Shown here: one piece after another, positions 1 to 64,000 of the stretch
Numbering within the stretch: the stretch's first letter is position 1
Layout of the letters: every line of letters begins with the position of its first letter
DNA from: Mogibacterium sp.
Lineage (GTDB): Bacteria; Bacillota; Clostridia; Peptostreptococcales; Anaerovoracaceae
NCBI GenBank assembly: GCA_017405845.1
Contig: JAFQZQ010000048.1
Span: forward strand, 62,001 to 126,000
DNA: 64,000 bases
Direction of reading: 5' to 3'
The notes under the pieces: model-generated
Told to the model about the DNA's origin: nothing
Databases searched by the model: none
Seen by the model: the letters and a program-made list of their open reading frames with translations, nothing else
Program-made: the position numbers and the translations under genes

Positions 1-667
1 CGGTTACTTCCCTGCAATCAATGACACCTTCTGCCTATCGCGCATGATTAACTTCCTGCCGATCTACATGATAGGCTACTACCTCGATATGAAGAAGTTC
101 AACGCGTTCTTCGCCGGCAAGCGCTGGCCACAGGCGGTCGGATGGATAGGCATTATCGCATCCATGGCGGCCTGCTTCTTCGGCAAATGGGGGATGTACA
201 GCTGGCGCAAGTGGTTCACGGGACGCCGCTCTTATGAGTTCCTGACAGACTTCTTCAGCTACGCTTACAACAACGGCTGGTGGATCAGACTTGCAGTCTG
301 GGCAATCGCCATCGCGATCACTCTCTGCATAATCGCTATCATACCTGACAGAGACCTGGGCTCTATCACAACGATAGGCGCCCGTACACTCAACGTATAC
401 TTCTGGCACAGACCGGTCTGCTATCTTTTCCGCAACTGGGCAGTACTGCCAAGGCTGTTTATGCTTTTCGGCGGAACATACAACGCAGCAGTGGCGGGAC
501 AGGTAAAAGGCCTTGCCTTTGCAGGGCATGACGGCGCCATGCTCGCGGCATATGCTGTATACATACTGATAGCAGCTGCGATGACTGCGTTCTTCAGTCT
601 GAAAGTGTTTGAACATCCATGCAGTGATCTCATGAAACTGGCTGCTATTAGGAAACGCAAGCTGTAA
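1..667 (+). CDS. Acyltransferase-3 family membrane protein, C-terminal part
   Basis: The gene is cut by the left window edge; the reading frame is open from base 2 and ends at TAA 665-667, giving about 221 residues. The visible part has several hydrophobic segments (around the GWIGIIASMAACFF, WAIAIAITLCIIAII and AAYAVYILIAAAM stretches) and a YFWHRPVC motif near the last segments, as in acyltransferase-3/OafA-like proteins that O-acylate surface glycans. The catalytic N-terminal histidine lies outside the window, so the family call rests on the C-terminal layout. A second acyltransferase-3 gene at 1413 supports a surface-modification locus. Seen: membrane topology; inferred: substrate is a cell-surface polysaccharide. 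Confidence 0.6.
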   Translation, partial: GYFPAINDTFCLSRMINFLPIYMIGYYLDMKKFNAFFAGKRWPQAVGWIGIIASMAACFFGKWGMYSWRKWFTGRRSYEFLTDFFSYAYNNGWWIRLAVWAIAIAITLCIIAIIPDRDLGSITTIGARTLNVYFWHRPVCYLFRNWAVLPRLFMLFGGTYNAAVAGQVKGLAFAGHDGAMLAAYAVYILIAAAMTAFFSLKVFEHPCSDLMKLAAIRKRKL

Positions 668-685
668 AAAGTCTTTGTTGCGCTG

Positions 686-715
686 TTGCGGCGGTTTAGC
701 AGTGCGTGATATAAT
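686..715 (+). promoter_or_regulatory. Sigma-70-type promoter for the repeat-protein gene
   Basis: TTGCGG at 686-691 and a perfect TATAAT at 710-715 are separated by 18 bases. It lies just downstream of the partial acyltransferase gene and upstream of the hairpin at 736-768, so transcripts toward 785 would read through that hairpin. Confidence 0.45.
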
Positions 716-735
716 CCATTGAGCGTTTTATCGAG

Positions 736-768
736 CAGCACGGGGCGTTCAGCCCCGCGCTGTTATTT
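736..768 (+). terminator. Hairpin with T-rich tail after the first acyltransferase
   Basis: CAGC-A-CGGGGC pairs with GCCCCG-C-GCTG around a GTTCA loop and is followed by TTATTT. The stem is GC-rich with one bulge on each side. It could be an intrinsic terminator or a leader attenuator for the gene at 785, because a promoter candidate lies upstream of it. Confidence 0.5.
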
Positions 769-784
769 ATGAAAGAAGACGAGT

Positions 785-1426
785 ATGATTTTCCAGAAAC
801 TCAACAATATGAAAAAATCCACCGCGGCCATAATAGCAGCACTGCTGATCGCCGCGAGTGTCGGTGATGTATATCAGACGCATAAGGCTGAAATCGAAGC
901 GATGCAGAATGATGGTGTCGATAAACTGATGGCATCCGTAGATATGGAACAGTACCGTGCGCCTGAGAAGGAGAAGATCAATGAGATCTTCGAAAGCACG
1001 GAGGCTAAGATCCGCGAGTCGAAAGATCAGGCGGAGATCGATGCCATGATCGAAGAGGCTGTTGCAGAGACCACCGGTTTTAAGACCGATGCAGTATATT
1101 CGATGGAGGAAGACGGCATCGCAAAGCTTGAGAAGGCTATCGATCCTGAGCTGTACAGGGAAGCAGAAAAGAAAAAGGTACAGAAAATACTGAACAGCAC
1201 GGAAGACAAGATCCGTGAATCTGAGGATCAGGCAGAGATAGATGCTCTGATAAAAAAGGCGACTAAGAAGGTTGCCGAGTTCAAGACCGACGCAGAGTAT
1301 ACAGCAGAGGAAGAAGCTGCAAGAGCAGCTGCAGCAGCTGCTGCAAAGAAGAAGAGCAAAAAGAAGAGCAAAAAGAGATCCTCAAGTCAGGGTTGTGTAG
1401 GTACCGGATCAGATGTCTTCAATTGA
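785..1426 (+). CDS. Secreted helical repeat protein, function unknown
   Basis: 213 residues. An N-terminal hydrophobic stretch (KKSTAAIIAALLIAASVG) looks like a signal or anchor; the alternative start MKKST at 809 gives a more usual signal peptide. The body is two tandem repeats of about 67 residues (roughly 40-106 and 107-173). Each contains D-G-hydrophobic-x-K-L, an E/ELYR-like segment, STEx-KIRES-DQAEID and FKTDA. The repeats are charged and predicted helical. The tail is Ala-rich, then KKKSKKKSKKRSSS, a strongly basic segment that could bind wall teichoic acid or nucleic acid. Its last 14 bases overlap the next acyltransferase gene, suggesting coupled translation. I do not recognise a named family. 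Confidence 0.6.
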   Translation: MIFQKLNNMKKSTAAIIAALLIAASVGDVYQTHKAEIEAMQNDGVDKLMASVDMEQYRAPEKEKINEIFESTEAKIRESKDQAEIDAMIEEAVAETTGFKTDAVYSMEEDGIAKLEKAIDPELYREAEKKKVQKILNSTEDKIRESEDQAEIDALIKKATKKVAEFKTDAEYTAEEEAARAAAAAAAKKKSKKKSKKRSSSQGCVGTGSDVFN

Positions 1427-2468
1427 TTTAGCAGATAATACAAATAAAGCTGAGGTTAACGGATTGAGAGGCCCAAAGGAGAGGGTCTCTCAATTCTCGT
1501 ATATAAAGACTGTCGCATGCTTTGCGATAGTGCTTCTGCACTGCTTCAACAACGCCAGAGTCTACCACATGGAGACGCTGACGGACGGGCAGATCACAAC
1601 TGCATTTGCAGCCTGCGCATCGCTGATGTGGGCTGTGCCGTGCTTCCTGATGGTGACCGGCGCGCTGCTGCTCGACAGAGACCGTGTTATTCCGCCTAAG
1701 AAGCTTTTTGGTAAGTACATCAAGCGCATGCTTATAGCGCTGGTGTTGTTCACGGCAATATTCACCGTGATCAGACATGATCCGGCCAATGGCACAAGCA
1801 TATTCAGCGAGTTCGCAGAGGGCCTGCTGAAGAACCACTGCATGGCATATCTCTGGTATCTTTACATGATGCTGGCGATATACCTGCTGCTGCCGCTCTT
1901 CAAGATGATAGTCAACAAGGCGACGGACAAACAGCTGACTATATTGCTTGCGGCCATACTGATCATATGCTCGATACTGCCGCTGGCATCATACATGGGC
2001 GTTGACGCGGTGCTTTACATCCCGACGTGGATAGTCTACGGAGCATATCTGCTCATGGGCTTCCTGCTGTACAGACACAACCCGGACTGGCGCATCTCAG
2101 CGGTAGTGCTGGTTATTTGCACGATAGCGCTGCCTGTCATCACATTCAGGCTTACAGGGACAGATATCGACCCGGCAGACCTTACGGCGTACAACTCGCC
2201 GCTCGTGGTCATGCAGTCGGCCGCGGTATTCTCACTGATGCTGAGAATCAAGAGCAAGGCCGGCAAGCTCATCGAGAACATCGACAGATGCTCTTTCGGC
2301 ATCTATCTCATACATATGATATTCATCAGGCTCACCATGAAAGAAATGGGGTTCAACCCGTTCGATTACAGCGCGGCCGGATTCATCATCGCAGCCATAG
2401 TGTACTTTGCGGCATCTTTCGCCATCACTTATGTGCTCAAAAAATCAAAAGTATTTAATTTTCTCTAG
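1413..2468 (+). CDS. Acyltransferase-3 family membrane protein
   Basis: 351 residues with about ten hydrophobic helices. After a polar N-terminus the first helix carries YIKTVACFAIVLLHC, matching the acyltransferase-3 signature with the conserved histidine in LLHC. Arg/Lys-rich loops follow (LFGKYIKRML). The family transfers acetyl or other acyl groups to surface carbohydrates or wall polymers across the membrane. The start ATG overlaps the end of the upstream repeat-protein gene by 14 bases; no later Met preserves helix one, so this start is preferred although its ribosome site is weak. It is followed after 12 bases by the transglutaminase-like gene, so the three may form a surface operon. 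Substrate unknown. Confidence 0.85.
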   Translation: MSSIDLADNTNKAEVNGLRGPKERVSQFSYIKTVACFAIVLLHCFNNARVYHMETLTDGQITTAFAACASLMWAVPCFLMVTGALLLDRDRVIPPKKLFGKYIKRMLIALVLFTAIFTVIRHDPANGTSIFSEFAEGLLKNHCMAYLWYLYMMLAIYLLLPLFKMIVNKATDKQLTILLAAILIICSILPLASYMGVDAVLYIPTWIVYGAYLLMGFLLYRHNPDWRISAVVLVICTIALPVITFRLTGTDIDPADLTAYNSPLVVMQSAAVFSLMLRIKSKAGKLIENIDRCSFGIYLIHMIFIRLTMKEMGFNPFDYSAAGFIIAAIVYFAASFAITYVLKKSKVFNFL

Positions 2469-2480
2469 AAGGAGTTTCAA

Positions 2481-3776
2481 ATGAAGAAGAGATTAGCTAT
2501 TTTGCTTGCCGCAGCGATGCTGATAACATCGATGCCATTCTACGTATTTGCGGATGATACTGCATCTGCGGACGGTCAGGGGCAGACAGGCGTGGTTGCG
2601 TCAGAGACAGCAGGCGACGAAACCAAAGAAGAAGGCACGGACGTTGAAACCGAAGATCCTACCGATCCGACGGACCCTGTTGATCCTGCAGAGCCGAGCG
2701 ACCCTACCGATCCTGCCGATCCTACCGAGCCGACGGATCCCGTTGATCCTGAAGAACCGGAAGAGCCGCAGATCGTTTATCCTGCGGTAATTGAAGAAGA
2801 CGGTAAGCTCGTCTACTACGTTGAAGAGGGAGTAGCTGATACTACTGACGGCTGGAAGGCAGATTCTGAGGGAAACCTCATCTACTACATCAGGAATGGC
2901 GAACTCCTTTCGAATATCATCACAAAAGTCGATGGTAAGCCATATTACTTTAACAAAAAGGCAGAGCTCAAAAAGACCACCGGATGGAAGACGGCTTCGA
3001 ATGGCAAGGGCTATGTGAAAAACGGCGCACTTGTTACAGTCCCTACGAAGATAAAGAAGACCTTCCAGTCCATACGCTACTACAACAAGAAGACCAAGAA
3101 GTGGCAGAAAACAAAGATCAGTGGTGCCAAGACAAAATACGTTACTGTTACCACAAACTATGTGTACATGTTCAAGAAGACCGGTCTCCTGTATACAAAG
3201 AAGGGACTGTTCAAGTACAACAGCAAGGAGTATTACGGCCTCGGCAATGGACGTCTTAAAACGGGATGGAAGGCCATAGTCGAAAAGAAAAAAGGCAAAG
3301 CGGTATATTTCTACAAGAATACAGGTGCCATGGCCAAGAATACCAAGATAAAGTACCTGAAAATCCCAAAGAGCGGCAGACTCGGCAGAGCATATTACCT
3401 GGGAGTCAAGAAGCTCGATAAGATTGGCTGGTCGCTCAGAAAGGCATACAGCTGGTCAGCCCACATGAGATATCAGGGAAGATCGTACCGTGCAAAGAAC
3501 TCCGAGACATACGCTATCAAGGGATTCACGAAGGGCTACGGCAACTGCTACTGCATGGCTGCCACATTCTACATCATGGCCAAGCTGCTCGGTTACGACG
3601 TTCACCAGGTAGAGGGCAGAGTAGACCTTCCGCACTCCTGGACAGTCATCAGACAGGACGGAAGAGAATGGGTATACGACCCTAACTTCACCAACGAGAC
3701 AGGCCGCAACGGCTGGAAAATCTACTACGGCAAGAAGGGTACGTGGAGATACAACCATTATCACAAAATGAATTAA
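2481..3776 (+). CDS. Secreted transglutaminase-like protein with choline-binding-like repeats
   Basis: 431 residues, preceded by GAAGGAG. Residues 1-24 form a signal peptide ending VFA. Residues about 45-95 are low-complexity acidic DPTDP/DPAEP repeats, probably a flexible wall-spanning linker. The middle (about 97-300) has repeats of the GWK-x-Y-Y-x-NG type resembling cell-wall/choline-binding modules. The C-terminal domain is transglutaminase-like: Cys356 in GNCYCMAATFY, His385 in PHSW and Asp400 in YDPNF fit a Cys-His-Asp triad. Such domains act as proteases, peptide cyclases or cross-linkers at the cell surface. A paralogue with the same C-terminal domain lies at 29996. Catalysis is inferred from motif positions only. 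Confidence 0.8.
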   Translation: MKKRLAILLAAAMLITSMPFYVFADDTASADGQGQTGVVASETAGDETKEEGTDVETEDPTDPTDPVDPAEPSDPTDPADPTEPTDPVDPEEPEEPQIVYPAVIEEDGKLVYYVEEGVADTTDGWKADSEGNLIYYIRNGELLSNIITKVDGKPYYFNKKAELKKTTGWKTASNGKGYVKNGALVTVPTKIKKTFQSIRYYNKKTKKWQKTKISGAKTKYVTVTTNYVYMFKKTGLLYTKKGLFKYNSKEYYGLGNGRLKTGWKAIVEKKKGKAVYFYKNTGAMAKNTKIKYLKIPKSGRLGRAYYLGVKKLDKIGWSLRKAYSWSAHMRYQGRSYRAKNSETYAIKGFTKGYGNCYCMAATFYIMAKLLGYDVHQVEGRVDLPHSWTVIRQDGREWVYDPNFTNETGRNGWKIYYGKKGTWRYNHYHKMN

Positions 3777-3794
3777 TTATTAGTGAAAAAGTGG

Positions 3795-3823
3795 TTGCAT
3801 TTGCGTAGACGATTGAATAAAAT
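3795..3823 (+). promoter_or_regulatory. Promoter of the rpsF-ssb-rpsR operon
   Basis: TTGCAT at 3795-3800 and TAAAAT at 3818-3823 with a 17-base spacer. Predicted initiation near 3830 puts the following hairpins in the rpsF leader. Confidence 0.5.
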
Positions 3824-3825
3824 AT

Positions 3826-3886
3826 ATGGGCGCGTCGAATGCGACGCGCCCATTACTTATTACTTCTGCGCAGGGCAAACCTGCGC
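3826..3886 (+). promoter_or_regulatory. rpsF leader with two hairpins
   Basis: A perfect 12-bp inverted repeat ATGGGCGCGTCG / CGACGCGCCCAT (3826-3837, 3842-3853; loop AATG) is followed by a 7-bp hairpin GCGCAGG-GCAAA-CCTGCGC at 3868-3886. The ribosome site AGGAGGTG lies 15 bases further on. The second hairpin sits where the S6:S18 autoregulatory leader is found in many bacteria. The first could instead terminate the upstream gene, but it lacks a T tract. The regulatory role is inference. Confidence 0.45.
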
Positions 3887-3910
3887 CAAAAGACCACAGG
3901 AGGTGTCAAC

Positions 3911-4198
3911 ATGAGAGATTATGAACTTCTATTCGTGCTTGATCCAACTCTGGACGAAGAGACTAAGGCAAACCTCGTTGAGACAGTAAAGTCTGTTATC
4001 AATGCAGGCGGCGAAGCCGGTGAAGCTGATGTTTGGGGCGAAAGAAGACTCGCTTACAGCATCAACAAGAAGAACACAGGTTACTATGTAGTAATCCCGT
4101 TCAAGGCTGACGCAGATCTGCCGAAGGAACTCGACAGAAGACTCAGGATCAACGAAAACGTAATGAGACATATCATCGTTTGCCAGGACGAAGAATAG
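3911..4198 (+). CDS. rpsF: 30S ribosomal protein S6
   Basis: 95 residues, the usual length. MRDYELLFVLDPTLDEE at the N-terminus, the WGERRLAY-INKKNTGYYVV strand and the LRINENVMRHIIV core are diagnostic of S6, which binds 16S rRNA with S18. The start is set by AGGAGGTG upstream of 3911; the open frame extends further upstream but that part shows no S6 similarity. First gene of the conserved rpsF-ssb-rpsR operon; 20 bases separate it from ssb. Confidence 0.97.
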   Translation: MRDYELLFVLDPTLDEETKANLVETVKSVINAGGEAGEADVWGERRLAYSINKKNTGYYVVIPFKADADLPKELDRRLRINENVMRHIIVCQDEE

Positions 4199-4218
4199 TT
4201 AAAAAAGGGAGGTAAGTT

Positions 4219-4707
4219 ATGAACAGTGTAATACTTATCGGAAGACTTGCCAGAGACCCTGAACTCAGCTACACAGCCAACACCCAGACTGCTATGTGCC
4301 GTTTCACCATCGCGGTAGACAGGCCTAGAAGACAGGGCGAAGACCAGGGTGCTGATTTCATCAGAATCACGGTATGGGGCAGACAGGCTGAGACTTGCGA
4401 CCGTTACCTCAGCAAGGGCAGACAGGTCGCCGTCATGGGTAGGATCCAAACAGGAAGCTACAAAAACAGAGAAGGTGTCACAGTCTATACGACAGATGTC
4501 GTAGCCGACAGAGTAGAATTTCTCGGCAGTGGCAATGGTGAGGGAAGACGCGACGGATTTGCAAGCCGCGATACTTTCACCGGCAGAGAGCCGGGCTTCG
4601 GCGGAATGACACAGGACACCGGCTTCAGCGCTCCACAGGAACCTTTCACAGGTTTCGAAGATATGCCTGATACATTCCAGGCGGCTGAAGATGATATTCC
4701 ATTCTAA
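4219..4707 (+). CDS. ssb: Single-stranded DNA-binding protein
   Basis: 162 residues. The OB fold begins [16 protein letters not shown] and continues [20 protein letters not shown] and [16 protein letters not shown], the hallmarks of bacterial SSB. A Gly/Thr-rich flexible linker leads to the acidic tail ending EDDIPF, the docking peptide for replication and repair enzymes. GGGAGG precedes the start. It lies between rpsF and rpsR as in most Bacillota. Confidence 0.97.
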
Positions 4708-4727
4708 GAAAGGGGAAAGCACGAATC

Positions 4728-4979
4728 ATGGAAAGAAATTCAAGACCTAAGCGCATGAACACAGGCATCAGAAGACGCAAAGTCTGCCAGTTCTGTGCTG
4801 ATCAGGACAAGAAGATCGACTACAAAGATGCAGAGACTCTGAAGAAGTACATCACAGAGAGAGGTAAAATTCTCCCTAGAAGAGTCACGGGCACATGCGC
4901 AATGCACCAGAGAGCAGTTGCAAAGGCTATCAAGAGAGCCAGAGTAGTCGCGATACTGCCATTCGACGCAGATCAGTAA
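4728..4979 (+). CDS. rpsR: 30S ribosomal protein S18, zinc-type
   Basis: 83 residues. The [11 protein letters not shown] segment, [18 protein letters not shown] and the basic C-terminal [10 protein letters not shown] are typical of S18. CxxC (VCQFC) plus C-x2-HQ (TCAMHQR) suggest the zinc-binding form of S18 rather than the zinc-independent one. Last gene of the operon, followed directly by an intrinsic terminator. Confidence 0.97.
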
Positions 4980-4990
4980 AAAACAAATTG

Positions 4991-5023
4991 GAGAGCCGGC
5001 CCGTGAGGGTTCGGCTCTCTTTG
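4991..5023 (+). terminator. Intrinsic terminator after rpsR
   Basis: GAGAGCCG (4991-4998) pairs with CGGCTCTC (5012-5019), extended inside by partly paired bases, and is followed by TTTGT. It lies 11 bases after the rpsR stop codon. Confidence 0.8.
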
Positions 5024-5036
5024 TAATCAACGGAAA

Positions 5037-6563
5037 ATGTCTGAAAACAGCGAAGCAAAAGTGAAGAGGTCAGATAAGCGATCAGCTGATCCTGAGCGCA
5101 TACGCATGCACAGAAAGCGTGTGCTGTACAAACGGATCAGGTACGCTTTGTATGCTTTTGTTTTGGTGCTGGCGACGTTTACAGCTGCCGTGGTAATGGC
5201 GGTCAACCATTACAATATGTACCCGGGTAAGGTCGAGAGAGACTCGCTCAGCTCTCCGGGCAGGGGCTCCGACTATATTATCGTCGGCTGGGACGAGACG
5301 CACAGTACGGATATGTACAAGGTGTGGGTGAAGGAGCGCGATCTTGTAAAGAAGGACATTGAGAAGGCTAAAGCTGAAGCGGGTGACGAGGAGACTCCGG
5401 AGATAGTTCCGGACGAGACCTGGGATGAGTACGAGACGACTGTGCCTGAGATCACGGTCAAAGGCCTCGAGCCGGACACTTCGTATTCGTTCATAGTAAG
5501 AGCCGACAATGTTGAGAAAGAGGGCGTTGCTACGCAGCCCAGAAACTTCAAGACGAAAAGGTCGCAGAAGATAAAGGTCAGAAAGATGATCACCAAGTTC
5601 ACCTTCAGCAAGCCGTTCAAGCCAAAGGTGTCGGCTGAGACTGATGTCACTTACGAGACCGGTGACCCTAAAGTCGCTGTGGTGGATCCTGAAACTAATA
5701 AGATAAAAATCACCGGAGAGGGTGAAACCGAAATCACCATTACAGCCCGGTCTTCGCGTGAGTTCGAAGCCGCCAAAAGGACAGTAGAGCTGAAGGTGAT
5801 CGATGCGGATCCGGTAAGTGCCGGCGGAGCAACTCCGAATATCATTTACTATCTGGATTCCGACAACTGCGAGCTTGTAAAGAAAGTGACAGGTTCAGGC
5901 GGAGCTGTCGTACCACAAGGACTTGCGTATACAGGGGATAAATACATAATCTCATATGGCATGGGCAGCCCTAACAGGATAATAAGCTTTGATGTAGATG
6001 GTGACGGCAAATCTGTCAGCGTACCTTCGGTATCTTTGGGCCATCCGAACGGATTTACGTACGCCAATGAGAACGGCCGCTGCTATTGCGTAAAGGGATG
6101 GTCTTCAAAGGCGTATACCTACGAGCCTACATCTGACAGCTATGGCTCGGTCAACCTTTCGTATGGCTGCTCGGGCATAGGCTACGACCGAAAGAAGAAG
6201 CTGCTGTACACCTGCTCGCGTACGGCTATGGTGGCATACGATATCAGTGATGGTTACAGCGTAAAGTACAGATGCGGCGTGGTCAATCATAGCGGCACGG
6301 TTTATACGCAGGACTGCGGAGGACACGCGGGCATCCTGCTCAGATGCCTGTCCGGCGCCAGCAAACACGGCACCAACTACATCGATCTTTACGATATGAA
6401 GAATGGAAGGTATCTCGGAACACTCTCGTGCGATCTTTCAGAAGTCGAGAGCTGCATAGTCAACAAGGACGGATTCCTCGAGATACTGTCAAACAACTCG
6501 AGCAACGTGGACTATATCTGGAAAACAGATCTGAATATAGACACGCTCGGTGAAGGACTATAA
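5037..6563 (+). CDS. Membrane-anchored surface protein: Fn3-like, Ig-like and propeller-like C-terminal domain
   Basis: 508 residues, no cleavable signal. A Lys/Arg-rich cytoplasmic tail of about 33 residues is followed by one transmembrane helix (about 35-57). Residues about 65-175 look like a fibronectin III domain (WDETHSTDMYKVWV, VKGLEPDTSYSFIVRADN). Residues about 185-255 resemble a bacterial Ig-like (Big2) domain (GEGETEITITARSS). Residues about 265-508 form a beta-rich domain beginning D-x-x-NCELVKK and containing VPQGLAYTG, GHPNGFTY and SGIGYD. This domain recurs in the protein at 7754, so it is a lineage paralogue pair. The ligand is unknown. The ribosome site is weak. Confidence 0.65.
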   Translation: MSENSEAKVKRSDKRSADPERIRMHRKRVLYKRIRYALYAFVLVLATFTAAVVMAVNHYNMYPGKVERDSLSSPGRGSDYIIVGWDETHSTDMYKVWVKERDLVKKDIEKAKAEAGDEETPEIVPDETWDEYETTVPEITVKGLEPDTSYSFIVRADNVEKEGVATQPRNFKTKRSQKIKVRKMITKFTFSKPFKPKVSAETDVTYETGDPKVAVVDPETNKIKITGEGETEITITARSSREFEAAKRTVELKVIDADPVSAGGATPNIIYYLDSDNCELVKKVTGSGGAVVPQGLAYTGDKYIISYGMGSPNRIISFDVDGDGKSVSVPSVSLGHPNGFTYANENGRCYCVKGWSSKAYTYEPTSDSYGSVNLSYGCSGIGYDRKKKLLYTCSRTAMVAYDISDGYSVKYRCGVVNHSGTVYTQDCGGHAGILLRCLSGASKHGTNYIDLYDMKNGRYLGTLSCDLSEVESCIVNKDGFLEILSNNSSNVDYIWKTDLNIDTLGEGL

Positions 6564-6575
6564 GCACAATATAAT

Positions 6576-6729
6576 AAGCGCCATATAGATATAAAGAAGT
6601 GACTGAGCGTTAGCCGGCACTTAGCGATTGACGAGCAGCCTCAGCAGGCTGCGAAGTCAGAGCTTAGTACCGCTGCGTTAAGACGCGATAGGCGAGAGCC
6701 GGTCACTTCTGAATGTCTATATGGCGCTT
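6576..6729. repeat. Structured intergenic element, copy 1
   Basis: The element fills the gap between convergent genes. The outer stem AAGCGCCATATAGA (6576-6589) pairs with 6716-6729, and the inner stem GAAGTGAC (6596-6603) pairs with 6702-6709. The interior (6613-6678) contains GCCGGCACTTAGCGATTGAC and, after a small GCAGCCT/AGGCTGC hairpin, GTCAGAGCTTAGTACCGC. The same interior occurs reverse-complemented at 32944-32999 in another convergent gap. TTTTGTT after the right arm makes it a likely terminator for the plus-strand gene. Confidence 0.75.
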
Positions 6730-6745
6730 TTGTTATTATGAACTA

Positions 6746-7672
6746 CTATCCTTTACGTAGCTCTGCTATCTTCTGGCGTGCTGTTATTGCCAGATACAGG
6801 ATCTCGTTTGCAGGTGTAGGTATGCCGTGCTTCTTTCCCAGTCTTACGACCTCGCCGGCATACTCGTCGATCTCGATAGGTCTGCCTGCCTCGTAGTCCT
6901 GAAGCATCGACATCTTCTTGTCAGGCGGGAAGTTTATGAGCATCTCGATTATCTCATCACGGTCGTCTTCGGTCAGATTCACGCCCTCGGCCCATGCTAT
7001 CTCAAGGATCTCGTCCATCAGCATCTTCATCAGAGCCCTGACTTCTTCGACCTGTCCGAAGAATCCGCATTCTGCCTGTACCTCTACAGCTGTCTGGCTG
7101 GCGCCTGTGTTGAGCATCCATTTGCGCCACTTTGCCCTGAGCATGTCGTCATAGATTTTGACATTTATTCCGAGCTCTTTGAGTCTCTCATATGCTTCCA
7201 CCACTTCAGGTTCCGGATTGCGGTTGTCGGCATATCCTATCTGCATCTCACCGAGAGTTCTGAAGTAGACCCTGCGGCTCATGCGGTGAGCGTCTGTTCT
7301 GAGGACAACTCCATAGAAAGATCTGTTCTCAGGGAATTTCTCTCTGAGCATGGTCGTGGTTGTGATTCCGTTTTCTATCGGAAGAAGGATCGTATCCGGG
7401 TCGATCAGTGAGCGTATGTCTTCAACAACTGAATCCATGCTGTATGTCTTTGCGGCAAGGATCAGCAGGTCGATGTGGATGCCCTGCGAAGGATCGGAAT
7501 AGACCTTCGGATGGAAGACTTCGTTGTTTACAGAGATGCCCTTTGTGTTGAGACGCTCGGCGCGCTCGCCTTTAGCAAGCAGATAGACGTTCTCGGGATC
7601 TCTTTTATACATTTCATACATCAGTGCGCTGCCGACTGAGCCGGCGCCCAGGATGCCTACTGTTTTTATCAT
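6746..7672 (-). CDS. Ketopantoate reductase (ApbA/PanE) family oxidoreductase
   Basis: 308 residues. The N-terminal Rossmann motif is GILGAGSVGSALMYEMYKRD. The ApbA C-terminal helical domain includes AKWRKWMLNTGASQTA and a final GKKHGIPTPANEILYLAI segment, both typical of the family. Members reduce 2-dehydropantoate to pantoate with NADPH in coenzyme A synthesis, but many paralogues act on other 2-keto acids. There is no panB or panC nearby, so the specific reaction is open. Start at 7672 is chosen because GAGAGAGG precedes it and the Rossmann motif starts at once. Confidence 0.8.
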   Translation of the reverse strand: MIKTVGILGAGSVGSALMYEMYKRDPENVYLLAKGERAERLNTKGISVNNEVFHPKVYSDPSQGIHIDLLILAAKTYSMDSVVEDIRSLIDPDTILLPIENGITTTTMLREKFPENRSFYGVVLRTDAHRMSRRVYFRTLGEMQIGYADNRNPEPEVVEAYERLKELGINVKIYDDMLRAKWRKWMLNTGASQTAVEVQAECGFFGQVEEVRALMKMLMDEILEIAWAEGVNLTEDDRDEIIEMLINFPPDKKMSMLQDYEAGRPIEIDEYAGEVVRLGKKHGIPTPANEILYLAITARQKIAELRKG

Positions 7673-7753
7673 AAGTGGTACCTCTCTCAAAATAAATATG
7701 GTATCTGTCATAAGCATAACAGATACCATACTGCCTTTTCTATACTTTGAAAA

Positions 7754-9115
7754 CTATTTAAGCTCATTTACATTGAGCGGTGTTTTCCAGATGTAGTCGG
7801 TGTCGTTGCCCATGGTGTTGATGAGGAGCCTTACATATCCGTCATTGCCTACTACAGCACTCTCGATCTCACCCAGCTTGATCTTTATGGATCCGAGGTA
7901 GGCGTTATCTGCAGCCCTGTAGACGTCAAGGTAGTTGGTCGTCTTCTTGTTTGCTCCGCTGATGCCGTGGAATATGAAGCCTCCACCGGCGCCGCAGTCC
8001 TGCGTATAGTGGAAAATACCGTGGCTGCATCTTGTGAACAGCTTCTTGTGGGTGAAGGATCCGTCAGAGCTGTAAGCCCTTATACCTGTGCGCGAAGACG
8101 CGTATATGAGGTCTGTAGTCTTGTCATAGCCGACACCGGAGGATGAATAAGGTGTCTTTGATTTCCCGAACTTCTTGTTAACCGGGTTCCATGTGTAGAT
8201 CCTTTTTGTATTGCCCTTGAAGATATAGCATCTCTTTGTAGCCGGGTCCCATGTGATGCCGTTAGGGTGTCCAATACAGAACGAGAATTTTGACGAGCTG
8301 AGACGTTTACCCTTTGTTGAGTACGTCACGATCGCCTGTCCGGCTGCCATGCCGTACAGCACGTAATATTCGCTGCCCGTAAACGCAAGGCCCTGAGGGA
8401 CTTTTGCATTCTTGTATCCCTCGATAGAAAAGAGCTTCTTGCAGTTTGAAGTGTCGAATGTGTACACGATCCTGGCCTCACCGCCGCCCTGAGGATTCCT
8501 GAGCAGGGCTTTTGCGAGGTCGGACTTGCCCTCAAGCTGCTTTTTTGTCTTCGTGATGAACAGGGACTTGCCGAGCTTCACGTAGTCGCTGATGACATAT
8601 CCCGTATTGCCGTTTACCTTGACCCTGTACCAGCTCTCCTTACTTCCGGAGCGCTTCGCAGGCAGCTGAAGCTTCATCTGTGCGCCCATGCCCATGGTGC
8701 CCAGCACTTTGAATGTAGTAGCAGGGCCTTTCCTGTAGTTGAGAACATCGGTCGACACAGCTGATTTGCTGCCGTACTTGCTTATGTCTACGAGGTCGGC
8801 TCTGACATATCCGGTCTTGCTGCCTGCCGTTACCTTGTACCAGCGCTTCGTTGCCGCATTGCTGGTAGTTCCGGTGAAGACCTCCTGGTGGATTGTGAGC
8901 TTTGCGCCCTTGTTGAGGACTCCGATCGATGCCGAATCCGTGGTAGCCGACTTTCTGAGATTGACGTCATCATCGTTGATTTTTCCTGATGCCGTTAGTG
9001 ATGCCGCCTCAGCTGTGAAGGCAGGAGCGTTCAGCACAGGCAGGGCAGTGCATATCATTGCCGCTGCCAGCATGAGCGTGACTGCTTTTCTCATAATTGC
9101 GTTTTTCTTTTTCAT
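7754..9115 (-). CDS. Secreted protein with two SH3b domains and propeller-like C-terminal domain
   Basis: 453 residues. MKKKNAIMRK then a hydrophobic stretch ending near FTAEAAS is a signal peptide. Two bacterial SH3 domains follow (about 45-115: DDVNLRKSATTDS...GYVRADLVDI; about 118-185: VLNYRKGPATTF...GYVISDYVKL), the type that binds peptidoglycan. The C-terminal part, about 215-453, is the same domain as in the protein at 5037 (TFDTSNCKKL, VPQGLAFTG, GHPNGITW, SGVGYD). The start at 9115 is preferred over 9127 because AAGGATGGG is well spaced only for the former. Probably a wall-bound protein; enzymatic function unproven. Confidence 0.75.
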   Translation of the reverse strand: MKKKNAIMRKAVTLMLAAAMICTALPVLNAPAFTAEAASLTASGKINDDDVNLRKSATTDSASIGVLNKGAKLTIHQEVFTGTTSNAATKRWYKVTAGSKTGYVRADLVDISKYGSKSAVSTDVLNYRKGPATTFKVLGTMGMGAQMKLQLPAKRSGSKESWYRVKVNGNTGYVISDYVKLGKSLFITKTKKQLEGKSDLAKALLRNPQGGGEARIVYTFDTSNCKKLFSIEGYKNAKVPQGLAFTGSEYYVLYGMAAGQAIVTYSTKGKRLSSSKFSFCIGHPNGITWDPATKRCYIFKGNTKRIYTWNPVNKKFGKSKTPYSSSGVGYDKTTDLIYASSRTGIRAYSSDGSFTHKKLFTRCSHGIFHYTQDCGAGGGFIFHGISGANKKTTNYLDVYRAADNAYLGSIKIKLGEIESAVVGNDGYVRLLINTMGNDTDYIWKTPLNVNELK

Positions 9116-9150
9116 TTTTGATCCCATCCTTTTTAATCAGATGCGAACTG

Positions 9151-9180
9151 ACCGGCGCTGCGCTTTTGCTGCGAGCCGGT
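9151..9180 (-). promoter_or_regulatory. Leader hairpin upstream of the SH3b protein
   Basis: ACCGGC at 9151-9156 pairs with GCCGGT at 9175-9180 in the predicted 5' untranslated RNA, between the promoter and the start codon. No known riboswitch pattern was recognised. Confidence 0.35.
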
Positions 9181-9194
9181 ATCTGTCCATTAAA

Positions 9195-9224
9195 ATTATA
9201 GAAAGGCGGGAGACGGGTCCTCAA
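9195..9224 (-). promoter_or_regulatory. Promoter of the SH3b-protein gene
   Basis: On the minus strand TTGAGG (9219-9224) and a perfect TATAAT (9195-9200) are separated by 18 bases, about 75 bases upstream of the start codon. Confidence 0.5.
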
Positions 9225-9340
9225 TAAACCTTTACAAACAAAAACCTTTATATTTCGTAAGGCAAAAAAAGCCTGAAAGCCTTGAGGTTTCGCAATTAGA
9301 ACACAAAAAAGGCTGGTTTACGTATTATAATGATACCGTT

Positions 9341-9784
9341 ATGAATATGTGGGAAATTATATATACATTTACGACATGGGTAGCGAGAGTACACGACCGT
9401 GTGCTCCGCATAAACGATGCAGGCGGCTGGTACTTTGACGACAAGCAGCTGCACTTCATCACATTCGGCATCTTCGGAATGATGCTGATATTTGTGCTGT
9501 ATCCGATTTTCAAGATGCTTGCGAAGCGCGATCACACCATGGTGATCACATGGCTTTATGTGTTTACCGTTATTATCGTGCTGGCGTTTGCCATAGAAGT
9601 AGGCCAGTGGTACACGGGCACCGGGGTTATGGAGAGTCAGGACATAGCGTACGGAATCACCGGATTCCTTGTCATGTTCCTGATATTTGCTATACTGCGC
9701 GGGCTTTACCACGGAATAAAGGCCATGGTACAGAAAGACGACCGAAAAACCAAAGTCTATTCGAAAGACGATCTTAAACTATAA
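9341..9784 (+). CDS. VanZ-like membrane protein
   Basis: 147 residues with about three to four membrane helices. The DKQLHFITFGIFGMMLIF segment, the AFAIEVGQWYTGTGVMESQDIAYGITGFL segment and the overall size resemble the VanZ-like family (D-K-x-x-H-F, E-x-x-Q, D-x-x-x-N/G pattern). VanZ gives teicoplanin resistance in enterococci, but most homologues have no known function. A perfect TATAAT at 9326-9331 lies only 9 bases before the ATG and no ribosome site is visible, so the mRNA may be nearly leaderless. It ends 14 bases before purE and may head the purine operon. Confidence 0.6.
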   Translation: MNMWEIIYTFTTWVARVHDRVLRINDAGGWYFDDKQLHFITFGIFGMMLIFVLYPIFKMLAKRDHTMVITWLYVFTVIIVLAFAIEVGQWYTGTGVMESQDIAYGITGFLVMFLIFAILRGLYHGIKAMVQKDDRKTKVYSKDDLKL

Positions 9785-9798
9785 AAACGGAGGGAGCG

Positions 9799-10287
9799 AT
9801 GAAAAAGGTAGGACTTATCATGGGCAGCGACAGCGATCTGCCTATCGTGCAGAAGGCTGCATCAGTGCTGAAGGAGCTGGGCATACCTTATGAGGCTCAC
9901 GTATATTCGGCGCACCGCACGCCTGCTGAGGCGAGGGACTGGACGTTGGCGGCAAGGGACGAAGGCTTCGGAGTCATCATTGCCTTCGCCGGCATGGCAG
10001 CCCACCTGGCCGGAGCGATCGCAGCCAATACTACGCTCCCTGTTATAGGGGTGCCATGCAAGAGCGCTGCGCTCGACGGCATGGACGCTCTCTTATCGAC
10101 GGTAATGATGCCCAGCGGCATCCCGGTCGCAACAGTCGCGATCGACGGGGGCAAAAACGCAGCGCTCCTTGCCGCCGAGATACTTGCGCTGTCCGACGAA
10201 GAACTCGCGCAGGCACTTATAGCCCGCCGCGAAGCCGAGTCGGCCGCAGTCCTCAAAAAGGACAGCGGAATCGCAGACCGTTTATAA
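9799..10287 (+). CDS. purE: N5-carboxyaminoimidazole ribonucleotide mutase
   Basis: 162 residues. The MGSDSDLPIVQKA phosphate-binding start, the HVYSAHRTPAEA motif with the catalytic His and the PVIGVPCKSAALDGMDALLS segment identify PurE. It converts N5-CAIR to CAIR, the carboxylation step of purine synthesis. No purK is present in the window; if PurE is of class I, the purK product must be encoded elsewhere. GGAGGGAGCG precedes the start. First biosynthetic gene of the purine cluster. Confidence 0.95.
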   Translation: MKKVGLIMGSDSDLPIVQKAASVLKELGIPYEAHVYSAHRTPAEARDWTLAARDEGFGVIIAFAGMAAHLAGAIAANTTLPVIGVPCKSAALDGMDALLSTVMMPSGIPVATVAIDGGKNAALLAAEILALSDEELAQALIARREAESAAVLKKDSGIADRL

Positions 10288-10398
10288 AAATTGTTATATC
10301 GAAGAGTGATTATGCGGCCGGCAGAGACTGAGCGGTAGCCGTGCTCCGGACGACGCATTTCAAAGACGCATGTTTTAAAAGTATTAAGGAGGACTAAG

Positions 10399-11079
10399 AT
10401 GAAGCTTGTTTACACAGGTAAGACAAAGAACGTATTTGAGCTCGATAACGGCAACTATCTGCTGAAGTTCAAGGATGACGTCACGGGCAAGGACGGCAAG
10501 TTCGATCCGGGTGAAAACCAGATCGGCCTGACCATCGAGGGTGTCGGAGACATCAACCTTCAGATGACAGATTATTACTTCAATAAGATCAACGAAGCCG
10601 GCATCAGAACACACTATGTAAAGGCCAACTTCGATGATACTACAATGGAAGTTAAGCCGGCTAAGGTGTTCGGACACGGGCTTGAAGTCATCTGCAGACT
10701 CAAGGCTGTCGGAAGCTTCATCAAGAGATACGGTGAGTACGTTGAGCCGGGAACAGACCTTCCATACTATGTAGAGACTACATTCAAGAACGACGCGCTC
10801 GGCGATCCGCTGGTCACAAAGGATGGTCTCGTAGTTCTCGGAGTAATGACAGAAGAACAGTATGACGACCTCAGAGACATGACTCAGAAGATCACAAAGA
10901 TCGTAGCTGACGACATGAAGGAAAAGGGCCTCGACCTTTACGACATCAAGTTCGAGTTCGGATATGATGCAGACGGTAAGGTCATGCTGATCGATGAGAT
11001 CGCATCGGGCAACATGCGCGTTTACAAGGACGGCGAGTACATCGAGCCTCTCAAGCTGAACGAGCTCTTCTTCGCATAA
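10399..11079 (+). CDS. purC: SAICAR synthetase
   Basis: 226 residues. [11 protein letters not shown] (ATP-binding start), [21 protein letters not shown]-like [15 protein letters not shown] and [21 protein letters not shown] define PurC, which joins CAIR and aspartate with ATP. AAGGAGG precedes the start. The 111-base gap after purE has no clear gene. It is 21 bases from purF. Confidence 0.95.
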
Positions 11080-11100
11080 ACCGACCGAAAGGACATTTAA

Positions 11101-12531
11101 ATGGGCGGATTTTTCGGCATTACATCAAACGAAAACTGCATACTTGACGTCTATTTCGGCGTAGACTACCATTCCCACCTCGGCACCCGCCGGGGCGGTT
11201 TGGCTTCATATGATAAAACGATGGGTTTCCAGCGTGAGATCCACAATATAGAGAACGCTCCGTTCCGCACAAAGTTCGAGGGAGTTGTCGGCAAGATGAA
11301 AGGCGAGGCTGCCATCGGCTGCATCAGCGACATGGATCCTCAGCCGCTGCTCTTCCGCTCCGCCTGGGGTACGTACGCGATCTGCACGGTCGGAATCATC
11401 AACAATGAGGATGAGATAATCGACATTGTTCTCAAGGGATCGCACGGCCACCTCGAGGCGAAGACGGGAGGACGCATCAACCAGACAGAGCTTGCCGCAG
11501 CGCTGATTTCCGAGAAAGATGACCTCGTCGAGGGCATCAGATATGCGCAGGAGACTATAAAAGGCACGGCATCGATAATCGTGCTCAAAGAGGGCGGCAG
11601 CATCATCGCGGCCCGCGACCTCAAAGGCAGACTTCCTATGAGCATAGCCATAGGCGAAAACGCATCGGCGGTAAGCTTCGAGTCGTTTGCCCTGCTAAAG
11701 GCGGGCTTCGAAGAGGTGAAGGACCTCGGTCCGGGAGAGATGGTAGAGCTTACACCCGGCGGATGCAGACAGCTCGTGGCTCCGGGTGAGGAGTTGAAGA
11801 TCTGCGCATTTCTGTGGAGCTATTACGGATATCCGACAACTACCTACGAGGGGATGAACGTCGAAGTCATGCGCTATAGGAACGGTCATATCATGGCTCA
11901 AAACGATATGGCGCGCGGATTCGATATCTCGAAGATAGACTATGTTGGCGGAGTTCCGGACAGCGGTACACCGCACGCGATCGGTTACTCAAACGAGACG
12001 CATCTGCCGTTCGCGCGTGCATTTATCAAATATACACCTACCTGGGCGCGCAGCTTCATGCCTACGACCCAGGCCGAGCGCAACAAGGTAGCCAAGATGA
12101 AACAGATCCCGGTGGTCGAGCTCATCAAGGGCAAGAACCTGCTCTTCGTAGACGACTCCATCGTGCGCGGAACACAGCTGCGCGAGACGGTCGAGTTCCT
12201 CTACGACAACGGCGCGGAGGCAGTACATATGAGATCAGCCTGCCCGCCTATCATGTATGCGTGCAAGTATCTCAACTTCTCCCGCAACAAGAGCGACATG
12301 GATCTTCTCTCGAGGAGGGTCGTGGTTGAACTCGAGGGTGAAGAAGGACTGAAGCATCTTGACGAATACGCTGACGAAAAGACAGAGCGCGGTAAGAAGA
12401 TGCGCCAGGTGATCGCCGAGAAGATGGGTTTTGAGACACTCGAATTCCAGACTCTCGACGGTGTAGTTGAAGCGATAGGGCTGCCATCGTGCAAGCTTTG
12501 CAAATATTGCTGGACGGGTAAGGACGACTAG
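11101..12531 (+). CDS. purF: Amidophosphoribosyltransferase-like PurF lacking the glutaminase cysteine
   Basis: 476 residues. The C-terminal half is a normal type I PRTase: LLFVDDSIVRGTQLRET is the PRPP loop and YVGGVPDSGTPHAIGY lies before it. The N-terminal half is related to the Ntn-hydrolase glutaminase, but it begins MGGFFGIT instead of MCGIxG. The nucleophile Cys is Gly, and the usual H-N-G-N segment reads VGIINNEDEI. No in-frame upstream start supplies a Cys. The protein ends with C-x2-C-x2-C (SCKLCKYC), which could hold the Fe-S cluster known from clostridial and Bacillus PurF. It should make phosphoribosylamine from PRPP using free ammonia or a partner glutaminase; that is inference. 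Confidence 0.85.
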   Translation: MGGFFGITSNENCILDVYFGVDYHSHLGTRRGGLASYDKTMGFQREIHNIENAPFRTKFEGVVGKMKGEAAIGCISDMDPQPLLFRSAWGTYAICTVGIINNEDEIIDIVLKGSHGHLEAKTGGRINQTELAAALISEKDDLVEGIRYAQETIKGTASIIVLKEGGSIIAARDLKGRLPMSIAIGENASAVSFESFALLKAGFEEVKDLGPGEMVELTPGGCRQLVAPGEELKICAFLWSYYGYPTTTYEGMNVEVMRYRNGHIMAQNDMARGFDISKIDYVGGVPDSGTPHAIGYSNETHLPFARAFIKYTPTWARSFMPTTQAERNKVAKMKQIPVVELIKGKNLLFVDDSIVRGTQLRETVEFLYDNGAEAVHMRSACPPIMYACKYLNFSRNKSDMDLLSRRVVVELEGEEGLKHLDEYADEKTERGKKMRQVIAEKMGFETLEFQTLDGVVEAIGLPSCKLCKYCWTGKDD

Positions 12532-12573
12532 ACACAGAGGCATCGCAACAGCAAACAGAACAGAAGGTACTAA

Positions 12574-13635
12574 ATGATTACAAATTCATCATCAAACAGC
12601 TATAAGGCTGCGGGAGTCGACATCACTGCGGGCTACAAAGCGGTGGAACTCATGAAGAAGCACATCGCAAGGACTACCGTTCCGGGAGTCATGGGTCAGG
12701 TAGGAGGTTTTGGAGGGCTCTTTGAGCTCGACCTTGAAGGCATCAGCAAGCCTGTACTTGTGAGCGGCACGGACGGTGTCGGCACCAAGCTCAAACTCGC
12801 CTTCATGCTCGACAAGCACGATACCATCGGTATCGACTGCGTGGCAATGTGCGTAAACGACGTTATATGCGTGGGAGCAAAGCCGCTGTACTTCCTCGAC
12901 TACATCGCATGCGGAAAAAACGTTCCTGAGAGGATCGAGCAGATAGTATCGGGAGTATGCGAGGGCTGCGTGCAGGCAGGAGCTGCTCTTATCGGCGGCG
13001 AGACCGCTGAGATGCCGGGCTTTTACCCTGTAAACGAGTACGACATCGCAGGTTACTGCACGGGCATCGTAGATAAGGACAAGATGATCGACAACAGCCG
13101 CATGGAGCCTGGAGATATCATACTTGCGCTTCCGTCGAGCGGCGTCCACTCAAACGGCTTCTCGCTGGTACGCAGGGTATTCGCGCTCGATAAGCCTGAT
13201 CTCATGGCTATGAGAGCCGGCAATGTTGAGCTTGAAGGAAAATCCCTCGCGGACGTACTGCTCGCGCCGACAAAGATCTACGTAAAGCCTATACTCGCGC
13301 TCATCGACAGGGTCGGTCACGAGAACGTCAGAGGCATCTCGCACATCACGGGCGGCGGCTTCTACGAGAACATCCCTCGCTCCGTACCTGCCGGACTTAC
13401 CGCCAGGATAGCCCGCAAGGCTATCAGGGTGCAGCCTATTTTCAACCTTATTGCAGCTGTCGGAGTCATCGATGATCACGACATGTTCAACACATTCAAC
13501 ATGGGTGTCGGCATGACTGTCATCGTTTCGCGCGAGGCGGCTCCTGAGGCGCTCAGAGTGCTGCGCGAAAACGGCGAAGACGCTTACGTTATAGGCGAAA
13601 TAACACGCGGTGCAGAGAAGATAAAGATAGAATAG
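12574..13635 (+). CDS. purM: AIR synthetase (phosphoribosylformylglycinamidine cyclo-ligase)
   Basis: 353 residues. YKAAGVDITAGYKAV, the LVSGTDGVGTKLKLAF signature, ALIGGETAEMPGFY and SSGVHSNGFSLVR are diagnostic of PurM, which closes the imidazole ring of AIR with ATP. The family dimer is homologous to the PurL synthetase domain encoded at 17876. It lies 42 bases after purF and 56 bases before purN. Confidence 0.96.
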   Translation: MITNSSSNSYKAAGVDITAGYKAVELMKKHIARTTVPGVMGQVGGFGGLFELDLEGISKPVLVSGTDGVGTKLKLAFMLDKHDTIGIDCVAMCVNDVICVGAKPLYFLDYIACGKNVPERIEQIVSGVCEGCVQAGAALIGGETAEMPGFYPVNEYDIAGYCTGIVDKDKMIDNSRMEPGDIILALPSSGVHSNGFSLVRRVFALDKPDLMAMRAGNVELEGKSLADVLLAPTKIYVKPILALIDRVGHENVRGISHITGGGFYENIPRSVPAGLTARIARKAIRVQPIFNLIAAVGVIDDHDMFNTFNMGVGMTVIVSREAAPEALRVLRENGEDAYVIGEITRGAEKIKIE

Positions 13636-13691
13636 ATAGATATTCACTCCATAACTATTATATAATTTGTGTAGAAATATGGAGGTCAATC

Positions 13692-14315
13692 ATGACAGAT
13701 AAAGCAAGGATCGCCGTGATGGTAAGCGGCGGAGGCACCAATCTGCAGGCTCTGATAGACGCACAGACATCGGGCCTCATCGAAAAGGGAGAAATCGTGC
13801 TCGTCATCTCCAACAAGGAGGACGCGTACGCGATTGAGCGTGCCCGCAAAGCCGGGATCGAAACCTTTGTCATTACCCGCAAGGCAAGCGGCGGACAGGC
13901 AGGCTTCGAAGAGGCATGCAGCGAGCTCATCGACTCAAGAAAGATCGATCTGATAGTGCTTGCGGGCTTCCTTATGATACTCAGCAAGGATTTCGTAACG
14001 CGCTACGACCACAAGATCATCAACATACATCCGTCACTGATTCCTGCGTTCTGTGGGGACGGTTTCTACGGACTCAGGCCGCATATCGCGGCGCTCGAAA
14101 GAGGCGTCAAGGTGACCGGCGCAACGGTGCACTACGTTAATGAGATCGCTGACGGCGGAGAGATCATCGCTCAGAAGGCGGTCTCCGTGGAAGAAGGCGA
14201 TACACCTGAGGTGCTCCAGAGGCGTGTAATGGAACAGGCCGAATGGCTTATTCTGCCGGTAGCGGTGGCTAAGATCTGCCGCAAGATTGTAAAGGAGAGA
14301 CATGGACATTTATAA
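13692..14315 (+). CDS. purN: GAR transformylase
   Basis: 207 residues. MVSGGGTNLQALID (phosphate loop), LAGFLMILS and INIHPSLIPAF with catalytic Asn-His, then GATVHYVNEIADGGEIIAQ with the conserved Asp, identify the 10-formyl-THF-dependent enzyme that formylates GAR. The loop after HPSLIPAF reads CGDGFYG rather than the more usual PGxHA, a variant seen in some anaerobes. TATGGAGG precedes the start. Its 3' end overlaps the next gene by 14 bases. Confidence 0.94.
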   Translation: MTDKARIAVMVSGGGTNLQALIDAQTSGLIEKGEIVLVISNKEDAYAIERARKAGIETFVITRKASGGQAGFEEACSELIDSRKIDLIVLAGFLMILSKDFVTRYDHKIINIHPSLIPAFCGDGFYGLRPHIAALERGVKVTGATVHYVNEIADGGEIIAQKAVSVEEGDTPEVLQRRVMEQAEWLILPVAVAKICRKIVKERHGHL

Positions 14316-15054
14316 AGTCAGGAAATTCGGTGATGCGGTAGAGGGAAACAGATATCCCGGCCGCGGCATCGTGGTCGGACAGTCCTGCGATGGCACCAAA
14401 GCTGTCATCGCATATTTTATTATGGGACGGTCTGTCAATTCGAGAAACCGCGTATTCGTTGAAAGAGAGGGAGCTGTTTATACAGAACCTTTCGACGTAT
14501 CTAAGCTTGAGGACCCGAGCCTCATAATCTACGCTGCGGTTAGAAACTTTGAGAACCATCTGATAGTCACCAATGGTGACCAGACAGACACCATATACGA
14601 CGGCCTTGCAGAGGGCAAGTCATTCTACGAAGCGCTCGAGTCCAGATGCTTTGAGCCTGATGCGCCGAACTTCACTCCGCGAATCAGCGCCGAGGCGGTA
14701 TTCGGAGGCGAGAGTGCCGAAGCCGGATCCGCAGACGGTGCCGGAACCTTTAAATACAGAATGAGCATTCTGAAGAGCGCCGATGCAGAGGGAAGCGCAT
14801 GCAACCGCTACGGTTACGACTACGCGCCTATTCCGGGTGTTGGTCATTTCATCCACACATACGAGTGCGACGGCAATCCGCTCCCTACATTCCAGGGCGA
14901 GCCTGAGCGCGTACAGATCCCGGACGACATCGACGCGTTCACAGAAGAGATATGGAACGCCCTCGACGAGGACAACAAGATCTCCCTGTACGTGAGATAT
15001 ACAGATCTTGCAAGCGGAGCCGCAGAAGCACGCATGATCAACAAGCATTGCTGA
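14302..15054 (+). CDS. purO: PurO-type IMP cyclohydrolase
   Basis: 250 residues. The N-terminal YPGRGIVVGQS, AVIAYFIMGRSVNSRNRVF and LIIYAAVRN segments match the IMP cyclohydrolase family first known from archaea (PF07826). The enzyme closes FAICAR to IMP, the last step, normally done by the N-terminal half of PurH. The neighbouring AICAR formyltransferase at 15384 lacks that half, so the two genes together replace bifunctional PurH. GGAGAG precedes the ATG, which overlaps the purN stop region by 14 bases. The symbol is by family resemblance. Confidence 0.85.
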   Translation: MDIYKVRKFGDAVEGNRYPGRGIVVGQSCDGTKAVIAYFIMGRSVNSRNRVFVEREGAVYTEPFDVSKLEDPSLIIYAAVRNFENHLIVTNGDQTDTIYDGLAEGKSFYEALESRCFEPDAPNFTPRISAEAVFGGESAEAGSADGAGTFKYRMSILKSADAEGSACNRYGYDYAPIPGVGHFIHTYECDGNPLPTFQGEPERVQIPDDIDAFTEEIWNALDEDNKISLYVRYTDLASGAAEARMINKHC

Positions 15055-15126
15055 TCGCACGAGGCCGTTTATGAGCGGGCTCATATACAGACATTGTTGA
15101 TCGCACGAGGCCTCTTGTGAGCAGGC
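15046..15126 (+). repeat. Imperfect tandem duplication of about 46 bp
   Basis: CATTG(C/T)TGATCGCACGAGG occurs at 15046 and again at 15092, each followed by a similar GAGC(G/A)GGCT segment. The first copy includes the PurO stop codon, so the gene end was duplicated into the spacer. Confidence 0.6.
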
Positions 15127-15383
15127 TTTCAAACAAAATTGCTGCTAAACGATCAAATTTGTCGAGTTATCTTGTTCTAACTCGCAAAAATGGGCAACTT
15201 TGTCAAGGTTGATGAAGGATAAGGGCCCTAAAACGGTCGATTTTAGGGGTTATCTTGCTTTAACCATAGTGATTGGACAATTTTGTCAAGGTTTTCTGGG
15301 AAAAACCTTGACAAAATAGGGATAATTAAAAAAATCTACAAGGTTCCGCTCCGGAGGGAGCGAAGGAGAAAGAGACACAGACA
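15055..15383. other. 329-base spacer between PurO and AICAR formyltransferase genes
   Basis: No gene is visible. The spacer holds the 46-bp duplication and two inverted TTTGTCAAGGTT/AACCTTGACAAA motifs, of which one pair is a perfect palindrome. A purine-rich ribosome site (GGAGGGAGCGAAGGAG) sits just before the next gene. No purine riboswitch pattern was found. Confidence 0.6.
15199..15317. repeat. TTGACAA palindromic repeat, copy 1
   Basis: TTTGTCAAGGTT at 15199-15210. Then a perfect 16-bp inverted repeat ATTTTGTCAAGGTTTT (15280-15295) with its complement at 15302-15317 and a 6-base loop. The same motif recurs at 24691-24783. It may be a terminator/attenuator within the purine operon or a dispersed repeat. 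Confidence 0.7.
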
Positions 15384-16568
15384 ATGAAGGAATTCGAACT
15401 CAAATACGGATGCAATCCGAATCAGAAACCGGCAAGGATCTTTATGGAGGGCGGCGCCGAGCTGCCACTCGAGGTCATAAACGGAAGGCCGGGATACATC
15501 AACTTCCTTGACGCGCTGAACTCGTGGCAGCTCGTCCGAGAGCTTAAGGAAGCTCTCGGCCTGCCGGCTGCCGCCTCATTCAAGCACGTCAGCCCGGCAG
15601 GCGCCGCCGTAGGCCTCCCGCTTACGGACAAGATGAAAAAAGCCTGCTTTGTAGATGACATTGAGGGTTTAGACGATTCGCCTCTCGCCTGCGCTTACGC
15701 GAGAGCAAGGGGAACAGACCGCATGTGCTCCTTCGGAGACTGGATCGCACTTTCGGATGTATGCGATGAGACAACAGCTCGCATCATCAAGCGCGAGGTC
15801 TCGGACGGAGTAATCGCTCCGGGCTACACTGATGAAGCCCTCGCGCTCCTGAAGCAGAAGAAAAAGGGCGGCTACAATATCGTGCAGATAGACCCTGACT
15901 ACCTGCCTCCTGAGAAGGAGACGAAGCAGGTCTTCGGCGTTACATTTGAACAGGGGCACAACTTCTTCAAAATCGACCGCGAGTTGCTTTCCAACGTAGT
16001 TACTGAGAAAAAGGAGCTCCCTGAGGAAGCCGTGCGCGACCTCATCGTGGCGCTCATAACGCTCAAATACACGCAGTCGAACTCCGTCTGCTACGCGCAC
16101 GACGGCCAGGCAATCGGCGTAGGCGCCGGCCAGCAGTCGAGAGTGCACTGCACAAGACTCGCGGGCGGCAAGGCCGACACATGGTTCCTGCGCATGCACG
16201 ACAAGGTGCTGGGTCTGCCTTTCAAAGACGAGATCAGACGTCCTGACAGAGACAATGTCATCGACGCTTACATAAACAAGAACGAAGAGGACTGCTGCGC
16301 CGAAGGTGTATGGCAGAAGTACTTCACCAAGCAGCCGGAGCGCTTCACGGACGAGGAGCAGAGGGCATATCTCGATTCGATCAGCGGTGTATCGTGCGGA
16401 TCGGACGCTTTCTTCCCGTTCTTCGACAATGTGCAGAGGGCGGCTGCATCAGGCGTAAGTTATATAGCGCAGCCGGGCGGCTCCATCAGAGACGACGCCG
16501 TTATCGACTGCTGCAACAAGCTCGGAATAGCAATGGCCTTCACAGGCATGAGACTGTTCCACCACTAA
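15384..16568 (+). CDS. purH: AICAR formyltransferase, stand-alone
   Basis: 394 residues, corresponding to the C-terminal (formyltransferase) domain of PurH without the IMP cyclohydrolase domain. LKYGCNPNQKPA is the conserved start; SFKHVSPAGAAVGLPL holds the catalytic Lys-His; YTQSNSVCYAHDGQAIGVGAGQQSRVHC and AASGVSYIAQPGGS-RDD match the family. It transfers a formyl group from 10-formyl-THF to AICAR. The missing second activity is supplied by the gene at 14302. Confidence 0.93.
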   Translation: MKEFELKYGCNPNQKPARIFMEGGAELPLEVINGRPGYINFLDALNSWQLVRELKEALGLPAAASFKHVSPAGAAVGLPLTDKMKKACFVDDIEGLDDSPLACAYARARGTDRMCSFGDWIALSDVCDETTARIIKREVSDGVIAPGYTDEALALLKQKKKGGYNIVQIDPDYLPPEKETKQVFGVTFEQGHNFFKIDRELLSNVVTEKKELPEEAVRDLIVALITLKYTQSNSVCYAHDGQAIGVGAGQQSRVHCTRLAGGKADTWFLRMHDKVLGLPFKDEIRRPDRDNVIDAYINKNEEDCCAEGVWQKYFTKQPERFTDEEQRAYLDSISGVSCGSDAFFPFFDNVQRAAASGVSYIAQPGGSIRDDAVIDCCNKLGIAMAFTGMRLFHH

Positions 16569-16598
16569 ACCTAATATAAGATAGCAGAGGAGATCGCT

Positions 16599-17864
16599 AT
16601 GGATATTCTGGTAGTAGGCGGAGGCGGCCGCGAGCACGCCATAATCAAGAAACTCAGAGAAAACAAGAGCGTCGACCGTATCTATGCGCTTCCGGGCAAC
16701 GGCGGCATCGCCATGGATGCCGAATGCTTCCCGGTGAAGGCGACCGACATCAAGGGCATAAAGGCGTTCGCCAAGGCGCACAGACCTGACTATGCCGTTG
16801 TGGCGCCTGACGATCCGCTCGTTATGGGCTGCGTGGATGAGCTGACAAACATCGGCATTCCGTGCTTCGGCCCTAACGCGGCAGCGGCCATCATTGAGGG
16901 CAGCAAGGTTTTCTCAAAAAACCTCATGAAGAAGTACGGCATACCGACCGCACGCTATCAGACATTTGACAACATGGGTGACGCGCTCTACTACCTCGAG
17001 AGCGCGCCAATACCGACTGTCATCAAGGCTGACGGACTTGCACTCGGCAAGGGCGTAGTCATCGCGGAGACCCGCGAGGACGCCGTAGATGCCGTCAGGT
17101 CGATGATGCAGGATCATAAATTCGGACAGAGCGGTGACCGCATAGTAATCGAGGAGTTCCTGGAGGGACCGGAGGTATCGGTGCTGGCGTTCACGGACGG
17201 CAAAACAATAGTGCCGATGATAAGTTCGATGGACCACAAGCGCGCCGGCGACGGTGACACGGGCCTCAATACCGGCGGAATGGGCACCGTCGCACCGAAT
17301 CCGTATTATACGGATGAGGCGGCGGCACGCTGCATGGAGGAGATATTCGTGCCGACGATGCGCGCGATGAACGCCGAGGGACGCACTTTCAAGGGCTGCC
17401 TCTACTTCGGCCTCATGCTTACAGAAAAAGGTCCGAAAGTTATTGAGTACAACTGCAGGTTCGGCGATCCGGAGGCGCAGGTGGTGCTCCCGCTCCTCGA
17501 TACAGATCTGCTGACGATCATGAAGGCGGTCACTGAGGAAAGATTGGAGGAAGTCGACGTGAAGTGGAAGGACGGCAGCGCGTGCTGTGTCATCGCCGCT
17601 TCGGACGGCTATCCGGTCAGCTACGAAAAGGGATATGAGATAGAGATACCGGAGGATGTGCTTCCGTGCGTATACGTGGCAGGCGCTGTCGAAGAAGAAG
17701 GCAGACTGCTCACGTCAGGAGGAAGGGTGCTTGGAGTTACAGCCGTTGAACCGACGCTGGCTGAGGCGATCGAAGCATCGTACGACATGCTCGACAGGAT
17801 AGATTTTGCAAACAAGTACTACAGAGCAGATATTGGACAAAGGGCCCTGAAAGCGGTCAGATAA
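16599..17864 (+). CDS. purD: GAR synthetase (phosphoribosylamine-glycine ligase)
   Basis: 421 residues. VVGGGGREHAIIKKL at the start, the ATP-grasp segment VIKADGLALGKGVVIA, the LNTGGMGTVAP loop and EYNCRFGDPEAQVVLPLL are diagnostic. PurD joins phosphoribosylamine and glycine with ATP, the step after PurF. GCAGAGGAG precedes the start; 30 bases after the AICAR formyltransferase gene and 11 bases before purL. Confidence 0.97.
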   Translation: MDILVVGGGGREHAIIKKLRENKSVDRIYALPGNGGIAMDAECFPVKATDIKGIKAFAKAHRPDYAVVAPDDPLVMGCVDELTNIGIPCFGPNAAAAIIEGSKVFSKNLMKKYGIPTARYQTFDNMGDALYYLESAPIPTVIKADGLALGKGVVIAETREDAVDAVRSMMQDHKFGQSGDRIVIEEFLEGPEVSVLAFTDGKTIVPMISSMDHKRAGDGDTGLNTGGMGTVAPNPYYTDEAAARCMEEIFVPTMRAMNAEGRTFKGCLYFGLMLTEKGPKVIEYNCRFGDPEAQVVLPLLDTDLLTIMKAVTEERLEEVDVKWKDGSACCVIAASDGYPVSYEKGYEIEIPEDVLPCVYVAGAVEEEGRLLTSGGRVLGVTAVEPTLAEAIEASYDMLDRIDFANKYYRADIGQRALKAVR

Positions 17865-17875
17865 AGGAGCAAATA

Positions 17876-20800
17876 ATGGTCTACAGAACATACGTAGAGA
17901 AAAAGGAAGGCCTTGCGAACGAGGCGGCGGCGCTCAGGAGTGAGTTGAAAACGCTTTTGGGCATTGAGCGCGTCGAGGGCGTAAGGGTCATTAACAGATA
18001 CGATGTTGAAAACATCGAAGAAGCGCTGTTTGCGGACTGCAGATGGAAGGTGTTCGCCGAGCCGCAGCTCGACAATACTGCAGACTCGCTTGAGGAGCTG
18101 ACCGGACTCTTTATCGACGGAAACGGCTATGCCTTTGACGATGAGGAGAGAGAGGAGCGCAAGGCATTCGTGTTTGCCGTCGAAGCTCTTCCGGGTCAGT
18201 ACGATCAGCGCGCGGATTCAGCTGAACAGTGCATACAGATAATCAGCCGCGGAGAGAGGCCGACTGTAAGGTTCGCAAGGGTATACGTACTCTACGGCGA
18301 GCTCATGCCGGCAGACATCGAGGCTGTCGAAAACTATGTTATCAATCCGGTCGAGACGAGACAGGCTTCTCTCGACAAACCGGAGACTCTCGAGATGCAG
18401 TATGAGATCCCTACAGAGGTCAAGGTGCTCGAGGGATTCAACAACATGACTGAATCCGAAATGAGAGGCTGCATCAGATCGATGGGACTTGCGATGGACG
18501 AGGCTGACCTCGCGATGTGCATGGAATACTTCCGCGACACCGAGCACAGAGATCCGACCATCACAGAGCTGAGAATGATCGACACCTACTGGTCCGATCA
18601 CTGCAGGCACACAACTTTCAACACAGTGATCGACAGCGTTACTTTCGAGGATCCACTGCTCGAGAAGGCTTACAAGGACTATCTGAGCGTCAGAAAGGAG
18701 CTCGGAAGGGACAAGGCTGTCACGCTCATGGATATCGCGACGATCGCGGTAAGGCATCTTAAGAGAGAGGGCAGGCTCGACAAGCTTGACGAATCCGAAG
18801 AAATCAACGCATGCACGGTTATGATCAACGTTGAGGTCGACGGCGAGAACGAGCCATGGCTGCTGCTCTTCAAGAACGAAACACACAACCATCCGACAGA
18901 AATAGAGCCGTTCGGAGGAGCTGCTACATGCCTCGGCGGATGCATCAGAGACCCGCTTTCGGGCAGGGCATACGCATACTCAGCAATGAGAGTCACAGGT
19001 GCTGCTGATCCGCTGCAGCCTGTTTCGGAGACACTGCCGGGCAAGCTGCCGCAGAGATCCATCACGACTACAGCAGCAAAGGGTTACTCCAGCTACGGAA
19101 ACCAGATTGGACTGTGCACGGGTATAGTCGATGAGATATATCATCCGGGATACGCTGCAAAGCGCATGGAGGTCGGAGCTGTAATGGCAGCCGCTCCTGC
19201 AGTCAACGTCAGAAGAGAGCGTCCGCAGCCTGGCGACATAGTCATGCTGCTCGGCGGTTCAACAGGCCGTGACGGAATCGGCGGTGCTACCGGATCATCA
19301 AAGGCACACGACGTGCACTCGGTAGAGACCTGCGGCGCGGAGGTTCAGAAGGGCAACGCTCCTGAGGAGCGCAAGATCCAAAGACTCTTCCGCGACGGCG
19401 TAGCCACACGCATGATCAAGAGGTGCAACGACTTCGGAGCAGGCGGCGTCAGCGTAGCCATCGGCGAGCTGGCAGACGGCCTCGAAATCGACCTCGATGC
19501 AGTTCCTAAGAAGTACGAAGGCCTCGATGGCACAGAGCTCGCTATCAGCGAGTCGCAGGAGAGAATGGCATGCGTTATCGCAGCCGAGAACGAGAAGCTC
19601 TTCAAGCTCATTGCTGAGGGCGAAAACCTGCAGTGCGTAAAGGTGGCGACAGTCACCGAAGAGCCGCGCCTCGTGATGAACTGGAACGGCAACAAGATAG
19701 TAGACATCTCCAGAGAGTTCCTCAACTCGAACGGAGCAGACAAACATATAGATATAGCGCCGGAGGCACCGCGCGACTGGCAGTCGACCAGCATGTACGG
19801 CAGGGAGAGGAGCTTCACCGCAGGCATGCACAAGGTGGCATCCGATCTCAACACCTGCTCCAAGCAGGGACTGTCGCAGCGCTTCGACTCCACGATCGGA
19901 GCCGGCACCGTGCTGATGCCTTTCGGAGGCGTCAACCAGATCACGCCTATCCAGGCCATGGTCCACAAGATCCCTCTCGAGAAGGGCGAGACCAGCGACT
20001 GCTCGCTGATGGCATGGGGCTACAACCCATTCATCTCCGAGGCATCGCCTTACCACGGTGCATACCTCGCGGTAATCGAATCCGTATCCAAGCTGATCGC
20101 AACCGGCGCAAGCTTCAAGGACGTTTACCTTTCGTTCCAGGAGTACTTCGGATCGCCTAAGCAGGACGGAGCAAGATGGGGCAAGCCATTCGCCGCACTG
20201 CTCGGAGCTTTCGAGGCACAGATGGGTCTTGGAATCGGCTCGATCGGCGGCAAGGACTCCATGAGCGGAACTTTCGAGAACCTCGATGTTCCTCCTACAC
20301 TCATCTCCTTCGCGGTCACGATGGGCAAGACAGGCAACATCGTTTCGCCGGAATTCAAGGAAGCAGGCCACAGGGTAGTACTGCTGAAGCCTTTCGCTGA
20401 TGAAGACGGTGCAGGCCCTGGCAAGGGACTCCCTAAGGCGGATTCTCTTATCAGACTGTGGGACAAGGCCGCTGAGATGATAGCTTCGGGAGAAGCGGTA
20501 GCTGCTTACACGCCGGGCATCGGAGGCATAGCCGAGGCGGTCATGAAGATGAGCTACGGCAACGGACTTGGATTCAGCTTCGAGGCAATGGATCTCGAAG
20601 AGATCTTCGGATACTGCTACGGCGGCATGCTGCTTGAGGTAACAGACAAGGCAGAGCTCACCGGACGCTCGTTCGACATCGAGCTGATAGGCCGCACAAC
20701 AAGGGAGCAGACAATATGCTTCGGCACCGAGAGCGTGGGGCTCGCTGAGCTGCTCGCACTTTACCAGGGCAGACTCGAGACTGTATTCCCAACGCTGGTC

Positions 20801-21673
20801 GCAGGCATGACAGGCCCTGTCACAAATCTGGAGTACAGAGCGCGCAGCTGGCATACACCGGTGTTCAAGCGCGCAGAACCGAAGGTGCTCATACCGGTAT
20901 TCCCGGGAACAAACTGCGAATACGACAGTGCGCGCGCCATCCGCGAAGCGGGCGGAGTGCCGGAGATCATGGTAATAAAGAACCGCAGCTCCGATGAGAT
21001 CAGCAGATCCGTTGAAGCATTCGCTGCATCACTCAAGGAAGCTCAGATGGTATTCATACCGGGCGGATTCTCCGGCGGAGATGAACCGGACGGCTCAGCT
21101 AAATTCATCACTGCGTTCTTCAGAAACGCGGCAGTAAAGGAAGGCGTTACGGAGCTCCTCGATAAGAACGACGGACTCATGTGCGGCATCTGCAACGGAT
21201 TCCAGGCACTCATCAAGCTCGGACTCGTTCCTTACGGAAAGATCATCGATACTGACGAGAACTGTCCGACGCTCACATTCAACACGATCGGCAGCCACCA
21301 GTCGAAGATAGTCCGCGTGAGAGTCGCTTCGAACAAATCGCCATGGCTGAGATTCACAAATGTAGGCGACATCTACTCCGTGCCTATCTCGCACGGCGAG
21401 GGCAGGTTCATCGCTCCTGACGACGTGATCAAGGAAATGGCAACCATGGGACAGATCGCTACGCAGTATGTCGACCTCGACGGCAACGCCACTTCGGACA
21501 TTCTCTTCAACCCGAACGGATCCGTCATGGCCATCGAAGGAATCACCTCGCCTGACGGCAGGGTATTCGGCAAGATGGGTCACGCGGAGAGAGTCGGAAA
21601 CGGCCTCTACAAGAACGTTCCGGGCGACTACTTCATGCACATGTTCGAAAGCGGCATAAGGTATTTCAAATAA
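17876..21673 (+). CDS. purL: FGAM synthase, long single-chain form
   Basis: 1265 residues. The chain combines an N-terminal PurS-like region, two AIR-synthetase-like halves (ETHNHPTEIEPFGGAATCLGG; NDFGAGGVSVAIGELADG) and a C-terminal class I glutaminase domain. In the latter, VFPGTNCEYDSARA, the nucleophile Cys in MCGICNGFQAL, and SHGEGRFIAP with the catalytic His are intact. It turns FGAR into FGAM with glutamine and ATP. Many Bacillota use split PurS/PurQ/PurL; the long form is common in clostridia. Last gene of the purine operon; 28 bases separate it from the next gene. Confidence 0.97.
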   Translation: MVYRTYVEKKEGLANEAAALRSELKTLLGIERVEGVRVINRYDVENIEEALFADCRWKVFAEPQLDNTADSLEELTGLFIDGNGYAFDDEEREERKAFVFAVEALPGQYDQRADSAEQCIQIISRGERPTVRFARVYVLYGELMPADIEAVENYVINPVETRQASLDKPETLEMQYEIPTEVKVLEGFNNMTESEMRGCIRSMGLAMDEADLAMCMEYFRDTEHRDPTITELRMIDTYWSDHCRHTTFNTVIDSVTFEDPLLEKAYKDYLSVRKELGRDKAVTLMDIATIAVRHLKREGRLDKLDESEEINACTVMINVEVDGENEPWLLLFKNETHNHPTEIEPFGGAATCLGGCIRDPLSGRAYAYSAMRVTGAADPLQPVSETLPGKLPQRSITTTAAKGYSSYGNQIGLCTGIVDEIYHPGYAAKRMEVGAVMAAAPAVNVRRERPQPGDIVMLLGGSTGRDGIGGATGSSKAHDVHSVETCGAEVQKGNAPEERKIQRLFRDGVATRMIKRCNDFGAGGVSVAIGELADGLEIDLDAVPKKYEGLDGTELAISESQERMACVIAAENEKLFKLIAEGENLQCVKVATVTEEPRLVMNWNGNKIVDISREFLNSNGADKHIDIAPEAPRDWQSTSMYGRERSFTAGMHKVASDLNTCSKQGLSQRFDSTIGAGTVLMPFGGVNQITPIQAMVHKIPLEKGETSDCSLMAWGYNPFISEASPYHGAYLAVIESVSKLIATGASFKDVYLSFQEYFGSPKQDGARWGKPFAALLGAFEAQMGLGIGSIGGKDSMSGTFENLDVPPTLISFAVTMGKTGNIVSPEFKEAGHRVVLLKPFADEDGAGPGKGLPKADSLIRLWDKAAEMIASGEAVAAYTPGIGGIAEAVMKMSYGNGLGFSFEAMDLEEIFGYCYGGMLLEVTDKAELTGRSFDIELIGRTTREQTICFGTESVGLAELLALYQGRLETVFPTLVAGMTGPVTNLEYRARSWHTPVFKRAEPKVLIPVFPGTNCEYDSARAIREAGGVPEIMVIKNRSSDEISRSVEAFAASLKEAQMVFIPGGFSGGDEPDGSAKFITAFFRNAAVKEGVTELLDKNDGLMCGICNGFQALIKLGLVPYGKIIDTDENCPTLTFNTIGSHQSKIVRVRVASNKSPWLRFTNVGDIYSVPISHGEGRFIAPDDVIKEMATMGQIATQYVDLDGNATSDILFNPNGSVMAIEGITSPDGRVFGKMGHAERVGNGLYKNVPGDYFMHMFESGIRYFK

Positions 21674-21701
21674 GAACTAAAAATATAACAGTTGATCACT
21701 C

Positions 21702-22646
21702 ATGAAAGAAATATTTACTAAGACACATTTCACCAACAGAATAATCTGGGTATTGCTTGTGTGGTTTGTGCTTTATAACATTCTGGACGGCATCCTGACG
21801 CTGGCTACAGGCAGCCTGCTGAATATGTTGGTTCCAAACCAGTCTGCAGGTCTGAGTTTCGTTCTCGAGTACTACACACCGCTGCTTGCATCATGCATAT
21901 TCTTTGTTCTGTTGTGTCTGATCGTAAAGAAAAACAGGTTTATGCTTGGCTCCATAAAGCCTTCGCGTGAAGGGCGGAGCATGAAGATGCTGTGGATCGG
22001 GCTCCTGCTGGGATTCCTCACGAACTTCTTCTGCATACTCTGCGCTCTGCTTCATGGAGATATCAAGCTGTATCCGGATTTCTCCGCATCGCAGATCCCG
22101 CTGATGATACTTGCTCTGGTAAGCGTGTTCTTCCAGAGCACTTCCGAGGAACTCTGGTGCAGGTGCTTCCTGTATGACAGGATAAACGTGCATTATCCGC
22201 TCTGGGTCGCCGTCGTGATCAACGGATCCTTATTCGGACTGATGCACCTCTCAAATAACGGCATAACGGCGCTGGCGCTCGCAGACCTCATTATGTGCGG
22301 CCTGGCATACTCACTGCTGCGCTGGTATTCGGGCAGCATCTGGGCATGCTTCGGAATACATACTATGTGGAACTTCACACAGAACTTCCTCTTCGGACTG
22401 CCTAACAGCGGACTAGTTTCGGAAGCTTCCGTGTTCCACCTGGGCGCAGCTACAGGTATCAGTAACTGGGTCTACAGCTACGAGTTCGGAGTGGAAGGCG
22501 GAGTTCCGGCGGTATTCATGGACTTTCTGCTCATTGCAGTGATCATCGTACTTGCCAGAAGGGACGGACGCCTCGGCGAACTGCTTGAGAGCCGCGAAGC
22601 GCGCGGCCTGGAGCCGGTACCGGCACAAACTGTCGTAACAAATTAA
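21702..22646 (+). CDS. CPBP family intramembrane protease
   Basis: 314 residues with about eight membrane helices. STSEELWCRCFLYDRI contains the EE-x3-R motif, FGLMHLSNNG the second conserved His region, and FGIHTMWNF the H-x3-N motif of the CAAX/Abi (CPBP) glutamic protease family. Members process prenylated or bacteriocin-related proteins, or give self-immunity. The target here is unknown. Follows purL at 28 bases, possibly co-transcribed. Confidence 0.85.
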   Translation: MKEIFTKTHFTNRIIWVLLVWFVLYNILDGILTLATGSLLNMLVPNQSAGLSFVLEYYTPLLASCIFFVLLCLIVKKNRFMLGSIKPSREGRSMKMLWIGLLLGFLTNFFCILCALLHGDIKLYPDFSASQIPLMILALVSVFFQSTSEELWCRCFLYDRINVHYPLWVAVVINGSLFGLMHLSNNGITALALADLIMCGLAYSLLRWYSGSIWACFGIHTMWNFTQNFLFGLPNSGLVSEASVFHLGAATGISNWVYSYEFGVEGGVPAVFMDFLLIAVIIVLARRDGRLGELLESREARGLEPVPAQTVVTN

Positions 22647-22666
22647 TCGCTAAAGAGGTAATTGTT

Positions 22667-23404
22667 TTGAACAACACTTTTAAAACCGTTAACATTGAAG
22701 ACTATTTGCAGCAGCTCGGTTCGGGAGCTCCGACTCCGGGCGGCGGCGCGGCAGCAGCCCTGACTTCGGCACAGGGCGCCGCCCTCATCATGATGGTGGC
22801 CAACCATACGATCGGCAAGCCTAAGTACGCCGAGTTCGAGGAGCTCAACAAGGACATTCTCGCTGAGGCGGAGGTCCTTCTGGGCAGGCTCATGGATGGC
22901 ATCGATAATGACGCCGAGGCATTTGGCAAAGTATCTGCAGCCTATGCGCTCCCGCGTCAGTTCTCTGACATACAGATCGACAGGGTCTCCGCTGAGATCG
23001 AAAGACTCAGAGATGAAGGCCACTCGATAGACGATATAAATGAAGAAGGCATGACTGCCGAGATCATGGATCAGATCGAGGATGCTCTTAAGGCTGACAG
23101 ACAGGCGGAAATCGCAAGGACTTCAGTTGAAGCCGCCGAAGCACCGCTGGCTGTCATGGAGGACTCCCTTTCGGCACTGCGCCTTGCGGCAACCATGAAG
23201 GGCCGCTCAAACAGGATGCTCGAGAGCGACATCTATGTTGCGGCGCTCAGCCTCGCTGCCGGCATCAAATCGGCCAAATATAACGTGGAAGCCAATCTGC
23301 CGGCGATCGAGAAAGCCGATCCGGACTGCGCATCTTCGATGCGTCTTCGTGTCACCAGAATACTCGCAGAAGCCGACACCATCACAAGCGGCCTCCTCGG
23401 CTGA
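22667..23404 (+). CDS. fchA: Cyclodeaminase/cyclohydrolase family protein (probable methenyl-THF cyclohydrolase)
   Basis: 245 residues with a TTG start preceded by AAAGAGG. The APTPGGGAAAALTSAQGAALIMMV segment and the MDGIDNDAEAFGKVSAAY helix match the FTCD-C/FchA family. Its clostridial members interconvert 5,10-methenyl-THF and 10-formyl-THF, and others deaminate formimino-THF. Position right after purN/purH/purL users of 10-formyl-THF favours the cyclohydrolase role. The segment about 100-150 is longer than in many relatives. The symbol reflects family and context, not proof. Confidence 0.75.
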   Translation: MNNTFKTVNIEDYLQQLGSGAPTPGGGAAAALTSAQGAALIMMVANHTIGKPKYAEFEELNKDILAEAEVLLGRLMDGIDNDAEAFGKVSAAYALPRQFSDIQIDRVSAEIERLRDEGHSIDDINEEGMTAEIMDQIEDALKADRQAEIARTSVEAAEAPLAVMEDSLSALRLAATMKGRSNRMLESDIYVAALSLAAGIKSAKYNVEANLPAIEKADPDCASSMRLRVTRILAEADTITSGLLG

Positions 23405-23417
23405 TACCCTTTTACTT

Positions 23418-24290
23418 ATGGAAAGTGCACGCTGCAAGGCATTCATAGAATCAGTTGAGCGCGGCAGTTTCAGAGCTGCTGCGGAAGCTCTCGGCTACAC
23501 ACCTTCAGCCGTGAGTCAGCTTGTTGCTGCCCTTGAAAAAGACCTGGGGCTTACACTGCTCATCCGCTCCAAGAAGGGTGTGACGGTGACATCCGAGGGC
23601 GCAAAGCTAGCGCCTATCGTCCGCTCCTATCTCGCCCGTGAGAAGGAGATGTACGAGCTGGCTTCCGAGATGCAGGGCGTCTCTGTCGGAAATCTGACGA
23701 TAGCAGCATATCCGAGTGTTGCTACAACCTGGCTGCCTGAGATCGTCCGTACGTTTCAGAGAGACTATCCGGACGTGCAGTTCGATATTATGGAAGGCAT
23801 ACGCAGCGAGATATTCGGTCATCTAGACGATCACGTAGCAGACATGGGCTTCATGGCATATGCCGAGCCGATGGACTACGAATGGACTCCACTAGCGGAG
23901 GAAGCAGTCATTGCGGTGGTCCCGGAGAGTCACAGGCTGGCCGGTGCGAAAGCTTACCCTATCCGCGACTGCGAAAAAGACAATTTCATAATGACTTCGT
24001 GGGGCAAGGATCTCGAGATACAGCATATTTTCAAGGAAAACCACGTGTCGCCAAATGTGAAGTACACGACTTACGACACACCTGCAACCTTGGCAATGGT
24101 GAGGATGGGCCTGGGAGTCAGCTTTGTAAACGAACTCTCCGCCCAGTTCTGGAACGATCATCTGGTGAAGCTTCCGCTCGATCCGCCTCAGAAGGTGGAG
24201 TTCGGCATAGCGTACACTTCCAAAGAGCATATGACATCTGCCGCAAAGAAATTCTATGATTATGCGGTAGAGATATTGAAGAAAGACTGA
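23418..24290 (+). CDS. LysR-family transcriptional regulator
   Basis: 290 residues. The N-terminal winged helix reads CKAFIESVERGSFRAAAEALGYTPSAVSQLVAALEK-like, with the canonical LysR helix-turn-helix. A LysR substrate domain follows (VGNLTIAAYPSVATTWLPEIVRTF; LAMVRMGLGVSFVNE). Start at 23418 is chosen because the HTH begins immediately; the open frame upstream overlaps fchA and shows no similarity. It lies 13 bases after fchA. Ligand and targets unknown. Confidence 0.92.
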   Translation: MESARCKAFIESVERGSFRAAAEALGYTPSAVSQLVAALEKDLGLTLLIRSKKGVTVTSEGAKLAPIVRSYLAREKEMYELASEMQGVSVGNLTIAAYPSVATTWLPEIVRTFQRDYPDVQFDIMEGIRSEIFGHLDDHVADMGFMAYAEPMDYEWTPLAEEAVIAVVPESHRLAGAKAYPIRDCEKDNFIMTSWGKDLEIQHIFKENHVSPNVKYTTYDTPATLAMVRMGLGVSFVNELSAQFWNDHLVKLPLDPPQKVEFGIAYTSKEHMTSAAKKFYDYAVEILKKD

Positions 24291-24303
24291 AGACTAAAAA
24301 ACG

Positions 24304-24334
24304 AAGGCTCCGGCAATGTTGCCGGGGCCTTTTG
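24304..24334 (+). terminator. Intrinsic terminator after the LysR gene
   Basis: AAGGCTCCGGCAA pairs with TTGCCGGGGCCTT with one wobble and a 2-base loop, followed by TTTGC. It lies 13 bases after the stop codon. Confidence 0.85.
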
Positions 24335-24381
24335 CTATATAACGATCTATTTAATCGGATGAAATGGTAACGTGACCGTTA

Positions 24382-24459
24382 TTATTTGATATTTATGAAT
24401 TCAAATGCGTAAACATATGCTACCATGCTGGCGAATACTGTAATAAAGATAACACTCAT
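24382..24459 (-). CDS. 25-residue hydrophobic membrane peptide
   Basis: The minus strand has AAAGGAGGT six bases before an ATG and an open frame of 25 codons ending TAA at 24382. The product starts MSVIFITVFASMVAYVYAFE and ends with a short polar tail FINIK, giving one membrane helix. A perfect TATAAT (24515-24520 on the complement) lies about 55 bases upstream. Tiny single-helix peptides of this kind can be subunits of membrane complexes, regulatory peptides or type I toxins. Nothing nearby tells which. The ideal ribosome site is the main support. Confidence 0.55.
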   Translation of the reverse strand: MSVIFITVFASMVAYVYAFEFINIK

Positions 24460-24514
24460 GACGTACCTCCTTTATATCCTGCGCTCATCGGCGCGTTCCT
24501 TTCTTCTTGTCTGT

Positions 24515-24520
24515 ATTATA
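24515..24520 (-). promoter_or_regulatory. -10 box of the small-peptide gene
   Basis: Perfect TATAAT on the minus strand, with TTTACT 17 bases upstream as a weak -35. A GCGC-CGATGA-GCGC hairpin follows in the leader. Confidence 0.4.
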
Positions 24521-24534
24521 AGCGCGGTCTTGAA

Positions 24535-24919
24535 AAAAGTAAAACTATAGATTTTAATCAATGTGAACAGTATTACTTAACACAGACCCGTTTGCTGAGC
24601 CAGCGCGAAGTATTTCCGAAAAGCCTTCGGGTAAAACCTTGTATCAAAAGGCAAATATGCCCGGTTAGTCCAAGCTAATTCAGGGTTTCGCCTTGACAAA
24701 ATCCTTCGAATGAAAGAATTTGTCAAGGTTAAGGCCTTTTTATGGCGATTTTTAAGCCGCTGCTTCTTAAAACCTTGACAAAGTCACCGTTTTCGGCCGG
24801 TTAAAACAAGCTAACCGGACCAGCCTAGGACAAATAAAGAAATGGTGGATTAATACACCCAATAATTGTACAATCAATTCGATGAATAACTTTGTTTTCA
24901 GAATACAAGGAGGACTATT
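24535..24919. other. Spacer before rubredoxin, without a gene
   Basis: About 385 bases with no plausible coding frame. It contains the second TTGACAA palindrome cluster (24691-24783) and short GGTTA/TAACC inverted pieces. The rubredoxin promoter should lie in the last 100 bases; I saw no convincing -35/-10 pair. Confidence 0.5.
24691..24783. repeat. TTGACAA palindromic repeat, copy 2
   Basis: CCTTGACAAAATCCTTC (24691-24707) pairs with GAAAGAATTTGTCAAGG (24712-24728) with two mismatches. A further AAAACCTTGACAAAG lies at 24769-24783. Same motif as at 15199-15317, in an otherwise unrelated spacer. Confidence 0.7.
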
Positions 24920-25078
24920 ATGGATAAGTATGTATGCGGAATCTGCGGTTATGTTTATGATCCTGAAGTTGGCGATCCGGATAACGGAGTTGAGCCGGGC
25001 ACAGCATGGGAAGATGTTCCTGAAGATTGGGTATGCCCTCTGTGCGGAGTAGGCAAGGACAACTTCGAAGCTGAATAA
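24920..25078 (+). CDS. Rubredoxin
   Basis: 52 residues, preceded by AAGGAGG. Two iron-binding pairs are present, C-G-I-C-G near residue 6 and C-P-L-C-G near residue 39, with the [11 protein letters not shown] and [13 protein letters not shown] segments typical of rubredoxin. It is a small electron carrier with one Fe(Cys)4 site, used by anaerobes in oxygen and peroxide detoxification. It lies about 165 bases before nfnAB and may exchange electrons with related flavoproteins. Confidence 0.97.
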
Positions 25079-25114
25079 GCCGGAGCCGGAAAGCTGCGTA
25101 TAGATCAAGAGAGA

Positions 25115-25150
25115 AGCAGAGTGTCAAGAGGCGCTCTGTTTTCTGTTTTT
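25115..25150 (+). terminator. Probable terminator after rubredoxin
   Basis: CAGAGTG (25117-25123) pairs with CGCTCTG (25132-25138) with one wobble, followed by TTTTCTGTTTTTGT. Confidence 0.55.
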
Positions 25151-25243
25151 GTGATTGTTAACCAAACACTCATTGCCTGATACGACAGCAGCGTGATAAT
25201 ATTAAACGTAATCAATATTTCCACAAAACAAAGGAGATCACTG

Positions 25244-26101
25244 ATGTACAAGATAGTAAGAAGGAAAGCTCTGAGACCTACCGTCACACAGCTCGAGGTA
25301 GAGGCACCTCTGGTAGCTCGCAAGGCGAAACCGGGGCAGTTCATCATCCTGCGTGTAGATGAGGATGGCGAGCGCATCCCGCTGACAGTAGCGGGCGTCA
25401 ACCCTGAAGAGGGGACAGTAAAGATAATCTTCCAGGTGGTCGGAGCAACGACAGAGATGCTGAACCACGTACCGGAAGGCGGATATATCCAGGATTTCGT
25501 AGGCCCGCTCGGCAACCCTACAGAGACTGAGGGCATAAAGAAGGTGTGTATCGTAGGCGGCGGCGTAGGCTGCGCTATCGCGATGCCTGTAGCCCAGGAG
25601 TTCCACAGGATAGGAGCTGAAGTAACGAGCATCATCGGCTTCAGAAGCGAAGATCTCGTTATCCTCGAGGAAGAATTCACGGAGTGCTCGGACAAGCTCT
25701 ATGTCATGACTGATGACGGCAGCTACGGCAGACACGGCAACGTAACAGTACCGCTGGATGAGATGCTGGCGGCAGGCGAGAAGTTCGACATGATCATCAC
25801 GATCGGACCGCTGATCATGATGAAGTTCGTGACACTGACAGCGAAGAAATACGATGCGCCGATCACAGTATCGATGAGCCCGATCATGATCGACGGCACG
25901 GGTATGTGCGGCGGCTGCAGACTGACGCTGAACACAGAGGAAGGCCCTGTCATGAAGTTCGCCTGCGTAGACGGTCCGGACTTCAATGGATATGAAGTGG
26001 ACTTCGACGAGGCCATTTCAAGAGGCCGCATGTACTTCGATTACGAGCGCAAAAAACACGAAGAAACCTGCAATCTGTTCAAGATGGCAGAGAACGCGTA
26101 G
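25244..26101 (+). CDS. nfnA: NADH-dependent ferredoxin:NADP+ oxidoreductase, small subunit
   Basis: 285 residues, start set by AAAGGAG at 25230. The FAD/NAD module is related to dihydroorotate dehydrogenase electron-transfer subunits: IILRVDEDGERIPLT binds flavin and VCIVGGGVGCAIAMPVAQ binds nucleotide. The C-terminal GTGMCGGCRLTLN plus FACVDGP cysteines fit the [2Fe-2S] site. Together with the next gene it forms NfnAB/SudBA, which in anaerobes bifurcates electrons from NADPH to ferredoxin and NAD+. The pair is separated by 16 bases. Confidence 0.9.
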   Translation: MYKIVRRKALRPTVTQLEVEAPLVARKAKPGQFIILRVDEDGERIPLTVAGVNPEEGTVKIIFQVVGATTEMLNHVPEGGYIQDFVGPLGNPTETEGIKKVCIVGGGVGCAIAMPVAQEFHRIGAEVTSIIGFRSEDLVILEEEFTECSDKLYVMTDDGSYGRHGNVTVPLDEMLAAGEKFDMIITIGPLIMMKFVTLTAKKYDAPITVSMSPIMIDGTGMCGGCRLTLNTEEGPVMKFACVDGPDFNGYEVDFDEAISRGRMYFDYERKKHEETCNLFKMAENA

Positions 26102-26117
26102 GAAAGGGGGAACGAAA

Positions 26118-27530
26118 ATGGCACTTGATCCTAAGAAACATGAAATGCCGGCACAGGACCCTAAAGTCCGCGCGCATAATTTCAACGAGGTAGCACTCGG
26201 ATACACGGAAGAGATAGCGATCGCAGAGGCGCAGAGATGCCTCAACTGCAAGAATAAGCCTTGTGTGGAAGGCTGTCCTGTTAATGTAAACATCCCTGAC
26301 TTCATCATGAAGGCTAAGGAGGGCGACTGGGAAGGTGCATATCAGATCATCAACGCGACATCGACGCTTCCTGCAGTATGCGGAAGAGTATGTCCGCAGG
26401 AGACTCAGTGCGAGGCGAAGTGCACGATGGGCATCAAGTTCGAGCCTGTAGGCATCGGACGTCTCGAGAGATTCGCAGCAGACTGGCACAACGCCAATGC
26501 AACAGATAAGGCAGTCGCACCTGAGAGCAACGGCCATAAGGTAGCTATCGTAGGCTCCGGCCCGGCAGGACTGACCTGCGCAGGCGACCTTGCAAAGAAG
26601 GGCTACAAGGTAACAGTATTCGAGGCACTGCATACGGCAGGCGGCGTGCTGGTATACGGCATCCCTGAATTCAGACTTCCGAAGGCCATCGTGGCAAGAG
26701 AAGTAGAAGGGCTGAAGGACCTCGACGTAGACATCGAGACCAACGTAATCATTGGTAAGACACTTACTGTAGATGAACTCTTCGATGAGATGGGCTTCGA
26801 GGCAGTATTTATCGGTTCCGGCGCAGGACTCCCGATGTTCATGAACATCCCGGGCGAGTCGCTCAAGGGAGTATTCTCTGCTAATGAATACCTGACAAGA
26901 TCGAACCTGATGAAGGCATATCTCGACGATCCTAAGACACCTATCATGAAGGGCGGCAAGGTAGCAGTAGTAGGCGGCGGAAACGTAGCTATGGACGCAG
27001 CAAGAACAGCACTGAGACTCGGAGCAGATCACGTATACATCGTATACAGAAGATCGATGGAAGAGCTCCCTGCAAGGAAAGAGGAAGTCGAGCACGCTAT
27101 CGAGGAAGGCATCGATTTCAGACTGCTGAACAATCCGGTTGAGATCCTGGGATTCAACAATCCGGATGATCCGAGAGACCCTAAGAACGGATTCGTAAAA
27201 GGCATCAGATGCATCAAGATGGAGCTCGGAGAACCTGACGCGAGCGGCAGAAGGAGACCTATCCCTGTAGAGGGAAGCGAGTTCGAACTCGAAGTGGATG
27301 CTGTCATCATGGCACTCGGCACCAGACCGAACCCGCTGATCAAGAACACGACCAAGGGTCTCGAAGTAAACCGCAAGGGCGGCTTCGTAGTAGACGAAGA
27401 CGGACTGACCAGCCGCGAGGCGGTATATGCCGGCGGCGACGCGGTCACAGGAGCAGCGACGGTTATCTCGGCCATGGGCGCCGGCAAACTTGCCGCAGCT
27501 TCAATCGACAAATATCTGTCTGAAAAATAA
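26118..27530 (+). CDS. nfnB: NADH-dependent ferredoxin:NADP+ oxidoreductase, large subunit (GltD-like)
   Basis: 470 residues, preceded by AAAGGGGG. The N-terminal CLNCKNKPCVEGCPV and CGRVCPQETQCEAKC motifs bind two Fe-S clusters. The FAD site is VAIVGSGPAGLTCAGDLA and the NADPH site VAVVGGGNVAMDAARTALRLG. The C-terminal AVYAGGDAVTGAATVISAMGAGK closes the fold. The architecture equals the GltD subunit of glutamate synthase, but pairing with the nfnA-like gene rather than a gltA gene points to the bifurcating transhydrogenase. Confidence 0.9.
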   Translation: MALDPKKHEMPAQDPKVRAHNFNEVALGYTEEIAIAEAQRCLNCKNKPCVEGCPVNVNIPDFIMKAKEGDWEGAYQIINATSTLPAVCGRVCPQETQCEAKCTMGIKFEPVGIGRLERFAADWHNANATDKAVAPESNGHKVAIVGSGPAGLTCAGDLAKKGYKVTVFEALHTAGGVLVYGIPEFRLPKAIVAREVEGLKDLDVDIETNVIIGKTLTVDELFDEMGFEAVFIGSGAGLPMFMNIPGESLKGVFSANEYLTRSNLMKAYLDDPKTPIMKGGKVAVVGGGNVAMDAARTALRLGADHVYIVYRRSMEELPARKEEVEHAIEEGIDFRLLNNPVEILGFNNPDDPRDPKNGFVKGIRCIKMELGEPDASGRRRPIPVEGSEFELEVDAVIMALGTRPNPLIKNTTKGLEVNRKGGFVVDEDGLTSREAVYAGGDAVTGAATVISAMGAGKLAAASIDKYLSEK

Positions 27531-27539
27531 AAGCAATCG

Positions 27540-27569
27540 AAAAGGACGGCATTAATGCCGTCCTTTTTT
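27540..27569. terminator. Bidirectional terminator between nfnB and coaBC
   Basis: Perfect 26-base palindrome AAAGGACGGCATT/AATGCCGTCCTTT at 27541-27566 with T tracts on both strands, between convergent genes. Confidence 0.9.
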
Positions 27570-27579
27570 GTGCAGTTGT

Positions 27580-28773
27580 TTATCTGCGCGCCATGATCTC
27601 GTCGAGTATCGCGTCGGCCGTATCGATTTTGCTCATAAGCGGAAGCTGCTTGATTCCTTCCTTGGTGAGAATTGTGACGACGTTGGTGTCGCCGGCAAAT
27701 CCCGCGCCTTTTGTCTTAAGGCTGTTGGCGCAGATCATGTTGACGTTCTTCTTAACGAGCTTGTCAGCCGCGTTTTCGAGGAGGTTCTGCGTCTCCATCG
27801 CGAATCCGCAGAGGAACTGTCCCTCCCTGCGGTTCTGTCCGAGGTAATTGAGTATGTCTTTAGTACCTTCGAGCGCTATGCTGCGGCCGGCCTCGGCGTC
27901 TTTCTTCTTTATCTTCTCAGTCGCGACTTCTGCAGGCCTGTAGTCAGCAACGGCTGCCGCCTTGATGATTATATCCATCTCAGGAGCGCGCGATGTTACA
28001 GCTTCAAACATGTCCTGAGCGCTCAGCACGTCGACTGTCTCCACGAAGCGCTCTTTTGGAAGAGCGGTCCTGCCGGATACGAGTGTAACCTCAGCGCCGC
28101 GCCTTGCTGCCATCTTAGCGATAGCATAGCCCATCTTGCCGGTCGAATGATTGGTGATGTAACGCACCGGGTCGATCGCTTCCTGGGTAGGACCTGCGGT
28201 CACAAGCACCTTGAGCCCGGCCATGTCTTTCTCTTTTTCGACCCACTGCTCAACGTAATCGATCAGCACATCAGGCTCAGGCATCTTGCCTTTTCCCTCG
28301 ACTCCGCATGCCAGCATTCCCTCTGCCGGTTCGATTATCTCATAGCCCCTGCTGCGAAGGGTCTCGAGATTTGCCTGCGTAGCAGGATTCTCGAACATCG
28401 CGGTGTTCATGGCCGGCGAGATCAGTACAGGGCAGGTGCATGCCAGCATGGTAGTGGTCAGCATGTTGTCACCAATGCCGTGCGCGAGCTTGGCGATCGT
28501 GTTTGCCGTCGCAGGAGCTATCAGCACAAGATCTGCAGACTGCCCGAGCGTGATGTGCTCGGTAGGAGTCTCGTTGTTCGGATCGAAAACATCGGTGACG
28601 ACCCTGTTGCCGCTCATGGTCTCAAATGTGAGAGGTGTTACAAACTTCGCAGCGCCATCTGTCATGATGACGTGCACATCGTACCCCTTCTTCTTGAGAC
28701 CGCTCGCAATGTATACGGATTTGTAAGCAGAGATGCCTCCGCTGATTCCCAACACTATTCTTTTTTTATCCAT
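27580..28773 (-). CDS. coaBC: Bifunctional phosphopantothenoylcysteine decarboxylase/synthetase
   Basis: 397 residues. The N-terminal CoaC flavoprotein part has RIVLGISGGISAYKS and SPAMNTAMFENPAT. The CoaB part has VLVTAGPTQEAIDPVRYITN-like motif and STGKMGYAIA. The enzyme makes 4-phosphopantetheine from 4-phosphopantothenate and cysteine for coenzyme A. Start at 28773 is chosen because AGGGGG precedes it and the CoaC fold begins there. Convergent with nfnB. Confidence 0.95.
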   Translation of the reverse strand: MDKKRIVLGISGGISAYKSVYIASGLKKKGYDVHVIMTDGAAKFVTPLTFETMSGNRVVTDVFDPNNETPTEHITLGQSADLVLIAPATANTIAKLAHGIGDNMLTTTMLACTCPVLISPAMNTAMFENPATQANLETLRSRGYEIIEPAEGMLACGVEGKGKMPEPDVLIDYVEQWVEKEKDMAGLKVLVTAGPTQEAIDPVRYITNHSTGKMGYAIAKMAARRGAEVTLVSGRTALPKERFVETVDVLSAQDMFEAVTSRAPEMDIIIKAAAVADYRPAEVATEKIKKKDAEAGRSIALEGTKDILNYLGQNRREGQFLCGFAMETQNLLENAADKLVKKNVNMICANSLKTKGAGFAGDTNVVTILTKEGIKQLPLMSKIDTADAILDEIMARR

Positions 28774-28960
28774 TGTTTTTCCCCCTGATTGTTGTGACTG
28801 GGAGCTGCTTATTTGCACAAAAAGTATACTTCACATTGCCACGGATTGGCAAGGATATGGTACAATATCAGGTATAAAGGGGAAGAAGGCGGTGATAGTG
28901 CTTGCCGCATCCCCGCAGTTATTCCCTATTGCTTAAAAGAATGAAATACGGAGACAAGAC

Positions 28961-29971
28961 ATGTTTGACAAACTGATTGAAAAAGTTAAGGCAGAGCCAA
29001 AGACTATCGTTTTTACAGAGGGTTCCGATGCCCGCATCCAGGAAGCAGCAGCAAGACTTCTCGCTGAGGGCCTCATGGGCGTAGTGCTCGTAGGCAATGA
29101 AGAAGAAGTAAAGGCTGCAGCAGCTGAGAAGGGATTCGACATCAGCAAGGCTGAGATCATCGATCCTGAAAAGTACGATGGAATGGCTGAGATGGTCGAG
29201 ACCATGGTAGCTCTCAGAAAGGGCAAAATGAGTGAAGAAGAGTGCGCAGCAGCACTGAAGAAGGGCAACTATTTCGGCACAATGCTCGTTAAGATGGGCA
29301 AGGCTGACTGCCTGCTCGGCGGAGCTACATACTCGACAGCAGACACGATCCGTCCGGCTCTCCAGCTCGTTAAGACAAAACCTGGCGCTCACCTCGTAAG
29401 CTCCTGCTTCATCCTCACAAGAGAGGGCGGAGATGAGAACCTCAGAACGATCGCTATGGGCGACTGCGCTGTAAACCTCAGCTACGAAGACAGCAAGGAC
29501 AAAGAAGGCAACGTTACATTCACAGGCGCTCAGAAGCTCGCTGAGGTAGCTGTTGAAATCGAGAAGTGCGCAAGAACATTCGGAATCGATCCTAAGGTTG
29601 CAATGCTCAGCTTCTCCACAAAGGGATCCGGCAAGGGCAACACTGTTGCTCTCTCCGCAGAGGCTACAAAGATCGCTAAGGAGCTCAATCCTGACATGGC
29701 TATCGACGGTGAGATGCAGTTCGACGCTGCCGTATCGCCAACAGTCGGCCAGCTGAAGTTCCCTGGATCGCCTGTAGCAGGATATGCTAACACATTCGTA
29801 TTCCCTATCATCGAGGCAGGCAACATCGGATACAAGATCGCTCAGAGACTCGGTGGATACGCTGCATACGGACCGATCCTGCTCGGACTCAATGCTCCTA
29901 TCAATGACCTCTCAAGAGGTTGCGATGCAGAAGAAGTCTACAAGATGTCGATCATCACTGCAGCTCTCTAA
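28961..29971 (+). CDS. pta: Phosphate acetyltransferase
   Basis: 336 residues, the short Pta form. IVFTEGSDARIQEAAARLL, CLLGGATYSTADTIRPAL, MLSFSTKGSGKGN and DGEMQFDAAVSP with FPGSPVAGYANTFVFP match Pta. It interconverts acetyl-CoA and acetyl phosphate for acetate formation and ATP gain in fermentation. No ackA follows. Codon use is strongly biased (GCT, CTC, AAG), consistent with high expression. ACGGAGA precedes the ATG. Confidence 0.95.
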   Translation: MFDKLIEKVKAEPKTIVFTEGSDARIQEAAARLLAEGLMGVVLVGNEEEVKAAAAEKGFDISKAEIIDPEKYDGMAEMVETMVALRKGKMSEEECAAALKKGNYFGTMLVKMGKADCLLGGATYSTADTIRPALQLVKTKPGAHLVSSCFILTREGGDENLRTIAMGDCAVNLSYEDSKDKEGNVTFTGAQKLAEVAVEIEKCARTFGIDPKVAMLSFSTKGSGKGNTVALSAEATKIAKELNPDMAIDGEMQFDAAVSPTVGQLKFPGSPVAGYANTFVFPIIEAGNIGYKIAQRLGGYAAYGPILLGLNAPINDLSRGCDAEEVYKMSIITAAL

Positions 29972-29995
29972 TTCTTCAAAAGAATAAACTTTTAT

Positions 29996-31078
29996 ATGAG
30001 AGGTATAATAAAGAAACAGATAACGATACTTCTGGTGGCCGTCATATTTTTGGCGGCCATACCTTTAAATGCGTTTGCGGATGGTGACATCGCTGAAGGC
30101 ACTGAGCCGGCAGGGCAGGAGCAGGAACTTGAAGTTACCGCAGGATGGAATGAAGACGGGACCGTGTACACGGATGAGGACGGAAACGTTCTGGCTGACT
30201 GTGTAGCTGACATAGAAGGGGTTCTTTATTACTTCAATGAGAACGGAGTAGTCGATACCTTCAGCGGGTGGAAAACGATAGGAGAAGATACCTACTGGGC
30301 CGATGAAGAGGGAACAATTGCAAATTCAGCAACGATCTTTACTGTAAACGGTACCAGAAAGCGCAGCACCAGGATCCTCTACTACAACACCAGAACACAT
30401 AAATGGCAGAAGAAGAGGATCAAAAATGTCAGGATGAAGCCGAAGACTATTACCGAGCCGAAAGTGTATAAGTATCTGTATCTGTTTGACAGCGACGGCA
30501 AGCTCATCACTACCAAGGGGCTGTTTAAGCATAACGGTCATTACTACTATGGCGTCGGAAACGGAAGGGTAAAAACCGGATGGGTGGCGATCGACAATAA
30601 AGCCATGTATTTCTACCCTAAGACGGGCACCAGAGCTGCCGGCACCAGGATCGGATATCTGAAGATCCCGAAGTGGGGCTATCTGGGAAAGGCCTATGCT
30701 CTCGGAATAAAGCAGATGAACAAGACGGGCTGGACTCTGAGGAGCGCCTTCATCTCCTCTGCATGCCTTAAATACAAAGGTAAGAAATATCGCGCGAAGA
30801 ACTCCGAAACCTATGCTATCCGCGGTTTCACCAAGCACTACGGCAACTGCTTCGTTATGGCGGCAACATTCTATATCCAGGCCAAGCTCCTCGGATACGA
30901 CGTGCATCAGATAAAGGGAAAGATCCGCCGCACGCATTCATGGACCGAGATAAAGCAGGAGGGGAAGATATATGTCTATGACCCTGACTGCACTCATGAG
31001 ACAGGCCGCAATGCGTTCAAGATCAGATACGGCAGAAAAGGTACGCTGAAATACAATCACTATCACAGGATGAACTGA
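29996..31078 (+). CDS. Secreted transglutaminase-like protein, second paralogue
   Basis: 360 residues. A signal peptide ends at NAFA near residue 26. A shorter acidic linker and GWxT-x-YYxN repeats precede a C-terminal domain nearly collinear with that of the protein at 2481. The proposed triad is Cys285 (GNCFVMAATFY), His314 (THSW) and Asp329 (YDPDC). Both proteins end N-H-Y-H-[KR]-M-N. The DPTDP linker of the first protein is missing. Located right after pta and 2 bases before the phosphatase gene, so it may be co-transcribed with the latter. Confidence 0.78.
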   Translation: MRGIIKKQITILLVAVIFLAAIPLNAFADGDIAEGTEPAGQEQELEVTAGWNEDGTVYTDEDGNVLADCVADIEGVLYYFNENGVVDTFSGWKTIGEDTYWADEEGTIANSATIFTVNGTRKRSTRILYYNTRTHKWQKKRIKNVRMKPKTITEPKVYKYLYLFDSDGKLITTKGLFKHNGHYYYGVGNGRVKTGWVAIDNKAMYFYPKTGTRAAGTRIGYLKIPKWGYLGKAYALGIKQMNKTGWTLRSAFISSACLKYKGKKYRAKNSETYAIRGFTKHYGNCFVMAATFYIQAKLLGYDVHQIKGKIRRTHSWTEIKQEGKIYVYDPDCTHETGRNAFKIRYGRKGTLKYNHYHRMN

Positions 31079-31080
31079 CA

Positions 31081-32886
31081 ATGTCCAAGCGAAAAGATAA
31101 TCATATAAGCATGATTGCTCAAATAAGTATTATCTTTATCCTCGGCGTAGCCATAATTGGTTTGCTGACCGGTTTGGTGTTGCATGCAACCGCTGTAGAA
31201 AACATAAAGACTGATTTTTCTGAGCGCTCGGAGGCGACAGCTGCGGACCTTGAGGGGTTTATCAAGCATTTCCCGGCACATGAATGGATGTTCACATACT
31301 GGTATGAAAACTATGACCGGCTTGAGATCGACTATGATGATGCCTACGCACCGGGTTCCGAGACAGCGCATAAATGTGCCTCGCTCGCGGAGCGTCATCC
31401 GGAGTTCATGCTGGAATACGCGACCGGAGCTGAAGTAAGAGCACTGCCTCCTGAAGATCAGAAGCTTTACGCGGAGATAATCTATTCGAAGCTTCTTTGC
31501 CGGCTTAATGAGAACATAAAGAGCGACGATATTGACAATGTCTTTTGCATAGCGACACAGAAGCCTTATGAAAAGCAGATGGTGATGTTCAGTGGCGCCA
31601 GAGGCGATCTTCTGCAGGGTCCCGAAAAAGCACAGGCCTATAATATAGGAGATGTGATCAATTCTACAGAGGAGCAAAAGGAAGCGTTGCATTATGCGTC
31701 GCAGCGCGATCCTGCTACGGCTTTCAACGAGGATGGCCAATATCTGGACTATTACTATGATATAGGCAGCGTAGATGGTAACGATCTGCTTATCGGCGTG
31801 ACGCGCAGCACGGCTATGATCGAATCCACTATCTACGGGCAGACGTTGAGACTGAGCCTTTTATCCATCTCGTTCCTGATAATCCTGGCCTTAGGATGCC
31901 TTGTAATGATGATGAGCGTTGTAGTGATGCCTCTGAGAAAGCTTCAGAAGACTATACGCTTTTATAAGGACACAAAGGACAGCAAAACTGTTCAGAAGAG
32001 ACTCCGTAAAATCAACTCGGATAACGAGATAGGGCAGCTGGCGGATGACATAGGCGAACTCGCCGAAGAGATGGATGCATACATGGCGCAGATCGAAAGC
32101 GTCACGTCGGAGAATACCCGTATCGCGACTGAACTTACCCTTGCAAGCCGCATTCAGGGAGCCATGCTGCCTGATAAAGCGCACAGATATCCTGACGCGA
32201 AGGAGTTCAACGTCTATGGCAGGATGTACGCTGCGAAAGCGGTCGGCGGAGATTACTACGATCACTTCCTTATAGACGACGACCATCTCTGCATGTACGT
32301 GGCGGATGTATCCGGCAAGGGTGTGCCTGCAGCGCTGTTCATGATGGCTTCGAGCATCATACTTAAGAACCACATCATGGCGGGCAAGTCACCTGCACAG
32401 GTGCTGACCGATATGAACGCAGATATCTGTGCAAAGAATCCTGAGGACATGTTTGTCACGGTATGGCTTGGTATTTTCGATCTGAAAACGGGCAAGCTGA
32501 CTGCGGCTAATGCCGGCCACGAATACCCGATCATCAAGGAGGCCGGCGGAAAATTCGAGATCGTAAAGGACAGGCACGGTTTAATGATCGGTGGCATGGA
32601 AGGTGCTGTATATAAGGAGTACGAAATAGACTTAAAACCTGGCGCAGCGCTGTTCATGTATACCGACGGACTTACGGAAGCGACCGACCCGGACAACAAA
32701 CTGTTCGGAATGGATCATGCACTCGAAGAGCTGAACAGAGATACAGGCAGAATGGCCGAAGATTATGTAAAGCAAATGAAGGAAGCTGTAAAGGAATTCG
32801 AAAGGGGCAGAGAGCCGTTCGATGACCTCACCATGCTATGCGTAATATACTGGGGACCCGAAGGACCGTCGTACTGGAATAAATAA
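31081..32886 (+). CDS. Membrane-bound SpoIIE/RsbU-type serine phosphatase
   Basis: 601 residues. One transmembrane helix at about 14-36, an extracytoplasmic sensor of about 220 residues, and a second helix near 260-283. A HAMP-like segment and coiled coil (about 285-355) are followed by a PP2C-type phosphatase domain: AVGGDYYDHFLIDDDHLCMYVADVSGKG and LFMYTDGLTEATD carry the metal-binding Asp residues. Such proteins dephosphorylate anti-anti-sigma factors or related STAS proteins in response to external signals. No STAS or anti-sigma kinase gene is adjacent. It begins 2 bases after the transglutaminase-like gene. Confidence 0.88.
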   Translation: MSKRKDNHISMIAQISIIFILGVAIIGLLTGLVLHATAVENIKTDFSERSEATAADLEGFIKHFPAHEWMFTYWYENYDRLEIDYDDAYAPGSETAHKCASLAERHPEFMLEYATGAEVRALPPEDQKLYAEIIYSKLLCRLNENIKSDDIDNVFCIATQKPYEKQMVMFSGARGDLLQGPEKAQAYNIGDVINSTEEQKEALHYASQRDPATAFNEDGQYLDYYYDIGSVDGNDLLIGVTRSTAMIESTIYGQTLRLSLLSISFLIILALGCLVMMMSVVVMPLRKLQKTIRFYKDTKDSKTVQKRLRKINSDNEIGQLADDIGELAEEMDAYMAQIESVTSENTRIATELTLASRIQGAMLPDKAHRYPDAKEFNVYGRMYAAKAVGGDYYDHFLIDDDHLCMYVADVSGKGVPAALFMMASSIILKNHIMAGKSPAQVLTDMNADICAKNPEDMFVTVWLGIFDLKTGKLTAANAGHEYPIIKEAGGKFEIVKDRHGLMIGGMEGAVYKEYEIDLKPGAALFMYTDGLTEATDPDNKLFGMDHALEELNRDTGRMAEDYVKQMKEAVKEFERGREPFDDLTMLCVIYWGPEGPSYWNK

Positions 32887-32894
32887 GCAATATA

Positions 32895-33040
32895 AAAGAG
32901 AGGATTCATATGCTCCGTCAGGCACGCTCTCGCTGACATTCGGACGCAGCGGTACTAAGCTCTGACTTCGCTGAAGCTCGTCAATCGCTAAGTGCCGGCG
33001 TCCTCGAGTCACCTGCCTGGAGTATATGAATCCTCTCTTT
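32895..33040. repeat. Structured intergenic element, copy 2 (inverted)
   Basis: The outer arms AAAGAGAGGATTCATAT (32895-32911) and 33024-33040 are perfectly complementary but unrelated in sequence to the arms of copy 1. The interior (32944-32999) is the reverse complement of the copy 1 core, with a shorter central hairpin (GCT-GA-AGC in place of a longer stem). Again it fills a gap between convergent genes and can act as a terminator for both. Confidence 0.75.
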
Positions 33041-33063
33041 ATGTATTTGTCTTTTTATACAGT

Positions 33064-34905
33064 TTATGCGCGCTTGTTGTCTTCTACGAAGCGCCTGATC
33101 TTCATGGATGTTGTCTTGTCGAAATCGCGCTCGCGGACTATGACGTGAGCGATCCTCTTGAATCTCGGCAGATCGTCATTGATCTTGTCGACCGCTGCTT
33201 CGATCAGCGCCTCAGCCTGCTCTGCAGTGTAGTCAGGTCCGAGCTTTCTCTCGAGCTCTTCCTTGTTGAGTCTGACTGTGGCGTGGATGCCGTTCCACTG
33301 CGAGTTAGGATCGAGCTCGCCGCCCCATACCATGCACTCTTCTACGATAGGAAGTGCGAGCAGATAACTCTCGAGCTCTTCCGGGAATACGTTCTTGCCG
33401 TTGCTGGCGATGATAACGTTCTTTTTACGGCCTGTGATGAACACGTATTTGTCGCGGTCGAGATAGCCGACGTCGCCTGTGTGGAACCAGCCCTCTTCAT
33501 CGAGTACGGCCTTCGTGTTCTCCGGGTCCTTGTAGTAACCCATCATTACCTGCGGTCCGCGGAAGCAGATCTCGCCGATGCCGTTGCTGTCAGGATCGAG
33601 GATCTTGCACTCTGTGAACGGCATGATGTGACCGGCAGATGAGTTCTTCATAAACTTACGCTTTGCCGGATTGAGCGCCACGATAGGCGAGCACTCCGAG
33701 AGACCGTAGCCCTGGATGGCGTTGAAGCCTATGTTGCAGAACGAATCGAGAATGGCTCCGTCGATCGGGGCTCCACCCGAGATGAGTGTGTGCAGTCTTC
33801 CGCCGAATACAGCCTCGATATCCTTGGTGACCTTCTTAGGTAGCTTCACCTTGAAGCGGCTTGCCTCGCGATCCATGATCTCGAAGACTCTCATCTGCTT
33901 TTCGCTCAGCTTGTCTGCGACCGAACGTCTTATCTTATTGTGGAAGTTCTCGATGATAGCAGGAACTGCCAGCATGATGGTCGGCTTCACCTCAAGGATG
34001 TCTTTGCGGATGTACTTGAGTCCGCGGCTGAACGCTACGGTTGCTCCGCTGTAGACGCATGAGAGGAATGTTGCCGTGCACTCATAGCAGTGATGCATCG
34101 GAAGCACTGAGAAGCATATGTCTTTAGGACGTGCTTCAAACATGGCCTGAACCAGTATCGTATCGAGCATTAGGTTGCGGTGTGAAAGCATTACGCCCTT
34201 CGAAACACCGGTAGTGCCCGATGTGAAGATGATGGATGCGAGGTCAGTGTTGACTACCTGAGCGTCGATGTAGCGGCGGTCGCCGTTCCATACCATATGG
34301 CGGCCTTTCTCGCGGAGCTTCTTCCACGAGATGAGTCCGGCTTCGACATCTTCGTCCTCTTCCATGTCGGCATTGATGACATAGCGGAGCTGGGTCTCGC
34401 CACTGGCTTTGATTCTCTTGAAGATCTCGTAGTATTTTTTGTTTACCGTGATGACAGCCTCGAGCTCACCCTTGATGGTCAGCTGCTGCAGCTCGCTCTC
34501 ATTGAGCTCTCTGTCGAGAGGGACCACGACTCCGACACCGCCGACGATGGCGAGATAGGATTCGCCCCACTCGGAGGAGTTGCGGCCGATCAGACCGATG
34601 TGCCTGTCTTCGAGTCCGAGCTCGAGAAGGCCGGTACCGATCGCGTTGACATCCTCAAGCGCCTGTCTGAAGCTGATCTCCCTGAACGGCTGGTTTGGCT
34701 TGTACTTCTGCATGAAGAGCGGAAGATCAGGGTGCTCCTGGGCACTGTAGTTGAGCATGTCCTTGAGGTCAGTCACTACATGCTTGTCTTTGAAGAGGTA
34801 GCGCTTGTCTTTCGACTTCTTGAGATCATTGAGCATCTGCTCGATGACCTCGCGTTCGCGCCTTTTGATATTTCTGTATTCAGAATCTGTATATTTTCTG
34901 CTCAT
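33064..34905 (-). CDS. Long-chain acyl-CoA synthetase (AMP-binding family)
   Basis: 613 residues. IIFTSGTTGVSKGVMLSHRN is the P-loop motif, YGLSECSPIVALNP the adenylate motif and GWFHTGDVGYLDRD the hinge region of ANL enzymes. ITGRKKNVIIASNGKNVFPEE holds the conserved C-terminal Lys/Gly residues. It activates a fatty or aryl acid to its CoA thioester with ATP. Long-chain specificity is inferred from length and the N-terminal layout. Start at 34905 avoids a low-complexity upstream extension. Divergent from hypB. Confidence 0.88.
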   Translation of the reverse strand: MSRKYTDSEYRNIKRREREVIEQMLNDLKKSKDKRYLFKDKHVVTDLKDMLNYSAQEHPDLPLFMQKYKPNQPFREISFRQALEDVNAIGTGLLELGLEDRHIGLIGRNSSEWGESYLAIVGGVGVVVPLDRELNESELQQLTIKGELEAVITVNKKYYEIFKRIKASGETQLRYVINADMEEDEDVEAGLISWKKLREKGRHMVWNGDRRYIDAQVVNTDLASIIFTSGTTGVSKGVMLSHRNLMLDTILVQAMFEARPKDICFSVLPMHHCYECTATFLSCVYSGATVAFSRGLKYIRKDILEVKPTIMLAVPAIIENFHNKIRRSVADKLSEKQMRVFEIMDREASRFKVKLPKKVTKDIEAVFGGRLHTLISGGAPIDGAILDSFCNIGFNAIQGYGLSECSPIVALNPAKRKFMKNSSAGHIMPFTECKILDPDSNGIGEICFRGPQVMMGYYKDPENTKAVLDEEGWFHTGDVGYLDRDKYVFITGRKKNVIIASNGKNVFPEELESYLLALPIVEECMVWGGELDPNSQWNGIHATVRLNKEELERKLGPDYTAEQAEALIEAAVDKINDDLPRFKRIAHVIVRERDFDKTTSMKIRRFVEDNKRA

Positions 34906-35035
34906 AATGTACCCATAACCCGTGGCGGGACTTGCCCGTTCCGTTTTGTTTCTATATAATTCGTGAAGTAACAAATTTAGATTATCTACTATATTTACAT
35001 CGCAAAATTATATCACAGGAGATAGAAACAAAGGA

Positions 35036-35713
35036 ATGGAAGAAATAAGAATTCTTGATCTTAAAGAAAGCATCCTTGCAGATAATGACGCGGATGCAGA
35101 TAAGCTGCGCGAAGAGCTCGCAGCTGAGAAGACAGTATATATTAATGTAATGAGTTCGCCTGGCTCCGGAAAGACTTCCACCATCCTCAGACTGGTGGAG
35201 CAGCTCAGGCTTAGCTATAAGGTTGGCGTTCTGGAAGCAGACATCGATGGCGACGTCGACACCAAGACCATGCTCGACGCAGGCATTCCTGCAATACAGC
35301 TCCACACGGGCGGCATGTGCCACCTCGACGCAGACATGAGCCGCCAGGCTCTCCGCGAGATCGGTTCGCAGGATCTCGACATCGTGATCCTCGAAAACGT
35401 CGGCAACCTCGTTTGCCCTGCGGAGTTCGACACAGGCGCTCAGATCAACCTCGTGATCCTCTCGGTACCTGAAGGCGACGACAAGCCGCTGAAGTACCCT
35501 CTGATGTTCAGCAAGGCTGACGTGGTCGTGGTCAACAAGATCGATGCAATCGAGGCATTTGACTTCAGCCCGGAGAGATTCAAGCAGTACGTTGCAGAGC
35601 GCGCGCCGGGCGCACCGGTTTTCACGGTATCCGCAGCAACAGGCGAGGGCATCATTGCACTGTCCGAGTGGATAGGCGAGCGTACCAGAGAGATTCTGGA
35701 ATATATCGATTAA
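35036..35713 (+). CDS. hypB: HypB-type nickel metallochaperone GTPase, copy 1
   Basis: 225 residues. The SIMIBI GTPase P-loop is SSPGSGKTSTI and the switch region includes ILENVGNLVCPAEFD. The shared metal site of HypB is intact: Cys95-His96 in GGMCHLDA and Cys127 in NLVCP. The N-terminal His-rich or CxxCGC high-affinity nickel motif of some HypB proteins is absent. HypB delivers nickel to NiFe hydrogenase, but no hydrogenase, hypA or hypCDEF is in the window, so another nickel enzyme could be the client. Followed by a paralogue 21 bases later. Confidence 0.88.
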   Translation: MEEIRILDLKESILADNDADADKLREELAAEKTVYINVMSSPGSGKTSTILRLVEQLRLSYKVGVLEADIDGDVDTKTMLDAGIPAIQLHTGGMCHLDADMSRQALREIGSQDLDIVILENVGNLVCPAEFDTGAQINLVILSVPEGDDKPLKYPLMFSKADVVVVNKIDAIEAFDFSPERFKQYVAERAPGAPVFTVSAATGEGIIALSEWIGERTREILEYID

Positions 35714-35734
35714 TGTAAGGAAAGAGATAGAGAA

Positions 35735-36412
35735 ATGGCAGATAGCAAAGTTAGAGTAATCGACGTTAACGTCGGTATATTTGAAGAGAATGATCGCATT
35801 GCCGCTGAGGTCAGAGCGCAGAACAAGGCAAACGGTACTCTGCTGGTGAACGTCATGGCATCGCCTGGCGCCGGCAAGACCACCACGCTCCTGCGCACCA
35901 TCGAGGCTCTTGGCGACGAGTATAAGATTGGCGTAATGGAGGCCGATATCGAGGCAACTGTTGATGCAGACAAGATGGCTGAGGCCGGAGTCCGCTCGAT
36001 GCAGGTACACACAGGCGGTGAGTGCTGCATGGACGCAGCGATGACAAGGGCTGCAATCAACGAATTCAACACAGAAGACCTCGACCTGGTCTTCCTCGAA
36101 AACGTAGGCAACCTGGTATGCACAGCTGAGCAGGACACCGGTGCAAACATCAATATCGAGATCCTCTCGGTACCTGAAGGCGACGACAAGCCGCTGAAGT
36201 ACCCTCTGATGTTCACGGTAACCCAGGCTGTTCTGGTAAACAAGACAGATACGCGCAAGTTCTTTGCGTTTGATGACGAGGCATTTGTTGAGAGAGTGCA
36301 TTCGCTGAACCCTCTGTCGGAGATCTTCTTCGTATCGGCAAAGACAGGAGAGGGATTCGACGCATGGATCAGCTGGCTGCGCCGCCAGATCGAGCTTTCT
36401 AAAGCTATGTAA
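35735..36412 (+). CDS. HypB-like GTPase, copy 2 with altered metal site
   Basis: 225 residues, similar to the preceding HypB across its length (P-loop ASPGAGKTTTLL; shared ILSVPEGDDKPLKYPLMF). The metal-site signature is changed: Cys97-Cys98 in GGECCMDA replaces Cys-His, and NLVCTAEQD replaces NLVCPAEFD at Cys129. An all-cysteine site may prefer another metal or redox role. HypB works as a dimer, so a heterodimer of the two products is possible. The GTPase fold is certain; the hydrogenase-maturation role is inference. Confidence 0.8.
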   Translation: MADSKVRVIDVNVGIFEENDRIAAEVRAQNKANGTLLVNVMASPGAGKTTTLLRTIEALGDEYKIGVMEADIEATVDADKMAEAGVRSMQVHTGGECCMDAAMTRAAINEFNTEDLDLVFLENVGNLVCTAEQDTGANINIEILSVPEGDDKPLKYPLMFTVTQAVLVNKTDTRKFFAFDDEAFVERVHSLNPLSEIFFVSAKTGEGFDAWISWLRRQIELSKAM

Positions 36413-36431
36413 AAAAGGGGGAAGGGTATTT

Positions 36432-37292
36432 ATGTTTGATGTAGCAATAATCGGAACCGGGCCTGCGGGGCTTTCGGCAGCACTTACACTGAAGCTTCAT
36501 AACAAGGATATCGTCTGGTTCGGCTCGGCTGAGCTGAGCGACAAGGTCGGTAAGTCTGAGAAGATCGCCAACTATCCGGGCGTGGCAATGGTAGGCGGTG
36601 CTGACCTGAATGCGAAGTTCAGGGCTCAGGCCGAGGAGCTCGGACTGGAGATGACCGACAAGCGCGTAACGAATATCGCTGACATGGGCGGCAACTATAT
36701 GGTGCTTGCCGACAACGAGGTGTTTGAGGCGCGCACGGTGCTGCTTGCCACCGGCATTGCAGCTGCCAAGGGAATGGAGAATGAGGCCAGACTGCTCGGC
36801 GCGGGCGTAAGCTACTGTGCCACATGCGACGGATTCCTGTACAAGGGAAAGACCGTAGCGGTGTACTGCACAGACGAGCGCATGGAGCACGATATCAAGT
36901 ATCTCGAAGAGATCTGCGGTAAGCTTTACATTTACACCAGCTTTGGCTACACGACTGAAGCTGTAAACGCAGAAGTGCTGAAGCTGCCGGTAAAGAAGCT
37001 GGACGGCGGATTCAAGTGCGATTCCATCGAGCTGACAGACGGCACTAAGATAGATGTAGACGGAGTCTTCATTCTGAGACCTGCCATCGCGCCGTCGACA
37101 GTTATGCCGGGCCTTGAGATGGACGGCGCGCACATAGCTGTGAACCGCAATCAGGAAACAAACTTTAAGGGCTGCTATGCTGCAGGCGACTGCACAGGCA
37201 GACCATACCAGATAGCAAAAGCAGTCGGCGAAGGCAACGTCGCAGCACATGCAATACTTGAGTATTTAAGTGCTTTAGAGAAAGGCGAATAA
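36432..37292 (+). CDS. Thioredoxin reductase-like flavoprotein without canonical NADPH motif
   Basis: 286 residues. FAD-binding VAIIGTGPAGLSAALTL at the start and CYAAGDCTG near the end, with the redox pair Cys129-Ala-Thr-Cys132 in SYCATCDGFLY, place it in the thioredoxin reductase family. The second Rossmann motif (normally GGG-x-S/A-x-x-E) is not present: the segment reads KTVAVYCTDERMEHDIKYL. This is the feature reported for clostridial ferredoxin-dependent thioredoxin reductases (FFTR), so ferredoxin rather than NADPH may be the donor. AAAGGGGGAAGG precedes the ATG. No thioredoxin gene is adjacent. Confidence 0.75.
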   Translation: MFDVAIIGTGPAGLSAALTLKLHNKDIVWFGSAELSDKVGKSEKIANYPGVAMVGGADLNAKFRAQAEELGLEMTDKRVTNIADMGGNYMVLADNEVFEARTVLLATGIAAAKGMENEARLLGAGVSYCATCDGFLYKGKTVAVYCTDERMEHDIKYLEEICGKLYIYTSFGYTTEAVNAEVLKLPVKKLDGGFKCDSIELTDGTKIDVDGVFILRPAIAPSTVMPGLEMDGAHIAVNRNQETNFKGCYAAGDCTGRPYQIAKAVGEGNVAAHAILEYLSALEKGE

Positions 37293-37349
37293 ACGCCGAA
37301 CTGAGCGTTGCGCAGGAGCAGGCGAAGAGAGGCGTTTATTCGCCTTTCT
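37279..37349 (+). terminator. Long-stem terminator overlapping the flavoprotein stop
   Basis: A 19-bp perfect inverted repeat: 37279-37297 contains the last codons and stop of the flavoprotein gene, and 37331-37349 is its complement, ending CGCCTTTCTG. The 33-base loop begins AACTGAGCGTTGCGCAGG, which resembles the start of the structured element at 6576. Confidence 0.65.
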
Positions 37350-37368
37350 GTTAAAACAGAGGAATACT

Positions 37369-38061
37369 ATGACAGAACTGAAGATCGAGAACCAGGCAAT
37401 GATGTTCGCCTTCCTCAGCCGCGCAGCCATCGAGGCAAAGGGCGAAGAGGGAAGAGCTGCGATACAGGCCGGCATGATTCGCTACGGAAAGGAGCGCGGT
37501 GCCAGGATGGCAGAGCGCGCCCGCAAAGCAGGCGATCCGGTAGATCTCTGGACCAACCAGGCGTACGGCGAATGGAAACCTGATTACGCAGGCCAGATGG
37601 ATTTCGGCATGCTCCGCGCGGAGCCGACATATCAGACATACATAGCGAAGTGCGCGTGGTGCGAGGCGTGGAAGAAGAACGATATTCTCGAGTACGGCCG
37701 CGAGTACTGCGTCAATGTAGACGCTGCGGTATATGAGGGATTTGGCGCAGGCGCTGTATGCACACCGATAAGCACATCGATGAGCTGGGGCGGAGAGCGC
37801 TGCGACTTCGACTGGGGAAAGCCGCTCAGCAAAGAGGAGCTCAGACTGGTCGCAGACAAGAAGGCTGAGCTCGGAACGAGCGCAATGAGAGACTTCAACT
37901 TCCACACTGCCCACATCTACTACTCCATCGCGGACGAGCTCCGCAGACATTTCCCTGAGGATTCGGGAGAAATTATCAAAAAAGCTGTTGCCGACTATAT
38001 TGACCTCTTTGGACAGGAAGCGTATGATTGCCTTCTGAAATTCTCGCCTGACGAATTCTGA
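37369..38061 (+). CDS. L-2-amino-thiazoline-4-carboxylate hydrolase-like protein
   Basis: 230 residues. The overall pattern (helical N-terminus with IQAGMIRYGKERGARMAERA, central SMSWGGERCDFDW, and YCVNVDAAVYEGFG) resembles the ATC hydrolase family. The founding member hydrolyses a thiazoline to S-carbamoyl-cysteine in cysteine synthesis from a racemic precursor. Most homologues in gut anaerobes are of unknown substrate. It stands between a flavoprotein and an MFS transporter, so a small amino acid-like substrate may be imported or exported by the neighbour. Confidence 0.6.
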   Translation: MTELKIENQAMMFAFLSRAAIEAKGEEGRAAIQAGMIRYGKERGARMAERARKAGDPVDLWTNQAYGEWKPDYAGQMDFGMLRAEPTYQTYIAKCAWCEAWKKNDILEYGREYCVNVDAAVYEGFGAGAVCTPISTSMSWGGERCDFDWGKPLSKEELRLVADKKAELGTSAMRDFNFHTAHIYYSIADELRRHFPEDSGEIIKKAVADYIDLFGQEAYDCLLKFSPDEF

Positions 38062-38089
38062 CAGGCAGATAAAGGGGGAAGGGACCGGA

Positions 38090-39322
38090 TTGAACAATTT
38101 CAAATTAAACGCTGAATATGCGGCATCTTTCGGGGCATACTGGATGATCTATGCGATCGCAGGCAGTTTTGCCTCGGTTTTTATGCTCGCAAAAGGCTAT
38201 GATAATGTACATATAGGAATGACGTTAGCGGCAGCCAATCTGCTGGCGCTCGCTCTGCAGCCGTACGTTGCTGACCACATGGACAGGGCAAAAGGCATCA
38301 GGCTGATAGACGCCGCGGCATGGATGACGCTCATAATGATGATCGCGGCAGTGGGGCTTTTCATATTCGGAGACGGGAGCTTCATGCTTGCGGCTATACT
38401 TGCTTTTGTACTGGCGGTACACGCGCTGGCACAGCCGCTGCTCAATTCGCTTGGGTTCAGGCTCAGCGAAAGCGGAGCGAATGTAAGCTTCGGGATAGGA
38501 AGAGCCGGAGGCTCTCTGGGCTACTCGGCGATACTCGCGGTGCTCGGCACCATCGTTGAAAGAAAAGGCGTAATGACGCTGCCGGCTCTCACGGAAGCAG
38601 CCTGCGCACTCCTGATAGTTCTGCTCCTGATCACAAAGGGAAGCTTCATCAGGATATGCAGGACCGCTGACGCCAAAGCCGCGGAAGGTGCGGAAGCAGA
38701 AGCCAAAGCAGCTGATGACGAAAGGATAGACCTCGGTGACTTCATCAGGAGGAACAAGCACTTCTTCATTATGAATTTCGGGGTCGCAGGACTTCTCTTC
38801 AGCAACGCGGTGCTGAGCAACTACATGGCTCAGATTGCAGGCGGTGTGAACGGCACTACTGAAGACGTCGGCAGGATACTGTCACTCATGGCTCTTTTAG
38901 AGATCCCGACGATGGTTTTCTTCGGCAGCATAAGGAAGCGCTTCAGCAGTCGCGCGCTGATAAAGCTGGCGGCTCTGGGCTTCACGGGTAAGATCGCTCT
39001 CTGCTGGCTTGCGGGATCAGTGCGGCTGCTCTATGTGGCGCAGTTTTTCCAGCTCATCGCGTTCGCACTCATCATGCCGGCAATGGTCTACTTCATCAAT
39101 GAGATCATGAGTCCGGGAGAGGCTGTCAAGGGACAGGCGCTTTATACGATGATGTTCACGTTCTCCACCATAATAGCCAGCTTTCTGGGAGGATGGATGC
39201 TCGACGCGTACGGCGCACGCATGCTCACACTCGTTTCAACACTTGTGACTGCTGCGGGAGCTGCCGTGGTGATTTTCAGCATAGACAAGGTAGAAGATCA
39301 CAAGAGATTGCCGCAGGACTGA
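38090..39322 (+). CDS. MFS-type transporter
   Basis: 410 residues with about twelve membrane helices and a charged central loop (about 195-220, rich in Ala, Glu, Asp). The pattern, including YDNVHIGMTLAAANLLALALQP and the second-half repeat, fits the MFS-1-like/nucleoside-proton symporter-like group. TTG is the start, preceded by AAAGGGGG. Substrate unknown. The promoter of the next gene overlaps its last codons. Confidence 0.8.
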   Translation: MNNFKLNAEYAASFGAYWMIYAIAGSFASVFMLAKGYDNVHIGMTLAAANLLALALQPYVADHMDRAKGIRLIDAAAWMTLIMMIAAVGLFIFGDGSFMLAAILAFVLAVHALAQPLLNSLGFRLSESGANVSFGIGRAGGSLGYSAILAVLGTIVERKGVMTLPALTEAACALLIVLLLITKGSFIRICRTADAKAAEGAEAEAKAADDERIDLGDFIRRNKHFFIMNFGVAGLLFSNAVLSNYMAQIAGGVNGTTEDVGRILSLMALLEIPTMVFFGSIRKRFSSRALIKLAALGFTGKIALCWLAGSVRLLYVAQFFQLIAFALIMPAMVYFINEIMSPGEAVKGQALYTMMFTFSTIIASFLGGWMLDAYGARMLTLVSTLVTAAGAAVVIFSIDKVEDHKRLPQD

Positions 39323-39336
39323 GTCTGTGCTACAAT
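39308..39336 (+). promoter_or_regulatory. Promoter of the TM1266-like gene
   Basis: TTGCCG (39308-39313), 17-base spacer, TACAAT (39331-39336). It overlaps the 3' end of the MFS gene and could drive the whole nitrogenase-like operon. Confidence 0.55.
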
Positions 39337-39367
39337 CTCATTACAACTGAAGAACAGGAGATTAACA

Positions 39368-39613
39368 ATGGAAACCAGAGTCGCCGTGATAAGCATTATC
39401 GTCACGGAGTCCGACCGGGTGGAAATACTGAACGATCTTCTCCATGAATACGCTTCGTATATTATCGGACGCATGGGGATCCCGTACAAAGAGAAGGGGA
39501 TCAGCATCATCAGCATCGCCATTGACGCACCGATGGACAGGATCAACTCGCTCACCGGAGCTCTCGGACGCCTCGACGGTATCAATGCCAAGGTGACCTA
39601 TGCCAAAGTCTAA
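39368..39613 (+). CDS. TM1266-type small ACT-like regulator
   Basis: 81 residues. The sequence runs ...VAVISIIVTES...YIIGRMGIPYKEKGISIISIAID...LTGALGRLDGINAKVTYAKV, which matches the TM1266 family of about 80-residue ACT-fold proteins. The family is often encoded near iron-only hydrogenase maturation genes and is annotated as its putative regulator. Here no hydE, hydF or hydG is nearby; it instead precedes the ABC/nitrogenase-like operon, whose ATPase carries the same domain. CAGGAGA precedes the ATG. Ligand unknown. Confidence 0.85.
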   Translation: METRVAVISIIVTESDRVEILNDLLHEYASYIIGRMGIPYKEKGISIISIAIDAPMDRINSLTGALGRLDGINAKVTYAKV

Positions 39614-39652
39614 GACATCATCCTGAAGCCGAAATCCCCGTAAGGGCTTTGA

Positions 39653-39734
39653 GGCCGAAGCAAGATTCGAAGGCGGTCTGTTGAAAGTGCGCATCTTTGC
39701 GTACGTATATTTGGATCGATCCGGCCTTGCTTCG
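39653..39734 (+). promoter_or_regulatory. Structured leader before the FecCD-type permease gene
   Basis: The 192-base gap contains an outer stem CGAAGCAAG (39656-39664) with CTTGCTTCG (39726-39734) and an inner hairpin GTGCGCA-TCTT-TGCGTAC (39687-39704). I compared it with cobalamin, molybdenum-cofactor and NiCo riboswitch patterns and found no match. It could be an unclassified metabolite- or metal-sensing leader of the operon. Confidence 0.45.
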
Positions 39735-39805
39735 CAGGAAGCAGGGCTGTTTTAGTTACCAGGCAGGGCACCCGATCAAAAACAGAAAGAAAGCAGAACG
39801 AGCAG

Positions 39806-40828
39806 ATGAGCCTCAGAAGAGACGGAAGGCTTGGAGCCGCATGGATCGTAATACTTATTGTGCTGCCATTCGTGACAGCCATCATCGCGCTGGGCATAGG
39901 ACGCATGTCGATAGCCCCGGGCGAGGTCTTTGACGTGCTCCGCGCAGCATTGTCGGGAGGGCACGCATCGAGCGAGCTCATAGAAAAGACGGTAATGCAG
40001 CTCAGGCTGCCGCGCATAATACTCGCCATGCTGGTGGGAGCCGGACTTTCAGTATCGGGCTGCGCGTTTCAGAGCCTTTTCGCGAACCCGCTCGCGACAC
40101 CTGACACCCTCGGAGTGGCCAGCGGAGCGGCCTTCGGCGCTGCTCTCGGCATACTGCTTGGATTCAATCTTATAGGAATACAACTTACGGGACTTGCGAT
40201 GGGCGGCGCTGCAGTTGCCCTGACATGGCTTGCCGGCTCGGGCAAGGACAGGGGAGGACTCAGCTACATAGTGCTCTCGGGCATCATGATAGGTTCGCTG
40301 TTCTCAGCCCTCATATCGTTCGTCAAGTTCGTGGCTGATGCCGAGTCTGAGCTCCCGGCCATCACATACTGGCTGATGGGCGGCCTCGACAAGGCCAACT
40401 ACCGCACGCTCTCGCTGGGAGCGCCGGTGATAATCGCAGGTGTGATACTCTTCATGCTGATCAGATGGCGCATGAACCTGCTGCCTCTTTCAGATGACGA
40501 GGCGAAGGCGTCGGGTGTCAATGTCAGACTGCTGAGGGCTGTCACCGTTGTAGCAGCGACCGCCATTACCGCATCCTGCGTATCGATGTGCGGACAAGTC
40601 GGCTGGGTAGGACTTCTCATACCTCACATGTGCCGCATGCTCTTCGGCAACAACCACCTGTCGATAGTGCCGGCATCCGTGAGCTTCGGAGCCGTGTTCA
40701 TGATAATCGTAGACACCCTGGCGCGCAGCATCTCCGCTGCGGAGATCCCGGTGTCGATACTGACGGCAATCATAGGAGCGCCGTTCTTCATAATTCTGAT
40801 GAGAAGAAGCGGAGGCTGGCGCTTATGA
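39806..40828 (+). CDS. FecCD-type ABC transporter permease
   Basis: 340 residues with about ten helices. RLPRIILAMLVGAGLSVSGCAFQSLFANPLATPDTLGVASGAAFGA and the GWVGLLIPHMCRMLFG motif are hallmarks of the FecCD/BtuC permease family for iron-siderophore, heme, cobalamin or metal-chelate uptake. First gene of the operon; the next ATG overlaps its stop (ATGA). The ribosome site is weak. Confidence 0.93.
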   Translation: MSLRRDGRLGAAWIVILIVLPFVTAIIALGIGRMSIAPGEVFDVLRAALSGGHASSELIEKTVMQLRLPRIILAMLVGAGLSVSGCAFQSLFANPLATPDTLGVASGAAFGAALGILLGFNLIGIQLTGLAMGGAAVALTWLAGSGKDRGGLSYIVLSGIMIGSLFSALISFVKFVADAESELPAITYWLMGGLDKANYRTLSLGAPVIIAGVILFMLIRWRMNLLPLSDDEAKASGVNVRLLRAVTVVAATAITASCVSMCGQVGWVGLLIPHMCRMLFGNNHLSIVPASVSFGAVFMIIVDTLARSISAAEIPVSILTAIIGAPFFIILMRRSGGWRL

Positions 40829-41955
40829 GTGAGATGGAAAGAAAAGCGCAGGCCCTCCTGAAAATAGAGAAAGGCTGCTTTGCGTATAAAGGCGGGCCGC
40901 AGATCCTTAAGGATATAAATATAGAATTGGAAGCGGGCGAGATACTCGCGGTGCTCGGGCCGAACGGAGCGGGTAAAACCACTCTGCTCAGATGCATGAT
41001 GGACATGCTTCACTGGCAGAGCGGACGCAGCCTGCTGGACGGCGAAGACATACGCAGCATGCCGGCATCGAAGCTCTGGCGCAGGATGGCATATGTGCCT
41101 CAGGCCAGATCAGCGGCTGCCTCATACACTGCCTTCCAGACCGTGTTGCTCGGAAGGAGCAGCCGCATAGGAGCGTTCTCAGCTCCGTCCGAAGCCGACA
41201 TGAAGGTCGCCGAGCGCGTGATGGAGAGACTTGGGATAGCTCATCTCGCCGACAAGCCGTGCCATGCCATAAGCGGCGGCGAGCTCCAGATGGTGCTCAT
41301 AGCCCGCGCCATGGCTGCGGAGCCGGAGATACTGGTGCTCGACGAGCCTGAGTCTAACCTCGACTTCAAGAACCAGCTCATAGTGCTCGATACCATGAGT
41401 GCGCTGGCGGCGGAGGGCGTGGCCTGCATATTCAACACGCATTATCCGGCTCATGCCCTGCAGAGGGCAGGCAAGGCACTGATGCTGACAAAAGGCGGAG
41501 AGAGCATATTCGGTGACACGACAGCCGTGGTAACTGAAGACAACATACGCCGCGCGTTCGGGGTCAATGCCCTTATCGGTGAAGTGGAGACTCCGCACAA
41601 CATAATGAAAAACGTGGTTGCCGTGGGAGTAAGCGAAGGCAGGGCAGCGGGGAATGACGCGCTGCAGACTGCCGGAGCAGAAGGCGGACGGAAAACGGAC
41701 GATGTGCTCGCCTCGATCACGGTCATTATGCACAGCAACGAGCACGCTGCTCTGATCAACAATGCATTCAGAGAATACAATCATCTCCTGATAGGCAGAA
41801 TGGGTCTGCCGCACAGAAGATCGGAAAAATACATCATCACCGTGATGCTCGAAGGCCCGGTGGCTGACATAGAAGCGCTATCGCACAGACTCGGCCTCAT
41901 ACCGGACATCAGCGTTAAGACGACATACGAACAGGAAGGATATATACATGGTTAA
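40825..41955 (+). CDS. FecE/BtuD-type ABC ATPase with C-terminal TM1266-like domain
   Basis: 376 residues. Walker [10 protein letters not shown] is at 45-53, the signature ISGGE-x-Q and Walker [13 protein letters not shown] follow. The FecE-type domain ends near 255. Residues about 293-372 ([12 protein letters not shown]...[37 protein letters not shown]...) align with the stand-alone TM1266-type protein at 39368, including IGRMG-[IL]-P. A TM1266/ACT domain fused to an importer ATPase suggests ligand control of transport. Start at 40825 overlaps the permease stop; the longer open frame upstream is the permease in another frame. Confidence 0.9.
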
Positions 41956-42709
41956 GATAGCAGTTTACGGAAAAGGCGGTATCGGCAAGTCGACTACAGT
42001 ATCAAACGTGTCGGCAGCGCTGGCGGACATGGGTTACAAGGTTATGCAGATCGGTTGCGACCCTAAGGCGGACTCGACTGCGAGCCTCCACGGTCAGGGC
42101 GAAATGGTGACCGTGCTCGATCTCGTAAGGGAACGCAAGAATGCCTTCGAGCTCAGCGACATGGTGCGCGAAGGCTATGGCGGAGTCATATGTGTTGAAG
42201 CCGGCGGCCCTACACCGGGACTCGGCTGCGCGGGACGCGGCATCATCGCAGCCCTCGACAAGCTGAAGGAGAAAGGCGCGTACGAGACCTTCAAGCCTGA
42301 TGTAGTCATTTACGACGTTCTGGGCGACGTAGTCTGCGGAGGCTTTTCAATGCCGATGCGCGGCGGCTATGCAGACAAGGTCTTTGTCATAACTTCGGGC
42401 GAGAACATGGCCATTCACGCCGCCGCGAATATAGCGGTAGCACTCGACGGCTTCAAGGACCGCGGCTACGCAAGCCTCGGCGGCATCATCCTCAACCACA
42501 GAAACGTGCGCGATGAGGACGCGAAGGTAGCCGAGCTCGCTTCGGATATTGGCTCGGAAGTTATTGGGGAGCTCAGCCGCAGCGAGATAGTCACCGATGC
42601 TGAGGACCTCGGCAAGACGGTCATCGAAGCCTTCCCTGACAGCGATATGGCCGGCGAGTACCGCGCACTGGCAAAAAAACTGCTTGAGATTTGCAATTCG
42701 GAAAAATAA
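41948..42709 (+). CDS. NifH-like ATPase (nitrogenase-like reductase component)
   Basis: 253 residues. P-loop GKGGIGKST at 8-16 and DPKADST at 38-44. Both cluster ligands of the NifH family are present: Cys94 in GLGCAGRG (with Arg97) and Cys130 in GDVVCGGF. The dimer should hold a [4Fe-4S] cluster and give ATP-driven electrons to the products of the next two genes. It lacks the C-terminal extension of true NifH. Overlaps the ATPase gene by 8 bases. Similar proteins serve chlorophyll, F430 and methylthio-alkane reductases; the partner here is unidentified. Confidence 0.93.
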
Positions 42710-42711
42710 TC

Positions 42712-44079
42712 ATGCTTAAGAAAGTAAACGAAAAACAGAAAAGACTGAGCGCAGACGAGATCCCTCACGTCAGGATCGCGGATGCGAAATTCCCTGCACC
42801 GTTCAGGTCGGGGCTGGAGTACTCATCTCCTGCCCGCGGCACGTGGAACATCGTGCACACCGGAATGCTGATACCTGAAGCACATGAGATCTTTGTGTGC
42901 GCCGCGGGCTGCCTTCGCGGAGTCGTGCTGACTGCCGCTGAGATGGGGACCACAGACAGGTTCTCGACGGTCGCGGTCAGGGAAAACAACCTGCTCGACG
43001 GCGACATGGAAGACCTTGTGATCGAAGGCGTTACGGACATCATCAACAAGCTCCCGAAGCGTCCGCCTGCTGTGCTGGTGTATACCAGTTGCGTGCACCA
43101 CTTCACGGGTGTAGACCTCGACATGATCTACGCGACTCTGAGGAGCCGCTTCCCGGACATCGACTTCACCGACTGCTACATGAACCCTATCATGCGCAAG
43201 AGCGGCCTGACTCCGGATCAGCTGATGAGGTCGAGGCTTTACATGCTCCTGCATGAGCGCGGGAAAAACCCGGACGCAGTCGCCATAATCGGAAACGATC
43301 TGCCGACCGACGAAGATAGTGACCTGATGCAGGTGCTGAAGGGTGCCGGCCGCAAGGTGCATGAGATCACCTCGTGCAAGACCTATGCGGAGTACCAGGA
43401 GATGGCCGAAAGCAGCGTCTATGTATCGTACAATCCGGATGCTGCGCCGGGCGGCGACATGCTGGCGGAAAGGCTGGGAGGCACTCACTATGCGCTGAAG
43501 TTCAGCTTCGATTACGATGAGATCGATGCCACCTTCGCGGGCCTTGCGGAGGTGCTGGGCATTGAGCCGCGCAGCAACGATGAGATCGCGGCGCTGAGAG
43601 CAGAGTGCGAGAAAGAACTTAAAGAGACAAAGGAACTCATCGGAGACACTCCGGTGAGCATAGATTATACATACTGCCCGAGGCCGCTCGGGCTCGCGAA
43701 GCTGCTGCTTGAGCACGGCATCAACGTGACCAGAGTTTACGTTGACGGCATACCGGGCGGAGACAGGGCGGCATTCGACAGCCTGCAGAAGGATCATCCG
43801 GATCTGATGATCTATCCGACGGTGCATCCGGGGATGAGGTTCGCGCGCACCGCTAACGTTGAGGCAGAGAGCGGAGTAAAGGTGCTGGCGGTCGGCCAGA
43901 AGGCGGCAGCCTTTGAGGAGACCGGGCGCTTCGTCAACGTAGTTGAGGGCGGAGGCATGACAGGCTACGAGGCGATCAGCAGAACCTGCAGGCTCATGCG
44001 CGAGGCATACTGCGAAGAGAAACCGATGCGCGATCTGGTGCAGGTGAAGGGACTTGGCTGTGAGGTGTGTATAAGATGA
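42712..44079 (+). CDS. Nitrogenase component 1-like protein, NifD-type subunit
   Basis: 455 residues of the oxidoreductase/nitrogenase component 1 family. Early cysteines Cys63 and Cys67 (FVCAAGCLRG) and Cys127 (TSCVHHFTGVDL) sit where the P-cluster/relay ligands of NifD lie. The segment where NifD has its FeMo-cofactor Cys reads VYVSYNPDAAPGG, without Cys. The C-terminus ends G-C-E-V-C. It therefore probably holds a relay Fe-S cluster but not FeMo-co. It starts 2 bases after the NifH-like gene. Confidence 0.88.
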   Translation: MLKKVNEKQKRLSADEIPHVRIADAKFPAPFRSGLEYSSPARGTWNIVHTGMLIPEAHEIFVCAAGCLRGVVLTAAEMGTTDRFSTVAVRENNLLDGDMEDLVIEGVTDIINKLPKRPPAVLVYTSCVHHFTGVDLDMIYATLRSRFPDIDFTDCYMNPIMRKSGLTPDQLMRSRLYMLLHERGKNPDAVAIIGNDLPTDEDSDLMQVLKGAGRKVHEITSCKTYAEYQEMAESSVYVSYNPDAAPGGDMLAERLGGTHYALKFSFDYDEIDATFAGLAEVLGIEPRSNDEIAALRAECEKELKETKELIGDTPVSIDYTYCPRPLGLAKLLLEHGINVTRVYVDGIPGGDRAAFDSLQKDHPDLMIYPTVHPGMRFARTANVEAESGVKVLAVGQKAAAFEETGRFVNVVEGGGMTGYEAISRTCRLMREAYCEEKPMRDLVQVKGLGCEVCIR

Positions 44080-45374
44080 AACAGACTGCTAGGATAATTT
44101 CTACATACTCAGCGGATGTCATGGGCGTGTGCTCGGCGTTGTTTGAACTGGGCGGAATGACTGTAATGCACGATGCCTCAGGATGCAACTCCACGTATAC
44201 GACCCACGACGAGCCGCGCTGGTACGACATGGACAGCATGGTCTACATCTCCGGTATCAGCGAGATCGAAGCGATAATGGGCGATGATGAAAAGCTCATA
44301 AGCGACATCGTGGACGCGGCGGCAAAGCTGAAACCTGCATTCATCGCGATAGCGGGCACGCCTATTCCGACGATGACGGGCTTCGACTTCGAGGCGGTCG
44401 CGTCGGTCATAGAGCATCAGACGGGCATACCGAGCTTCGGATTCCCGACTACCGGAATGAACACATATATCCACGGAGCGTCAATGGCGTTCGCGGGAAT
44501 AGCGGAGCGCTTCGTTGACGATCCGTCAGAGAAGAGCAGCGACAGAGGTACTCTGCAGATGTCCGCGCGAAAGATAATGTCCATGGTGGACAGCTGCTGC
44601 GCGCGTCCGAACGGGATACGCGTAAATGTGCTCGGCCTTACGCCTCTCGACTTTTCCATAAACGGGCAGGACGAATCCATAGTCCAGTGGCTCGAGAGAG
44701 AGGGCTTTGAGGTGGTGTCGAAATGGGCCATGGGCAACAGCCTCGACGAGATCAGACACTCGGCTGAGGCAGATGTTAATCTGGTTGTATCGGCTGCAGG
44801 CTGCGGCGCGGCCAAAGTGCTTTACGAGAGATTCGGCACGCCGTATGCCATCGGTGTGCCGGTCGGGAACGAGCTGCCGGGCCTGCTGGCAGATCAGATC
44901 ATATTAAATGTAAAAAAGTTCAGGGAGATGGACGAGTCAGCTTCAGAAAAAGCGCCTTTCGAATCGAGAGCGATAAGCGTGGATTCAGGAGTGTTCCTGG
45001 ACGGCAGCGCAGGCGAAGGCGGAAGTACCTATGAAGAAGGCTTTGTTGCAGTCATAGGCGAGGGCATCACATCGCTGTCGCTCGCGAGCTCCATAGAGCT
45101 GGAATGCGGCATCCCGGCAAAGGTGCTCTGCGCAACGGAGTGCCTGGATGGCATCCTGAGGGAGTGCGACCGTATGACGCCTGACGAAGACGATATTATC
45201 CCTGAGCTGGAAGGCGCAGCATACGTTATCGCCGATCCGCTCTATAAACCGATAGTCCCGGAGAGCGCAAAGTTCATTTCGCTCCCGAGCGAGGCCTTCT
45301 CGGGCCGCATATACCGCGACGAGATCCCTGATCTGACCGCGGACATTGATCAGCTATTAATTAACATCAAATAA
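44076..45374 (+). CDS. Nitrogenase component 1-like protein, NifK-type subunit
   Basis: 432 residues. The start overlaps the previous stop (ATGA). HDASGCNSTYTTHDEPRWYD carries Cys37 at the first cluster position of NifK. The other two NifK cluster cysteines seem lost: the regions read DSMVYISGISEIEAIMG and IAGTPIPTMTGFD. Cys19 is an extra early cysteine. Three Rossmann-like subdomains can be traced (NVLGLTPLDFSING; VVSAAGCGAAKVLYERFGTPYAIGVP). It should pair with the NifD-like subunit around one reduced cluster. The substrate pocket is unknown. Confidence 0.85.
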   Translation: MKQTARIISTYSADVMGVCSALFELGGMTVMHDASGCNSTYTTHDEPRWYDMDSMVYISGISEIEAIMGDDEKLISDIVDAAAKLKPAFIAIAGTPIPTMTGFDFEAVASVIEHQTGIPSFGFPTTGMNTYIHGASMAFAGIAERFVDDPSEKSSDRGTLQMSARKIMSMVDSCCARPNGIRVNVLGLTPLDFSINGQDESIVQWLEREGFEVVSKWAMGNSLDEIRHSAEADVNLVVSAAGCGAAKVLYERFGTPYAIGVPVGNELPGLLADQIILNVKKFREMDESASEKAPFESRAISVDSGVFLDGSAGEGGSTYEEGFVAVIGEGITSLSLASSIELECGIPAKVLCATECLDGILRECDRMTPDEDDIIPELEGAAYVIADPLYKPIVPESAKFISLPSEAFSGRIYRDEIPDLTADIDQLLINIK

Positions 45375-45394
45375 ATCAAAGGAGGGTTCTAATT

Positions 45395-46561
45395 ATGAAG
45401 AGGTTTCTGAGTAAGAAGAACAGTACGTTAAAACTCATTGTGCTGATGATGGTGCTCGCGATGACCATGATGTCGTTCGCAGCATGCGGAGGCGGCGGTG
45501 GAGAAGAAGCTGCTGAAACGACAGAGACAGCTGACACTATCACCGTTACAGACCACGCCGACAAGACGGTCGAGGTCCCGGCAGACATCCAGAGGATCGC
45601 GGTATGCGACATCTACCCGCTCCCGAGCGTGCTGGCCGTATTCTTCGACTCGGCTGACAAGATCGTCGGAATGCCGGCACCGTCCATGACAGCAGCGCAG
45701 AACGGTCTGCTTGGCCAGCTCTATCCTGAGATCCTCAACGCTGAGACAGGATACATCGAAGACACTAATGTCAACATGGAAGAGCTCGCAAAGCTCGAAC
45801 CGGATGTGGTATTCTACAGCGCTTCGAGCCCTGAGATCGGTGAGCAGCTGACAAACGCGGGCTTCGCGGCAGTAGCGATCTCCGTAAACAAGTGGGATTA
45901 CAACTGCATCGAGACACTCAACAACTGGATCTCCCTGCTGAGCCAGATGTTCCCTGACAGCGACAAGGCTGCAATCGTAGAGCAGAAGTCCAACGAGATG
46001 TACGACATGGTGCAGGAGAGAGTAAAGGACATTCCTGATGAAGAGAGAGCGAAGGCGTTCTTCCTCTTCCAGTACAGCGATACAACGCTCCTGACTTCGG
46101 GTCAGCAGTTCTTCGGCCAGTGGTGGGCAGATGCCATCGGAGCAAAGAACGTTGCGCAGGAGCTGTCGACGGACAACTCTGTTGCAGTCAACATGGAGCA
46201 GGTTTATGAATGGAATCCTGATCTGATCTTCATGACAAACTTCAACACATACTATCCGGACGATCTGTACAACAACACAGTAGAGGGATACGACTGGAGC
46301 GCAGTTCAGGCTGTTAAGGATCAGAGAGTCTTCAAGATGCCTCTCGGCATGTACAGGAGCTACACTCCGGGAGTTGACTGCCCGGTAACACTGCTGTGGA
46401 TGGCCAAGACTGCATATCCTGAAAAGTTTGAGGACGTAGACGTAATCGCCGAGGCGAAGGACTACTATAAGGAAGTCTTCGGCATCGAGCTGACAGACGA
46501 GCAGGCGCAGTCGATCTTTGAGCCTGTACAGAGCGCAGGCGGAGGATTTGCGTATCAATAA
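45395..46561 (+). CDS. FecB/BtuF-type ABC substrate-binding lipoprotein
   Basis: 388 residues. A signal peptide with lipobox SFAAC puts the lipid-modified Cys at 31, followed by a GGGGG/acidic linker. ITVTDHADKTVEVPADIQRIAV is the typical start of periplasmic-binding fold III (TroA-like), with NMEELAKLEPDVVFY later. It captures the ligand for the FecCD permease. KGAGGG precedes the ATG, and the gene is followed by an intrinsic terminator, closing the operon. The unusual placing behind the reductase genes ties the reductase to the imported ligand. Confidence 0.92.
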   Translation: MKRFLSKKNSTLKLIVLMMVLAMTMMSFAACGGGGGEEAAETTETADTITVTDHADKTVEVPADIQRIAVCDIYPLPSVLAVFFDSADKIVGMPAPSMTAAQNGLLGQLYPEILNAETGYIEDTNVNMEELAKLEPDVVFYSASSPEIGEQLTNAGFAAVAISVNKWDYNCIETLNNWISLLSQMFPDSDKAAIVEQKSNEMYDMVQERVKDIPDEERAKAFFLFQYSDTTLLTSGQQFFGQWWADAIGAKNVAQELSTDNSVAVNMEQVYEWNPDLIFMTNFNTYYPDDLYNNTVEGYDWSAVQAVKDQRVFKMPLGMYRSYTPGVDCPVTLLWMAKTAYPEKFEDVDVIAEAKDYYKEVFGIELTDEQAQSIFEPVQSAGGGFAYQ

Positions 46562-46572
46562 AATCTGAACGC

Positions 46573-46601
46573 TTGTTCTTAAAATAATCATGTGATATAC
46601 T
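46573..46601 (+). promoter_or_regulatory. Promoter of uvrBA
   Basis: TTGTTC (46573-46578), 17-base spacer, TATACT (46596-46601). Predicted initiation falls at about 46608, inside the upstream operon's terminator, so uvrB mRNA would lack the complete hairpin. Confidence 0.55.
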
Positions 46602-46637
46602 TAATCAACCTCTGAATAGGGGTTGATTATTTTTTTT
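46602..46637 (+). terminator. Terminator of the nitrogenase-like operon
   Basis: TAATCAACC (46602-46610) pairs with GGTTGATTA (46621-46629), followed by eight T residues. Confidence 0.85.
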
Positions 46638-46658
46638 AATCAAAAGATAATGTGCACT

Positions 46659-48638
46659 ATGGGAAAGTTTGTAGTAAAGAGTGAATTCGCGCCAACAGGC
46701 GATCAGCCGCAGGCGATAAAGAAGATAGCTGACGGTATTCTTGCGGGCAGGCAGGCGCAGACCTTAATGGGTGTGACCGGCTCCGGCAAGACGTTTACGA
46801 TGGCAAAAATCATCGAGGCTGTGCAGAAGCCGACTCTCGTTATCTCGCACAACAAGACGCTCGCCGCGCAGCTTCACGGAGAGTTCAAGGAGTTCTTCCC
46901 GGATAACGCGGTGGAGTACTTCGTGTCTTACTACGATTATTATCAGCCGGAGGCCTACGTTCCTTCGACGGACTTATACATAGAGAAGGATGCCGACATC
47001 AACGACGAGATCGACAAGCTCAGACATTCCGCAACGGCGGCTCAGCTCGAGAGGAAGGATGTCATCATAGTCGCATCGGTCTCGTGCATATACGGATTAG
47101 GTAGTCCGTCATCGTACCGCAATCAGCTTATCAGCCTCAGGCCGGGCATGGAGATGGACCGCATGCAGCTTCTGCGCAAGCTCACGGACATCCAGTACAC
47201 GCGCAACGACATGGACTTCTCAAGAGGAAGCTTCCGCGCGAGGGGCGATATCGTAGACATCTATCCGGCCGGCGGCGAGGAGGCCGTCAGGGTGGAGCTG
47301 TTTGGCGATGAGATCGAGAGCATTCGAGAGATCGATCCGGTCACAGGAGAGATCACCGGTACGCGCTCGCACATTTCGATTTTCCCGGCGAGCCATTACA
47401 TCACGAGCCGCGAAGACATGCAGCTCGCAGTCGCGTCGATACGCGAGGAGCTTCGCGAGAGGCTAGACTGGTTCCGCTCAAACGGAAAGCTGCTTGAGGC
47501 GGAGAGGCTTGAGCAGCGCACTAATTACGATATAGAAATGATGATGGAAGTCGGCACATGCAAGGGCATCGAGAACTACTCTAGGCACATCAACTTCCTG
47601 AAGCCGGGCGAGCGCCCATATACGCTGCTCGATTATTTCCCGGACGGGGACTTCCTGACTATAATAGACGAGTCGCACGCAATGCTGCCGCAGCTGCGCG
47701 CGATGTATAACGGCGACCGCGCGCGTAAGGAGTCGCTGGTGGAGTACGGCTTCAGACTGCCGTCGGCATTCGACAACAGGCCGCTCAAGTTTGAGGAGTT
47801 CAGCGAGCTGACGGGACAGACGGTCTACGTTTCCGCGACGCCTGCGAAGTACGAGCTCGAAAGATCGGGCGGTGTCACTGCAGAGCAGCTCATCAGACCG
47901 ACCGGACTGCTCGATCCTGAGATCGAGGTAAGGCCGACAGAGGGCCAGATCGATGACCTGATCGGCGAGATAAATGAAACAGCGAAGAGGGGCGAGCGCG
48001 TGCTTGTCACTACGCTCACCAAGCGCATGGCAGAAGACCTCACCAAATACCTGCAGGAGATGGGCATCAGGGTGAGATACCTGCACTCGGACATCGACAA
48101 CTTCGAGAGACTCGAGATAATCAGGGATCTCCGAATGGGCAAGTTCGATGTGCTCGTGGGAATCAACCTGCTGAGAGAGGGCCTCGACCTTCCGGAAGTG
48201 TCGCTGATCGCGATACTCGACGCGGATAAGGAGGGCTTCCTCAGAACAGAAACTTCGCTGATACAGACCGTAGGGCGTGCTGCCCGTAATGAGCACGGAC
48301 GCGTCATAATGTACGCTGACTATATCAGCAAGGCCATGCGCGTCTGCATAGACGAGACTTCGAGACGCCGCAAGACTCAGGACGAGTACAACAAGGCGCA
48401 CGGCATAGTTCCGAAGACTATAGTGAAGCCGGTGCGCGAGATCGCGAGGGCGACAGCCGAGTACTCCGGCGAAAGAGACATAAAGAACCCGAAGGCCATG
48501 ACGGCCAAGGAGCTGCGCGAGACCATTCGCGAAGTGGAAAAGAATATGAAAGAAGCAGCAAAGCAGCTCGACTTCGAGCGCGCTGCCGAGCTGCGTGATG
48601 TGCTGTTTGAGCTCCGTGCCAGCAGCAGGGCAAAGTAG
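46659..48638 (+). CDS. uvrB: Excinuclease ABC subunit B
   Basis: 659 residues. Start at [20 protein letters not shown], the usual UvrB N-terminus; earlier in-frame starts at 46623 lie inside a terminator. Walker [13 protein letters not shown], the beta-hairpin [24 protein letters not shown] and the QTVGRAARN helicase motif are present. The C-terminal UVR motif ([12 protein letters not shown]) binds UvrC. UvrB unwinds and verifies damaged DNA delivered by UvrA. The uvrA start codon follows the stop directly. Confidence 0.96.
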
Positions 48639-51539
48639 ATGGAAAAGAACATAGTTATAAAGGGTGCGCGCGAGCACAATCTGAAGGGAATAGACGTCAC
48701 GCTTCCGCGTGACAAGATGATAGTCCTGACCGGTCTGTCCGGATCAGGCAAGTCTTCGCTTGCCTTCGACACTATCTATGCGGAGGGGCAGAAGAAGTAT
48801 GTGGAATCTCTGTCGTCATACGCGAGGCAGTTCCTCGGACTTATGAAGAAGCCTGATGTGCAGCTCATTGAGGGACTGTCCCCGGCGATCAGCATAGACC
48901 AGAAGACCACAAATAAGAACCCGAGATCGACCGTCGGTACGGTCACTGAGATATACGACTATCTGAGGCTGCTTTATGCGAGGATAGGTGTACCGCACTG
49001 CCCGGTTTGCGGCCGCGAGATCACCAGCCAGAACATAGACAGCATTATTGAGAGTATACAGTCGCACGAGGAGGGGACAAGGCTGACCGTGTTTGCGCCT
49101 GTTATAAGGGGGCGCAAGGGCGAGCACCGGGCGGTCCTTGACCGCCTGCGCCGCGACGGCTATACGCGTGTGCGCGTCGACGGCGAGATGTCGCGTCTTG
49201 ATGACGGCGACATCGTGCTCGCCAAAAACAACAAGCACAACATCGACATAGTCATCGACCGCATCGTTCTGAGAAGCGACAACCGCAGCCGTATCGCCGA
49301 GGCTCTCGAGCTCGCCATCAAGGAGGGCGAGGGCATCTGCAGCGTGCTCTTCACACCGCCTAAGCGCGACAACTCGCACCCGGAAGAAACCGGCGCAGAC
49401 GGCAAGATAATAAAGGACGAAAAAGAGGAGCACGAGGCAGTCTACTCTACAAAGTTCTCCTGCCCTGATCACGGCATAGGACTCGAGGAGATGGAGCCGC
49501 GCATGTTCTCGTTCAACGCTCCGTACGGCGCCTGCGAAAACTGCAGCGGACTCGGATTCACGCTCCGCATCACAGATGAAGCGGTCATCACAGACGAAAA
49601 CAAGAGCATAATAGGCGGAGCGCTCGGTAATGTCTTTTCAACTCTCGACGCAATGGGCTTTTACCGCCAGATGCTCAACCGCCTGGCCATCGACCACGGC
49701 ACCAATCTTAATGTGCCGTTCAAGGCACTGCCGCCGAAGTTCAAGGATGAGCTTCTCCACGGTACAGGCAGCCGCAGACTCAAGTATACATACGAGAGCC
49801 GCAGCGGACGCGTCTCGCATATGAACCACACCTTCGAGGGCATCATTCCGAGCCTCGAGCGCAGATGGGGCGAGACCAACTCCGACTTCATCAAGGAGAA
49901 GATCAGCGACATGATGACTGAGGATGTCTGCCCGGTCTGCAAGGGCCGCAAGCTGAAAGACACGGTCCTTGCTGTCACGGTAGGCGGCAAAAACATCATG
50001 GAACTCACAGACCTTTCCGTAGTACAGGCGATCGATTTCTTCAACGATCTCGAATCGACTCTTTCGGACAGGGAAAAGAAGATCAGCAATATGATCCTTA
50101 AGGAGATCAAGGCCAGACTCAGGTTCCTCAAGGATGTCGGCCTTGGCTATCTCACGCTCAGCCGTACATCCGCAACGCTGTCCGGAGGAGAGTCGCAGCG
50201 TATCAGGCTCGCTACTCAAATCGGCTCCGGCCTTGTCGGAGTGCTCTACATACTCGACGAGCCGTCAATCGGACTCCACCAAAGCGACAACGACAAGCTG
50301 CTCGCATCGCTCCGCGGGCTTACAGACATGGGCAACACGCTCATCATAGTTGAGCACGACGAAGATACAATGTACGCAGCCGACCACATCGTGGATATCG
50401 GACCGGGCGCAGGAGTCAACGGCGGTCAGCTCGTAGCACAGGGTACGGTAGAAGATATCAAGAACTGCCCTGAGTCCATCACGGGTCAGTTCCTTTCGGG
50501 CAAGAGGCACATCGCGGTGCCGATGGTCCGCAGAGACGGCAACGGCAAATTCCTTGAGGTGCTCGGGGCTGCCGAGAACAACCTCAAAAACATAGATGTG
50601 AAGATACCAGCGGGCAAGCTGGTACTCGTCACAGGCGTCTCGGGCTCGGGCAAGTCGAGCCTGGTAAACGAGATCCTGTATAAAGGCGTGTCGCGCGTCA
50701 CAAACCGCACGCAGGAGCGTCCGGGAAAGTTCCGCGAGATAAAGGGCATAGAGAATTTCGACAAGGTCATCAACATCGACCAGTCACCTATTGGCAAGAC
50801 GCCTCGCTCCAATCCGGCTACATATACCGGCATGTTCACGCACATCCGCAACCTCTTCGCAGAGATGCCTGAGGCAAAAGTCAGGGGCTACAAGGCCGGC
50901 AGATTCAGCTTCAACGTGAAGGGCGGACGCTGCGAGCACTGCAGCGGCGACGGCATCATCAAGGTAGAGATGAACTTCCTGCCTGACGTATTTGTGCCTT
51001 GCGAGGTCTGCGGCGGAGCCAGATACAATCACGAGACGCTCGAGGTCCGCTACAGGGGCAAGAACATCTCCGAGGTCCTCAACATGACGGTCGCAGAGGC
51101 GATACCGTTCTTCGAGAACCAGCAGAGCATACTCAGATACCTGAAGACCCTCGACGAGGTCGGCCTCGGGTATATCAGCCTCGGCCAGCCGTCGACTCAG
51201 CTGTCGGGTGGCGAGGCACAGAGGATCAAGCTCGCGACCGAGCTCTCAAAGAGGAGCACCGGCAGAACGCTCTACATTCTCGACGAGCCTACGACAGGTC
51301 TGCATTTCGCGGACGTTGAGAAGCTGCTCTACGTGCTCAACAGGCTCGTAGACGAAGGCAACACCGTCGTTGTGATCGAGCACAACCTCGATGTCATCAA
51401 GCAGGCCGACCACATTATCGACCTCGGTCCTGAAGGCGGCGATGCGGGCGGACGCATAGTATGCGAGGGTACACCTGAGGAGGTGGCTGAAGTCCCTGAA
51501 TCCAAGACCGGCCATTATCTGAAGCGCATGCTCAGGTAG
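48639..51539 (+). CDS. uvrA: Excinuclease ABC subunit A
   Basis: 966 residues. Two ABC modules: [14 protein letters not shown] near the N-terminus and [13 protein letters not shown] near 665. Zinc-finger pairs C-P-V-C-G and C-E-H-C/C-E-V-C-G ([17 protein letters not shown]) and the LSGGE signature motifs are present. UvrA scans DNA for lesions and loads UvrB. The ATG lies at the base after the uvrB TAG, so translation is coupled. Confidence 0.97.
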
Positions 51540-51559
51540 CAAAATACTGAAAGAAAAAC

Positions 51560-51602
51560 TGCCAACCGAAACTTTAAAGTATAGTTAAGGTTGGCATGTT
51601 TT
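51560..51602 (+). terminator. Weak hairpin after uvrA overlapping a regulator operator candidate
   Basis: TGCCAACC (51560-51567) and GGTTGGCA (51589-51596) can pair across a 21-base loop, followed by TGTTTTTA. The loop contains the TTAAA-N6-TTAAG direct repeat described separately. Confidence 0.4.
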
Positions 51603-51610
51603 TATATAAT
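51574..51610 (+). promoter_or_regulatory. Promoter and direct-repeat operator of the response-regulator gene
   Basis: TTAAA (51574) and TTAAG (51585) start 11 bases apart, as expected for OmpR-family half-sites, followed by TATAAT at 51605-51610. Similar repeats precede 53863 and 54994. Confidence 0.45.
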
Positions 51611-51641
51611 AAACGAAAGTGATTTGCGAAGGAGAACGGCA

Positions 51642-52319
51642 ATGCGCATATTATTGGCAGAAGACGAGATCGCACTGGCGAAGGCGCTGGTTAAAATATT
51701 TGAGAGCAACAACTATTCGATCGATGCTGTCCACGATGGACAGGACGCGCTCGATTATCTTGAGGCGGGCAATTACGATGCTGCCGTGCTCGACATAATG
51801 ATGCCGAAAGTCGACGGCATCACAGTGCTCAGGAAGCTGCGCGCCTCGGGCTCCGACCTGCCTGTACTCATGCTCACCGCGAAGTCTGAGATAGACGACA
51901 AGGTGCTCGGTCTCGACAGCGGAGCCAATTATTATCTGACTAAGCCGTTCGCGGCCAAGGAGCTGCTTGCTGCGGTCAGGGCCATCACACGCCAGGGTAA
52001 CGAAGTAGACACAAAGCTCAGCTGCGGCAACCTCACACTCGACCGCGCAAGCTTCGAGATGTCGACACCGACAGGCTCCGTGAAGCTGGCCAATAAGGAA
52101 TTCCAGATGATGGAGCTCCTCATGGCAAAGCCGGGCAATATCATATCCGTTGACACATTCATGGACCACATCTGGGGCTACGATACAGAGACTGAGAGCA
52201 ACGTGGTCTGGGTCTATGTATCTTACCTCAGAAAGAAGCTGAGCGCACTCGGCGCAGATGTCGTAATAAAAGCAACACGCAACGCCGGCTACTCGATCGT
52301 TCCGGCCAAGTCCGAATAA
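51642..52319 (+). CDS. OmpR/PhoB-family response regulator
   Basis: 225 residues. Receiver domain MRILLAEDEIALAKALV with the phospho-acceptor Asp51 in VLDIMMPKVDG, conserved LTAKSE and KPF. The C-terminal winged helix includes LANKEFQMMELLM and VVWVYVSYLRKKL. GGAGAACGG fixes the start at 51642; the frame is open further upstream but without family similarity. Partner of the kinase 23 bases downstream. Candidate DNA sites are the TTAAG repeats upstream of itself, the VTC-type gene and the DUF4956 gene. Confidence 0.94.
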   Translation: MRILLAEDEIALAKALVKIFESNNYSIDAVHDGQDALDYLEAGNYDAAVLDIMMPKVDGITVLRKLRASGSDLPVLMLTAKSEIDDKVLGLDSGANYYLTKPFAAKELLAAVRAITRQGNEVDTKLSCGNLTLDRASFEMSTPTGSVKLANKEFQMMELLMAKPGNIISVDTFMDHIWGYDTETESNVVWVYVSYLRKKLSALGADVVIKATRNAGYSIVPAKSE

Positions 52320-52342
52320 GGTATCCGGTCCGTAATCCAACG

Positions 52343-53731
52343 ATGATAAACAAACTCAAACGAAGATTTATAATACTTGCAATGATATCGCTGGCAGTCC
52401 TGCTGTCAGTTATTGTTGCGGGCATGAACATGATCAACTACAGCAAGGTCGTGAGTGATGCGGACATAAAACTTGCGGTCCTTGAGGAGAGCTCCGGCAG
52501 GATCATGCTCGAAGACAGGCTCAATCCGTTCGGAGACTTTGAGGAGTACTTCTTTAATGATGAAGGGTTCCTGCCAGACCACCGTGGCCCGGGCAAACAT
52601 TCCATGTCACGGGACGAGGCGGAGGAGTCCAGATTTTTCATGGTATCCGTTGACGAAAGCGGATCCGTGCTGCAGACATATACGGACAGGATCTCCGCGG
52701 TGGACGGCGATGATGCTGCCGTGTATGCAGCCAAGGCTCTTGCCTCCGGAAATGGAAGCGGCTTCGTTGGGGATTTCAGATATGCAGTGAGCGATTCAGA
52801 CAACGGATCAACGCTCGTTTTCCTCGACTGCGGAAGAACGCTGGATTCATTCCGATCCTTCCTCAGAGCCAGCATCATTATGTCGCTGGCAGGCCTGATT
52901 GCAGTGTTCTTCGTAATGCTGTACTTCGCCGGCCGCATAGTCAGGCCGGTAGCCGAAAGCTATGAGAAGCAGAAGCGATTCATCACGGACGCAGGCCACG
53001 AGATAAAGACGCCGCTTGCCATCATCAAGGCCAACGTAGATCTCATGGACATGGAGATCGACAACGGTGTCAGCGGCATAACGGAGGGACTTTCCATTTC
53101 GGATAATGCAGCAGACAACCTTAGGGAGAACCTTGGCGACATAAACGACCAGGTCACCAGACTGACCGGACTGACGAACGATCTCGTATACCTCTCGCGC
53201 ATGGAGGAGGCGGAGAACAGCCTCGTGCTTACGGAAGTGCCGTTATCGGATATAGTGAGCGAGACGGTGGAGTCATTCGAGCCGCTTGCGCTTGAGAAGT
53301 GCAAGGTGATAGACGCAGATGTGGCCCCCGGCATCGCCATAAAGGGAAGCCACAAGGAGCTCGAAAAACTCCTCTCGATACTTCTTGAGAATGCGATAAA
53401 GTATTCGCCATCCCCGCGCGCAATGGAATTAAAAGAGGACGAAGACGGCATGCCTGCGCTTCCGGTCATAGAAACAGTCCTTCGCAAAGAGGGGAAGAAC
53501 GCTGTGCTTGAAGTGATCAACGGCACCGAAAACGAGCTCACCAACGAGCAGCTCACGCACGTGTTTGAGCGCTTCTACCGCACCGACAGCTCGCGCAACT
53601 CCGCGACCGGCGGTCACGGCATCGGTCTCTCGATGGCAAACGCCATAGTGAACGCCCACGGCGGAAAGATCACCGCTCATACTAAAACAGGGCACGACTT
53701 CATGATCACTGTGACCCTGCCGGCTATATAA
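52343..53731 (+). CDS. Sensor histidine kinase
   Basis: 462 residues. Transmembrane helices at about 9-30 and 176-198 frame an extracytoplasmic sensor of about 145 residues. H-box TDAGHEIKTPLAIIKANV puts the phosphorylated His at 219. The catalytic domain has LLENAIKYSP (N-box) and ATGGHGIGLSMANAIVNAHGG (G-box). A long HAMP linker is not obvious. It should phosphorylate the regulator at 51642. The sensor domain sequence (acidic, F-x-F-N-D) gives no ligand clue. Confidence 0.93.
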   Translation: MINKLKRRFIILAMISLAVLLSVIVAGMNMINYSKVVSDADIKLAVLEESSGRIMLEDRLNPFGDFEEYFFNDEGFLPDHRGPGKHSMSRDEAEESRFFMVSVDESGSVLQTYTDRISAVDGDDAAVYAAKALASGNGSGFVGDFRYAVSDSDNGSTLVFLDCGRTLDSFRSFLRASIIMSLAGLIAVFFVMLYFAGRIVRPVAESYEKQKRFITDAGHEIKTPLAIIKANVDLMDMEIDNGVSGITEGLSISDNAADNLRENLGDINDQVTRLTGLTNDLVYLSRMEEAENSLVLTEVPLSDIVSETVESFEPLALEKCKVIDADVAPGIAIKGSHKELEKLLSILLENAIKYSPSPRAMELKEDEDGMPALPVIETVLRKEGKNAVLEVINGTENELTNEQLTHVFERFYRTDSSRNSATGGHGIGLSMANAIVNAHGGKITAHTKTGHDFMITVTLPAI

Positions 53732-53753
53732 AAACAAAAGAATACAAAAATAC

Positions 53754-53800
53754 AACCTCCCGGAGGCAGCAAAAGCTGCAAACCCCCGCGGAGGTTTTTT
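53754..53800 (+). terminator. Terminator after the histidine kinase
   Basis: AACCTCC (53754-53760) pairs with GGAGGTT (53790-53796), with an inner GCAGC-aaaa-GCTGC hairpin, followed by a T tract ending at 53800. Confidence 0.75.
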
Positions 53801-53806
53801 CGTTGC

Positions 53807-53838
53807 TTAAGTTTGGTTTAAGCTTCGCCTGCTAATCT
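53807..53838 (+). promoter_or_regulatory. Direct-repeat operator/promoter upstream of the VTC-type gene
   Basis: TTAAG at 53807 and again at 53818 (11-bp step), then TAATCT at 53833. The arrangement and 15-base distance from second half-site to TAAT match the site at 54880-54911. Confidence 0.5.
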
Positions 53839-53862
53839 ATGCACTGTAAAGGAGGTGACGCC

Positions 53863-54753
53863 ATGGGATATCAGGCGGTCTTCAAAAGATACGAACTCAA
53901 ATACATAATCACAGCTGACCAGAAGGAACGCATACTCAACGCGATTCAGCGTTACATGGAAGCCGACAAATTCGGCAGATCGACTGTCCGAAACATATAT
54001 TACGATACGGACGACTTCGTGCTCGCCAGGCATTCCATCGCGAAGCCTGACTTTAAAGAAAAGCTCCGTGTCAGGAGCTATTCGAAAGCAGACGCGGACA
54101 GCACGGTCTTTGTTGAGCTCAAGCGCAAATTTGACGGCATCGTATATAAAAGGAGGGTCGGCCTCCCGGAAGCTGATGCAATGAGGTGGATGGCCGGCTC
54201 ACGCACTCCTTCCACGATGGGGAGGCTGAATTCCCCGGCACATGAAGCAAGTGCTTCATCGCAGGCCGCAAATGTCTCACCACAGGTCGCAAGCGAGATC
54301 GAGTACTTCAAAGGCCTGTACAGCGGACTGAAGCCGGTCCTCTATCTGAGCTACGACCGCGAGGCCTACAGAATGAAAAGCGGAGCATCGATCGCAGACG
54401 GCGGCACCGAATTCAGAGTTACATTCGACAACAACATCCTCTGCAGAGAGAGCGACCTGTCGCTCAGATCAGATGCATACGGAACTTCGCTCCTCGGGGA
54501 TGGCAAATTTCTTATGGAGCTCAAATGCCCTGGGGCAATCCCTCTGTGGATGACCCGTATCCTTTCCGCGGAGCATATATACAAAACATCATTTTCAAAA
54601 TACGGTACAGCATATTGCAGCTTCATGGATGAAACGCCGGCAGAGCGCTCACATGGCATTGCGGCAGCCGGCTACGAGGTCTATGCAGCCGCCTCGCGTG
54701 CTCCATATTACTCACCGAGCTCACAGCCGTTTCTTAATTATGGGAGCCGCTGA
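53863..54753 (+). CDS. VTC-domain polyphosphate polymerase-like protein
   Basis: 296 residues. FKRYELKYIITADQKERI, RVRSYSKADADSTVFVELKRKFDGIVYKRR and LYLSYDREAY carry the basic and acidic residues of the VTC tunnel domain, which in yeast makes polyphosphate from ATP. Bacterial homologues commonly cluster with DUF4956 and Cthe_2159/CotH-type genes, as here. No transmembrane or SPX domain is present, so it is probably cytoplasmic and membrane-associated through the neighbour. AAGGAGGTGACGCC fixes the start. A variable Ala/Ser insert lies near 120-145. Polymerase activity is inferred. Confidence 0.82.
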   Translation: MGYQAVFKRYELKYIITADQKERILNAIQRYMEADKFGRSTVRNIYYDTDDFVLARHSIAKPDFKEKLRVRSYSKADADSTVFVELKRKFDGIVYKRRVGLPEADAMRWMAGSRTPSTMGRLNSPAHEASASSQAANVSPQVASEIEYFKGLYSGLKPVLYLSYDREAYRMKSGASIADGGTEFRVTFDNNILCRESDLSLRSDAYGTSLLGDGKFLMELKCPGAIPLWMTRILSAEHIYKTSFSKYGTAYCSFMDETPAERSHGIAAAGYEVYAAASRAPYYSPSSQPFLNYGSR

Positions 54754-54807
54754 TGCAGGTATTAATATACATTGCTGTCCTTGTTCCAATAATCAGTAAA
54801 AAGGAGG

Positions 54808-54834
54808 AAAGGGAGCACTTTTGTGCTCCCTTTT
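54808..54834 (+). terminator. Terminator after the VTC-type gene
   Basis: AAAGGGAGCAC pairs with GTGCTCCCTTT with a 4-base TTTT loop and ends TTTTC. A purine-rich AAAGGAGGAAA precedes it without a start codon. Confidence 0.8.
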
Positions 54835-54879
54835 CATTTATTCGCGGAAAAAGGAGCACAGCAAATAATTTTTATGAGC

Positions 54880-54911
54880 TTTAGTTTCATTTAAGCTTGG
54901 GCCGTTAATAT
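54880..54911 (+). promoter_or_regulatory. Direct-repeat operator/promoter upstream of the DUF4956 gene
   Basis: TTTAG at 54880 and TTAAG at 54891 are spaced by 11 bases, followed by TAATAT at 54906. The TTTAAGCTT core and distances are the same as at 53807-53838. Confidence 0.5.
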
Positions 54912-54993
54912 GCGGGTGACAGCAAGAGAAAAGAACAGATCGGGTCAAGAAGGACCCGCAGATGATAACAGCTGATAAAGGGAGGAAACAGCT

Positions 54994-55686
54994 ATGGCTG
55001 AATTACTGACAAGCATATATGGATCAACTACAGCAACAACTGTAAGCGCGGCGCAGTTCGGGGCGTCTTTCGGAGTATCACTGCTCCTGGGAGTGCTCAT
55101 CGCCGCGGCCTACATGTACAACACGCGTTACACCAAAAGCTTCGTGGTGACACTTGCGATGCTGCCGGCGATCATCTGCGTGATCATAGCAATGGTAAAC
55201 GGAAGCATAGGAGCCGGAATCGCGGTCGCAGGAGCGTTCAGCCTTGTAAGGTTCCGGTCGGTACCGGGAACAGCCAAGGAAATATGCGCAATATTCCTGG
55301 CGATGGCGACGGGACTCGCAACCGGCATGGGATATCTGGGACTCGCGACGGCATTCACGGCAGTTCTGGCACTGGTGATACTGCTGTCGTCAAGATTCGA
55401 CTTCGGCACTAAGAAGAACGCAAACAGATACAAGAGCATCAGGATAATGATCCCTGAAGACCTCGATTATACAGGAGTATTCGACGATCTGTTCGCGGAG
55501 TACACAAGCTCGTGCGAACTGGTCAACGTAAGGACCACAAACATGGGCAGCATGTTCAGGCTCACATACGATGTGACGCTTAAAGACCCTGACAGAGAAA
55601 AAGAACTCATCGACATGCTGCGCTGCCGCAACGGCAATCTCGAGATCAACGTTTCGAGGCAGGCAACAGCAGCGACAGAGTTATAG
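54994..55686 (+). CDS. DUF4956 family membrane protein
   Basis: 230 residues with four N-terminal membrane helices in about 20-135 and a cytoplasmic ferredoxin-like C-terminus. GGSIGAGIAVAGAFSLVRFRSVPGTAKEI is the conserved core of the DUF4956 family, which is consistently found beside VTC-domain genes. It may channel or translocate polyphosphate, which is inference. AAGGGAGG precedes the ATG, and a long leader of about 80 bases follows the operator candidate. Confidence 0.82.
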   Translation: MAELLTSIYGSTTATTVSAAQFGASFGVSLLLGVLIAAAYMYNTRYTKSFVVTLAMLPAIICVIIAMVNGSIGAGIAVAGAFSLVRFRSVPGTAKEICAIFLAMATGLATGMGYLGLATAFTAVLALVILLSSRFDFGTKKNANRYKSIRIMIPEDLDYTGVFDDLFAEYTSSCELVNVRTTNMGSMFRLTYDVTLKDPDREKELIDMLRCRNGNLEINVSRQATAATEL

Positions 55687-55727
55687 CACGCGACACTCAC
55701 GGTACACCTCAAAAGGAGGCAACAGAC

Positions 55728-57518
55728 ATGGAAAACAACAAGGACTACAGAAATAAAACATACAAAGATGCCGGCGTTCATGCCGGCGCTGCCGGAAAGG
55801 CGGCGACCTCGATGCTGGCTCTGCTGCTTGCGCTGGTACTCGCGCTGATGCTGAGCCTCACATCCTGTGGGAGCGCTGCAGAGGGGAGCACAGGCACCAC
55901 TGCCGCAACAGACACGGTAATGGAAACGACGGACAATGCAGTCAGCAAGTCTGAGATGTTTACCGAGAGAGATCTCTCCGGTGACTACGATGAGAACGAG
56001 GCTGAGACAATCACGCTAAGCGGCACATCAGCTTCGACATCCGCATCGGGCGGGGTCGACATCAATGGCAGCACAATTAAGATTTCAGCCGAGGGCGTTT
56101 ACATCGTAAGCGGTACTCTCAGCGACGGGCAGATAATCGTTGAAGCAGACGACGCGGCAAAGGTGCAGATCGTGCTCAAGGATGCATCGATCACAAGCAG
56201 CAATTCGGCGGCTATCTACGTGAAATCGGCAGATAAGGTCTTCGTGACACTTGCAGATGGCACAACCAATACTCTCGCAAACGGCGGAAGCTTCACGGCT
56301 GATGGAGACACCAATGTCGACGGCGCCGTATTCGCAAAGGACGACATCACATTCAACGGAAGCGGCAGCCTCACAATCGATTCGCCGGCAGGCCACGGAG
56401 TGGTCGGCAAGGACGACGTGAAGTTTGCAGGAGGAACATACACGATCACGGCAGCCAAGCACGGTGTGCAGGCAAACGACAGCGTAAGGGTCGCGGAGGC
56501 CGACATCACCGTCACATCGGGCAGCGATAAGGATGGCATACATGTCTCCGATGACGCGGATGAAGAGGAGGGCACGGAGTCCGACAGCTTCTTCTATATG
56601 GGCAGCGGCAGCCTCACGATCAACGCATCCGATGACGGCATTCACGCGGATGCGGCAGTAAACATCGAAGGCGGCACAATAGTTATCAACGAGTCGTATG
56701 AGGGTATCGAAGGCCTGTCGATCAACATCAGCGGCGGAAGCACTACGCTGACCGCAAAGGACGACGGACTCAACGCCGCGGGAGGTAATAACTCCAGTAG
56801 CAGTCAGACCTTCGGAAGCGATGACTGGCACGGAGGCGGCATGATGAACGAGGGCGGCAATAACGGCAGCATCGTCATCAGCGGCGGTAAGGTGCACATC
56901 ACGGCCGGCGGAGACGGAGTCGACTCCAACGGATCGATAGAGATCACCGGTGGATACACGGTTGTCGAAGGTCCGTCGCAGGGTGACACATCAGTGCTCG
57001 ATTACAACTCCACGGCGACTGTCATAGCAGGCACATTCATCGGAACAGGCGGCGCGGGAATGGCTCAGAACTTCAGCAGCGCAAGCCAGGGACTCATAGC
57101 AGTCAGCGTAGGCAATCAGTCTGCAGGCAGCAAGGTAACTCTCGCAGATGAATCAGGCAACGTGGTTGCCGAGGTAACACCGGCACTCGACTACGCGGTC
57201 GTATACATCAGTACAGAAGATATGGCTCAGGGCGGCACATATACACTGACCGCCGGAACATACAGCGAAAGCATCACGCTCTCAGACATCATGTACAGCA
57301 CGCTTAGCGGCGGCATGGGCGGAAGCTTCGGCGGAGGTGGTCCCCGAGGGGATGTAAACGGCGAAGCGCCTTCCGGAGATATGGAGGGTGGCCCGGGAAT
57401 GGGCGGCCGCGGACATGGTGGTAAAAATGGCGGAATGATGCAGGACGGACAGGGCGGTATGGAAAGCCCTGACGGCATCACGGGAGCAACGCAGATCACG
57501 GATAGCATCGATGCATAG
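55728..57518 (+). CDS. Cthe_2159-like carbohydrate-binding lipoprotein
   Basis: 596 residues. A long hydrophobic N-terminal signal ends in lipobox LTSC, Cys47. The central region (about 90-480) consists of repeated Gly-Asn-Asp-rich beta strands (GVYIVSGTLSDGQIIVEADD, GDGVDSNGSIEITGGYTVV) typical of the right-handed parallel beta-helix of the Cthe_2159 family, which binds polysaccharide and calcium. The last 60 residues are Gly-rich (GGMGGSFGGGG). AAAGGAGG precedes the start. It belongs to the VTC-DUF4956 surface module. Confidence 0.8.
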   Translation: MENNKDYRNKTYKDAGVHAGAAGKAATSMLALLLALVLALMLSLTSCGSAAEGSTGTTAATDTVMETTDNAVSKSEMFTERDLSGDYDENEAETITLSGTSASTSASGGVDINGSTIKISAEGVYIVSGTLSDGQIIVEADDAAKVQIVLKDASITSSNSAAIYVKSADKVFVTLADGTTNTLANGGSFTADGDTNVDGAVFAKDDITFNGSGSLTIDSPAGHGVVGKDDVKFAGGTYTITAAKHGVQANDSVRVAEADITVTSGSDKDGIHVSDDADEEEGTESDSFFYMGSGSLTINASDDGIHADAAVNIEGGTIVINESYEGIEGLSINISGGSTTLTAKDDGLNAAGGNNSSSSQTFGSDDWHGGGMMNEGGNNGSIVISGGKVHITAGGDGVDSNGSIEITGGYTVVEGPSQGDTSVLDYNSTATVIAGTFIGTGGAGMAQNFSSASQGLIAVSVGNQSAGSKVTLADESGNVVAEVTPALDYAVVYISTEDMAQGGTYTLTAGTYSESITLSDIMYSTLSGGMGGSFGGGGPRGDVNGEAPSGDMEGGPGMGGRGHGGKNGGMMQDGQGGMESPDGITGATQITDSIDA

Positions 57519-57528
57519 GAGGCAGACC

Positions 57529-58680
57529 ATGAGAAACAGGACTATAGCACTGATCCCGGCTTATGAGCCGGACATGAAGATCCTCGAGCTGACAGAAGAA
57601 TTACGGAAAAGGGGTTTGGATATAGTTGTAGTCGATGACGGCAGCGGCCCTGATTACAGCAGCATTTTCGAAGAACTTGAGCAGAAAGCCACCGTGCTGA
57701 CGCATGCTGTTAATCGAGGCAAAGGTGCAGCCCTCAAGACCGGACTCCGATATATAAACAGATATATGGCATACAACGAGTCGGTGCTGACGGCATCGGG
57801 AGCAGAGACGGTATGCGGCCGTGACGCAGTCATTGTGACGGTCGATGCAGACGGGCAGCACCTGCCCGATGACGTGCAGAGGGTCGCAGAGATCGCAGCA
57901 CTCAGACACGACGCACTGGTGCTCGGCAGCCGCGAGCTTGCCGGAGACATACCGGTGAGGAGCAGATTCGGCAACACGGTCACCAGACAGGTATACAGCG
58001 CGGCAACGGGCGTGCACGTCCACGACACACAGACAGGGCTCAGGGCATTCCACCGCAGCATGATACCGAGACTGCTCGAGATCGAAGGGGACCGCTACGA
58101 ATATGAGATCAACATGCTGCTGAAGCTGGCGGCCGAAGGTGTGCCGATCATCGAAGAACGCATCGAAACGGTCTACGAAGACAACAACAGAGGCTCGCAC
58201 TTCAGAACTCTGCGCGACTCATTCCGCGTATATAAGGAGATTCTAAAATTCTCGGCCTCATCGCTTGCGAGCTTTGCAATCGATTACTGCATGTATGCAC
58301 TGCTGCTGACTGCAACAGGCGCAGCGGGCATAGCGAATGGACTCGTCGTATCCAATATCGGAGCAAGACTCGTGAGCGGAGCAGCCAACTACACGATGAA
58401 CCGAAAGTTTGTGTTCAAAAGCAGAACAGGATTCGCAAAGTCTGCTCTCCAATACGCGCTTCTTGCATGCCTCATACTTGCGGGCAACACCGTGGTGCTG
58501 AGCATGCTGGTGGGAACGCTGGGAATCAACAAACTGATTGCCAAGCTGATAACGGAGGTCATCTTCTTTGCAATCAGCTGGACTGTCCAGAGATACGTGA
58601 TCTTCTTCAGGGAAGAAAGCAGTCCAGGTGCAGAATTGCCGGCTGTTGGGCAAATTCAGGTAAAAGTCAGTAATAAATGA
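57529..58680 (+). CDS. GT2 glycosyltransferase fused to a GtrA-like membrane domain
   Basis: 383 residues. The N-terminal half (about 1-230) is a dolichyl-phosphate mannose synthase-like GT2 domain with ALIPAYEPD, VVVDDGSGPD and VTVDADGQHLPDD (metal-binding DxD). The C-terminal half (about 240-365) has four helices of the GtrA/DPMS-like flippase family, with RKFVFKSRTG. It likely makes and flips a polyprenyl-phosphate sugar for surface glycan decoration. AGGAGG fixes the start at 57529. Overlaps the next gene's upstream region. Confidence 0.88.
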   Translation: MRNRTIALIPAYEPDMKILELTEELRKRGLDIVVVDDGSGPDYSSIFEELEQKATVLTHAVNRGKGAALKTGLRYINRYMAYNESVLTASGAETVCGRDAVIVTVDADGQHLPDDVQRVAEIAALRHDALVLGSRELAGDIPVRSRFGNTVTRQVYSAATGVHVHDTQTGLRAFHRSMIPRLLEIEGDRYEYEINMLLKLAAEGVPIIEERIETVYEDNNRGSHFRTLRDSFRVYKEILKFSASSLASFAIDYCMYALLLTATGAAGIANGLVVSNIGARLVSGAANYTMNRKFVFKSRTGFAKSALQYALLACLILAGNTVVLSMLVGTLGINKLIAKLITEVIFFAISWTVQRYVIFFREESSPGAELPAVGQIQVKVSNK

Positions 58681-58703
58681 AAATACAAAAGGAGAGATAC
58701 ATA

Positions 58704-59837
58704 ATGAGAAAGCATAAATACTTATGCGCGTACCTGCTGGTGCTGGCGGTGTTCACGTCATATGTGATCATGGATACTTTTGTAATCGCACATGTTTACG
58801 GAGATGCTTCGGATGCCGGCGGCGTGACAGCACAGCTTGAAGCTGATGATAGTGCAGAAGACAACGGTACCGGCGATACCGATACCAGCCAGGCACATGG
58901 CCCCGGCGGTAAACACGGTGACGGAAGCGGCGGATCTCCGTCAGGCGGTCCGGGAAAAGGCGGCAAACACAGGCATTCAAAGAGCGAATCCGCGGATTCC
59001 TCGAGCTCGTCCGAAAGCAGCTCAGGCAGCAGCTCGTCAAGCTTCGGAAGCAGCTCCGGCAGTTCATCGGATACATCGGGCACCGACATCAGTGCCGCGA
59101 CTTCCAAGGACAGCTACAGCGATGACAATATCTCTATCAAACTGAATGAGTACACGGTCAGCGGCACGGTGGTGCATGTGGCTGAAGTGAAAACTGACTC
59201 AACGGAATACCTCAAGACTGCATTCGCGCAGGGCTCGTACGGAAAGAATGTTACGGCGACCACATCCGACATAGCAGCCGGCGTCAATGCCATACTGGCG
59301 ATAAACGGTGACTATTACGGAACGCAGGAGAAGGGCTATGTCATAAGAAACGGAAAGCTGTACAGAAGCGCTGCGGTAAGCGGCCGCGAGGATCTGGTCA
59401 TCTACTCGGACGGATCATTTAAGATCATAAACGAGAGCGAGGTCACGGCAGAGCAGCTGATCGCCAAAGGGGCGGTGCAGACACTGTCATTCGGACCGGC
59501 TCTGGTAGAGAGCGGGACGGTTTCCGTGGATTCAGACGACGAGGTAGGCCGCGCCATGGCGAGCAACCCGCGCACGGCCATCGGCATCAAGTCTGACGGA
59601 ACTTATGTATTCGTGGTCTCTGACGGCAGAACAGACGAGAGCGAGGGCCTGTCCCTCATGCAGCTTGCGGAGTTCATGAAGGAGCTCGGAGTCAAAACAG
59701 CGTACAACCTTGACGGCGGAGGGTCGTCAACGATGGTGTTCAACGGCACTGTCGTCAACACTCCGACCGGCGGAGGCATAGGAAACGGCAGCGGAAGCGA
59801 AAGGAAGGTGAGCGACATTGTATACATCGGATACTGA
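58704..59837 (+). CDS. Phosphodiester glycosidase (NAGPA) domain surface protein
   Basis: 377 residues. An N-terminal helix (YLCAYLLVLAVFTSYVIMDTF) anchors or exports it. A low-complexity Gly/Ser linker (about 65-125) is followed by the NAGPA-like domain: AINGDYYGTQEKGYVI, NPRTAIGIKSDGTYVFVVSDGR and AYNLDGGGSSTMVFNG. Human NAGPA removes GlcNAc from phosphodiesters; bacterial ones act on sugar-phosphate surface polymers or spore components. AAAGGAGAG fixes the start at 58704. Fits the phosphate/glycan theme of the cluster. Confidence 0.85.
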   Translation: MRKHKYLCAYLLVLAVFTSYVIMDTFVIAHVYGDASDAGGVTAQLEADDSAEDNGTGDTDTSQAHGPGGKHGDGSGGSPSGGPGKGGKHRHSKSESADSSSSSESSSGSSSSSFGSSSGSSSDTSGTDISAATSKDSYSDDNISIKLNEYTVSGTVVHVAEVKTDSTEYLKTAFAQGSYGKNVTATTSDIAAGVNAILAINGDYYGTQEKGYVIRNGKLYRSAAVSGREDLVIYSDGSFKIINESEVTAEQLIAKGAVQTLSFGPALVESGTVSVDSDDEVGRAMASNPRTAIGIKSDGTYVFVVSDGRTDESEGLSLMQLAEFMKELGVKTAYNLDGGGSSTMVFNGTVVNTPTGGGIGNGSGSERKVSDIVYIGY

Positions 59838-60261
59838 TTCATTGAAAACAGGCATGAATTATCTGGCGGCTTCGATACTGATCGCAGCAGCCGCGGCGGT
59901 CTACGGGCTGTTCAGCCACGGGGTGTATTCATACTTCATGACATACGCCTTCATGATACCTCTTCTGGCAGGAGCCGTTCCGCACCTCATATCTGCTCTG
60001 AAGCGACAGGATGCGGCGAAAGAACAAAAGCCATTTGCCGCTAAGTTAGCAAGGGCCGCTTCGAAGATCCTTGATGCAAAAGACACTCAGCTGGCGGTAA
60101 TAGCTACGCTGACAGCGGGCAGCATCCTTAAAGGTGTACTCGACATCTACGGTACAACTAACAGATTGCTGATAGCATATCCGGCCGCAGCGGTGCTGGT
60201 AGTGGCAGCAGCGGCGGTAATGGTTCTGAAAAACAAGAAAAAACAAGAAATAATTCAATAA
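59818..60261 (+). CDS. Small membrane protein, unknown function
   Basis: 147 residues with four membrane helices and a basic tail (LKNKKKQEIIQ). The TTG start at 59818 has a good AGGAAGG ribosome site nine bases upstream within the end of the glycosidase gene; the alternative ATG at 59854 has none. It overlaps the previous gene by 20 bases, so it belongs to the same operon. I do not recognise a family. Confidence 0.6.
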   Translation: MYTSDTDSLKTGMNYLAASILIAAAAAVYGLFSHGVYSYFMTYAFMIPLLAGAVPHLISALKRQDAAKEQKPFAAKLARAASKILDAKDTQLAVIATLTAGSILKGVLDIYGTTNRLLIAYPAAAVLVVAAAAVMVLKNKKKQEIIQ

Positions 60262-60274
60262 TGATGCAATAAAA

Positions 60275-60312
60275 AGACTGCCTCGCGTGTATACACAGTG
60301 AAGGCAGTTTTA
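60275..60312 (+). terminator. Terminator of the surface-polymer operon
   Basis: ACTGCCT (60277-60283) pairs with AGGCAGT (60302-60308) and is followed by TTTTAAATT. Confidence 0.7.
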
Positions 60313-60351
60313 AATTGCAAATATTTTTAAGACCGACAAAGGAGGAAAGCC

Positions 60352-60879
60352 ATGAAAAGAAGAGTGAATATCGCCCTGGCGCTGCTTGCGGCTCTGGCAA
60401 TGGTTATGACAATGAGCGTAGCTGCATTTGCAGGAGCAATCACAGACAATGACGCAGCACTGAAAAAGGCTCTGAAGAATGCCGGCCTCAAGAAGACAGA
60501 AGTAAAGCGTATCGATGTCGAATACGACAGCAAGGATGGTGCGTACGAGGTGGAGTTTACACAGAAGAGCAACGGCAAAGAATTCGATTATGAGATCGCT
60601 GCTGCTACCGGCAAGATCACCAAGAAATCTGTAGATTACAGGTACAAGAGAAACAGCTCGCACAAGAAAATAGGGAAGACGGCAGCCAGAAAGAAAGTTG
60701 CCAAATTCTCGGGCATAAGCTATAAGATTATCAGTAGCGGGACCTGCAGATACGAATACGACGACAGACAGGGAACTTACGAAGTGAAGTTCACCAAGGG
60801 CGACCGCAGATACGAATATGACGTACTTGCTCCGACCGGAAAGATCATCGAATACGAGTGGAGAGTTGTAAATAACTAA
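60352..60879 (+). CDS. Secreted protein with two PepSY domains
   Basis: 175 residues. A signal peptide ends near AAFAGA (residue 26). Two PepSY-like repeats follow, at about 30-95 (DNDAALKKALKNAGL...YDSKDGAYEVEF...YEIAAATGKI) and about 105-172 (TYEVKF...YDVLAPTGKIIEYEW). PepSY modules usually inhibit proteases or act as redox and sensory domains. The anti-sigma protein at 61434 also ends in one PepSY domain, so the neighbours are related. AAGGAGG precedes the ATG. Confidence 0.82.
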   Translation: MKRRVNIALALLAALAMVMTMSVAAFAGAITDNDAALKKALKNAGLKKTEVKRIDVEYDSKDGAYEVEFTQKSNGKEFDYEIAAATGKITKKSVDYRYKRNSSHKKIGKTAARKKVAKFSGISYKIISSGTCRYEYDDRQGTYEVKFTKGDRRYEYDVLAPTGKIIEYEWRVVNN

Positions 60880-60897
60880 ACATATCAACTATACAAA

Positions 60898-61437
60898 ATG
60901 GCAACATTGCAACTGGATGAAAACTTAATTATCAGGATGGCTGCAAATGACGGAGCCGCATTCCGCGAGCTTTATCAGCAGACCTCGGGCGTAGTGTATG
61001 GATTTGCCATGTCGATACTTCGCAACAAGCACGATGCCGAGGACGTGATGCACGACGCGTTCATAAAAATATATCAGAGCGCAGTCACGTACAGGCCTGC
61101 CGGAAATCCGATGGCGTGGATACTCACCATCGTGAGGAATCTGTGCCTCAATAAGATACGCGCCGGCAAGGTCTGCGAGGAGCTTTCGGAGTATGACGAT
61201 CTGGCAGGCTCCCTCAGCGACAGCGAGGCCGCACTTGACAGAATGGTGCTTGAGGCGGCGATGAACATACTGGACGCGGAGGAAAGGCAGATAGTCGTTT
61301 TACATGCAATGGCAGGGTTCAAACACAGGGAGATCGCTGAGATACTCGATCTCCCGACGGGAACCATCCTGTCCAAGTACAACAGAGCAATGAAGAAGAT
61401 GAGAAAAGAGATGGAGTCTAAGGGGGTAGAGAGATGA
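60898..61437 (+). CDS. ECF-type RNA polymerase sigma factor
   Basis: 179 residues. Region 2 includes FREL...YGFAMSILRNKHDAEDVMHDAFIKIYQ and NPMAWILTIVRNLCLNK; region 4 includes HREIAEILDLPTGTILSKYNRAMKKMR. It overlaps the anti-sigma gene by 4 bases, the normal layout for this pair. No ribosome site is visible before the ATG. The sigma factor should control a cell-envelope regulon, probably including itself. Confidence 0.93.
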   Translation: MATLQLDENLIIRMAANDGAAFRELYQQTSGVVYGFAMSILRNKHDAEDVMHDAFIKIYQSAVTYRPAGNPMAWILTIVRNLCLNKIRAGKVCEELSEYDDLAGSLSDSEAALDRMVLEAAMNILDAEERQIVVLHAMAGFKHREIAEILDLPTGTILSKYNRAMKKMRKEMESKGVER

Positions 61438-62621
61438 TCGACAATAAAGAGATCGAAAAAAGACTTGCCTCCGCATTTGACGCCGCTGCCCCGGACATGC
61501 TCGACGATCTGATGGCAGAGCTTAAGCTGGCTGAGACTCCTGAACCTCAAATGAGGGAGAAGCTTGCTGATGAAGGGCAGGACAGATACAAGAAGGCTGT
61601 GGTGCGCAGCAGAGGCTTCAGAACACTTATAAGCTGCGCAGCTGCACTCATAATGGTGATTGGCGGGCTGTCTGTATGGAGCAATATCAACCGTTCGGTT
61701 ATGGCTTTAGTTGATCTTGACGTAAACCCGAGCATCGAGCTGTCAATCAACAGCAAGGAGAGGGTAATAGGAGCTAAGGCCGTCAACGCGGAAGGCGAAG
61801 ACATCCTTGCGGACATGGATCTTAAGGGAAGCGACGTGAAGGTGGCGTGCAATGCGATAGTCGGGTCGATGATGACAAAGGGGTATCTGAACGACCACTC
61901 AAACTCCGTGCTTGTCTCGGTCAGCGCAAAAGATGCGGCAAAAGGGCACATGATAGAAGAAAGCCTGTCGAGTGGCATCAACGAGTATATGGATGACTCT
62001 GCTGTGGCGGGCGCCATTCTGGGACAGTATGTCGAGGAAGATGACGAGCTTGATGACTTTGCGGAGGAGAACGGCATCTCGCTCGGAAAGGCGTGGCTCA
62101 TACGCAACCTGCTCGAAACAGGCGGACGGAAGATGACTGAAGAATCGCTGCTCGCACTGTCCACACAGGAGCTCATAGTGCTGAGTCAGGAGCGCAACGC
62201 CTACGGCGGGACTTTCCACGGTACAGCTTACACAGGTGAATATATCGGATATGAGAACGCTCTTGCAGTTGCTCTTGCTGACGCAGGAGCCGATGCTTCA
62301 CAGGTAAGCGACTCGGACGTGGAAATGGACTGCGAAAACGGAGCTATCATTTACGAGGTAGAGTTCAAATACGGCGGACAGGAGTACGAGTATGAAGTGG
62401 ATGCTGTGACGGGTAGTATAGTTAAGTCAGAAGCAGATGCAGACGATGACTCGGACGACGATGCGGATGATGACGACGACTACGATGACGCGGATGATCA
62501 CGATGACCATGATGATGACCGCGACGACGACCATGATGACGACGATCACGACGACGATGACGACGATCATGATGACGATGATCATGACGACGACGATCAC
62601 GATGATGACGATGACGACTGA
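61434..62621 (+). CDS. Membrane anti-sigma factor, RsgI-like, with PepSY domain and Asp/His tail
   Basis: 395 residues. The N-terminus (about 1-60) would bind the sigma factor. One transmembrane helix lies near 63-80 (LISCAAALIMVIGGLSVW). The extracellular part begins LVDLDVNPSIELSINSKERVIGAKAVN, the hallmark of RsgI-type anti-sigma domains. A PepSY domain occupies about 260-330 (ALAVALADAGADASQVSD...YEYEVDAVTGSIV). The last about 60 residues are almost only Asp and His (DDHDDHDDDRDDDHDDDD), a likely divalent-metal binding tail. The opposite-strand neighbour ends 5 bases away. Confidence 0.88.
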   Translation: MIDNKEIEKRLASAFDAAAPDMLDDLMAELKLAETPEPQMREKLADEGQDRYKKAVVRSRGFRTLISCAAALIMVIGGLSVWSNINRSVMALVDLDVNPSIELSINSKERVIGAKAVNAEGEDILADMDLKGSDVKVACNAIVGSMMTKGYLNDHSNSVLVSVSAKDAAKGHMIEESLSSGINEYMDDSAVAGAILGQYVEEDDELDDFAEENGISLGKAWLIRNLLETGGRKMTEESLLALSTQELIVLSQERNAYGGTFHGTAYTGEYIGYENALAVALADAGADASQVSDSDVEMDCENGAIIYEVEFKYGGQEYEYEVDAVTGSIVKSEADADDDSDDDADDDDDYDDADDHDDHDDDRDDDHDDDDHDDDDDDHDDDDHDDDDHDDDDDD

Positions 62622-62625
62622 TCGC

Positions 62626-63147
62626 TCAGCGAATGACGCGTAAAACGAGTGCGGACGCGATGCCTACAAGAATACCGGCGGCGATGCCGCTGAACATCAG
62701 AACAGGAAAATAGAAGAATATGCGAAGATCCTCAATGAGGGCGGCAGCCACGAGCAACTGTCCCATATTGTGGAGGACTCCCGCAGCCATACTTACACCG
62801 GTCACTGAAAAGAGACCGGTTTTTTTGAGGAGTATCATACCGGTCAGGCTGACCACGGCTCCGGCGAGAGCATAGAGCATGCCGAACAGACCGTTGAAAA
62901 GGAAACCTGCGAGCACCACGCGAATCACGCTGACAGCCAGTGCGTCCTTTGCACCGTATTTATACAGCGCCACCACTGTCACCACGTTGGCGATGCCAAG
63001 TTTGATGCCGGGAACGCCCGGGTTATATGGTATAATTGCTTCGACATACGAAAAGATCAGAGCCAAAGTGACCATAAGGCCGACTCTCGTGATGAATGAC
63101 GCGCTTAAAGGTTTGCGGCTGCGGGCCTTACGAGGTGACTGAGTCAT
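62626..63147 (-). CDS. Gx transporter family/heptaprenyl diphosphate synthase component I-like membrane protein
   Basis: 173 residues with five to six membrane helices. ALIFSYVEAIIPYNPGVPGIKLGIANVVTVVALYKYG is the conserved core of the family, and NGLFGMLYALAGAVVS follows. Members resemble substrate-specific components of transporters and are often found beside NusG domain II and ApbE genes. AAGGAGG precedes the start at 63147, which overlaps the upstream gene by 20 bases. Substrate unknown. Confidence 0.82.
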   Translation of the reverse strand: MTQSPRKARSRKPLSASFITRVGLMVTLALIFSYVEAIIPYNPGVPGIKLGIANVVTVVALYKYGAKDALAVSVIRVVLAGFLFNGLFGMLYALAGAVVSLTGMILLKKTGLFSVTGVSMAAGVLHNMGQLLVAAALIEDLRIFFYFPVLMFSGIAAGILVGIASALVLRVIR

Positions 63148-63577
63148 AGCCGCCTCCTTCCTCAGAGCCATTCTCTATGCGGACCACAAGCCTGTTAGGC
63201 AGGCACACGATGCTCTCACCCGGTCTGGTGATAGCTCCGTGCTTGACGCATACCTGATTCTTGCACGAAGCTTCGGTGACAGACACCTTGCCGTCGCTGA
63301 TAACGACCACATTATAATAGTCGTACCGCAGTTCCGCAGGGTCGTCAGGATACGCCTGCGGGGCATCGGCAGATTTCTGCTTTGGTGCGGGCACAACAAC
63401 AGTGCGGTCCTCAGCGAGCGGATATCTGGCGTAGAGATCGCCGCCCGACTCGATGATGACCTTTGCGCCGCTTCCTGCCTCACCATGCGAAAGAGTGAGG
63501 GCAGCCGAGGCCGCAAGTCCTGTCACGACCAGCACTATGAAAAGAATTATGTCTGCTTTTCGGATAAACTGTTTCAT
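63128..63577 (-). CDS. NusG domain II-containing membrane protein
   Basis: 149 residues. A single N-terminal helix (DIILFIVLVVTGLAASAALTLS) is followed by a domain with VTEASCKNQVCVKHGAITRPGESIVCLPNRLVVRI, the cysteine-bearing signature of the NusG domain II family (PF07009). Its three cysteines could bind metal or flavin. Start at 63577 is preferred because it leads directly into the helix; no ribosome site is evident, so a start 6 codons upstream is possible. Co-directional with the Gx-type gene. Confidence 0.8.
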   Translation of the reverse strand: MKQFIRKADIILFIVLVVTGLAASAALTLSHGEAGSGAKVIIESGGDLYARYPLAEDRTVVVPAPKQKSADAPQAYPDDPAELRYDYYNVVVISDGKVSVTEASCKNQVCVKHGAITRPGESIVCLPNRLVVRIENGSEEGGGYDSVTS

Positions 63578-63623
63578 TAAATATAAGTATAACATGTAAG
63601 CTGCAGAAAGGATAATCGCCCGG

Positions 63624-64000
63624 ATGAAGCAAGTCCTTAAAAAACTGAATATGTTTCTGCTTGCCGCATTGGTAATAATGCTGACCGGCTGCAACGGCGG
63701 GGGCGGTGCTTCTCCGGAGCCGGTGATGGATGACGGGTATTACCTCGACACAGTCTGCAGCGTCTCGATATACCGCATGACAGATGCGGACGGCGAAGTG
63801 AAAGCTGCTGCAGATATGCCGGAGGAGGCACAGGCGGCGATCGACGAATCCTTCGACCTGTGCAAGGACCTCGAAGCGAAGATAAGCCGCACGCGTAAAA
63901 ACTCCGATATAAGCAACATCAACAACGCAAAAGGCAAGTGGGTCGATGTCAGCGAGGACACGCGCGAGCTCATACAGAAGGGACTCGAGTTTTCGCACGA
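63624..64000 (+). CDS. ApbE-like FAD:protein FMN transferase lipoprotein, N-terminal part
   Basis: At least 125 residues; the gene runs off the right edge. MKQVLKKLNMFLLAALVIMLTGC is a lipoprotein signal with Cys23. The mature part has YYLDTVCSVSIYRM and EAKISRTRKNSDISNIN, the usual ApbE N-terminal features. ApbE attaches FMN to flavoproteins such as RnfG/D and NqrB/C at the membrane surface. Divergent from the NusG domain II gene, with 46 bases between them. The catalytic residues lie beyond the window. Confidence 0.82.
   Translation, partial: MKQVLKKLNMFLLAALVIMLTGCNGGGGASPEPVMDDGYYLDTVCSVSIYRMTDADGEVKAAADMPEEAQAAIDESFDLCKDLEAKISRTRKNSDISNINNAKGKWVDVSEDTRELIQKGLEFSH

Follow-up and report, generated by a model that had tools for sequence, protein, structure and literature searches.

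A structured mobile repeat that appears to enter intergenic stem-loops in Mogibacterium and other Bacillota

The window examined here, a stretch of 64,000 nucleotides from a Mogibacterium sp. contig (JAFQZQ010000048.1), carries a structure that we read, with a probability of about 75%, as a copy of a small non-autonomous mobile element inserted into intergenic stem-loops, often terminator loops. The evidence is good that it is a structured mobile repeat, inserted where it lies and present in several copies, and that terminator loops are targeted at some loci, although not in general; insertion at stem-loops was shown at four loci of the genome itself. We class it as a new family, of structured mobile repeats that target stem-loops. 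The element would spread within a genome and between species by entering stem-loops between genes, in many cases at the loop of a Rho-independent terminator, and the window copy's outer arms are best explained as a terminator stem that was already present. Because the arms of different copies have no common sequence, hairpin shape rather than sequence would be what is recognised, and mobilisation would presumably occur in trans, by an enzyme encoded elsewhere.

Anatomy and covariation of the element

The window copy folds into a single long branched hairpin of −85 kcal/mol (z = −9.9 against 200 dinucleotide shuffles) and is enclosed by convergent genes at 5037-6563 (+) and 6746-7729 (−), its first base lying 12 nt past one stop codon and its last base 16 nt before the other. 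The fold and the flanking reading frames thus confirm what an earlier note on this DNA had described, a structured element between convergent genes. By eye, the genes at 5037-6563 and 7754-9127 encode paralogous secreted-type proteins with alike C-terminal halves, either side of a reductase gene, and the second paralogue seems to have SH3-like repeats.

The second copy lies likewise between convergent genes (31081-32886, +, and 33064-34974, −), with its core at 32944-32999 and its outer arms at 32898-32916 and 33019-33037. The note had matched the two cores in reverse complement, which BLAST bears out at 83% identity, and had seen outer stems that differ by locus and are each self-complementary, as indeed they are (GCGCCATATAGA/TCTATATGGCGC at copy 1, GAGAGGATTCATATGCTCC/GGAGTATATGAATCCTCTC at copy 2). 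The core that it delimited is conserved, but the conserved part is wider, adding a side hairpin with a GNRA-type loop and a flanking helix (Table 1).

Table 1. Features of the two copies, in positions of the window
Feature	Position	Strand	Evidence
Whole structure, copy 1 (element in locus-specific outer arms)	6576..6729	.	Fold; convergent ORFs
Left outer arm GCGCCATATAGA, corresponds to native terminator stem	6578..6589	+	Related stems in G017 and G466, element-free site
Variable terminal helix, 5′ side (AGAAGTGAC)	6595..6603	+	Pairs with 6702-6710; elsewhere variable yet paired
Conserved core hairpin GCCGGCACTTAGCGATTGAC...GTCAGAGCTTAGTACCGC, with an apical hairpin that varies in length	6613..6678	+	Covariation
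Conserved side hairpin GGCGAGAGCC, GNRA-type loop	6691..6700	+	Kept in nearly all copies; its 2 modelled pairs covary
Variable terminal helix, 3′ side (GTCACTTCT)	6702..6710	+	Pairs with 6595-6603
Right outer arm TCTATATGGCGC	6716..6727	+	Perfect complement of 6578-6589; same G017/G466 comparison
Copy 2, same family	32898..33037	-	BLAST E 1e-13; R1 104 bits

Across the family, the element is a non-coding imperfect palindrome of ~110-150 bp with a fixed core hairpin and the GNRA-type side hairpin. Outermost are the locus-specific arms, then a small interior loop and a variable terminal helix of ~4-9 pairs; next come the side hairpin on the 3′ side (GCGAGAGC) and a variable helix, and innermost the core (consensus GGYAC-UUAGCGAYUGRC ... 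GWCAGAGCUUA-GUACC), capped by an apical hairpin whose length varies. Among 110 distinct sequences, 17 of the 20 modelled pairs changed on both sides in a compensatory manner, and 98.1% of pair cells are paired in an alignment that, being model-fitted, favours structure somewhat, with slid controls dropping to 13-48%; none of 500 shuffles matched the observed values. The covariation bears out the selection for structure that the note had suspected from a central hairpin that alters its length yet stays paired, which is true of both window copies and of the whole family.

We found no description of the family in the literature searched, and it has no Rfam entry: Rfam 15 gave no match at the gathering threshold in the window, and at a relaxed E-value nothing meaningful at the window site and nine loci. 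Phage and plasmid sequences held no match to the element, and viral contigs one exact 16-base match. A longer autonomous form, sought at all loci as separated core halves, was not found; the search yielded only interruptions by a second repeat, deletion remnants and truncations, with no open reading frame between the halves. The second hairpin repeat in question (ends like TATCGGAGGAGC...GCATTAT) is repeatedly inserted at almost one and the same point near the TTAGCG of the core, in both orientations (L038, L085, L120, L121, L132 and L143), and at another point in the 3′ part of the element at L026, L108 and L126.

Copies, distribution and placement

The earlier note had staked its reading on further copies and conserved base pairing, and both were found: beside the strong covariation, a genome-wide search recovered nine copies by the covariance model R1 at E <= 1e-3, against five by BLAST. 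The nine lie at C27:94910, C27:68586, C19:23596, C37:5981, C41:75007, C41:80297, C33:42241, C7:125715 and C8:36677. Three own copies (L213, L214 and L215) have a recent core variant in common; one of them has an outer part unlike that of the other two, so cores appear to have been exchanged between copies.

Within the genus, 44 of 47 sampled genomes carry between 1 and 18 copies each (R1 model). Across the phylum, copies occur in 8 of 398 genomes, our own included, representing 6 of 267 genera and four families (f1, f15, f116 and f50); beyond its own genus, the element is therefore patchy, with relatives in five more genera, which belong to three further families. Judging by GenBank titles, matching contigs are mostly rumen and gut metagenome-assembled genomes (MAGs), under the names Mogibacterium sp., Candidatus Crickella, Clostridia, Bacillota and Selenomonadaceae.

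Copies favour convergent gaps, a preference that the earlier note had proposed to check: 38 of 129 copies lie in such gaps, versus 85 of 537 background pairs (odds ratio 2.2, p = 0.0006, with simple ORF calling). In co-directional gaps the core lies 37 times in sense and 35 times in antisense (p = 0.9), and at L012 it is inverted relative to L004/L017 within identical arms. Nested copies (L157) and tandem arrays (L033; G254, with an 87-bp unit) also occur, and G395 has three near-identical core copies directly 3′ of terminator-like hairpins, which supports the favoured reading from a second lineage. Two further observations concern neighbouring sequence. In G395 (L161, right of centre), a core copy stands, by eye, just upstream of an FMN-riboswitch-like sequence, and in G305 (L179, 1795-2102) a 107-bp tandem repeat leads straight into an element copy with which it has the left arm sequence in common.

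Filled and empty sites

The evidence for terminators comes from four hand-checked loci of the genome itself; automatic terminator calling in empty sites proved too lenient, so only these were counted. At the window site, where the downstream gene is present in 19 genomes of the genus, the element is found in our genome, in G003 and in G002 (cut by a contig end), while G017, G466, G004, G026, G024, G021 and others are empty and have plain terminators. The stems of those in G017 (GAGCCATACAGA-CAAA-TCTGTATGGCTC) and G466 (GCGCCATATATGC...GCACATATGGCGC) correspond to the outer arms of the window copy. Native stems at this site turn over completely between species, and such variation explains the locus-specific look of the arms. 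At a cysK-like locus, terminators of the type GCGGCTGTC-TTTAA-GACAGCCGC occur in G462, G014 and G026 and a different plain terminator in G004; the element is present in our genome, G017 and G024, with a half-deleted core in G009 and as an inverted remnant in G006. All five have the arms GCGGCTGTAAAAGTC/GACTTTTACAGCCGC, with one compensated pair in G009. At these two sites the comparison does not separate gain from loss.

The remaining loci are more complex. At the L005 locus, five species have a terminator of the type AAGAGCCCGG...CCGGGCTCTT, and only our genome has the element, in arms unlike the conserved native stem; by parsimony this is a gain accompanied by loss of the native stem, which was replaced or rebuilt. 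At a glnS-like locus, G024, G017 and G009 have plain terminators, G006 and probably G026 have remnants, and our genome has the element; here the native hairpin seems to recur in full in each of the two arms, of which the right is the exact reverse complement of the left. Target duplication is suggested there and in one subfamily. The filled/empty pairs compared were not closely related (>95%), and they leave the precise junctions, and whether the target was duplicated, undefined. Also in G026, tandem repeats of ~70 bp (GACTTCCGTCCC...GGGACGGAAGTTTTACTCCCTGT) follow an acyl-CoA synthetase gene (L275).

Not every target is a terminator. Several sites lie inside operons, where the empty relative has a small UUCG hairpin and no terminator (rpsN-rpsH, L100) or no hairpin (secY-adk, L141), and the empty relative of the L213 site (L065) has no hairpin either; a pre-existing stem-loop is therefore not demonstrated at L141 and L065. 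Only ~20% of copies, versus ~9% of control flanks, have a tract rich in A or T immediately at the arm ends. Of the two origins that the earlier note had considered, a mobile repeat targeting terminator hairpins or a bidirectional terminator module, the latter is not supported. The former stands as to mobility, given filled and empty sites, patchy multi-copy spread, both orientations and inversion between identical arms; as to terminators, it holds at some loci but not at several sites inside operons.

Related systems and candidate movers

The nearest analogues, all compared by description, are YPAL and, for targeting, IS1272. YPAL (RU-2) of Yersinia is a ~168 bp palindromic, intergenic repeat, not A+T-rich, with internal inverted repeats, whose mobility was seen from filled and empty sites and whose mode of movement was not established (PMC2229807). 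Like the present family, it is intergenic and palindromic, is of similar size and not A+T-rich, contains inverted repeats, has filled and empty sites and has targets spanning or adjoining dyad symmetry. YPAL differs in its Yersinia host and in target duplications of 3-26 bp, which are not fixed in our family; our element is enclosed by arms, and its core covaries across several Bacillota families. IS1272, of the IS1182 family, targets stem-loops, for which stem-loop replacement, stem-loop duplication or loop duplication has been modelled (PMC5678879). It recognises stem-loops without common sequence, as our family would, but it encodes a transposase of its own and ends in 16-bp terminal inverted repeats that are constant, whereas our family has neither constant ends nor a gene. 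REP/REPIN sequences are small palindromic intergenic repeats that insertion sequences target (PMC3116915, PMC1525189); they resemble our family in these respects and give precedent for a hairpin as an insertion target, but differ in size, and a Y1 transposase was not found in most carriers of our family. Among the structured interspersed repeats of pneumococcus (BOX, RUP and SPRITE), SPRITE lies near gene ends and is terminator-like (PMC3049150); it is itself the terminator-like unit, with AAAA/TTTT ends, whereas our element sits inside existing locus-specific hairpins. Judged as an IS1182-type MITE, the family has a stem-loop target clearly at four own loci, but not at some operon sites. In the wide sense of a MITE-like small non-autonomous repeat, it is non-coding and multi-copy and has filled and empty sites.

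No general mover emerged from the candidates searched. The Y1 transposase (PF01797) is present in our genome, but the search of 18 genomes did not find it in 13, of which 11 are carriers (G254, G279, G395, G420, G281, G305, G003, G023, G009, G030 and G012). Reverse transcriptase (RVT_1) was not found in our genome, G003, G023, G009, G030 or G395, and the IS1182-type DDE transposase, searched as PF13751, was found in only 2 of 15 carriers. Each being missing from many carriers, all three were rejected as the general mover. Loci with paired copies in f15 genomes hold ordinary genes, with no transposase recognised. MAGs, as most carriers are, frequently lose transposase genes, but completeness is given as 100% for G201, G281 and G305.

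Alternative explanations

The arms pair in cis: in a duplex test the median was −37 kcal/mol, compared with −19 when arms were swapped from other copies, and 105 of 157 arm pairs outdo all 60 swapped partners. It is possible, though less likely than not, that they are created at insertion, by inverted target duplication or stem-loop replacement as proposed for IS1272 and YPAL—a variant of the mobile reading and not exclusive of it. The whole-hairpin arms at the glnS-like locus, the replaced stem at L005 and the arms at sites whose empty relatives have no hairpin point this way, as do recent same-genome copies (L037, L040, L054, L093 and L101) that have element ends in common but not arms. Yet the arms of those same copies are imperfect, with interior loops, those at the window and cysK-like sites match up with the stem that empty relatives have natively, and native terminator stems also turn over completely between species; arms in general showed no excess of self-contained hairpins, in a test whose windows were poorly placed. 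We consider it improbable, by comparison, that the structure is a vertically inherited structured RNA or a bidirectional terminator acting in cis where genes end, with arms evolving by compensatory change. Strong core covariation and the convergent-gap excess would fit this, as would the many compensatory changes in orthologous arm pairs (96, with 44 wobble and 165 broken), a count in which some orthologous pairs may be independent insertions. It sits poorly with orthologous sites that hold plain terminators instead, with orientation flips and the lack of strand bias relative to genes, and with insertion into ribosomal-protein operons and a spread confined to so few genera.

Assuming a mobile element, the means of movement can be weighed similarly. 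If the family were of the REP/REPIN type, with a Y1 (RAYT) transposase as its mover, this would account for the palindromic, intergenic character, for the tandem arrays in G254, which resemble BIMEs, and for the Y1 transposase of our genome; as no Y1 domain was found in 11 carriers, and REPs, at 20-40 bp, are much shorter than our element, we regard it as very improbable. As little credence is due to a remnant or satellite of a retroelement, be it a group II intron or another reverse-transcriptase-dependent RNA. Group IIC introns insert next to terminators, a preference that speaks for such an origin together with the RNA-like covariation of the core, but our genome and five other carriers yielded no reverse transcriptase, and no Rfam intron matched. 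More speculative than likely, the mobility may be directed by hairpin shape with no dedicated transposase or reverse transcriptase, for example if the replication or repair machinery of the host acts on hairpins that have been extruded, in which case the conserved fold would be the mobility signal.

Implications

Under the favoured reading, of a mobile repeat entering stem-loops, the arms seem often still to resemble a working terminator stem. They are complementary in most orthologous copies, so the interrupted hairpin probably still terminates, which would make insertion nearly neutral to the host. With 164 distinct copies in our collection, the family offers a well-populated natural set in which an element, its covarying fold preserved, lies time and again inside hairpins between genes, many of them terminators. 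This makes it testable which enzyme reads hairpin shape, and whether insertions preserve termination. With a covariance model for the family, many intergenic structures in Firmicutes of the rumen and gut could also be named when genomes are annotated.

Follow-up and report, generated by a model that had tools for sequence, protein, structure and literature searches.

A probable iron-sulfur relay cluster in a rumen bacterial nitrogenase-like enzyme that probably stands in for HydG

Introduction

A Mogibacterium sp. genome encodes a NifD/NifK-like pair whose K-like subunit has few of the cysteines that hold a nitrogenase P-cluster, raising the question of which cluster the pair carries and what reaction it serves. 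The neighborhood of the genes connects this question to another. According to Di Leonardo et al. 2022 (PMC9431212), the H-cluster is held to obtain its CO and CN ligands from HydG, but Clostridium ljungdahlii and other industrial acetogens carry HydE and HydF with no identifiable HydG, have HypCDEF without HypAB, and the missing hydG is given no straightforward explanation. Here we analyzed a stretch of 64,000 nucleotides (the window) together with related loci and genomes, most of the latter being metagenome-assembled (MAGs).

Results

The genes for the NifH-like reductase (H), the D-like subunit (DA) and the K-like subunit (KA), together HDK-A, are surrounded by genes of an ABC importer and preceded by a TM1266 gene:

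39368..39613, +, TM1266 family protein, iron-only hydrogenase system putative regulator (TIGR03959 108 bits, cut-off 60.8; PF21699)
39613..39669, +, candidate leader RNA core, conserved, between TM1266 and the next gene (model R1 53.7 bits, the window being in its training set)
39722..39749, +, terminator-like hairpin 3' of the leader core, 5' arm CTTGCTTC complementary to core GAAGCAAG
39806..40828, +, FecCD-type ABC importer permease (PF01032 E 1.8e-81)
40825..41955, +, importer ATPase with C-terminal TM1266-like domain, start codon provisional (PF00005 and PF21699, residues 296-366, in one protein)
41948..42709, +, H, with P-loop GKGGIGKST and cluster cysteines Cys94 and Cys130 (PF00142 E 2e-86)
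42712..44079, +, DA, with Cys63, Cys67, Cys127 and other conserved cysteines (PF00148 E 9.9e-19; model pLDDT 88.1)
44076..45374, +, KA, the feature under study (PF00148; model pLDDT 84.9; best structural matches BchB)
45395..46561, +, substrate-binding lipoprotein of the importer (PF01497 E 4.6e-17)
46602..46629, +, predicted terminator-like hairpin at the operon end

The KA frame is genuine, running from an ATG at 44076 through 432 codons to a stop at 45374, and its product belongs to nitrogenase component 1 (PF00148, E 7.9e-24). Both H cluster cysteines were found in 89/89 aligned H proteins. Conservation within clade A and alignment, to NifN and NifD for KA and to VnfD for DA, placed the cluster positions as follows:

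42823..42825, +, D Ser38, in the region of NifD Cys62
42898..42912, +, D CxxxC motif with the displaced Cys63 and the canonical Cys67
43090..43092, +, D Cys127, at the NifD Cys154 position
44109..44111, +, K Ser12, at the NifK Cys70 position
44184..44186, +, K Cys37, at the NifK Cys95 position, which we take to be also that of BchB Asp36
44361..44363, +, K Pro96, at the NifK Cys153 position, in 'AGTPIP'

The sequence-only reading had proposed that the K-like subunit lost two of the three NifK cluster cysteines and that Cys37 alone aligns with one. Both the number and the residue held: instead of the three P-cluster cysteines of a NifDK-type K subunit (Cys70, 95 and 153) KA has Ser12, Cys37 and Pro96, Cys37 lying in a 'GxxGC' motif. 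The distance of 25 residues between Ser12 and Cys37 equals that between NifK Cys70 and Cys95. The motif 'VYISG', which had been taken for a missing cluster position, was ruled out by the same alignment, and Cys19, named there as a cysteine that might fill such a position, lies off the ligand positions (Cys in 101/116 clade-A K proteins). Counting distinct proteins after removal of identical sequences, position 37 was Cys in 114/116 clade-A K proteins and Tyr in 2, while Cys was found in 0/116 at position 12 and in 1/116 at position 96. In DA, Cys67 corresponds to NifD Cys88 and Cys127 to NifD Cys154, whereas Cys63 is a displaced third cysteine and not a canonical one as had been assumed; positions 63, 67 and 127 were Cys wherever the residue was present (119, 120 and 121, respectively, among 121 distinct clade-A D proteins). 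Since the pattern is conserved across distinct K (116) and D (121) proteins, it is not due to chance. The VnfD alignment also bore out that the D-like protein has no cysteine at the FeMo-co position (NifD Cys275).

The structural model of KA had BchB/ChlB chains as all of its top 12 matches (Z 26.9-31.0), the best being 9buo_D (Z 31.0, rmsd 3.3, 358 aligned residues). Clade A keeps the set of three D cysteines and one K cysteine almost without exception, and BchB is the closest match of the K model. The cluster of the DK unit is therefore likely a [4Fe-4S] relay; a P-cluster as the main reading was ruled out, as K supplies a single ligand. The earlier proposal of a relay as in dark-operative protochlorophyllide reductase (DPOR) thus fits the conservation, the K model and the D subunit without FeMo-co cysteine, although it misplaced positions, treated the displaced cysteine as canonical and missed the genomic role. 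A larger or unusual, P-cluster-like cluster could draw on the further conserved D cysteines, Cys155 (114/121), Cys222 (111/121) and Cys450 and Cys453 (112/121 and 108/121), the last two forming a C-terminal CxxC. We consider this improbable: besides the lone K ligand, the extra cysteines are off the P-cluster positions, the CxxC is missing from the second nitrogenase-like set HDK-B (below), and an active-site or metal-delivery role would suit these residues equally well.

Comparison with characterized systems gave both shared and differing features. DPOR (BchN-BchB or ChlN-ChlB) also has a NifH-like partner, lacks the FeMo-co cysteine and shares the BchB fold of K, and of the four residues that bind its cluster, three are Cys from one subunit and the fourth comes from the other; the 3+1 residues of DK, known from sequence, would correspond to this set. 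However, the K-position ligand is Asp in DPOR and Cys in KA, the third D cysteine of DA is displaced to Cys63, KA scores far under the BchB cut-off (TIGR01278, 30.9 vs 490.35 bits), and HDK-A keeps company with genes for hydrogenase maturation instead of those for chlorophyll. The group IV enzymes IsrHDK (isethionate reductase) and MarHDK (methylthio-alkane reductase) share the H, D, K gene order, and the HDK-A proteins are group IV-like. Each of these enzymes has a radical SAM B protein as its partner. The radical SAM gene adjoining HDK-A is HydE (e.g. on contigs G099:C59 and G043:C3, above the TIGR03956 cut-off). IsrD keeps one cysteine and IsrK three, at NifK-type positions (Cys12/37/99), the opposite of DA and KA (PMC11423573 section 13); three K cysteines of this kind are absent from KA and from clade-A K proteins. 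CfbCD differs in having a D homodimer without K, whereas both the window and its relatives have K after D, with four natural D-K fusions (loci L044-L047). The K profile is closest to a NifE entry, NifEN being a nitrogenase homologue that acts in cofactor assembly, but KA is under that family cut-off (nifE 49.7 vs 505 bits). KA also falls below the NCBIfam cut-offs for nifK (19.0 vs 427.3 bits) and nifD (26.0 vs 653.55), and DA matches no NCBIfam family. A role in N2 fixation was ruled out, the only component-1 genes of the genome being those for DA and KA.

Exploring 80 HDK-A loci, we found TM1266 in 54, HydE-like genes in 25 and HydF in 32; in 45/80 a HydE-like or HydF gene lay on the same strand at a distance of up to 9 kb, and neither was near in the other 35/80. 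The HydE and HydF genes of the window genome lie away from HDK-A (contig C19). Examination of 20 loci from HydG genomes showed HydE, HydG and HydF adjoining in 15, with the order TM1266-HydE-HydG-HydF in 7. HDK-A loci carry H-DA-KA where these carry HydG; in [FeFe]-hydrogenase maturation loci, HDK-A thus occupies the slot of HydG. Among the 42 HDK-A genomes in a set of 148 relatives, HydE and HydF were each above cut-off in 39/42 and HydA in 42/42; together with its operon partners, this is the gene set of an [FeFe]-hydrogenase maturation system, in which HDK-A would take part.

HDK-A and HydG excluded each other. HydG was above cut-off in 55 of the 148 relatives and in none of the 42 with HDK-A (0/42); the 97 relatives with HydF above cut-off comprised 55 with HydG, 39 with HDK-A, none with both and 3 with neither. 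In a class sample of 323 genomes, 213 had HydF, of which 188 had HydG, 18 HDK-A, none both (0/18) and 7 neither, with HDK-A counted at P0001 E up to 9.5e-48, a limit chosen after inspection of the list, and with genomes G092, G253, G282, G306, G311 and G492 excluded as verified members of clade C. The family-stratified probability of zero overlap in this sample was 7.6e-11, and the overlap was zero in all 8 families holding both states, including within genera g1, g123 and g191. The check on genomes of HDK-A loci, which took in 50 of the 80, revealed HydG in 3/50, namely the MAGs L072 and L081 and the isolate Loigolactobacillus binensis (L126), in which both K copies have Tyr at position 37. 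The 7/213 HydF genomes with neither indicate that other routes or assembly gaps exist.

HDK-A was accompanied either by the importer, as in the window, or by HDK-B with HypFCDE: 45 of the 80 loci had only the importer, 28 only HDK-B/Hyp, none both and 7 neither. The same exchange was seen in 40 evaluable genomes, of which 25 had the importer without HDK-B/HypD, 13 had HDK-B/HypD without the importer, 2 had both and 0 had neither (Fisher p 8.7e-9), G002 and G012 being omitted since their HDK-A is on contig fragments; importer and HypD occur together in G026 and G039. HypF, HypC, HypD and HypE, the HypCDEF proteins of [NiFe]-hydrogenase maturation, are encoded next to HDK-B and the C-terminal PRIC of HypE is intact (41/41), but no [NiFe] large subunit was found in 47 same-genus genomes, which rules out service to a [NiFe]-hydrogenase and indicates that Hyp there serves something else.

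The leader core and the hairpin behind it may form a regulatory element. The core had no Rfam match, excluding a known riboswitch. With its model R1, similar cores were recovered from further HDK-A loci, and no match at E < 0.01 in the 20 loci of HydG genomes. The leader is present in importer-less loci (L055, L063, L181, L187) and in Hyp-type or importer-less loci (L111, L121, L123, L124), and therefore it is not purely a sensor of the importer substrate.

Discussion

Comparative genomics leads us to propose that HDK-A probably replaces HydG in H-cluster assembly by reducing an iron-cyanide/carbonyl precursor. Each DK unit would hold one [4Fe-4S] cluster, bound by D Cys63, Cys67 and Cys127 and K Cys37, and receive low-potential electrons there from the NifH-like dimer; these electrons would in turn reduce the precursor, possibly an iron complex with cyanide and CO, in a cavity of D. 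The reduced precursor would then pass to HydE and HydF. Its source would be HypFCDE with HDK-B or, in the window organism, the FecBCD-type importer encoded alongside. HydG itself is a radical SAM tyrosine lyase, unrelated to this ATP-driven nitrogenase-like reductase with which it shares the operon slot.

Nitrogenase proteins can reduce CO2. HDK-A, and HDK-B likewise, might accordingly supply CO in place of HydG by ATP-driven CO2 reduction, with the importer bringing iron or a cyanide donor rather than an organometallic compound. HypF and HypE with its intact PRIC could give cyanide alone, and HydG normally provides both CO and CN (PMC9431212). We regard CO2 reduction as unlikely, since importer and HDK-B/HypFCDE substitute for each other, suggesting one shared product, and the window genome, having no HypD, has no known cyanide source. 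It is very improbable that HDK-A acts on an unrelated substrate, for instance a tetrapyrrole or some sulfur compound, and that it excludes HydG through ancestry or joint TM1266 regulation. Known group IV relatives do act on C-S bonds or tetrapyrroles (PMC11423573), and HydG occurs alongside clade C relatives that have ABC genes of their own, which shows that the superfamily is put to other uses. Against this reading stand the zero overlap within families and genera and the operons that HydE and HydF share with HDK-A. Hardly credible is the idea that HydE and HydF of HydG-less genomes capture free CO and CN, HDK-A being irrelevant to hydrogenase. It would suit the HydF genomes that have neither system and the weak HydG-free activation by HydE and HydF, about 1%, discussed by Di Leonardo et al. 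(PMC9431212), but it predicts neither the pairing of HydG loss with HDK-A nor the place of HDK-A in the HydG slot.

No nitrogenase-like replacement of HydG was named in the literature searched, a comparison outside which the paper of Haft and Gwadz stands. The available portion of a C. autoethanogenum gene essentiality study (PMC9004356) does not mention HDK-A genes, and the Sao organometallic system, as far as the accessible part of its description goes (PMC13188914), has different genes.

Replacement of HydG by HDK-A offers a testable explanation for its absence in C. ljungdahlii, with HDK-A in the HydG slot and HypFCDE and HDK-B as supplier, and genetically tractable strains allow the role of HDK-A to be tested. 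More tentatively, and with the balance against it, the iron-cyanide-carbonyl compound could be a vitamin-like metabolite shared in gut and rumen, made by organisms with HypFCDE and HDK-B, taken up by those with FecBCD-type importers such as the window organism, and channeled by HDK-A, through reduction, into H-cluster synthesis; the assembly of [FeFe]-hydrogenases in a community might then depend on cross-feeding of this organometallic precursor. Together, the data indicate that a nitrogenase-like enzyme of a rumen bacterium, likely with a simple iron-sulfur relay cluster, probably stands in for HydG. If true, this would account for H-cluster assembly without HydG in many gut and gas-fermenting bacteria, would give the nitrogenase superfamily a further role, and would mean that biology has two routes to this demanding organometallic cofactor.

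Distribution of HDK-A and HydG

Following the proposal that HDK-A, the clade A set of NifH-like (H), D-like and K-like proteins, stands in for HydG in [FeFe]-hydrogenase H-cluster assembly, we compared genomes, mostly MAGs, and scored HydG absence by one family model and its cut-off. HDK-A was found in 42 of 148 relatives, namely in 38 of the 47 genomes of the same genus (counting that of the window) and in G062, G067, G078 and G099. HydG was over cut-off in 55 of the 148, none of which carries HDK-A; the two same-genus genomes with HydG (G030 and G037) are both without HDK-A. HydF was over cut-off in 97 relatives, 55 of them with HydG, 39 with HDK-A and three with neither (G038, G066 and G110), and the 42 HDK-A relatives carry HydE (39 over cut-off) and HydA (all 42). 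A class-wide sample of 323 genomes, filtered at 95% completeness, held HDK-A in 18, HydG in 192 and HydF in 213, the HydF genomes being divided into 188 with HydG, 18 with HDK-A, none with both and seven with neither. Both states are present in eight families and within a single genus (g123: HDK-A in G241, G301, G317, G348, G414 and G425; HydG in G263, G375, G436 and G490). The probability of zero HDK-A/HydG overlap was 7.6e-11 family-stratified and 7.9e-21 unstratified, related genomes not being independent and stratification by family lessening but not abolishing the effect of kinship.

A scan of species genomes returned at least 592 relatives, and 80 loci were kept. HydG was checked in the genomes of 50 of these 80 loci; it was over cut-off in three and missing from 47, including those of C. 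ljungdahlii (L086), C. muellerianum (L093), L. rennini (L097) and Megasphaera cerevisiae (L122). In the HydG-bearing isolate Loigolactobacillus binensis both K copies carry Tyr at position 37, which looks like a loss of HDK-A function in this one genome; at its locus (L126:3074-12742) several lipoprotein genes separate two DA-KA pairs, HydG lying elsewhere. Clade C sets (L037-L043, L148-L154) co-occur with HydG or occur without HydF, several having their own ABC/lipoprotein genes, and would be another nitrogenase-like system with a different substrate. L158 and L170 (G461; G406 is of the same genus) come from genomes with HydF but neither HydG nor HDK-A; their HDK is divergent, being identical to clade C references at 20% (D) and 26% (K).

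Operon structure and putative supply modules

Genes of the HDK-A operon in the window
39368-39613, +, TM1266, first gene of the operon
39613-39669 (core), +, leader RNA candidate, between TM1266 and the next gene
39806-40828, +, FecCD permease
end 41955, +, ABC ATPase with C-terminal TM1266-like domain, after the permease
41948-42709, +, NifH-like H
42712-44079, +, D
44076-45374, +, K
45395-46561, +, substrate-binding lipoprotein, then a terminator-like hairpin

The genome of the window, a Mogibacterium-like one from the rumen, has no nitrogenase component-1 genes besides D and K. Upstream (34982-39322) lie genes for a HypB/CobW-type GTPase, a thioredoxin-reductase-like protein, an ATC hydrolase (PF14196) and an MFS transporter, a group that precedes HDK-A in some other members of the genus as well.

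The neighbours that kept recurring at the scan loci were HypF, HypC, HypD, HypE and HydF, along with a radical SAM protein that is HydE by cut-off wherever scored. The importer-type layout is TM1266-permease-ATPase-[HydE]-H-DA-KA-lipoprotein-[HydF], and the Hyp-type layout is TM1266-[HydF/HydE]-H-DA-KA plus H-DB-KB-HypF-HypC-HypD-HypE, DB and KB belonging to the clade B set, HDK-B. Hyp genomes of the same genus whose loci are separate have the arrangement TM1266-(HydE)-H-DA-KA, from which importer genes are missing. Of 20 loci fetched from HydG genomes, 15 have HydE, HydG and HydF side by side, and seven read TM1266-HydE-HydG-HydF. The importer ATPase carries a TM1266-like domain in 25 of the 36 loci having such an ATPase, and the importer is therefore tied to the hydrogenase system.

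Importer genes alone were seen at 45 of the 80 loci and HDK-B/Hyp alone at 28; no locus has both, and seven have neither. For three of these seven (L055, L063 and L071, of G006, G008 and G035), HypD and HDK-B lie on a different contig of the genome. Forty evaluable HDK-A relatives gave 25 with importer only, 13 with HDK-B or HypD only, two with both (G026 and G039) and none with neither (Fisher p 8.7e-9). HDK-B was adjoined by HypD in all seven loci fetched to check (L214-L220), HypE ends in PRIC in 41/41, and the [NiFe] large subunit was found in 0/47 same-genus genomes. Judged by gene content, the simplest reading would be that the importer and HDK-B/Hyp modules supply one and the same thing. 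Because cyanide is the product of HypE/HypF, and Fe(CN)2CO is assembled by HypCD, we infer that this is an iron-cyanide/carbonyl precursor, the substrate being a guess from module exchange.

A leader RNA candidate

The candidate (39613-39749) consists of a conserved element after TM1266 (core 39613-39669) and, behind it, a terminator-like hairpin; pairing between the hairpin and the core is conceivable, giving terminator/antiterminator potential. The same candidate is found in HDK-A loci L053, L059, L066, L121, L123, L124 and others. A model built from 21 cores matched 19 of the 96 sources searched at E < 0.01, among them L058, L111, L121, L123 and L124 from outside the training set. Of the 9 predicted pairs, 4 have both partners altered between sequences; the best match in 20 loci of HydG genomes had E 0.035. 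No Rfam family matched the candidate, possibly a new riboswitch or protein-binding attenuator.

Cluster cysteines of D, K and H

Alignment places K Cys37 at NifK Cys95, Ser12 at Cys70 and Pro96 at Cys153. IsrK Cys12/37/99 of the Isr system (PMC11423573) is consistent with this assignment. D Cys67 and Cys127 occupy the positions of NifD Cys88 and Cys154, Cys63 is additional, and Ser38 falls in the NifD Cys62 region. Relatives were assigned to the clade of the reference protein that BLAST ranked highest, which gave 121 D and 116 K in clade A (distinct sequences), 39 and 38 in clade B, and 12 and 20 in clade C. Clade A keeps D Cys63, Cys67 and Cys127, with K Cys37 in 114/116; in clade B the third D cysteine is at 66 (37 of the 38 having a residue there) and K Cys37 is kept in 38/38; clade C has Cys38 in seven D, Cys67 and Cys127 in all D, and K Cys37 in 16/20. 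These patterns suggest that the position of the third D ligand shifted among lineages with the 3+1 set (three D cysteines and one K cysteine) retained, the moved cysteines presumably binding the cluster. H keeps the P-loop lysine and has both cluster cysteines in 89/89. D also ends in a CxxC (Cys450 and Cys453, window 44059-44070), conserved in clade A and absent from clade B, possibly a site of metal or precursor delivery.

A proposed role in H-cluster assembly

According to Di Leonardo et al. 2022 (PMC9431212), C. ljungdahlii and others have HydE and HydF without HydG, HypCDEF is present without HypAB, no straightforward explanation is offered, and a motif is the basis for assigning HydG in C. 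autoethanogenum. From the latter species an [FeFe]-hydrogenase complex has been isolated in active form (PMC6288185). Among the open-access papers listed by our searches (including PMC10418091, PMC9147875, PMC13188914, PMC9004356, PMC11370222 and PMC12578642, these six searched by terms), we found no link of a nitrogenase-like protein to H-cluster assembly. Beyond the gene exchange, we infer each step: H would reduce DK in an ATP-dependent manner, electrons would pass via the 3+1 [4Fe-4S] cluster to a substrate within the D cavity, for which Cys155 and Cys222, conserved in both clade A and clade B, are candidate ligands, and HydE and HydF would use the product.

Predicted models of K (pLDDT 84.9) and D (pLDDT 88.1) were searched singly against solved structures. 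The best 12 matches of K were all DPOR BchB/ChlB (9buo_D: Z 31.0, rmsd 3.3, 358 aligned), and VnfK, BchB, AnfK and NifN tied at the top for D (Z about 22). In four genomes of the same genus, D and K are joined into a single reading frame:

L044:6285-8825, D-K fusion
L045:6099-8771, D-K fusion
L046:379-2919, D-K fusion
L047:6598-9180, D-K fusion

These natural fusions support the view that D and K form a pair, and are handy for predicting the structure of the D-K interface.
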